IMG/VR virus record: IMGVR_UViG_3300048839_000755
Location: 1 to 25,724 of that record
Source: a virus
DNA length: 25,724 nt
Strand: one strand, 5' to 3'
Shown: in pieces, positions 1-25,724 of the stretch
How the letters are laid out: each line of letters starts with the position of its first letter
How positions within the stretch are numbered: the first letter of the stretch is position 1
Program-made: the position numbers and the translations under genes
Notes under the pieces: model-generated
The model's input: the letters and a program-made list of their open reading frames with translations, nothing else
What the model was told of the DNA's origin: nothing
Database searches by the model: none

Positions 1-6
1 GCGCTG

Positions 7-612
7 ATGTCGTTTTCCGAATCCATCCTTCCGATCAGCATCGCTCCGAGCGCAACGTCGACGGTCAATTTTTCTACCACCGTCCTGACACTGCGCGGCG
101 GCGGCGAGTATCGGAATCGGCTCTGGGCACATCCATTGCGCTCGTATTCCGCGCGATATGGCGCCCGTGATGTTGAGGAAATCCAACGAACCCTCACCAC
201 GTTTGTAAATGAGCGGGCTGGTGCCTTCGAGGCGTTTCGTGCTCGCGACTGGTCCGACTATACCGCGGTAAATGAACCTCTCGGGACGGGCGATGGCGTC
301 AAGACCATTTTCCCATTCGTGAAATACTACGGCGACTATGAGCGCCGCATTCAGAAACCCGACGGTGACACCGTGACAATCCGTGTAAACGGAGCAGTCG
401 TCAACGGCGCGTCCTATACTGTCGATGCGGTCGACGGCGCAGTCATTTTCAATACCGCGCCGACCAGCGGCGTGAGCGTCACATGGTCGGGACAGTTTCA
501 TGTTCCGGTCCGGTTCGATGATGATGTGTTCGATGTGCTGATGCACTTCCATCGCAAGGGCAGTATCCCGAGCATCGGCTTGAAGGAGGTTCGTCTCCGT
601 GACGCTTACTGA
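7..612 (+). CDS. DUF2460 tail-tip protein (GTA gp12-like distal tail protein)
   Basis: This 201-aa protein matches the DUF2460 family, the distal-tail component encoded by gene 12 of the Rhodobacter gene transfer agent. Family-typical features are the opening PISIAPSATSTVNFSTTVL, the segment around FRARDWSDY (residues about 76-84) and the later NGAxVNGxxYTVD stretch (about 125-140). Length is usual for the family (about 200 aa). The ATG overlaps a TGA at 5-7 that probably ends the preceding structural gene, of which only the last bases are in the window. It is first in a four-gene block with the GTA gene 12-13-14-15 order, so it is expected at the tube-baseplate junction. Family assignment is from remembered family sequence, not a search. 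Confidence 0.9.
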   Translation: MSFSESILPISIAPSATSTVNFSTTVLTLRGGGEYRNRLWAHPLRSYSARYGARDVEEIQRTLTTFVNERAGAFEAFRARDWSDYTAVNEPLGTGDGVKTIFPFVKYYGDYERRIQKPDGDTVTIRVNGAVVNGASYTVDAVDGAVIFNTAPTSGVSVTWSGQFHVPVRFDDDVFDVLMHFHRKGSIPSIGLKEVRLRDAY

Positions 613-1456
613 TCACATTTCGACCGGCACGACAACGCTCTGTTACTGCTGGGTGATCCGGCGCCGCGACGATACCCGGATCGGGTTCACGGATCATGAC
701 CAGGATGTCGTGATCGACGGCGTGACGTGCCATGCGTCCACGGGGATGACCACGACGAAGTACTCGAAGTCGCTCGGGCTCAACGAAGACGACATGGAAG
801 TCGAGGGCGTCATCGACAACGACCTGCTCACCGAGGAAGACCTTCTCGCCGGGCAATATGACGACGCCGACGCGGATCTGTATCTCGTGAACTGGTCCGA
901 CCCGACGCAGTTCAATCACCTCGCGACAGGTCAGATCGGCGCGGTGACGGAGCGTGACGGTGGCGCGTTCACGGCTGTCTTCCTGTCGCTGGCGAACCTT
1001 CTCGGGCAGAACATCGGCCGCGTTTACTCTCGATCGTGCGAGACGTACTTCGGTTCCGCAGAGTGCGGCATAGACGCCACGCTGGCGGCATATCGCGGAA
1101 CGGCCACTGTCACCGCAGTCGACGCTACGACAATCACCGTGTCTGGGCTTTCCGGTTTCGATGACGGGTGGTTCACTTATGGTGTCGGCGAGCACAGCAC
1201 ATCCGGACTGCAATTTGCGATCCGCGAACACAGCGGGACAGAAATTCGCCTCTGGCAACGCCCCCGTGTGACCATCGAGGTCGGAGATGAAATTGTCGTG
1301 ACGGCAGGTTGTCGTCGCGATGCCGATACGTGTCAGTCGAAATTTTCCAACATCCTGAACTTCCGGGGTTTTCCATTCGTGCCGGGCAATGATCGACTCA
1401 CTCAGTATCCGATTGCGAAGGGTGGCACGGTTTCCAATACGACAGGTGGCAAATGA
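599..1456 (+). CDS. DUF2163 baseplate hub protein (GTA gp13-like)
   Basis: This 285-aa protein has the DUF2163 layout. The N-terminal domain (about 1-150) includes IGFTDHDQDVVIDG. The C-terminal signature has cysteines in RSCETYFGSAECGID and in CRRDADTCQSKF, followed by NFRGFPFVPGND (about 240-275). In GTA the homologous hub protein carries four conserved cysteines associated with an iron-sulfur cluster; all four candidates are present here, so a cluster is plausible but inferred. The start is a GTG at 599 with an AAGGAGG Shine-Dalgarno at 583-589, overlapping the end of the DUF2460 gene by 14 nt. It lies between the DUF2460 and NlpC/P60 genes, as in GTA clusters. Confidence 0.9.
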   Translation: MTLTDHISTGTTTLCYCWVIRRRDDTRIGFTDHDQDVVIDGVTCHASTGMTTTKYSKSLGLNEDDMEVEGVIDNDLLTEEDLLAGQYDDADADLYLVNWSDPTQFNHLATGQIGAVTERDGGAFTAVFLSLANLLGQNIGRVYSRSCETYFGSAECGIDATLAAYRGTATVTAVDATTITVSGLSGFDDGWFTYGVGEHSTSGLQFAIREHSGTEIRLWQRPRVTIEVGDEIVVTAGCRRDADTCQSKFSNILNFRGFPFVPGNDRLTQYPIAKGGTVSNTTGGK

Positions 1457-1875
1457 GACAGGATGTCGTCAGCGAAGCGCGCGAGTGGATCGGAACGCCG
1501 TTCAAGCACCAGCACGCCACGAAGGGTCAGGGCTGCGATTGCATCGGCTTGGTTCGCGGCGTGTACCGCGAAGTCACAGGGGCCGAGGCCGAGACGCCAC
1601 CGCCTTACTCTACCACATGGATCGACCGGACTCGTGGCGAACCGCTTCTCGACGCGCTCGGACGAAATCTGGTTCGTGTCGAGACGATAGAGCCTGGCGA
1701 TATCGTCGTGTTCCGCATGGTTCGTAACCGGCCGGCAAAACACTGCGCCGTTGTGTCAAACGAAGATCATGTGATACACGCGTATCAGAGCATCGGTTCG
1801 GTACAAGAAACGGTTCTTGACGAACACTGGTCGAGTAAAATTGTCGGGGTGTTTCGGTTCCCCGATACGGAGTGA
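1453..1875 (+). CDS. NlpC/P60 family peptidase (GTA gp14-like tail peptidoglycan hydrolase)
   Basis: This 140-aa protein is a compact NlpC/P60 cysteine peptidase. The nucleophile motif GCDCIGLVRGV places the catalytic Cys at residue 30. The active-site His is probably H97 in AKHCAVVS, and H109 in VIHAYQ is a candidate third polar residue. Enzymes of this family cut peptidoglycan cross-bridge peptides, and as the third gene of the GTA-like tip module it should help the tail cross the murein during DNA delivery. Length is typical of GTA gene 14 homologues. ATGA overlap couples it to the DUF2163 gene. There is no signal peptide, as expected for a virion component. Confidence 0.93.
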   Translation: MRQDVVSEAREWIGTPFKHQHATKGQGCDCIGLVRGVYREVTGAEAETPPPYSTTWIDRTRGEPLLDALGRNLVRVETIEPGDIVVFRMVRNRPAKHCAVVSNEDHVIHAYQSIGSVQETVLDEHWSSKIVGVFRFPDTE

Positions 1876-1878
1876 CGC

Positions 1879-4800
1879 ATGGCAACACTGGCACTAGCAG
1901 CAGCAGGCGCAGCGATCGGTGGCAGCATCGGTGGCGGCATCCTCGGCGTGTCAATGGTCCAGATCGGCATGATGGTCGGCTCGATGGCCGGCAACTACAT
2001 CGACAATGCCGTTCTCACTCCGGACACTGTGACAAAGACGGAAGGTTCGCGTCTGACCGGCATCCAATATGTCAGCGCGTCGGAAGGAACACCGATTCCG
2101 GTTCTCGTCGGCAAGTCCCGCGTCGGTGGAACTCTGATATGGGCAACGCCGCTCATCGAGCAGACTGTCATCGACACGGAGATTACGCCGGGAAAGTTTT
2201 CCGACACGATCAGTGAAGCGACCATTTATGTCTATCGGTCGTCATTCGCGATCGGGCTGTGTGAAGGCAACGAAGGCATGTCGCTCGGTCGCGTCTGGAT
2301 CGACGGCTCTCTGGTCAACAAGGCTGGGATCACTTGGAGGTTCTATGATGGAACGCAGACGACCGCTGACACGCTGATCGAATCGACGGAAGGTGTCGGG
2401 TCGACTCCGGCATTCAAGGGCACAGCGTATGTTGTGTTCGAAGACCTCAATCTGTCACCCTATGGCAACAGAATACCCCAAGTGACGGTCGAGGTCATTA
2501 ATCCGATCGCGTCGCAGAGCACTCGTCTCGAAACGGTCATTGAAGGCGCAAACGTGATCCCCGGAGCGGGTGAATTTGTCTATGCGACATCGAATGTCAC
2601 GACCGAGGACGATGCAGGAAATACCGATGCGTCGACGGTGAATACAGAGCAGTCGATTTCGGACTTCTCCGTCTCCATTGACGATCTGCAAGCACAGGCG
2701 CCGAACATCGGATCGGCATCAGTTGTCGTCGGCTGGTTCGGATCGAGCACAAGTGCGGCGACGTGCGACATCGAGCCCAAGGTCGAAACGAGTGACAAAT
2801 CGACCGTTCCCTATGAGTGGAACGTCGGTCCGACCGATCGTTCGACAGCGAGCGTGGTGACGCAGGTTGACGGGGTAGCGGCTTATGGCGGAACGCCATC
2901 GGATCAGTCGGTCCGCGAGGCGTTCACCGATGTCAAGAGTCGTGGGCTTCGCGCCATGTTCTACCCGTTCGTCTTCATGGACATGACCGGTTATCCGTGG
3001 CGTGGTCGAATAACCGGAACCGCGTCGAATCTGCTCGGAACTGCCGACCCATCCGATTTCGCGCTGACCGAGGAAGACCGCACCGACAGCGAAGGTAACG
3101 TGATCGGCACGAATTACATCGTGACGTACAGCGGGCCGGCCGAGTGGAAATATCGTCGCATGATACTACACTACGCGACATTGCTTTCCGATATTCTCGA
3201 ATCGGGTGATGTGTTCCTGGTCGGATCAGAAATGGTCGGCATGACACAGAGTGATGATGGGTGGGGCGCCGGGCTCGCGACACTGATCGCTGACGTTCAG
3301 TCCGTCCTCCCCGCCGGTGTGAAAATCAGCTACGCATCCGATTGGTCCGAATACAACGATCCGGACCTGAGCGCGACGTGGACTGCCGCTGATTTCATCG
3401 GGATCGACTACTATCTTCCTCTGACCGACTGGCGTACCGACGACGATCGGGATTACAGTCACGACACGTTCGTCGCGGGTGTGACGAGCGGGGAGTATTG
3501 GGATTATTACTACGCAGACGAGGCGGCGCGAAACGCTGGCACGCAGACCGCGATCACGTCGGACGCTTTCCGGCAGAAGCATATCGACTACTGGCGCGAT
3601 ACCGAACACCCCGGCAAGGCAATATATCTGACGGAGCTCGGTTGTCCTGCGGTGGACAAGGGTGCGAACCAGCCGAACATGTTTGTCGATGCGAAGTCGG
3701 ACGAATCTGGTCTGCCGTGGTTCTCGAACGGCAAGCGGGATGATGTCGTGCAGCGGCGTTACATCGAAGGCGTCATCGACGGTCTGACCGGTGTGGTCGA
3801 TCCGGCGAACATTTTCGTGTGGTCGTGGGATGCTCGCCCGTATCCGACATTTCCGGGTCTGGAAAGTGTCTGGGCCGATGCGGTGAATTACAATCGCGGT
3901 CACTGGCTGAACGGACGGCTCGGCAAATCGTCTGTCGCCGATATGGTCACATTCATGATGAACCGTGCCGGCGTCGCAGATTTCGATGTGTCCGCACTCG
4001 ATCAGATCAATGTGCTGTTTGAGGGAATGGTTTTCTCCGAAATCACGTCCACGCGCAACATCCTGGCCGACGTTATGATGGCCTACAATTTCGATGCGTC
4101 CGAGGAAAGTGGTTCGATAGTGTTCCGTCCGCGGAACGACTACGGTGAAACTGTAATCGACATTGACGATTTCGTGACGGGCGACAACGCGGAAACATTT
4201 GAACGGATGCGGACGAAGGACACCGACATGCCGTCGAAGGTCGTGCTCGACTTCATTGACCCCCTGCGTGATTATCAGTCGGGTTCCGTGTCCAGTTTCA
4301 GCGTCGTCGGGCAATCAAATCGGGCCGTATCCATGACCACGAGGGTCACACTGGACGAAGACTATGCGTTTTCGCTGGCAAACGTCAAACTGCACGAATC
4401 GTGGAATGCTCGCGACACAATGACGTTCGCAATCCCATTCGGATCGGAAATGAGCGGGGCGGATTACTTCACCGATGTTCAACTCGGTCAGTGGTTCGAC
4501 CTCGGCGCCTATCGGCTCCGGGTGATGCGTGTCACCTATGGCGACAGGATGGAAATCGAGGTTGCCGGATTCGACCCTGGCATATACGACATGTGGGTCA
4601 CATCTGACCGCCTGCCCTATGTGATCCCGACAGTCACGTTCGGAACGTCACGGGTCGTGTTTGCGGAATTGCCGCTCGCGTCAGAATCGCAATCGAACCA
4701 TTGGTCTCCGCGAGTGTTCGGGTGGCAAACGCCGTGGCCGGGTGGGGTCAGCGTCTACGAAGACGACGGCAGTGGGAACCTGACCCTGAACACGTCCGTC

Positions 4801-5574
4801 ACGTCACGAGCCGTGACGGGTCGTCTGGAATCCAGTCTCACCCCAGCCGATCCGTGGAAATGGGACGACGCCGGGGAAATCGTTCTGAGCCTTGATTATG
4901 ATCGGGATTCGCTCTCGACGGCGAGTGACCTTGCCGTGCTCAACGGCGCGAACGGTCTCGCGATATACAATGCGTCCGCGGGTGAGTGGGAAGTCCTGCA
5001 ATTCGCGAATGCCGATCTGAACGTCGACGGAACCTACACGTTGACCCGACTTCTCCGCGGTCAGCTTGGAACGGAGACTGTTGCGGAAAACACACACCCC
5101 GTCGGGTCGCAAGTCATCGCGTATTCACCGAATCGTGATGCAACGCTTTCGGGCACTATCGCGAGTCTCGGTGTCGCAAAGTCGCTTCGATACGGACCAA
5201 GCACGGTCGATCCGTCAGACGGCCGATACACGGATGTCACGGTCACGCCGCAAGGTGTGGCATATCGTCCTTATTCACCGGTCCATTTGCTCCAGGTCAA
5301 GGAAGGCAGCGGCGATATCACATTGACGTGGGTGCGCCGGGCACGGCTCGGTGGCGATTCCTGGGAAGTCGCAGAAGTGCCGCTGAACGAAGACTCCGAA
5401 AGCTACGAAGTGGTGATCACCGGTGGTCGAACCGTCACGGTCAGTGGCGCGACGACATATGCGTACACCGTCGCGCAACAGGCCACCGATTTCGGATCTG
5501 CACAGGATTCGGTTACGTGGAAGGTTGCGCAAATCGGAACCGTGTTTGGGAAAGGACCATACGGCTATGAGTAA
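1879..5574 (+). CDS. Tail tip/host-specificity megaprotein with GTA TIM-barrel-like domain (GTA gp15-like)
   Basis: This 1231-aa protein is the largest in the window and corresponds to GTA gene 15. It starts with a Gly/Ala-rich hydrophobic segment (about 2-40), which could help membrane passage. The GTA TIM-barrel-like domain lies at about residues 350-660, with RGLRAMFYPFVFMDM, DWSEY, DFIGIDYYLPL, YLTELGCPAVDKG and FVWSWDARP. This part resembles glycoside-hydrolase barrels, but I cannot confirm enzymatic activity. The remainder is beta-rich tip sequence. The ATG follows the upstream stop by 3 nt with an ACGGAG ribosome site. In GTA this protein makes the distal tip and spike that contact the host. 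The 3' end overlaps the next gene by 8 nt. Confidence 0.92.
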   Translation: MATLALAAAGAAIGGSIGGGILGVSMVQIGMMVGSMAGNYIDNAVLTPDTVTKTEGSRLTGIQYVSASEGTPIPVLVGKSRVGGTLIWATPLIEQTVIDTEITPGKFSDTISEATIYVYRSSFAIGLCEGNEGMSLGRVWIDGSLVNKAGITWRFYDGTQTTADTLIESTEGVGSTPAFKGTAYVVFEDLNLSPYGNRIPQVTVEVINPIASQSTRLETVIEGANVIPGAGEFVYATSNVTTEDDAGNTDASTVNTEQSISDFSVSIDDLQAQAPNIGSASVVVGWFGSSTSAATCDIEPKVETSDKSTVPYEWNVGPTDRSTASVVTQVDGVAAYGGTPSDQSVREAFTDVKSRGLRAMFYPFVFMDMTGYPWRGRITGTASNLLGTADPSDFALTEEDRTDSEGNVIGTNYIVTYSGPAEWKYRRMILHYATLLSDILESGDVFLVGSEMVGMTQSDDGWGAGLATLIADVQSVLPAGVKISYASDWSEYNDPDLSATWTAADFIGIDYYLPLTDWRTDDDRDYSHDTFVAGVTSGEYWDYYYADEAARNAGTQTAITSDAFRQKHIDYWRDTEHPGKAIYLTELGCPAVDKGANQPNMFVDAKSDESGLPWFSNGKRDDVVQRRYIEGVIDGLTGVVDPANIFVWSWDARPYPTFPGLESVWADAVNYNRGHWLNGRLGKSSVADMVTFMMNRAGVADFDVSALDQINVLFEGMVFSEITSTRNILADVMMAYNFDASEESGSIVFRPRNDYGETVIDIDDFVTGDNAETFERMRTKDTDMPSKVVLDFIDPLRDYQSGSVSSFSVVGQSNRAVSMTTRVTLDEDYAFSLANVKLHESWNARDTMTFAIPFGSEMSGADYFTDVQLGQWFDLGAYRLRVMRVTYGDRMEIEVAGFDPGIYDMWVTSDRLPYVIPTVTFGTSRVVFAELPLASESQSNHWSPRVFGWQTPWPGGVSVYEDDGSGNLTLNTSVTSRAVTGRLESSLTPADPWKWDDAGEIVLSLDYDRDSLSTASDLAVLNGANGLAIYNASAGEWEVLQFANADLNVDGTYTLTRLLRGQLGTETVAENTHPVGSQVIAYSPNRDATLSGTIASLGVAKSLRYGPSTVDPSDGRYTDVTVTPQGVAYRPYSPVHLLQVKEGSGDITLTWVRRARLGGDSWEVAEVPLNEDSESYEVVITGGRTVTVSGATTYAYTVAQQATDFGSAQDSVTWKVAQIGTVFGKGPYGYE

Positions 5575-6034
5575 CACGACAAATCTCGCCCTGCCGCTAC
5601 TCGCGGCGGCACAGTCACAGAAACACGTAACCGTGAACGAATCGCTCGACATGATCGACGATCTTCTCGGGCAGGGTCACGGATCACTCGGGTCGTTTCT
5701 TCGCTTGCGGTCCATTGATGTCGAACTCACCGGGCTGTCAGGCGCCAGTGTGAGTTCGACCGGGCTCTTGCCGGATCGCGCGATTGTTCTCGGCGTCACG
5801 TCGAAGGTCACACTGGCCGTGACCGGTGCCACGGATTTTTCCGTTGGGGTATCGGGCGACACGACCAAGTTCGGATCGGCACTTTCCGTTGCGCTCGATT
5901 CGGAGAATGTCGGGGTCGTCGGACCCTATGCCATCTACGCCGCCACCGATGTCGTTCTGACTGCTGGTGGTTCAGATTTCACAGGGGGTAGCGTGAAGCT
6001 GTCCGCTCACATTCTGGAAATGGGATTCGTCTGA
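5567..6034 (+). CDS. DUF2793 family protein
   Basis: This 155-aa protein opens with the DUF2793 signature TTNLALPLLAAAQSQKHVTV followed by NESLDMIDDLL. DUF2793 proteins are common in alphaproteobacterial phages, prophages and GTA clusters, immediately downstream of the gene-15-like hub, exactly as here. Function is not established; a tail-tip or fibre attachment role is inferred from position. The rest (about 45-155) is predicted beta-rich, with many Val, Thr, Ser and Gly. The ATG at 5567 was chosen over more upstream in-frame starts because it gives a short 8-nt overlap and begins exactly at the conserved domain. Confidence 0.85.
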   Translation: MSNTTNLALPLLAAAQSQKHVTVNESLDMIDDLLGQGHGSLGSFLRLRSIDVELTGLSGASVSSTGLLPDRAIVLGVTSKVTLAVTGATDFSVGVSGDTTKFGSALSVALDSENVGVVGPYAIYAATDVVLTAGGSDFTGGSVKLSAHILEMGFV

Positions 6035-7077
6035 TGGTGGTACAGAAATGGAACAAGAACAGCCCGGAACTGATCGAAACGGTCAATGTTTTCCGGGAAC
6101 AGGGCCGCAACGTTTCAGCAACGGCACGCGCGATGGGTGTCCATCGTCGGACAATTGGGCATCGCCTCGATAAAGCTGTCGAACTCGGCATTCTCGGGGA
6201 AGAAGAGACCGGCAACCCGAACGCTCCAAATGCCGAACAATACGAATCGGCCCGTGAGCGGAAAATCAAGTCGTTCCAGAAAAAGCAGAAGACTGGTTCG
6301 TGGGACAAGCCGGTCCTCGCGCGGGTCGCGCACCGCCAGTTCCGGATCAAGTTGTTCGGTGACCCGCATATGGACTCGGATGCGTTCGATATCGACCTGT
6401 TCGAAAAGCACTGGTTCGAACTCGATGCGGCCGGTGGCGTTTACGGCGTGATGATCGGCGATATGTTCAACAACTGGCTCCGCGTTCTGTCTCACCTGTG
6501 GAAGCATGAAGGCGATCCTGACGACGCATGGACGCTGTTCGAGCACTATATGGAGCAACGCGGGTCGGCGCTGATCGCGGCGTGCTCGGGGAACCACGAT
6601 GACTGGACGCACGCGCCGGCCGATCCGATCGACCTGCTGATGAAACGTCACGGGGTGGTGTATCGACAGGGCGCCGTCCGTGTGGTCATCACCGACGGTG
6701 AAAAATCCGCATCAATGGCGTTGAGGCACAAATGGCGCGGTCACTCGATGTATTCGCCCGCTCACGGCTTGCGACGGGCCGCGCAGGAGGGATGGCACGA
6801 TAACATCATGGTTGGCGGGCACACGCACCAGGACGAGGACCGTGCAACGGTCCAGCCACGGACCGGGTTCATATCGAACCTGTTCCAGCTCTCGGCGTTC
6901 AAGCGGTTCGACGAATTCGCAGATGTTCACGGGTTCAAGCCGCACGCCACGCTACCGATTCGGGATCTGGTCGTCGACCTCGACCGAGCCGATAACGACC
7001 CGGACAAGGTGAAGACGTTCTATGACGGTGACGGCGCCGCGGCGTATCTGGCGTGGGCCAGAGGTCGGGCGGGTTAG
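6034..7077 (+). CDS. HTH plus calcineurin-like metallophosphoesterase fusion protein
   Basis: This 347-aa protein has two parts. Residues 10-50 form a resolvase/sigma-like helix-turn-helix (NVSATARAMGVHRRTIGHRL). Residues 105-270 carry all calcineurin-like metallophosphoesterase blocks: GDPH (109-112), IGD (141-143), GNHD (186-189), RHKWRGH (231-237) and GGHTH (261-265), so the two-metal site looks intact. Substrate is unknown; family members hydrolyse phosphodiesters, nucleotides or DNA/RNA ends. The start overlaps the previous stop as TGATG. Its stop codon interlocks with that of the convergent dNMP kinase. HTH-phosphoesterase fusions recur in phages near replication genes, so a nucleic-acid role is likelier than a virion role. 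Confidence 0.87.
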   Translation: MVVQKWNKNSPELIETVNVFREQGRNVSATARAMGVHRRTIGHRLDKAVELGILGEEETGNPNAPNAEQYESARERKIKSFQKKQKTGSWDKPVLARVAHRQFRIKLFGDPHMDSDAFDIDLFEKHWFELDAAGGVYGVMIGDMFNNWLRVLSHLWKHEGDPDDAWTLFEHYMEQRGSALIAACSGNHDDWTHAPADPIDLLMKRHGVVYRQGAVRVVITDGEKSASMALRHKWRGHSMYSPAHGLRRAAQEGWHDNIMVGGHTHQDEDRATVQPRTGFISNLFQLSAFKRFDEFADVHGFKPHATLPIRDLVVDLDRADNDPDKVKTFYDGDGAAAYLAWARGRAG

Positions 7078-7730
7078 TCCCACCCCTTGTCCATGAACAC
7101 GTAGTCAAACCATCCGGTCAGTTCCGCGATCGAGCCGGTGTTCTGATACTGCATGTCCCACGGCACACCGCCTTCCGACGGGTGGTTTCCGACCTCGACA
7201 CCGCGATCGGTAAGAGCGACGACATTGCCGCCCAGGTCACGGATCATTTGTGCTTCGTTTTCGAACCGCACATCGTCGATGACGATGCGGTTGTGGCCGT
7301 CTTCGATCAACGACTGAATGCGGGCTCTGGCGAGGTTCACCCAGAAATCCTCACCCATCACGTCGCGACCCCACTCGGTGCCGAGCGTCTGCATGACGTG
7401 ACGGGTTGTCTTGTCGCCAAGCGCGGGAATCGGGGTTTCTTTGAAGACGCCCTCGATGAATTCCATGGGTTCTCCCGCCCCCATCTGTTCCAGCAATGCG
7501 GCGGTCATAGCCTTCAACGGGCCGGCGAACTTGACGCGCTCGAAGCCGTGTCGACGGATCAGATGTTCCGCAGCCGTAGATTTCCCTGACCCGGCCCGGC
7601 CGCAGATACCGATGATGAGCGGTTCGCGACCGCATGTCGGCGTGTCGTCGTCGGTTCCCCATCGCTTGCTACAGTCGGGGCAGAACCATTCGTCGCCTTC
7701 ACGGCGCATGTCAGTGTGATGACTGGTCAT
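7074..7730 (-). CDS. Deoxynucleoside monophosphate kinase (phage type) with N-terminal zinc-ribbon-like segment
   Basis: This 218-aa protein has a P-loop GRAGSGKS (44-51) after the strand PLIIGIC, and the phage dNMP-kinase signature VIDDVRFENEAQMI around residue 150. Such enzymes phosphorylate dNMPs released from host DNA for phage synthesis. An extra N-terminal segment has CPDC (17-20) and Cys33, possibly half of a metal-binding knuckle; this is unusual for the family. The ATG at 7730 follows a good GGAGG site with an 8-nt spacer. It is the last gene of the leftward operon, 3 nt after the preceding stop. Its TAA interlocks with the TAG of the convergent phosphoesterase gene. Confidence 0.88.
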   Translation of the reverse strand: MTSHHTDMRREGDEWFCPDCSKRWGTDDDTPTCGREPLIIGICGRAGSGKSTAAEHLIRRHGFERVKFAGPLKAMTAALLEQMGAGEPMEFIEGVFKETPIPALGDKTTRHVMQTLGTEWGRDVMGEDFWVNLARARIQSLIEDGHNRIVIDDVRFENEAQMIRDLGGNVVALTDRGVEVGNHPSEGGVPWDMQYQNTGSIAELTGWFDYVFMDKGWD

Positions 7731-7733
7731 TCT

Positions 7734-8060
7734 TCATACCTCCGGGAGTGCGGGAACGGACGGCAACGCCCGAGTTTCGATGACGGGGAGACCGGGTACT
7801 TCAATCATCGGTTCCGGTGCCTCGATCGTGTTCGGGTTCGTCGGCGCGAATTGCAATTTGCGAATCGCTTCCGACACGGCCTCACCGATGGTGTCTGCGT
7901 GCGCATGGATCGAGCCTTGAGCGGACGGACGACGGAGCGTGCAGAAGTATTTCTTCCACCCGTGCGCTCCCGGTGTGGATTTCCCGTAGCTGATCGACAC
8001 GATCGAACCATTTGCGATCAGTCGATGCGCCTCTCCGAAGATTGCGGTTTCAGTCATCAT
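7734..8060 (-). CDS. Hypothetical phage protein (108 aa)
   Basis: I do not recognise this protein. The start is taken at the ATG at 8060, which overlaps the previous stop (ATGA) and has AAAGGA upstream; the frame is open to 8105, but that part overlaps the neighbour. The N-terminal two-thirds look folded (segments SIVSISYGKSTPG, HGWKKYFCTLRR, then a helix AVSEAIRKLQF). The last 35 residues are Pro/Val/Glu-rich and probably disordered. It sits between a 59-aa protein and the dNMP kinase in the leftward replication operon, so an early function is likely by position only. Confidence 0.7.
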   Translation of the reverse strand: MMTETAIFGEAHRLIANGSIVSISYGKSTPGAHGWKKYFCTLRRPSAQGSIHAHADTIGEAVSEAIRKLQFAPTNPNTIEAPEPMIEVPGLPVIETRALPSVPALPEV

Positions 8061-8236
8061 GTCGTGTGTTCCTTTGCATTGCGCGGCTTGCCAGCAGCTT
8101 TCCACATGGCGACCGCTTCAACCCATTCTTCATTCTCGTCTATCAGGAATTGGGCTTGTCGAGTTTCGATATCAATTTCCTCGTCCGTCATGGCATCGAA
8201 ATCGCCCGCATACTTCTCCCACATATCAGTCATCAT
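8057..8236 (-). CDS. Small acidic hypothetical protein (59 aa)
   Basis: Unrecognised. The start is the ATG at 8236, preceded by GGGAG with a 7-nt spacer and overlapping the upstream gene by 11 nt; the frame is open upstream to 8278 but without better signals. The product is acidic and helical (MTDEEIDIETRQAQFLIDENEEW) with a basic tail (KAAGKPRNAKE). Its TGA overlaps the next ATG. It belongs to a run of three small coupled genes between the polymerase thumb fragment and the dNMP kinase. Confidence 0.65.
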   Translation of the reverse strand: MMTDMWEKYAGDFDAMTDEEIDIETRQAQFLIDENEEWVEAVAMWKAAGKPRNAKEHTT

Positions 8237-8387
8237 CGTTTTTCTCCCACGGCGGTTTCGGTAAGGTGATTTCCACATCGCGCTGTTGAAGCGATCGTTC
8301 CTGCGCGCGACGAATCTTCTCTCCGATAGGTTGCTTCTTCGGATCGTTTCGCGGACGCATTGTGTAGAATTCGACAGGTCGGTTCAT
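8226..8387 (-). CDS. Small basic hypothetical protein (53 aa)
   Basis: Unrecognised. The ATG at 8387 overlaps the stop of the polymerase thumb fragment as ATGA, the junction used throughout this genome, so this start is preferred over the longer open frame up to 8480. The product is basic in the middle (RPRNDPKKQPIGEKIRRAQER) and ends with an acidic KNDDD tail. It might bind nucleic acid or a replication partner; that is a guess from charge and position. Confidence 0.6.
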   Translation of the reverse strand: MNRPVEFYTMRPRNDPKKQPIGEKIRRAQERSLQQRDVEITLPKPPWEKNDDD

Positions 8388-8830
8388 ATCACCAGTTTCT
8401 CCGCTTCTCGAATGTAATAGAGCCAGTTCACGTTGTCCCACCGGAACGCGCTCATGTCGTTCGTCGGCGTCACGGTCCATCCCGCCTGGACAGAGAATCG
8501 GCGGTCTTCCGTTCCCTTATTCTTCAACGGCGGAAGGGTCTTCGTCAACGTCTTTCCGTCAGTCGAGACGTAATACCGCGTGGTGTTCTGGATCGGATCG
8601 TCGCCCCACAAGAGACCACCATTGCGAGGAACCTTGACCGACAACTGGAAGTCGAACGGATCGCGGTGGTTCTTGATGAAATCCGCCACCGGAACGCCAC
8701 GGACCATCTGCGCTTCGGCCGCTTTCCGCACGACCAGCATCGAGTGGTCCTGGTGCCATTGCCGCTCGCGCGTGCCGGGGTCGTCGAAATACGTCTGGTA
8801 GGCATAGGCGCCGATTCGTTTGATCTTCAC
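8384..8830 (-). CDS. Family B DNA polymerase, C-terminal (thumb) fragment of a split gene
   Basis: This 148-aa product is the thumb domain missing from the polymerase fragment upstream. It opens with KIKRIGAYAY, the KxY-type strand that normally follows the palm, and continues with WHQDHSMLVVRKAAEA, DFIKNHRDPFDF and KVPRNGGLLWG, which are features of phage PolB C-termini, then a lysine-rich YYVSTDGKTL hairpin. The start is taken as the GTG at 8830, which overlaps the endonuclease stop (GTGA) and lies 6 nt after AAAGGA; an in-frame GTG at 8848 is an alternative. It should associate with the N-terminal fragment to form a two-subunit enzyme; that assembly is inferred. Confidence 0.87.
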   Translation of the reverse strand: MKIKRIGAYAYQTYFDDPGTRERQWHQDHSMLVVRKAAEAQMVRGVPVADFIKNHRDPFDFQLSVKVPRNGGLLWGDDPIQNTTRYYVSTDGKTLTKTLPPLKNKGTEDRRFSVQAGWTVTPTNDMSAFRWDNVNWLYYIREAEKLVI

Positions 8831-9561
8831 AGGAGTTCCTTTCGCCACTTGAAACCGTAGATACGCTTCTTATGACCATCGCAAACGGAATAGATGTTCT
8901 GCCACTTATACGACGAGTATTTTTCAACAATATCGCGGACGCTCTCGAATGTCTCAATTACGTTGTCGTTTTCGTCGCATTTGTGGAAGCGATAGCGGCG
9001 TTTCGACAATGATACTTTTGCTGCCATTTCCGAACGTTTAGTGTCGTCTTCCCACACCTTCGACGAGCTTTTTCCGATTTTACGTTTCCATTCCGGTCCG
9101 TAACGACCAGCAGCATGTCGGAGTTTCGCGTCGGCTGACATGCTCTGTTTCATTTCACTGGTCCATTTGTTACCATGGTTCGGGTTCCGATATCCGCTGT
9201 TCGACTTCGACATTAAGGCACGAGTTTCGTCACTAGTGACCATTTTTGTCGCGCTGTCTCTACGAAGGTTGAAACCATATCTTCGGTCACACGACATCAA
9301 TTCGTCCATCCACCACAATTCACGTTCCGACGCGATGCTTTCAGCATCGAAATCGAATTCCTCTAACACTCGAAATTCAAATGTGTCGATTCCGTGTTTT
9401 TGCGCAGCGTTCCACATGTGACGGTTCGTGTCCTTCATGCGTTCGGTACGTTTGAGCGCCCAGCGGTGGTTCGCGAAACGCTGCGCCGGATTCACCGTTT
9501 TGCCGACGTAAACCTTTCCATTAGCCGAGCACGTAACAGCGTATATGTAACCCTTGGTCAT
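8827..9561 (-). CDS. GIY-YIG homing endonuclease with NUMOD modules, inserted in the polymerase gene
   Basis: This 244-aa protein has a GIY-YIG nuclease domain (1-95): GYIYAVT (4-10), VYVGKT (17-22), catalytic Arg in AQRFANHR (R28) and metal-binding Glu in SERELWWMDEL (about 79-88). Then follow a NUMOD3 motif (RNPNHGNKWTSEMKQSMS, about 125-142) and a C-terminal NUMOD1-like domain (ETFESVRDIVEKY to GFKWRKE, about 190-242). This is the I-TevI-like architecture of phage homing enzymes. The gene is AT-richer than its surroundings (line 9001-9060: 26 of 60 are G/C). It starts inside the palm fragment stop (ATGA, 9561-9558) and ends inside the thumb fragment start (GTGA), so it splits the polymerase. 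Confidence 0.93.
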   Translation of the reverse strand: MTKGYIYAVTCSANGKVYVGKTVNPAQRFANHRWALKRTERMKDTNRHMWNAAQKHGIDTFEFRVLEEFDFDAESIASERELWWMDELMSCDRRYGFNLRRDSATKMVTSDETRALMSKSNSGYRNPNHGNKWTSEMKQSMSADAKLRHAAGRYGPEWKRKIGKSSSKVWEDDTKRSEMAAKVSLSKRRYRFHKCDENDNVIETFESVRDIVEKYSSYKWQNIYSVCDGHKKRIYGFKWRKELL

Positions 9562-11012
9562 TCCAGCACCGCAATGTAACTGTTCACGTCTCGCTGAAAG
9601 AATGCGGAATAATTCTCAGTTTCCAGTTCCAGTCGTGTAAGTGTTTCCCACCATTCGCAGACAGCATCTACGTGCGGAAGCCATTCCCGGTCAACGATGT
9701 ATTCGAGCCCGTCTGTGTTCACCTGTATCATTTGCAAAGTCGGTGTTCGCATCAATTGTTCGACGAGCATACAGAGAAGAAGTTGACCGTTCACGGTGAT
9801 TGCCATGGTATATTGCGGGTCGTAAAATGGGCTGTATTTGTTGTTCGAGTCCCCATAGACACCGTTGAGGGCCAACTTGAGCATGGCATTCTCCGGGGTG
9901 CCTTTCGGGTAAGATCGGCGCATGTCATAGACCTGTTTGTAAACGTCGCAAAAAGTTTCGGAGAGGTGGTCTGGGTAGAAACGGTTCGAAATCGCCAAGT
10001 TTGGATAGTATGATGCTACATCGCGCCCCTGTACTTGTCGAGTAGAATCTGAACGCCACACCGAATTCTCTACGGCCCCATGAATTCCCCCCGTGCCGAA
10101 GTGGAAAGTAAACCCGTCGATCGTCGCCGACACGTCCTTGAACACGCCCTTCGTGTCGACCGTTTCGGACAGGCTGTCGTCGATCATCTGACGGGTCAGG
10201 ACTTGCTCGCGAAGCCACAGTTCGATCCGCTGAAACTCCGGGTGCTGGAAGATCACACGGGTGCTGATGATGTCGTCGATCCGGATCTGCTCGCGCTTGG
10301 TCTGTCGCGGCTGACGACGCCCGCTGTCGCGCGTGTAACAGGGAGTCCCGTTTCGTTCCAGTTCACGCTCGAAGAACTTCTTGCCGATCTTCGTGTCGTT
10401 CATGTTCAGGATGTCGCCCATGTCGGGGTATTTCTGCGCGAGCTCGTCGCGGAAGTGGATCGCCGGCAAGGACGCGACATAGAACCGGAACGTCTCCGAC
10501 ACGTCATGGGCCATGTAAGTGACGATTTCGTCCTTCTGGGCGCTCGTCGTCGGTTGATCGGGCGGGTACGGCAGGTCGACGACCGATCCGGACCGCATGT
10601 TGATTTCCAGTTTCTTCAACGATGTGGACCTGGCACGATTGTCGAAGTGGTGGATCTTGAACAGATCGCCTTGGGTCACGAACCGATCGGACGGCCAGAT
10701 GACATGCGCCCACCGATCCTGCGACGTGATGATTTCGGTTCCCTTGCGGTGCGCGTCATAGGCCGTGAACGATCCCGCCTGCATGAGAAATTGCAGCACC
10801 GGCCAGTCGAAATGCTCGTTGTTGAACCCGAACATTCGCGCTCCGTTGTCTCGCAGCCACCCGAGATGCGACAGAAGCGCCGCCGACTGATCGACACGAT
10901 CCGAGACCTCGTAGATATAGCGCGTTCGCGTCGCGGCATGGGTCAGGTCGATGCAGAACAGATCAAGATACGTCTCGATGTCGTATATCCAGTCTGATTG
11001 GGGGATGTTCAC
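9558..11012 (-). CDS. Family B DNA polymerase, N-terminal (3'-5' exonuclease + palm) fragment of a split gene
   Basis: This 484-aa product carries all proofreading and catalytic motifs: Exo I DIETY (D11, E13), Exo II NNEHFDWP (D69), Exo III YMAHD (D170), motif A DVASYYPNL (D331), motif B KLALNGVYG (K379-G387) and motif C NTDG (D434). It stops after the strand RDVNSYIAVLE, exactly where the palm should lead into the thumb, and the thumb is encoded after the intervening endonuclease gene. No protein-priming insertion was recognised, so primers probably come from the PrimPol. The start is GTG at 11012 with GGAGG 9 nt upstream, just after a repeated hairpin. The motif C form NTDG, instead of DTDS, keeps the key second Asp. 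Confidence 0.92.
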   Translation of the reverse strand: MNIPQSDWIYDIETYLDLFCIDLTHAATRTRYIYEVSDRVDQSAALLSHLGWLRDNGARMFGFNNEHFDWPVLQFLMQAGSFTAYDAHRKGTEIITSQDRWAHVIWPSDRFVTQGDLFKIHHFDNRARSTSLKKLEINMRSGSVVDLPYPPDQPTTSAQKDEIVTYMAHDVSETFRFYVASLPAIHFRDELAQKYPDMGDILNMNDTKIGKKFFERELERNGTPCYTRDSGRRQPRQTKREQIRIDDIISTRVIFQHPEFQRIELWLREQVLTRQMIDDSLSETVDTKGVFKDVSATIDGFTFHFGTGGIHGAVENSVWRSDSTRQVQGRDVASYYPNLAISNRFYPDHLSETFCDVYKQVYDMRRSYPKGTPENAMLKLALNGVYGDSNNKYSPFYDPQYTMAITVNGQLLLCMLVEQLMRTPTLQMIQVNTDGLEYIVDREWLPHVDAVCEWWETLTRLELETENYSAFFQRDVNSYIAVLE

Positions 11013-11026
11013 GGTGTCGGTCCTCC

Positions 11027-11057
11027 GAGTATCGAGCGGGCCACCGAAGCAGCCCGC
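11027..11057 (-). repeat. UUCG-tetraloop hairpin, copy 1 (between SSB-like and polymerase genes)
   Basis: In leftward RNA, 11057-11036 folds as a 9-bp stem (six GC pairs, two G-U wobbles, a closing C-G) capped by a UUCG loop. The two wobbles are C-A mismatches on the other strand, so the full stem forms only in leftward transcripts. The 31-nt element is 30/31 identical to 13749-13779. It starts 11 nt after the SSB-like stop codon and ends just before the polymerase ribosome site. No U-run follows, so a classic intrinsic terminator is unlikely; 3'-end protection or RNA processing is more plausible. Confidence 0.8.
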
Positions 11058-11068
11058 ACGTGTGGCTA

Positions 11069-11917
11069 TTACTGACCAGTGCCCGGCAGCGGCGGCAGAC
11101 CCGGCGCCGGAGCGGCAGCAGGAACCGGACCGGCCAGCACGGCGGTATGCGGCGCGGGCGGGCTACCAACGGGTAGGGATGCAGTCCCAGGCGCAGCGGG
11201 CAGCGCCGTCGGTGCGGGAGCAGGAGCCGTCGGGAGCGGGGCCGGAGCACCGCCCACGGGGAGCGGGGCCGGAGCACCGCCGAACGCCCCCGCCGCTCCG
11301 TTTCCCGCGCCGACCGGGCGCGCACCGGGCGGCAGTGCCACGTTCGCACCGGTCGTGCCGCCGAACGCCGCTTCCGGATCGCCGCCGCCACGGATTTCAT
11401 CGCCTTCGGCCATGAGACGGATCATCGACCCGTTCAGGTAAATACCAGCACTGTCGCCCGGCTGACCATTCGGAGCGATGCTGCCGGCGACCTGAACGTA
11501 GAAGCCGCGCTTGATTGCCTCGGCAGAGATGTCTTCGTTCGACGGGCCGTAGGTGTTCGGCGCGAATTGCGACGAGAACCAGAAGACGAAATGACCACGG
11601 GTGTGCTCGTTGACGACACCCTTGCTGTTCGGTTTGTCGCCGTCGCTGATCTTCATCGAGAAGTCGTCGAACGTCGAGAACCAGTTCGTCATCCGGGTCA
11701 GCGCGTTCTGATCGGCGGCGAGCACCTGACCGAGCCACGGGTAGAACTGTTCGGTCAGAAGCGCCCATGCCGCCTGTTTCTCAACGGCAACGCCGAATTC
11801 GAAACGCTGTTTGTCCTCGGGGATCGGTCGGTTGTCGTTGTCTTTGGTCCGCTTGTTGATCACATCGCCGGCGACAAAGCGGCCGATCGGTGTGAAAAAG
11901 TCGAGTCGTTGTGTCAT
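11069..11917 (-). CDS. Probable ssDNA-binding protein (DUF2815-like) with long Pro/Ala-rich tail
   Basis: The N-terminal 190 residues resemble DUF2815 phage proteins: a start like RLDFFTPIGRFVAGD, a central EKQAAWALLTEQFYPW helix and a beta-rich GHFVFWFSSQFAP and GFYVQVAGSIAPNG region. DUF2815 proteins are regarded as phage single-stranded DNA-binding proteins, often next to DUF2800 nucleases and a polymerase, as here. The last 90 residues are a low-complexity Gly/Ala/Pro tail, with DNA repeats at 11232-11254 and 11259-11281; it could be a flexible partner-binding linker. It lacks the acidic tip typical of bacterial SSB. The ATG at 11917 has CAGGAGAA with a 7-nt spacer. Assignment is from remembered family features. 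Confidence 0.72.
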   Translation of the reverse strand: MTQRLDFFTPIGRFVAGDVINKRTKDNDNRPIPEDKQRFEFGVAVEKQAAWALLTEQFYPWLGQVLAADQNALTRMTNWFSTFDDFSMKISDGDKPNSKGVVNEHTRGHFVFWFSSQFAPNTYGPSNEDISAEAIKRGFYVQVAGSIAPNGQPGDSAGIYLNGSMIRLMAEGDEIRGGGDPEAAFGGTTGANVALPPGARPVGAGNGAAGAFGGAPAPLPVGGAPAPLPTAPAPAPTALPAAPGTASLPVGSPPAPHTAVLAGPVPAAAPAPGLPPLPGTGQ

Positions 11918-11943
11918 GTCTTGGTTCTCCTGTTTGTTGTCGG

Positions 11944-12204
11944 TTACATGCCGAGGGCTTCGCGATACATCTCAAGTACCGCTTCTTCCTCGGCGATGTC
12001 GTCGCGGTTGCGCTTGCGAAGCGCCACCACCTTGCGTATCACCTTGGTATCGTAGCCACGCCCCTTGGCCTCTGCCATCACCTCTTTCTGCTGGTCGGCA
12101 ATGTCCTTCTTCTCGACTTCGAGCCGTTCGAAACGCTCGATGAACTGGCGCAACTCGTCGGCGGTCACGCGGTAGCTGTCGGGTTCGACGCTGGGAAGTT
12201 CCAT
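11944..12204 (-). CDS. DUF2312/GapR-like DNA-binding protein
   Basis: This 86-aa protein is a clear DUF2312 (GapR) relative: YRVTADELRQFIERFERLE, then a coiled-coil EVEKKDIADQQKEVMAEAKG, then GYDTKVIRKVVALRK and EEEAVLEMYREALG. Chromosomal GapR in Caulobacter encircles overtwisted AT-rich DNA ahead of replication forks and helps topoisomerases, and phage copies are frequent in alphaproteobacterial viruses. The start is the ATG at 12204 rather than 12210: the AGGAGG at 12216-12211 touches the first ATG but sits 7 nt from the second. Its place among replication genes fits a role in relieving supercoils on phage DNA or acting on host DNA. Confidence 0.93.
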   Translation of the reverse strand: MELPSVEPDSYRVTADELRQFIERFERLEVEKKDIADQQKEVMAEAKGRGYDTKVIRKVVALRKRNRDDIAEEEAVLEMYREALGM

Positions 12205-12221
12205 CTGCATCCCTCCTACGA

Positions 12222-12422
12222 TTACGGCCGGTGGCCCTTGAACAGTCTCGGTTTGAGGCCGACCCGCACATGGTGTGGGCGGGGCGGGGTTCCACGGTTG
12301 GCGTGCGGTGCGAGATAACGTTCCCGCATCGCTCGGTTCTGTTCGACGGAGATTTCCAGATCCGCGTCGGGATGATCCGACACGATGCCGATCGCGTCGA
12401 GCAGTTTACGGGCAGTGTTCAT
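12222..12422 (-). CDS. Hypothetical phage protein (66 aa)
   Basis: Unrecognised. It starts with ATG directly after the TAA of the DUF2800 nuclease, with GGAG 8 nt upstream. The N-terminus (TARKLLDAIGIVSDHPDADL) looks helical and acidic. The C-terminal third is basic and Pro/Arg/His-rich (PHANRGTPPRPHHVRVGLK), possibly nucleic-acid binding. It lies between the nuclease and GapR genes in the leftward operon. Confidence 0.65.
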   Translation of the reverse strand: MNTARKLLDAIGIVSDHPDADLEISVEQNRAMRERYLAPHANRGTPPRPHHVRVGLKPRLFKGHRP

Positions 12423-13502
12423 TTACTGGTCTCCGAATCGGCTGGCGACTTCATGCGGCGCCAGCTTCCGCAGTTTCGGCGCAGTCGACGGTGTTTCCGT
12501 CAGCACCTTCACCAGATCGACATCGGCACCTCGCCGTTCGAGTTCCGCCGGTGTGACTATCTTGTGCTCTGCCGCATCGACACCGGTCAGCATCATCACA
12601 GTGTCAGCGTCGAGCCCGGCCCTGAACCGGCGCTTTCCTTGCCCTGGCTCGCGCGCGTAACCGGGAACACGTTCGCCCCGTTTCATACGCGCAGTCGCTT
12701 CAGCACGAACCCCATCTGCGTAGCCTCTGACGAGCGATTCGGCAAGGGAAATGAAGTCCAGTTGCGCGGCCAGTTCATCCGCCGTCATGGTTCGCTGTTC
12801 CGCGTGGTGCATCGTGCGGACCGCATCGGCGACGGCATGGGCCGCTGACGGGCAAGTTGCGATTGCGTCACACCGACGACAATGCGCGCCTGGCGTTGTC
12901 GTGGCGTTTTCGGACTGGCACCGCTCGCCGGCGGCGATAATATCGTCAGCGCGACGGTTCAGTTCGTCGACAGTGAGTCGCCACGTCCGATGAACGCCAC
13001 CAGGGGTGAACGCCCGCGGCTGATATATCCCGAGACGGACCGTCTTAATCGCGGACGGACCAATACTGCGAAGCACACCCGCCGCATAAATTGTAATCTG
13101 CGGCGTCGTGACATCCACGGGGTCGAACCCGTATTTCAAATCGTCGACACGAATTTCGTTGCCGACTAAGGACACGAGGTCGGCGGTTCCGCCGATCCGG
13201 CTGGTCAGTTCGGACCGATATTCTGCGATCTGGTGCTCCGCACAATAGCCGCGCGCCATGCGGACGTAGCCCTCGATGTGCCGCACCATGTCGGCGTCAA
13301 CGACCCATCCGTTTTCATGCGATTCGCCGAGCATCGCAGCGGGTTCGACACTTTCGTTGATTGCCAACTCGGCCACCCACGCCGCGCACGTACCCTCGCG
13401 TGCTTCATCGGTTTCAGGTTGTTCCGGCACACGTTGCCACATGCGCGGCGCGGCGGCGCACTTGGTCCATATCGAGGATGCTGATGGTCTGAGGAATATC
13501 AC
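12423..13502 (-). CDS. DUF2800 PD-(D/E)XK nuclease (RecB/Cas4-like) with Fe-S cysteines
   Basis: This 359-aa protein is a phage DUF2800 nuclease. The opening RPSASSIWTKCAAAPRMW and the motif GGTADLV (D108), followed by IRVDDLKYG (D120/D121, K123), form the PD-(D/E)XK core. C15 together with C208, C211 and C217 matches the one-plus-three cysteine pattern that binds a 4Fe-4S cluster in Cas4 and AddB nucleases. It probably processes DNA ends for recombination or replication. The start is the GTG at 13502, overlapping the previous stop (GTGA) with GGAGAGG 8 nt upstream; the frame is open to 13607 but that part overlaps the upstream gene. It usually travels with DUF2815, as here. Confidence 0.88.
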   Translation of the reverse strand: MIFLRPSASSIWTKCAAAPRMWQRVPEQPETDEAREGTCAAWVAELAINESVEPAAMLGESHENGWVVDADMVRHIEGYVRMARGYCAEHQIAEYRSELTSRIGGTADLVSLVGNEIRVDDLKYGFDPVDVTTPQITIYAAGVLRSIGPSAIKTVRLGIYQPRAFTPGGVHRTWRLTVDELNRRADDIIAAGERCQSENATTTPGAHCRRCDAIATCPSAAHAVADAVRTMHHAEQRTMTADELAAQLDFISLAESLVRGYADGVRAEATARMKRGERVPGYAREPGQGKRRFRAGLDADTVMMLTGVDAAEHKIVTPAELERRGADVDLVKVLTETPSTAPKLRKLAPHEVASRFGDQ

Positions 13503-13744
13503 AGTTTTCGCCTCTCCACATATTCGATCAGTGCTGCGGTCGTTCGCTCGCCGGGAACGATACCGGCACATGTCAACACCTCGTGACCGTCGCGTGACCG
13601 CGACCATTCAGCGAGATTTTCGACGGTGCATCCGTTACGTCCACGGATTGTGTCGGAAAGCATTGCGAGCACGGAACTGGCCCACATTTTTCTCATGCGT
13701 TCTGCCTGTTCGGCGTCGACTGCGCGTTTTTCACTTGTGCTCAT
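13499..13744 (-). CDS. Hypothetical phage protein (81 aa)
   Basis: Unrecognised. The ATG at 13744 gives 81 residues; the frame is open upstream, but that part would run through the conserved hairpin and into the neighbouring gene. It has no clear Shine-Dalgarno: the 14 nt upstream are the end of the hairpin element, unlike hairpin copy 1, which is followed by GGAGG. The product is mixed charged and helical (DAEQAERMRKMWASSVLAML, then TTAALIEYVERRKL). It is coupled by GTGA to the DUF2800 nuclease, so it may act with it. Confidence 0.65.
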   Translation of the reverse strand: MSTSEKRAVDAEQAERMRKMWASSVLAMLSDTIRGRNGCTVENLAEWSRSRDGHEVLTCAGIVPGERTTAALIEYVERRKL

Positions 13745-13748
13745 GCGT

Positions 13749-13779
13749 GAGTGTCGAGCGGGCCACCGAAGCAGCCCGC
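13749..13779 (-). repeat. UUCG-tetraloop hairpin, copy 2 (between 199-aa and 81-aa genes)
   Basis: This is the second copy of the element at 11027-11057, with 30 of 31 positions identical. The stem is 13779-13758 on the minus strand, with the same leftward-only G-U pairs and UUCG loop. It begins 9 nt after the stop of the 199-aa gene and ends 13 nt before the next ATG. The position right behind a stop codon matches copy 1. Confidence 0.8.
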
Positions 13780-13788
13780 CACGTTCCG

Positions 13789-14388
13789 TCAGTCGTCGAG
13801 ATCGCACAGATCGGCGTAGAACGCCGCCCGTGCCGACTCGTTGACTTGCAGTTCGGCGCTGACCTGTGTCGCGTCAGTCGTGCCGGCGTGTTTGCGATAC
13901 ATCGCCGAGAGCGTGGGCGATTCGAGTTTGCCCGAGCCCATCTGCTCGACGATCTTCGCGACAAGCGTATCGTAGGTGATCGGCTCGGGAGCCGATTCGG
14001 GCAACGCTGCGGCGCCGGGCAGATCCGGCACGCCAGCGGGTTCTTCCGTCGCGGCGGGCGGTTCGACATTGCCGCCACCGGCCAAGAATGCGGCCCGTGC
14101 CGCATTGGCGGCGTCCGCATGACCACGCTTTGCCCGCCACTTGCCGTCAGCGGTCGTCGACGGCGGATTGGCGTGGTATTCGGCGTTATAAGGCATTCCG
14201 TCCGCGTCCGTGTCGCCGACGGTCGGTTCCGGCGCCGGTTCGGAGAGTTCGACGGCTTTCGTGGCGGGCGCGGCGGTCGGTTCCGGTTCGACGGCTGGCG
14301 CGACGGGTGCCGGGGTCGACTCAGTGTCGAAAAAGGCGCGCATCTCGTCGACGCTTTCAAAGGTGAGGATCACTTGCGGTTTGGTCAT
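13789..14388 (-). CDS. Phage protein with DGxPxxxxxH...DGxWRxKRG motif and Ala/Pro-rich linkers (199 aa)
   Basis: This is the first gene of the leftward operon. Residues 1-23 are a short folded start (PQVILTFESVDEMRAFF), followed by an Ala/Pro/Glu-rich linker. Then comes a motif recurrent in many phage replication-region proteins: DADGMPYNAEYHANP followed by TADGKWRAKRG, usually written as DGxPWDxRIH...DGxWRxKRG. After a second linker there is an acidic helical C-terminus (TYDTLVAKIVEQMGSG, ending DLCDLDD). Function is unknown; an accessory recombination/replication factor is a guess from neighbours. The ATG at 14388 has GGAG 6 nt upstream. Confidence 0.75.
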   Translation of the reverse strand: MTKPQVILTFESVDEMRAFFDTESTPAPVAPAVEPEPTAAPATKAVELSEPAPEPTVGDTDADGMPYNAEYHANPPSTTADGKWRAKRGHADAANAARAAFLAGGGNVEPPAATEEPAGVPDLPGAAALPESAPEPITYDTLVAKIVEQMGSGKLESPTLSAMYRKHAGTTDATQVSAELQVNESARAAFYADLCDLDD

Positions 14389-14418
14389 CGGTATCTCCGT
14401 TCTCCGTTATTTTGTCGG

Positions 14419-14447
14419 TTGACGAGATAGCTAATAACGGCTAATAA
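14419..14447 (+). promoter_or_regulatory. Putative sigma70-like promoter for the rightward operon
   Basis: TTGACG (14419-14424) and TAATAA (14442-14447) are separated by 17 nt. Transcription would start near 14454, giving a leader of about 20 nt before the ATG at 14473, which has AAGGAG upstream. The -10 lies in the second of two tandem GCTAATAA repeats (14430-14437, 14440-14447). Prediction is by eye. Confidence 0.6.
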
Positions 14448-14459
14448 GTGAGTCGTCAA
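14431..14459 (-). promoter_or_regulatory. Putative sigma70-like promoter for the leftward operon
   Basis: On the minus strand TTGACG (14459-14454) is followed after 17 nt by TATTAG (14436-14431). It overlaps the rightward promoter almost completely, because the two -35 boxes are the arms of one inverted repeat (TTGACGA at 14419-14425, TCGTCAA at 14453-14459). RNA would start near 14424, about 36 nt before the ATG at 14388. Confidence 0.55.
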
Positions 14460-14472
14460 GGAGAAATTACCG

Positions 14473-14649
14473 ATGCTGAAAATTCGCGTTCTCACTAAAA
14501 ATCTCGACACTGGCGAAATTGTCGGTGACAAAATTATCGACCATATGGAGCATGGTGCCCGTGTGTGGCTCGGCAAACACTGCTATTGGGCGTTCCGGAA
14601 TAATCACGGGGTGCAGACCTGGCCGGTGACGGACGACGACGCCGAATGA
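14473..14649 (+). CDS. Small hypothetical protein, first gene of the rightward operon (58 aa)
   Basis: Unrecognised 58-aa product beginning MLKIRVLTKNLDTGEIVGDK and ending TWPVTDDDAE. It is predicted as a small beta-rich domain with aromatic residues (RVWLGKHCYWAFRNN). The ATG has AAGGAG with a 9-nt spacer, it directly follows the predicted rightward promoter, and its TGA overlaps the helicase ATG (ATGA). These signals support translation despite the short length. As the first gene of an early operon it could be a regulator or host take-over protein; this is inference. Confidence 0.75.
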   Translation: MLKIRVLTKNLDTGEIVGDKIIDHMEHGARVWLGKHCYWAFRNNHGVQTWPVTDDDAE

Positions 14650-16265
14650 GACTCCGTCCCTATCAGCAAACGGTTCAATCGGAAATACTATCCGCATGGA
14701 ACGGTCAGTCACGGAACGTCATGGCCGTAATGCCGACCGGTTCCGGGAAGACCGTTCTCATGGCCGATACAGTACACGTGCTGGATCGCCCCGGTGTGAT
14801 GATTGCGCACCGTGTCGAACTGGTCGGGCAGATAAGTCTGGCCCTCGCACGGTTCGGTGTTCAGCATGATATCATCGCCCCGCAAGCCACCGTTTCGGCG
14901 GCGATCCAGAACCACATCGCCGAGGTCGGCCGGAAATTCGTGTTCCGTGGCGCTCCGGTGACGGTGGCTGCGGTGAACACGTTGCTGGCGCGTGCCGAGA
15001 AGTTGAAACAATGGTTTCCGAAGCAACAATGGTGGATGATTGACGAATCCCATCATTGCTTAAGTGAAAATTTGTGGGGAAAATCAATATCTTACATGCC
15101 CACCACCGCCCTCGGGCTCGGCGTGACAGCCACTCCGATCCGCGCGGACCGTAAATCGCTGCATGTGGACCAGGGGGGTGTCTTCGAACACATGGTCGTC
15201 GGCCCGTCGATGCGGGAACTGATCGACGCCGGGCAACTCTGTGACTATCGCATCTTCTGCCCGCCCGAAGCGATCAATACCGCCGATCTGAAAATCGGAT
15301 CGACCGGTGATTATTCGCAACCGGGACTTCGACAGGCCGCGCACAAATCGAAGATCGTCGGCGATATCGTGACGCACTACAAGCGGTTCGCAGACGGGAT
15401 GCGCGGGATCACTTTCGTTGTCGATGTCGAACAGGCGATCCAGACGGCCAAGGCGTTCGTTGATGCCGGGGTGCCGGCCCTTGCCGTCTCGGCGAAGACA
15501 CCCGATTCGGCACGGAACGATGCGATCCGTCGTTTCCGCAAAGGTGATATACGACAGTTGGTCAATGTCGATCTGTTCGGCGAGGGGTTCGACGTGCCTG
15601 CGGTCGAGGTCGTGTCGATGGGCCGACCGACGATGAGCTACGGACTCTATGTCCAGCAATTCGGACGGGCGCTCAGAATTCTTGACGGAAAGTCGCACGG
15701 CATTATTATCGACCACGTGGGGAACGTGATTCGCCACGGACTGCCCGACGCGCCCCGGCAATGGTCACTGATGGCCGAGGAACGGGGCAAACGGAACTCG
15801 GCAGATCCGGATGCGATCCCGATTACTCGCTGCGTCGCGTGCATGTCGGCATACGAACGATTTCGGTCCGTCTGTCCGTTCTGCGGGCACAAGCCCGAGC
15901 CGGAGAACAGATCGCGACCGGAACAGGTGGACGGTGATCTGCTCGAACTCGATCCGGCGACGCTCGCCGTGATGCGGGGCGATGCGGAACGGATCATGGG
16001 CGATCCTGTGATCCCGATGAATGCCACACCGGCTATCGCCGGGGCGGTGAAGAAGAACTGGAATGCCCGTCGCGAGGCGCAGAATTCGTTGCGTGACGGG
16101 ATCGCTCTCTGGGCCGGCATGTGGCGCGATCGAGGCGCATCGGACAGTGAGATTTATCGGCGGTTCTTTCACCGCTTCGGAACAGACGTAATGTCCGCAC
16201 AAGACCTCGGCGCCCGCGAAGCCGACGATCTGCGGACCAGGATTGAAGGAGATTTCTCGTGGTAA
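14646..16265 (+). CDS. DEAD/DEAH-box superfamily 2 helicase with C-terminal zinc ribbon
   Basis: This 539-aa SF2 helicase has motif Q-like RLRPYQQTV, Walker A PTGSGKT (30-36), motif Ia-like IAHRVELV, DESH (133-136), motif III-like GVTATP, motif V NVDLFGEGFDVP and motif VI QQFGRALRI. After the helicase core there is a treble-clef/zinc ribbon CVAC...CPFCGH (about 397-417) and a helical tail. Similar proteins are frequent in phage replication regions and probably unwind DNA or remodel forks and branched intermediates. It is coupled by ATGA to the upstream gene and overlaps the next by 7 nt. A 40-nt AT-rich patch at 15061-15100 follows the DESH motif without breaking the frame. Confidence 0.93.
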   Translation: MRLRPYQQTVQSEILSAWNGQSRNVMAVMPTGSGKTVLMADTVHVLDRPGVMIAHRVELVGQISLALARFGVQHDIIAPQATVSAAIQNHIAEVGRKFVFRGAPVTVAAVNTLLARAEKLKQWFPKQQWWMIDESHHCLSENLWGKSISYMPTTALGLGVTATPIRADRKSLHVDQGGVFEHMVVGPSMRELIDAGQLCDYRIFCPPEAINTADLKIGSTGDYSQPGLRQAAHKSKIVGDIVTHYKRFADGMRGITFVVDVEQAIQTAKAFVDAGVPALAVSAKTPDSARNDAIRRFRKGDIRQLVNVDLFGEGFDVPAVEVVSMGRPTMSYGLYVQQFGRALRILDGKSHGIIIDHVGNVIRHGLPDAPRQWSLMAEERGKRNSADPDAIPITRCVACMSAYERFRSVCPFCGHKPEPENRSRPEQVDGDLLELDPATLAVMRGDAERIMGDPVIPMNATPAIAGAVKKNWNARREAQNSLRDGIALWAGMWRDRGASDSEIYRRFFHRFGTDVMSAQDLGAREADDLRTRIEGDFSW

Positions 16266-16426
16266 GGTTTCTGACCGTCTACATTCTGATCGGGCTCGGT
16301 GTCGCAGCCGGAATTCACGATCGCATCCCGCAATCGAACCGTCATGTCGTCGCGGCGGTCCTCGCATGGCCCGTCCCTGTGGCTTTTCTAATCACTTCGA
16401 ACCAGATGGGGATTTATAACCGATGA
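16259..16426 (+). CDS. Small hydrophobic membrane protein (55 aa)
   Basis: A GTG start at 16259 lies 7 nt after AAGGAG and overlaps the helicase stop; the stop overlaps the next ATG (ATGA). The product has two hydrophobic segments, FLTVYILIGLGVAAGI (4-19) and VVAAVLAWPVPVAFLIT (30-46), with a polar loop DRIPQSNRH between them. It looks like a small inner-membrane hairpin. Function is unknown; in an early operon it could modify the host envelope or exclude superinfection, but nothing in the sequence decides this. Confidence 0.75.
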   Translation: MVRFLTVYILIGLGVAAGIHDRIPQSNRHVVAAVLAWPVPVAFLITSNQMGIYNR

Positions 16427-16812
16427 ACCTGATTGAACACCTCACCCGGCAAGTTGCTTTTTCGCGCGCCACGTTCGGCCCGAGTGAACGCACCGAGGGC
16501 GTCATCGACCACATCCGCAAAGAACTCGTCGAGGTCGAAGAATGCACCACATCTGCCGAACGCGCCGAAGAATGGGTCGATGTGGTCATCCTGGCGCTCG
16601 ACGGCCTGACTCGTGCTATTCGGGAATCGCACCGTGACGGGACGGTGAGCGATGTCTTTGATCCGTTCGAGCCGGATTCCGGTCGCATCGCTCGTGTCGC
16701 AACTGGAATGATCCTTGGGAAGCAGAACAGGAACGAACTCCGCGACTGGCCCGACTGGCGCACCGCGCCGGCTGACAAAGCGATCGAACACACCAAGGGG
16801 AAATCGAAATGA
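16423..16812 (+). CDS. MazG-like dATP/dGTP pyrophosphohydrolase (DUF550 family)
   Basis: This 129-aa protein has the DUF550/MazG-type all-alpha fold signature: VAFSRATFGPSERTEGVIDH, then KELVEVEE (E34xxE37) and EEWVDVVILALDGL (E50xxD53), the metal-binding acidic residues. Such enzymes convert dNTPs to dNMPs plus pyrophosphate; phage members are annotated as acting on dATP/dGTP. It is coupled by ATGA on both sides, and the next gene is an HD phosphohydrolase, so the pair probably remodels the (d)NTP pool. Substrate specificity cannot be read from sequence. Confidence 0.85.
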   Translation: MNLIEHLTRQVAFSRATFGPSERTEGVIDHIRKELVEVEECTTSAERAEEWVDVVILALDGLTRAIRESHRDGTVSDVFDPFEPDSGRIARVATGMILGKQNRNELRDWPDWRTAPADKAIEHTKGKSK

Positions 16813-17327
16813 ACATCCTGACCGTCCTCCGCTCCGGCCTCGTGCACCGGTGGCACTCCAACCCGGACATGGCGCACCATTCCGAAACACTGGCCGAACA
16901 CCAATGGTCAACGGCGATGATCGCGCTCAAGATCGACCCGTACCTGTCCAAGGATGCGTTGATATACGCACTGACACATGATGTCGGTGAGATGCGGACT
17001 GGTGACTGGCCGGCACCGTTCAAGCGCGACGAGCCGGAAATGAGACAGCGCGGCGCCGAGATGGAACGCGATTTCCGTCGGAAAAATGTCGGTCCGGAGT
17101 CGATCCTGACGGATCACGAGCACCGCGTCGTGAAGATCGCTGACTGGATTTCGGCCGCGTTCACCGTAATCCGTCACGAACCGTGGCTGTTTCATCGCGA
17201 GGTCTGGCGTCGTCAGTGGATCGGTATTCGCGAATACGGAATGCTTCTGCCCGATCAGACCGGCCTGGTGAAAACCATGCTGTCGCTGGCCACGATGGCA
17301 AACGAACGTGGGGTTAAACTGCCGTGA
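16809..17327 (+). CDS. HD-domain phosphohydrolase (YfbR/DatZ-like fold)
   Basis: This 172-aa protein carries the HD metal ligands H31 (AEHQW), H57-D58 (THDVGE) and D112 (KIADW), with TGDWPAPFK following the HD as in YfbR-like 5'-nucleotidases. The opening LRSGLVHRWHSNPDMAHHSETLAEH is typical of YfbR-like proteins. Family members dephosphorylate dNMPs or, as DatZ of aminoadenine phages, dATP. The length is close to both. It directly follows the DUF550 gene (ATGA overlap). YfbR-like versus DatZ-like activity is undecided, and no purZ-like gene lies in this window. Confidence 0.88.
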   Translation: MNILTVLRSGLVHRWHSNPDMAHHSETLAEHQWSTAMIALKIDPYLSKDALIYALTHDVGEMRTGDWPAPFKRDEPEMRQRGAEMERDFRRKNVGPESILTDHEHRVVKIADWISAAFTVIRHEPWLFHREVWRRQWIGIREYGMLLPDQTGLVKTMLSLATMANERGVKLP

Positions 17328-17695
17328 CCGGCCGCAGCGAACAGTCCGCACAGCAAGCCGTCGTCCTCGAAGCGCAGCGTCGCGGTGTGTCGCTCCTGCG
17401 GAACAACTCCGGGGCGGTGATGACCGATGACGGACGCATGGTTCGTTTCGGGCTCGGGAACGAATCGGCGAGGATCAACAAACACTTCAAGTCGTCGGAC
17501 CTGATCGGTATCCACCCTGTGAAAATCACACCTGAGATGGTAGGGACCGTCATCGGAGTGTTTCGGGCCGTCGAAATGAAGGCACCGGGGTGGCGCCAGG
17601 ATGAACGGTCCAAGGCACAGGCTCGTTTCGGCGAGTGGGTGAAATCGCAGGGCGGGTTTTTCCAGTTCTGCACCGGAACGGAGGATCTGGAATGA
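17324..17695 (+). CDS. VRR-NUC domain nuclease
   Basis: This 123-aa protein is a stand-alone VRR-NUC endonuclease of the PD-(D/E)XK fold: SSDLIGI (D59), then VFRAVEMKAPGW (E84, K86), then SKAQARFGEWVKSQGGFF, the conserved helix and strand of the family. Phage VRR-NUC proteins resolve or cut branched DNA during replication and packaging. The GTG start overlaps the HD gene stop (GTGA), and its stop overlaps the next gene (ATGA). Length is typical for phage members. Confidence 0.92.
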   Translation: MTGRSEQSAQQAVVLEAQRRGVSLLRNNSGAVMTDDGRMVRFGLGNESARINKHFKSSDLIGIHPVKITPEMVGTVIGVFRAVEMKAPGWRQDERSKAQARFGEWVKSQGGFFQFCTGTEDLE

Positions 17696-17886
17696 CACGA
17701 ATTCGACTCGATCCCGAAGAACGGCGGGCCGTCATCGTCACGGCGATCCGTCGCATTCACGCAGAGGGCGGTGCGATCACACACGGTTCGGTGGCGAAAC
17801 GCTGCACCGTGCAGACCAGCCCGGCCACGGTGAAACACTACTTTCCGACGAAGGCGGATTTGGTGGCGACGTGCAATCAATCCTGA
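17692..17886 (+). CDS. TetR-type HTH mini-protein (64 aa)
   Basis: This 64-aa product is little more than a TetR N-terminal DNA-binding domain: RRAVIVTAIRRIHAEGG, ITHGSVAKRCTV, SPATVKHYFPTKADLVATC, matching the pattern up to the HYFxxKxxL element. The ligand-binding and dimerisation part is absent, so it is either a minimal regulator or a DNA-binding accessory of its neighbours. It starts at an ATG overlapping the VRR-NUC stop and overlaps the methyltransferase by 16 nt. Confidence 0.78.
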   Translation: MTRIRLDPEERRAVIVTAIRRIHAEGGAITHGSVAKRCTVQTSPATVKHYFPTKADLVATCNQS

Positions 17887-18545
17887 ACATCGACGCCCGC
17901 GACGGTCTGGCGATGCTCCCCGACGCCAGTGTGGACATGATCTGGACGGACCCACCGTATCGGACCATTTCGGGCGGGAGTGGGCCAGATCCGAAGCACA
18001 GACGCCCCGTCGGGGTTCTTGCGGCCAACGCAGGCAACGGCGGTTTCCAGCACAACAACATCGACGTGACCGAATACGCTCTGGATTTTTTCCGGGTGCT
18101 GACCGATCCGGGTCATCTGTGGATCATGTGCAACGAACTGAACCGTCGTCCGATGGAAGATGCGATGCTGGCCGCAGGGTTCAAGACGCATTTTCTCGGG
18201 GCGTGGGTGAAAAACAACATCACGCCGAATCGGTGGGGGTTGAAGAACGCCGAACTCGTTTTCCTGTTCCGCAAGGGTGCGGCTCGGGCACTCTACAAGC
18301 GTGACCTGAAACAATTCCACCCGCATCCGAACGTCAAATCGGGTAGCAAAGATCACCCGACTGAAAAACCCGCAGCCCTGATTCGCGACTACATTGAGGC
18401 GTCCAGCCGACCGGGTGAATTGGTCCTTGACCCGTTCGCCGGCACCGGCAACAGCGCCGTCGCGGCACGTCAGGCGGGTCGTCGATATCTGGGGTTCGAA
18501 ATCGACCCGGACTATGCCGGGGTGGCTTGGGAGAAATTACGGTGA
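17871..18545 (+). CDS. Beta-class DNA N6-adenine or N4-cytosine methyltransferase
   Basis: This 224-aa enzyme has the catalytic motif IV TDPPY (26-30) near the N-terminus and the S-adenosylmethionine motif I LVLDPFAGTGNSA near the C-terminus, which is the order of beta-class amino-methyltransferases. HPTEKP-type motif X (DHPTEKPAALI) precedes motif I. No restriction partner is adjacent, so it is probably an orphan phage methylase for evading host restriction or mimicking host marks. It lacks the extra C-terminal domain of CcrM. The start is a GTG at 17871 with only a weak ribosome site. The stop overlaps the next GTG (GTGA). Confidence 0.92.
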   Translation: MQSILNIDARDGLAMLPDASVDMIWTDPPYRTISGGSGPDPKHRRPVGVLAANAGNGGFQHNNIDVTEYALDFFRVLTDPGHLWIMCNELNRRPMEDAMLAAGFKTHFLGAWVKNNITPNRWGLKNAELVFLFRKGAARALYKRDLKQFHPHPNVKSGSKDHPTEKPAALIRDYIEASSRPGELVLDPFAGTGNSAVAARQAGRRYLGFEIDPDYAGVAWEKLR

Positions 18546-18763
18546 ACGCACGATACATCCTGACCGACGACGGTTCGATATTCCGGGCTCTGCCGTTCAC
18601 GCACGACACGATGAACACACGGGTCGGCATGGTCCAACTCGGGTCGGACGGCTACTGGACATGGGTCGACCACCGGTTCAAAACCGGTGAGGCACCGACC
18701 GTTATCGGCGATTTCGAAACATACGACCAAGCGAGGGCTGCGCGTGATGAACTATCTTCCTGA
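18542..18763 (+). CDS. Hypothetical phage protein (73 aa)
   Basis: Unrecognised. The GTG at 18542 overlaps the methyltransferase stop (GTGA) and gives MNARYILTDDGSIFRALPF; this is preferred to the slightly longer open frame. The domain is compact and beta-rich, with DGYWTWVDHRFKTGEAP and a terminal helix YDQARAARDELSS. The last 17 nt overlap the HNH endonuclease start, in a stretch that resembles the beginning of the downstream primase gene. Confidence 0.68.
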   Translation: MNARYILTDDGSIFRALPFTHDTMNTRVGMVQLGSDGYWTWVDHRFKTGEAPTVIGDFETYDQARAARDELSS

Positions 18764-19289
18764 CCCGAAAACGCTCCGGCAACTTCTTGATTATGATCCG
18801 GAAACTGGTGTTCTGGTCTGGAACTCTGCCCCCCGATTTCTATTCGACACTTCGCGGGGGTTCAATATATGGAATGCGAAGTTTCCAGGGAAGGTAGCCG
18901 GAACCACGAGACACGATGGTTACGTTTCGTTAACCGTCAGGGGTGCTAGGATATTGGCACATCACGTCGCGTGGATCATCACACATGGCGTCGACTGTGA
19001 TTTCATAGATCACATTGATGGGAACCCGTCAAACAACAGGATTCGGAATCTTCGCGACGCAACAATGTCGATGAATGCGAGGAATGCAGCCAAACCGACA
19101 CACAACACCAGCGGATACATCGGGGTTTCTTGGTACAAGCGACGCCAAAAATGGCTGGCCCACATCACCATCTCAAACAGGCAAATATACCTCGGTCTGC
19201 ACAACTGTATCGAAGACGCCATTGCGGCCCGAAAAGCGGCGGAACGCGAATACGGTTTCCATCCGAACCACGGGAGAGAAAAGCAATGA
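18747..19289 (+). CDS. HNH homing endonuclease with AP2 DNA-binding domain
   Basis: This 180-aa protein has the common phage layout: LRQLLDYDPETGVLVW, an HNH core AHHVAWIITHG...DFIDHIDGNPSNNRIRNLR (about 70-110), and a C-terminal AP2 domain SGYIGVSWYKRRQKWLAHI ending with KAAEREYGFH. Such HNH-AP2 proteins are mobile homing enzymes. The ATG at 18747 overlaps the upstream gene by 17 nt, and its TGA overlaps the primase ATG (ATGA). Its first residues NYLPD are outside the usual family start and copy those of the primase downstream (KNYLPD). No split gene is created; the insertion lies between two genes. Confidence 0.92.
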   Translation: MNYLPDPKTLRQLLDYDPETGVLVWNSAPRFLFDTSRGFNIWNAKFPGKVAGTTRHDGYVSLTVRGARILAHHVAWIITHGVDCDFIDHIDGNPSNNRIRNLRDATMSMNARNAAKPTHNTSGYIGVSWYKRRQKWLAHITISNRQIYLGLHNCIEDAIAARKAAEREYGFHPNHGREKQ

Positions 19290-21532
19290 AAAACTATCTC
19301 CCTGACGGCAAATTCATCTGGTACTCGCGCTCATGGGACGCCGCGAAGCAAAAATACATAAAGATTCCGTCCGACAAGCACGGTGTGACCATCAACGCTC
19401 ATGACCGGTCGAATTGGGTCACGCACGCCGAAGCCATGCCTCATGCGACGTGGGACGACACGAAACCCGGACCCTATGGCGTGGCGTGGGTGTTGAACGG
19501 CGACGGGTGGTTTTTTATGGACCTCGACAATTGCCGCACAGAGACCGGGGAGTGGACCGCCGAAGCCGCTGCGATATACCAGTCGTTCGGTGGCGCGCTG
19601 GGCGAGGTCAGCACGTCGAACACTGGCTTGCACGTCTTCGGTCGGTGCGATCCGTCGCAACTCACCGACCGCCGTAACAAGTGGGGCGGTGACAAGGAGT
19701 GGTATCATACCGGACGCTTCGTCGCCCTGTCCGAACACGGTCCACAACCGATCGGCACCTATGACCCGAACCGCGACTGGACCGATCAGATCCGACATCT
19801 CGTGCCGGAACGCGAATATCTCGGAGAACTCCCGGACGGCGTTGATCCGTCCTACACCGGTCCCGAGAACGACGACGACCTGATCCGGATCGCCTGCGCC
19901 TCGCGGTCCGCAGCGTCCGCGTTCGGTGACGCGCCGTCTTTCGACGATCTGTGGACCGGCAACGTCGCGGCACTGGCACGCAAATACCCGGCGTTTGACG
20001 GTGGGTCCGATTTCGATCACTCGTCGGCCGACGCGGCGCTCATGTCACACCTCGCGTTCTGGACCGGCAAAGACATGCCGCGCATGGATCGGCTCTTTCG
20101 CCGCTCTGCCCTGATGCGAGACAAATACGAGAAACGGGCCGACTACCGGCGCGACACGATCCAGAACGCGGCGCGGCTCACCAAGTCGGTCTATGACAGA
20201 CCCGCCCCGATCGTCGCGCCCGGCGCCGAGAACGACAAGCCGGCAATCATGCACGCTCACGATATGATCGAGCACTTTAAGGGCTGCGTCTACATCCGCG
20301 ACATGCACCGCGTCCTCGTACCAGACGGGTCGATCCTGAAACCGGACCAGTTCCGTGTAATGTACGGCGGTCACAAATTCCTCCTTATGCCTGACAGCAC
20401 CGGTCCGACGAAATCCGCCTTCGAAGCGTTCACCGAGGCGGCGTCGGTTCGGTTCCCCAAAGCCAATGCGCCTGTTTTCCGTCCAGATATGCCATTTGGC
20501 ACACTCGTCGACGGCGATGTGAATATCTACAAACCAGCCGACATCATCACGAAACGTGGCGATCCGTCGCGATTCCTTCGTCATCTCGAACTGCTCCTGC
20601 CAGATCCGAATGATCGCGCGATCCTGCTCGCCTACATGGCCGCGGTCGTTCAATACCCCGGTGTGAAATTCCAGTGGGCGCCGGTGATCCAAGGCACCGA
20701 GGGCAACGGCAAGTCACTATTCTCACGGGTGCTGCGATACGCAGTCGGTCCGAAATACACATTCGAGCCGAAAGCGGACCAGATCGGGTCGAACTTCAAT
20801 GCATGGGTCGAAGCGAAACTGCTCATCTCGATCGAGGAAGTTCACATGCGGCAACGCCTTGAATTGCTCGACCGCCTGAAACCACTTATCACAAACGAGT
20901 GGATCGAGGTCGAGGGCAAGGGTGTCGACGCACGCATGGCGCGCAACACCGCGAACTGGATATTCTTCACGAACTACCAGGACGCGATTATCAAATCACG
21001 CAACGACCGTCGCTATGCGATATTCTTCACCGCGCAACAGACCGCCGACGACATCGTGTCTGCCGGTATGGGTGGCGACTACTTCCCCGATATCTACGAC
21101 TGGTTGCGGGCCGACGGCTATGCGATCATCGCCGATTTTTTCCGGACCTATCAGATCCCCGATCGCCTGAACCCCGCGATCGGTGCGCATCGGGCTCCGA
21201 CTACATCGTCGACCGAAGAAGCGATCCAGACGAGCCGTGGACCGATCGAGCAACTCGTCGAAGATGCGATCGAATCGGACGCGGCGGGTTTCCGTGGCGG
21301 CTGGATATCATCGACGAAACTCCGCGAACTTCTCGACCGGAACCGGATGAATATATCGCTCCGCAAACAAGCGGATATGCTGCGCGGGCTCGGGTTCCGC
21401 GAACACGGACGGGCCGGAACACCGATCGTACAGGAAGGCGGCTCCCGACCGATGCTCTGGTGCCGCGGGGAGAACGATCCGGCCGAACCCTACATGATCG
21501 CGAATTACCTCGGATACTTGAACGATCAGTGA
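19286..21532 (+). CDS. Primase-polymerase (PrimPol) fused to SF3 helicase
   Basis: This 748-aa protein combines an archaeo-eukaryotic primase-type N-terminal domain and a C-terminal SF3-like ATPase. In the former, WFFMDLDNC provides the metal-binding D79 and D81, and STSNTGLHVFGR provides the SxxxGxH motif around H116. The ATPase has Walker A QGTEGNGKSLF at about residue 470, Walker B LLISIEEVH at about 515, and the sensor-type WIFFTNYQDAI. The layout resembles the NrS-1 phage self-priming polymerase and phage VirE/D5-like primases. It probably makes primers for the family B polymerase and unwinds DNA. The start is the ATG at 19286 (ATGA overlap); an open frame continues upstream in a shadow of the HNH gene. 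Confidence 0.92.
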   Translation: MKNYLPDGKFIWYSRSWDAAKQKYIKIPSDKHGVTINAHDRSNWVTHAEAMPHATWDDTKPGPYGVAWVLNGDGWFFMDLDNCRTETGEWTAEAAAIYQSFGGALGEVSTSNTGLHVFGRCDPSQLTDRRNKWGGDKEWYHTGRFVALSEHGPQPIGTYDPNRDWTDQIRHLVPEREYLGELPDGVDPSYTGPENDDDLIRIACASRSAASAFGDAPSFDDLWTGNVAALARKYPAFDGGSDFDHSSADAALMSHLAFWTGKDMPRMDRLFRRSALMRDKYEKRADYRRDTIQNAARLTKSVYDRPAPIVAPGAENDKPAIMHAHDMIEHFKGCVYIRDMHRVLVPDGSILKPDQFRVMYGGHKFLLMPDSTGPTKSAFEAFTEAASVRFPKANAPVFRPDMPFGTLVDGDVNIYKPADIITKRGDPSRFLRHLELLLPDPNDRAILLAYMAAVVQYPGVKFQWAPVIQGTEGNGKSLFSRVLRYAVGPKYTFEPKADQIGSNFNAWVEAKLLISIEEVHMRQRLELLDRLKPLITNEWIEVEGKGVDARMARNTANWIFFTNYQDAIIKSRNDRRYAIFFTAQQTADDIVSAGMGGDYFPDIYDWLRADGYAIIADFFRTYQIPDRLNPAIGAHRAPTTSSTEEAIQTSRGPIEQLVEDAIESDAAGFRGGWISSTKLRELLDRNRMNISLRKQADMLRGLGFREHGRAGTPIVQEGGSRPMLWCRGENDPAEPYMIANYLGYLNDQ

Positions 21533-21546
21533 CGATACGATATATT
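21518..21546 (+). promoter_or_regulatory. Putative sigma70-like promoter for the 100-aa protein gene
   Basis: TTGAAC (21518-21523) and TATATT (21541-21546) are 17 nt apart; the -35 lies in the last codons of the PrimPol gene. Transcription would start near 21553 and reach the ATG at 21580. Together with the terminator at 21888-21920 it frames a one-gene unit. By-eye prediction. Confidence 0.6.
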
Positions 21547-21579
21547 CACACAGTGCACACAACCCCGAAAGGAAACGTC

Positions 21580-21882
21580 ATGACTATTCTCACCGCTGCG
21601 CAACTCGACACCATCGAAGGTATGCTGTTCGCAAACCGCGACAAACCCGACTCGCCGCTCGCCGAAGGCGATCTGGCCGAAACGATTGCCGAAGTCGTCA
21701 CGCTTACCACTGCCACCACCGCACAACTCGGTGATGCGACTCACGCGATCAACACCACGAACAAATACGCCGGCCGGCTGGTCCTGAACAGCACGACCAA
21801 CATCCTGCAAGTCGCCACCGGCGCCGACGCCACCGACACCTGGCAACCGGTCACGGGTGCGACCGCCGTCACCCCGTCGTGA
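21580..21882 (+). CDS. Small probable structural protein (100 aa)
   Basis: The ATG at 21580 has AAAGGAA upstream. The N-terminal half is helical (LTAAQLDTIEGMLFANRD, then GDLAETIAEVVTLTT). The C-terminal half NKYAGRLVLNSTTNILQVATG...DTWQPVTG resembles the short beta-hairpin module found in many phage virion proteins and fibres (G-x-x-V-x-N-T/S-T-T-x-x-x...-W). The gene has its own predicted promoter and a strong terminator, unlike its neighbours, which suggests separate and perhaps high expression. A virion decoration or fibre accessory role is inferred; the family is not identified. Confidence 0.75.
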   Translation: MTILTAAQLDTIEGMLFANRDKPDSPLAEGDLAETIAEVVTLTTATTAQLGDATHAINTTNKYAGRLVLNSTTNILQVATGADATDTWQPVTGATAVTPS

Positions 21883-21887
21883 TGACG

Positions 21888-21920
21888 AAACGCCCCGATT
21901 CACCACGGATCGGGGCGTTT
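21888..21920. terminator. Bidirectional intrinsic terminator-like hairpin
   Basis: A perfect 12-bp inverted repeat, AAACGCCCCGAT (21888-21899) and ATCGGGGCGTTT (21909-21920), encloses a 9-nt loop. The GC-rich stem is flanked by A and T triplets on both strands, so it could act in either direction. It starts 5 nt after the stop of the 100-aa gene. Confidence 0.85.
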
Positions 21921-21937
21921 CACTCGGAGCGATTCGC

Positions 21938-22348
21938 ATGAACCCCACCACACTGACCGCCAAGCAACTCAGCGATATCGAGCACCTATGGCGGTCCGGA
22001 ATGCGACCGGCTGATATCGCTCGGGAAACCGGCGCATCATACACGCAAGTCTATCGACGCCGGCCCGGTGACGTTCCGCTCCCGCCTCGTCCCGTACCGG
22101 GACAGATCCGATGGGCGGAAGACGGCTTCCCGATCGGAAACCTCACCTACGCTCTCGAAACTGGTCTGTCTCACAACGAAATCCGTGAGCTTCGGAACCT
22201 CATCGTTCGAGACGAAACCGTTGCCGAAACACTCGTCAGATTGATTCGCCCCACGCTGCGTGCTAAAAACGCAACAGCACACCAGCATGGGACATCTTCA
22301 CATGGCAATCACACAGGCAACAGTCACCGGTCCGGTTCTTTTTCCTGA
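21938..22348 (+). CDS. HTH-domain protein upstream of the fibre genes (136 aa)
   Basis: The ATG at 21938 has GGAG 8 nt upstream and directly follows the terminator hairpin. Residues 6-43 form a helix-turn-helix (LTAKQLSDIEHLWRSGM, RPADIARETGASYTQVYRR), similar in type to the HTH at the start of the phosphoesterase near 6034. A Pro-rich linker and a helical LSHNEIRELRNLIVRDET region follow. The last 27 residues are low-complexity His/Ser/Thr/Gly and overlap the fibre gene by 47 nt, so they may be read-through sequence after a 3' truncation. Function unknown: a regulator or terminase-small-subunit-like DNA binder are both possible. Confidence 0.68.
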   Translation: MNPTTLTAKQLSDIEHLWRSGMRPADIARETGASYTQVYRRRPGDVPLPPRPVPGQIRWAEDGFPIGNLTYALETGLSHNEIRELRNLIVRDETVAETLVRLIRPTLRAKNATAHQHGTSSHGNHTGNSHRSGSFS

Positions 22349-24611
22349 CGGGACAAAGCCGACCAACGGAACGATTTATTTCGAGCTCGCGTCGTGGGAT
22401 CGGCAATCCGGTGAAGCCGTTATCGCCCCCGGTCCGATCAGTGCCGTTCTCGACGCAAACGGTGATTTTTCCGTCGACCTGTGGGTGACGACGACCGGTG
22501 AAAATGACACGGTTTATGTCGTCTCGGTCGAATATCTCGAAGATCCCAGAACCACGCGAACCGTGTCGGTCGGTAACGTCGCGATCGGGACCGGGGGGCC
22601 ATACGAACTGTCCGCCCTGCCGCTCGTCGCGTCGTGGGTTCCAGCGAGCCCGGACATTCTCGCTGTGGTGACGGCTCTTGCGGCTGAGGCAGCGGCGTCG
22701 GAAACTGCGGCTGCGGCGTCGGAAACTGCGGCTGCGGCGTCGGAAACTGCGGCTGCGGCGTCACTTGATGAGTTCACCGATCTGTATCTCGGCGCGAAGG
22801 CGAGCGATCCCACGACCGACAACGACGGCGATCCTCTGCAAAACGGCGCACTGTATTTCAACACCACCGTCAGTCGTATGCGGGCCTATGACCTGAGCGG
22901 CACTATTTGGGTGGATTACGAAACTGCGGCTGCACTATCCGCAACACAAGCCGCTCTTTATGACGGCCCGAAATTCGATGACGTGGCGACCATGACGGCA
23001 AGCCCTGATTTAGCAGTCGGAGACTACGTGATTGTATTCGACGCCTACAACGGGGAACCGGAGGTGTTCGAAATCGTCGCTGCTGCCACCTACACGGCAA
23101 ATGCACAGGAAGTCATTAACCTGACCGGGATCAGCGGGCAGGCGGTGTCGCTGCGGATGTGGTTCAAGACCGTGGCGGAGTTGCTGGCTGACCCACGCGC
23201 CGGAAACGGCGTTGGCACAATCCACAAAGCCGAGGCGAATGCCTACAAAGAGGTTACGAGTGGTGAGGTCTTCACCACAAGCGGCGGGGTGAAGCTCAAG
23301 CAACTGTATAATACCACCGAAGGCACCATCCCGCAGGTTCGTCTGCACGTCAACGACGGCCAGTCGAACGCGCTGGTGAAATTTGCGGATGATGTTGACG
23401 GGAACGAACCGCTCGACCGCCAGACACCTAACGTAATTGTGCAACATGGCGACACCGGCGCATGGGTTCCGGCGGCGTCTTGGAAGGCCGCGCCGTTCGC
23501 TGGGGTTGGCGCTCCGCATGGCTCCGATGCGGTCGGTGGCGCTCCTAACATCGGGCTGTCGTTCGCACAGCGCTTCAACGCCGAATACGGCGGCACAGAT
23601 TATCTTGTCACCAACGCGCGGTCGGGTCGATCTATTGAAGCATGGATTGATACCGGCACCGGAACGCCGATGTATGACGAGATCAAGGCGAAGATCGAGG
23701 CGGCACTAGCAACGTCGGAACTGGTGGCTGCTGGCGTGACGACAGTTACAACAATTGTTCGCACCCAGTCAGAAGAAGATTACAACCACGTTTCGGGCGC
23801 TGGGCCTGATGGGCCGGGAGACCCGAACTACCCTTACATGCCGTTTGTGGACGATCCCGACTTCAACGTGAACACGGCCATTTACCAGACGTATTTCTGG
23901 GCGCTGGACAAGTATTTGAAGCGTCTGAAAGGCGAAGCATGGTGGGGGCCAGACAGCGTTCTGATCCTCAATTCAGGGTCGAACCTGCATACACGCTATG
24001 AGCCGATGAAGGCCATGCGCGACTTTGCGCGGCTCCACAACAACGTGGTGTTTGTGGATTGCTCTGGACAGCCCACGGGCGGCACGTCAGCGCCAAGCGA
24101 CTTCACGCATTTCAGCGGGCCGTCGATTGATACCATAGGCTACTATCTTGACTTCGACGCATACACGCGCCGCAATTCGGCCACCGATTTCAGCCCCTCT
24201 CTGGGCGGGCTTCTGATGAACCGTATCGGGGAGCCGTATAAGCGCGGTGACGATACCGTGGTGTTTCCGTCTGATACTGTTCTTGATGCTCGCCTCAAGC
24301 GCGTCAGCACTCCCAGGGGTCTTACACTGACCATCGCATCGGGTGCGATCACCGTGACGAATAGCGGCCACGCGATTGAAACAGAGGGTGGCGCGGGCAC
24401 CGACGATCTGGACACGATCAACGGAGGGAGTGATGGCGACATCCTGTTCTTGCGCGCTGCATCCAGTAGTCGCGATGTGAACGTCATAAACGGGGGCAAT
24501 ATCAACGTGGTATCTTCGCCTCGCACGCTTACGACGACGCGGGGCCTGATCCAGCTACGATATGACGGCAGCCTTAGCGAGTGGATCGAAGTTTCGTTCC
24601 GGGGTGCGTGA
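22302..24611 (+). CDS. Tail fibre with coiled-coil repeats and SGNH-type (sialate O-acetylesterase-like) esterase domain
   Basis: This 769-aa fibre starts with a beta-rich adaptor (1-115). A short Ala-rich heptad region follows (about 125-155, 21-bp DNA repeats), then the fibre module LYLGAKASDPTTDNDGD ... GALYFNTT. Residues 345-620 form an SGNH-hydrolase-like domain: DGQSNA with nucleophile S355, and PSDFTH giving D600 and H603. These enzymes remove acyl groups from polysaccharides, so it may trim O-acetyl groups on the surface receptor. The C-terminus is beta-rich. The start ATG at 22302 is chosen because it aligns with the paralogous fibre at 24732; its ribosome site is weak, and GTG 22260 or ATG 22287 are possible. 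Confidence 0.83.
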   Translation: MAITQATVTGPVLFPDGTKPTNGTIYFELASWDRQSGEAVIAPGPISAVLDANGDFSVDLWVTTTGENDTVYVVSVEYLEDPRTTRTVSVGNVAIGTGGPYELSALPLVASWVPASPDILAVVTALAAEAAASETAAAASETAAAASETAAAASLDEFTDLYLGAKASDPTTDNDGDPLQNGALYFNTTVSRMRAYDLSGTIWVDYETAAALSATQAALYDGPKFDDVATMTASPDLAVGDYVIVFDAYNGEPEVFEIVAAATYTANAQEVINLTGISGQAVSLRMWFKTVAELLADPRAGNGVGTIHKAEANAYKEVTSGEVFTTSGGVKLKQLYNTTEGTIPQVRLHVNDGQSNALVKFADDVDGNEPLDRQTPNVIVQHGDTGAWVPAASWKAAPFAGVGAPHGSDAVGGAPNIGLSFAQRFNAEYGGTDYLVTNARSGRSIEAWIDTGTGTPMYDEIKAKIEAALATSELVAAGVTTVTTIVRTQSEEDYNHVSGAGPDGPGDPNYPYMPFVDDPDFNVNTAIYQTYFWALDKYLKRLKGEAWWGPDSVLILNSGSNLHTRYEPMKAMRDFARLHNNVVFVDCSGQPTGGTSAPSDFTHFSGPSIDTIGYYLDFDAYTRRNSATDFSPSLGGLLMNRIGEPYKRGDDTVVFPSDTVLDARLKRVSTPRGLTLTIASGAITVTNSGHAIETEGGAGTDDLDTINGGSDGDILFLRAASSSRDVNVINGGNINVVSSPRTLTTTRGLIQLRYDGSLSEWIEVSFRGA
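22692..22762 (+). repeat. 21-bp tandem repeat (3.4 copies) encoding heptads in the first fibre
   Basis: Three perfect copies of the unit GCGGCGTCGGAAACTGCGGC-T (22692-22712, 22713-22733, 22734-22754) plus an 8-nt partial copy. Each encodes one heptad of the type AASETAA, an Ala-rich coiled coil. Perfect identity suggests recent expansion or slippage. Confidence 0.9.
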
Positions 24612-24638
24612 TCCAAAACCAAGACCAGGAGGTCTACG

Positions 24639-24711
24639 ATGGCCAACGCAGATCGTCACCGATGAAGACAAGGCCGTTGAAGCCGCTGTCGCTGATGAAA
24701 CCGCGTAGATT
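24639..24711 (+). pseudogene. Possible frameshifted remnant of a tiny gene between fibre genes
   Basis: The gap 24612-24731 holds a strong AGGAGG (24626-24631) correctly placed for the ATG at 24639, but that frame stops after 8 codons (24663-24665). One nucleotide out of phase, the frame continues as QIVTDEDKAVEAAVADETA and stops at 24709-24711. This looks like a single-base frameshift in a gene of about 23 codons, a sequencing error, or a leader peptide. The SD is partly in a small hairpin (AGACC 24622-24626 with GGTCT 24631-24635). A 35-codon frame from GTG 24604 is another reading. Confidence 0.35.
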
Positions 24712-24731
24712 AAACAAACTCGGAGAAAGAC

Positions 24732-25508
24732 ATGGCACTGACAACCGTTAACATTACCGGGACGTTCAACCTCCCTGACGCAACATGGACTGATTATGCG
24801 CAGGCTGAGTTTCTCGTATCAGGGTATGATACGGACACGGAGGTTGTTGTTCCGAGTGTAATCAAAAGCAATCTTTCTTCGACAGGCGCGCTTGACGTAG
24901 ACCTGTGGGCTAATGACGATGGGCTGCGAGGAACTGTATACCGCGTCCATGTGAATATTTATACGAATAATAGCTATGCGACCCTCGTCAAATCTGTTGA
25001 TTTTGGCAATATCCAGGTAACGTCCGCTGCGGATATCGCTACACTTCTGGACGCTCCCGTCACGGTGCCTGGTGTCTGGTATAGCACGATTACGGAAGCG
25101 GAGTACGATGCGGCCATTGCGGCGCAAACAGCGGCCGAAGCGGCGCAAACCGGTGCCGAGACCGCTCAGACGGGAGCCGAAGCTGCGCAAATAGGTGCCG
25201 AAGCGGCGCAAGCAGCGGCCGAAGCGGCGCAAACCGGTGCCGAGACCGCTCGGACGGGAGCCGAAACGGCGCAAACAGCGGCGGAAGCTGCTCAGACAGC
25301 GGCGGAAGCTGTACTGGTCGACCCTGGATTTGTTGCAGTTTCGAATGACTTGACGGGTGCCGACACGATAGGCATTGTAGCAGAAAATATGGACACTGTT
25401 GTGGACATATCCACCGGTCTAACGAACATCCATATAACTATGCTACAGATGTCCACCGCGTTTACGAATTCACAAACTCGCTATGTCGAAGCGCACGCAT
25501 TTTCTTGA
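24732..25508 (+). CDS. Second tail fibre/adaptor protein with heptad coiled coil (258 aa)
   Basis: The N-terminal 115 residues are a paralogue of the adaptor of the fibre at 22302: both start MA-x-T with an ITG/VTG strand, a LPD/FPD turn, and share DLW...TVY-x-V and SV-x-x-GN. Residues 127-194 are an Ala/Glu/Gln-rich heptad coiled coil (AAQTGAE units). The C-terminal 60 residues are unrecognised. The ATG has GGAG 6 nt upstream. It is probably a trimeric fibre segment that attaches through the shared adaptor. The repeat DNA is also found in the next gene. Confidence 0.8.
   Translation: MALTTVNITGTFNLPDATWTDYAQAEFLVSGYDTDTEVVVPSVIKSNLSSTGALDVDLWANDDGLRGTVYRVHVNIYTNNSYATLVKSVDFGNIQVTSAADIATLLDAPVTVPGVWYSTITEAEYDAAIAAQTAAEAAQTGAETAQTGAEAAQIGAEAAQAAAEAAQTGAETARTGAETAQTAAEAAQTAAEAVLVDPGFVAVSNDLTGADTIGIVAENMDTVVDISTGLTNIHITMLQMSTAFTNSQTRYVEAHAFS
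25111..25315 (+). repeat. Nested 21-bp/84-bp repeats encoding the coiled coil of the second fibre
   Basis: About nine to ten heptad-coding units occur in register. A higher-order repeat is visible: 25129-25181 matches 25213-25265 at 52 of 53 positions, an 84-bp offset (four 21-bp units). This suggests block duplication on top of 21-bp slippage. Confidence 0.88.
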
Positions 25509-25521
25509 GTGAGAGGCTAAA

Positions 25522-25724
25522 ATGACAGTCGAAACGGAAGTTGCCACCCTGACCATCGCCGTAGATGATCTAACGACCGCCGTCAATGTAAAAAAGGCGA
25601 CACTTGATTCCAGCGTGGTCGCCGCAGCGGCGTCTGAGACTGCGGCTGGTATATCCGAGACCAATGCAGCGGCGTCTGAGACTGCGGCCGAGACCGCTCA
25701 AACCGGTGCCGAGACCGCTCAGAC
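25522..25724 (+). CDS. Third tail-fibre gene, 5' part only (runs off the window)
   Basis: The ATG at 25522 opens a frame continuing to the window end (67 codons). It starts VETEVATLTIAVDDLTTAV, like the N-termini of many phage fibre proteins, and enters Ala/Glu-rich heptads (AAASETAAGISETNAAASETA, then AETAQTGAE). The ribosome site is weak (GAGAGG at 25511-25516). The final 25 nt are identical to part of the preceding fibre gene. The product is likely another fibre or fibre-tip subunit; its C-terminus lies outside the window. Confidence 0.78.
   Translation, partial: MTVETEVATLTIAVDDLTTAVNVKKATLDSSVVAAAASETAAGISETNAAASETAAETAQTGAETAQ
25627..25724 (+). repeat. Repeat DNA shared with the upstream fibre gene
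   Basis: GCGGCGTCTGAGACTGCGGC occurs at 25627-25646 and again, all but the last base, 42 nt later (25669-25687). The last 25 nt (25700-25724) are identical to 25147-25171 in the previous gene. The repeat may continue past the window. Confidence 0.85.

Follow-up and report, generated by a model that had tools for sequence, protein, structure and literature searches.

The analysed stretch of DNA, here called the window, is a virus fragment of 25.7 kb from IMG/VR. Its earlier label as part of a GTA-like phage found no confirmation. Three consecutive leftward open reading frames of 484, 244 and 148 amino acids were recovered on the minus strand, exactly where the preliminary description had placed them. 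The first gene (9558–11012, GTG start) encodes the 3'-5' exonuclease and the palm/fingers of a family B DNA polymerase, termed exo-palm in the following. The second (8827–9561) encodes a homing endonuclease with GIY-YIG and NUMOD3 domains, while the thumb domain of this polymerase has a gene of its own, the third of the series (8384–8830, GTG start). Both seams are overlaps of exactly 4 nt on the minus strand. At the first seam (ATGA, 9561–9558) the TGA stop codon of the palm is shared with the ATG start codon of the endonuclease, at the second (GTGA, 8830–8827) the GTG start codon of the thumb with the TGA stop codon of the endonuclease. The ribosome-binding site of the thumb, AAAGGA (8842–8837, minus strand), lies 6 nt ahead of its GTG. 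A second in-frame GTG, located six codons further upstream at 8848, could serve as a start as well; nevertheless, position 8830 was preferred because the ribosome-binding site belongs to it. A low-GC tract on the same strand (8831–10100, upstream edge approximate) comprises the endonuclease gene and the palm from about residue 305 onward, and is considered below as a putative co-conversion tract.

The neighbouring genes form a replication module, in which an exonuclease (DUF2800) and a Gp2.5-like single-stranded DNA-binding protein come before the split polymerase trio and a dNMP kinase after it. A helicase, a methyltransferase and a primase are encoded on the opposite strand of this module. 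The primase (19130–21532, plus strand) carries an HBD domain of the NrS-1 polymerase type and might possess some polymerase activity of its own. Scans for terminators and promoters gave no usable result. A contig attributed to the bacterium Sedimentitalea (Rhodobacterales) encodes a thumb with 68% identity to that of the window.

Using the DNA polymerase family phrog_1252 (663 positions) as reference, the exo-palm was found to cover positions 52–506 (E-value 1.6e-146) and the thumb positions 512–648 (E-value 3.9e-28). As these ranges follow each other, the two proteins represent consecutive parts of one polymerase. The exo-palm retains the exonuclease and polymerase motifs DIETY, NNEHFD, YMAHD, DVASYYP and NTDG. 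Exonuclease, palm and thumb, motif A (DxxxxYP) and motif C (xTD) are all present in the order and fold of B-type enzymes, and a profile match to archaeal PolB structures was obtained. Searching for the uninterrupted allele, which the preliminary description had proposed, was successful. Ten IMG/VR relatives found via the thumb (41–83% thumb identity) encode palm to thumb in a single open frame, which argues against a chance arrangement in the window, and none of the closest relatives of the window is interrupted at the seam. Together with the phrog_1252 alignment these fused genes bear out the assignment of both proteins to one enzyme and the attribution of its split to the insertion of a homing endonuclease gene. 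The fused relative L002 reads RDVNSYIAV-KTKGG-LKRIGAYAY across the junction, the window RDVNSYIAV-LE followed by the stop codon, and VK-IKRIGAYAY at the thumb. Judged from this alignment, almost no sequence is lost at the seam, and the two new ends stand in for the fused hairpin turn.

The proposed position of the seam in a beta-hairpin was backed by structure prediction. The AlphaFold2 model of the fused L002 polymerase (37 sequences, pLDDT 93) contains strands at residues 474–479 and 484–487, with the seam in the turn 480–483, and its best Foldseek matches were family B polymerases. In a profile alignment the seam corresponds to the turn IDEEGK after KKKY in the KOD polymerase. When the thumb of the window was modelled alone, it was predicted confidently from residue 30 to 148, while the first 29 residues, within which the seam strand falls, reached a pLDDT of only about 40–60. 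The equivalent stretch of the fused L002 model showed a pLDDT of at least 92. From this difference we infer that the N-terminal arm of the thumb docks on the palm.

The middle open reading frame matched PF01541 (GIY-YIG, E-value 5e-10) and PF07460 (NUMOD3, E-value 8e-7), both above the Pfam cut-off. It thus combines the catalytic GIY-YIG domain with a DNA-binding NUMOD domain, as is typical for a homing endonuclease. Its position suggests that its DNA target and its cleavage site lie at the seam. Related endonucleases occupy the same seam in L108 and L194–L196. Those of L108 and L194 are of the window's type (45–47% identity) and show the same ATGA overlap. A free-standing endonuclease of about 48% identity was observed in L014 (2157–4729; also L012, L013, L015). 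There it follows a distantly related but uninterrupted polB gene at a distance of approximately 50 nt, accompanying this gene without splitting it.

In order to determine how common the split is, distinct loci with palm and thumb were counted in phage records and IMG/VR. A total of 156 distinct loci was obtained, 125 of them fused and 31 split at the palm-thumb seam. Homology scans of IMG/VR alone yielded 17 split loci out of 131. Prevalence was taken from these scans only, since an additional pattern scan for split thumb starts is biased towards splits. The locus L039, with a single-base frame break at the seam and no insert, is probably the product of a sequencing error and was not counted, while L019, L199 and L205 were counted as fused, their stop codon lying at the end of the protein. 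A scan of genome contigs yielded six relatives only. The seam inserts, whose domains were assigned with Pfam, fell into three unrelated clusters. GIY-YIG proteins with or without NUMOD3 were found in the window, L021, L068, L073, L082, L108, L109, L194–L196 and L201, T5orf172/MUG113 proteins with treble-clef zinc fingers in L020, L022, L023, L229, L233 and L236, and HNH_3 proteins, in some of which an AP2 domain is recognisable, in L052, L058, L060, L102, L107, L121, L142, L148, L159 and L230–L232. One Vibrio lineage, the LMAV phages (L018), is split without an insert. The ATGA seam recurs in most split Jedunavirus loci, and the thumb-side overlap in nearly all split relatives. In L073 (2826–3501) the GIY-YIG gene is itself broken into two open reading frames, either because the endonuclease is decaying at the seam or through a sequencing error.

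In a tree of the exonuclease part, chosen because it lies away from the seam, at least 14 changes between fused and split were required, and 18 when the endonuclease types were included in the label; gains and losses are not separable in these numbers. Many isolated Klebsiella phages of the genus Jedunavirus belong to the split group, and about 25 Jedunavirus records are split at the seam. While the preliminary description knew of no precedent in this group of polymerases, the seam was in fact split repeatedly by three unrelated types of endonuclease, and by the evidence of these sequences it is a recurrent fracture hot spot. The repeated breakage is probably due to the conserved coding sequence adjoining the seam, which endonucleases could target, and to the fact that a break at this point would leave whole domains. 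The endonuclease family at the seam differs even between near-identical Jedunavirus phages, which looks like re-occupation or swapping of the site.

Different parts of the locus pointed to different relatives. Exonuclease and thumb of the window were nearest to the clade L002–L010 (best identities 74% and 83%, the latter with the thumb of L002), while palm residues 331–484 were nearest to L196 (70%), which carries the same type of endonuclease and is otherwise far from the window (exonuclease 38%, thumb 41%). Sliding identity placed the switch between residues 300 and 400. At clade-diagnostic sites the ratio of own to donor-like residues was 31:1 for residues 1–300 and 7:9 for residues 401–484 (Fisher p-value 6e-5), compared to 14–17 versus 0–1 for six control members of the window's clade. 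The GC3 content changed along the locus from about 0.80 to 0.60 and 0.54 within the palm tract and 0.57 in the endonuclease gene, and returned to 0.78 in the thumb. Trees placed the exonuclease firmly with its own clade and rejected a position of either exonuclease or thumb among the donor-like sequences. For the palm, however, the AU test did not reject a position inside the own clade (p-value of 0.145). The argument for co-conversion therefore draws on regional identity, diagnostic sites and GC3, which support it without proving it. With this reservation, the low-GC palm segment and the endonuclease look imported from another lineage, with exonuclease and thumb being native. A palm and endonuclease of the donor next to a thumb of the recipient are the expected trace of co-conversion during homing. 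Together with the patchy distribution of the inserts, such a tract hints indirectly that the endonuclease may cut alleles without the insertion and spread its own gene.

The evidence on selection and viability was derived mainly from the relatives and less from the window itself. Between split loci, dN/dS ranged from 0.03 to 0.22 for the exo-palm and from 0.04 to 0.23 for the thumb, wherever dS was measurable. Pairs of the same split type (L121/L148/L159, L195/L196, L068/L082) with a dS of about 1–2 gave values of 0.03–0.10, fused pairs 0.06–0.12, and the window's thumb compared to that of L002 0.09. Split palms and thumbs are, by these estimates, under purifying selection. A start codon at the seam was found in 27 of 28 endonuclease-type split thumbs. 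In 21 of these 28 it was ATG, a codon that only 1 of the 113 fused genes has at this position. Shine-Dalgarno matches of 4 nt or longer were present for 24 of 27 split thumbs versus 53 of 113 fused genes. From this enrichment of start codons and Shine-Dalgarno sequences we infer that independent initiation of the thumb was selected for, in agreement with the separate translation of the thumb suggested before. In the isolate KpV79, whose genome is complete, no DNA polymerase is annotated apart from the split genes, which are accompanied by helicase and primase genes. Purifying selection, the start codons and ribosome-binding sites of the thumbs, and KpV79 with no other annotated polymerase together favour a working two-subunit replicase, and the functional two-chain enzyme postulated in the preliminary description is therefore likely.

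Other readings of the locus were weighed against this one. If the insertion had killed the polymerase, the gene would be dead or dying and another enzyme would replicate the phage. The window is an incomplete genome, so that a second polymerase could lie elsewhere, and the NrS-1 polymerase-type domain of the primase also fits this idea. Nevertheless, no catalytic motif is lost and neither frame is broken, the low dN/dS of the window's thumb against L002 is matched by values of 0.06–0.10 for split relatives at a dS of about 2, and in KpV79 this polymerase is the only one annotated. We consider a dead polymerase quite unlikely. Similarly little probability was given to the idea that the split came first and that the endonuclease entered an intergenic gap only afterwards. 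The Vibrio phage LMAVpVPP and four further records (L018:2998–5089) indeed have a palm gene and a thumb gene separated by 4 nt, and no endonuclease, and the same doubt was voiced for Aeromonas phage 25 (PMC2988022). However, the exonuclease tree puts the window among its nearest, exclusively fused relatives, and the nearest relative of the LMAV phages, L142, carries an HNH insert at the seam, so the LMAV arrangement looks like the loss of an endonuclease with the split retained. A separate thumb without an endonuclease, named beforehand as an observation that would speak against the split by insertion, was accordingly found in homologues, but only in this side lineage and not close to the window. 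An orphan thumb gene with 73% identity to the LMAV thumb was observed in Vibrio phage VCO139 (L024:3977–4600; also JA-1 and JSF3) of the Schitoviridae, labelled as DNA polymerase in RefSeq and with no matching palm nearby.

An intron or intein would remove the insert from RNA or protein and rejoin the polymerase. A precedent exists in Flavobacterium phage Fpv1, where a GIY-YIG endonuclease related to that of the window is encoded within a group I intron interrupting a related polymerase gene. The identical Rfam search that recovered the Fpv1 intron (RF00028, E-value 3e-10) gave no intron RNA match for window positions 8300–10100 at E-values up to 1, and neither a group I or group II intron nor another RNA was found at the seam. 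Splicing, which had been named in advance as a refuting outcome, thus finds no support in a search that has a positive control. Moreover, the Fpv1 intron is located at motif A, a site other than the window's seam. The insert of the window consists of the open reading frame alone, overlaps both polymerase parts by 4 nt and leaves stop codons at the ends of palm and endonuclease, and separate thumb starts are conserved. The endonuclease frame lies, with neither intron nor intein around it, inside a gene that is continuous in the relatives, as in intronless insertions of the mobE and 43A-43B kind. An intron or intein appears extremely improbable, even less likely than a dead or a previously split polymerase. 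A split intein was rejected, since palm end and thumb start are at most a few residues away from the fused junction, leaving no room for intein blocks. Translational bypass or frameshifting from palm to thumb was rejected because the insert of about 730 nt holds a complete open reading frame and the thumb has its own start.

Overall, we judge it highly probable that a bare GIY-YIG gene arrived by homing in the palm-thumb hairpin turn and that the two chains reassemble as an active two-subunit replicase. In this model a free-standing, intronless GIY-YIG gene sits in the hairpin turn of a phage polB gene. The endonuclease of a donor phage probably cut the uninterrupted gene during co-infection, and repair would have copied in the endonuclease gene together with several hundred bases of donor palm. 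A polycistronic message would then yield three translationally coupled proteins, the exo-palm ending at ATGA, the endonuclease, and the thumb initiated at its own GTG with AAAGGA. Palm and thumb chains would associate, with the hairpin strands pairing across the seam, to form the active replicase. More speculatively, the hairpin may be a general "cut-here" site, at which unrelated homing endonucleases lodge without killing the replicase, and homing may move palm and endonuclease as a module while exonuclease and thumb stay, creating chimeric replicases with a separable thumb subunit, perhaps exchanged or supplied in trans as the orphan thumbs of the Vibrio Schitoviridae might indicate. We regard this extension as possible, though rather doubtful.

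Earlier cases of essential enzymes split by endonucleases comprise a few T4-like examples; here, one loop of a replicase was broken repeatedly. Fused and split forms coexist in one genus of cultivable phages, which makes two questions directly testable: how a replicative polymerase stays processive after losing the covalent link between its catalytic palm and its DNA-gripping thumb, and whether replicases exchange domains as a result of homing. The seam also offers a natural split site for the engineering of two-part polymerases, and annotation of such genes as "hypothetical protein" misses half of a replicase.

The Aeromonas precedent invoked in the preliminary description holds for the principle of a polymerase split by an endonuclease, but not for the point of fracture. 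Gene 43 of Aeromonas phage 25 is divided into 43A, a seg-like endonuclease gene and 43B. In our alignment 43A ends at T4 residue 500 and 43B begins at residue 512, while the KKRY motif, which adjoins the palm-thumb hairpin, is found at T4 residue 702, placing that split about 200 residues before the hairpin. In the RB69/T4 polymerase structures, residues 500–512 belong to the fingers. The phage 25 polymerase belongs to a distant lineage, and its 43B gene additionally contains a group IA2 intron. The 43A and 43B proteins co-purify and have polymerase activity, and in Aeromonas phage Aeh1 the essential nrdA gene is split by the intronless homing endonuclease gene mobE with both chains still working (PMC2988022). 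The Aeh1 case differs in its host gene, encoding ribonucleotide reductase, and in its HNH-type endonuclease. In Fpv1 (L017:3665–6732, NC_031914) two DNA polymerases and an endonuclease are annotated; the locus reads as a single polymerase gene interrupted at motif A by a group I intron. Polymerase and endonuclease (32% identity) are related to those of the window, however, the Fpv1 intron is presumably spliced, so that the same endonuclease family occurs within an intron there and as a bare insertion here. The Klebsiella Jedunavirus phages KpV79, pKp383, JustaPhage, KpTRp1 and BUCT_49532 share with the window a polymerase of the same family, split at the same palm-thumb seam with an endonuclease open reading frame in between; some of their split genes are annotated as two "DNA polymerase" genes. 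Their inserts are mostly of the T5orf172/zinc-finger or HNH type, and only the KpTRp1 type is GIY-YIG, with no match to NUMOD3. Clustering of endonuclease genes at exchange boundaries near DNA polymerase genes has been described (PMC10448857), and the DNA polymerase genes of the OM43 phages MEP401 and MEP402, reported to be split by small unknown open reading frames (PMC10580990), may have arisen in the same way. A literature search, with most subscription journals outside its range, retrieved no paper on a palm-thumb hot spot or on the Jedunavirus split. An enzyme split by an endonuclease is thus of a known kind, while the fracture point, recurrent and convergent, is new.
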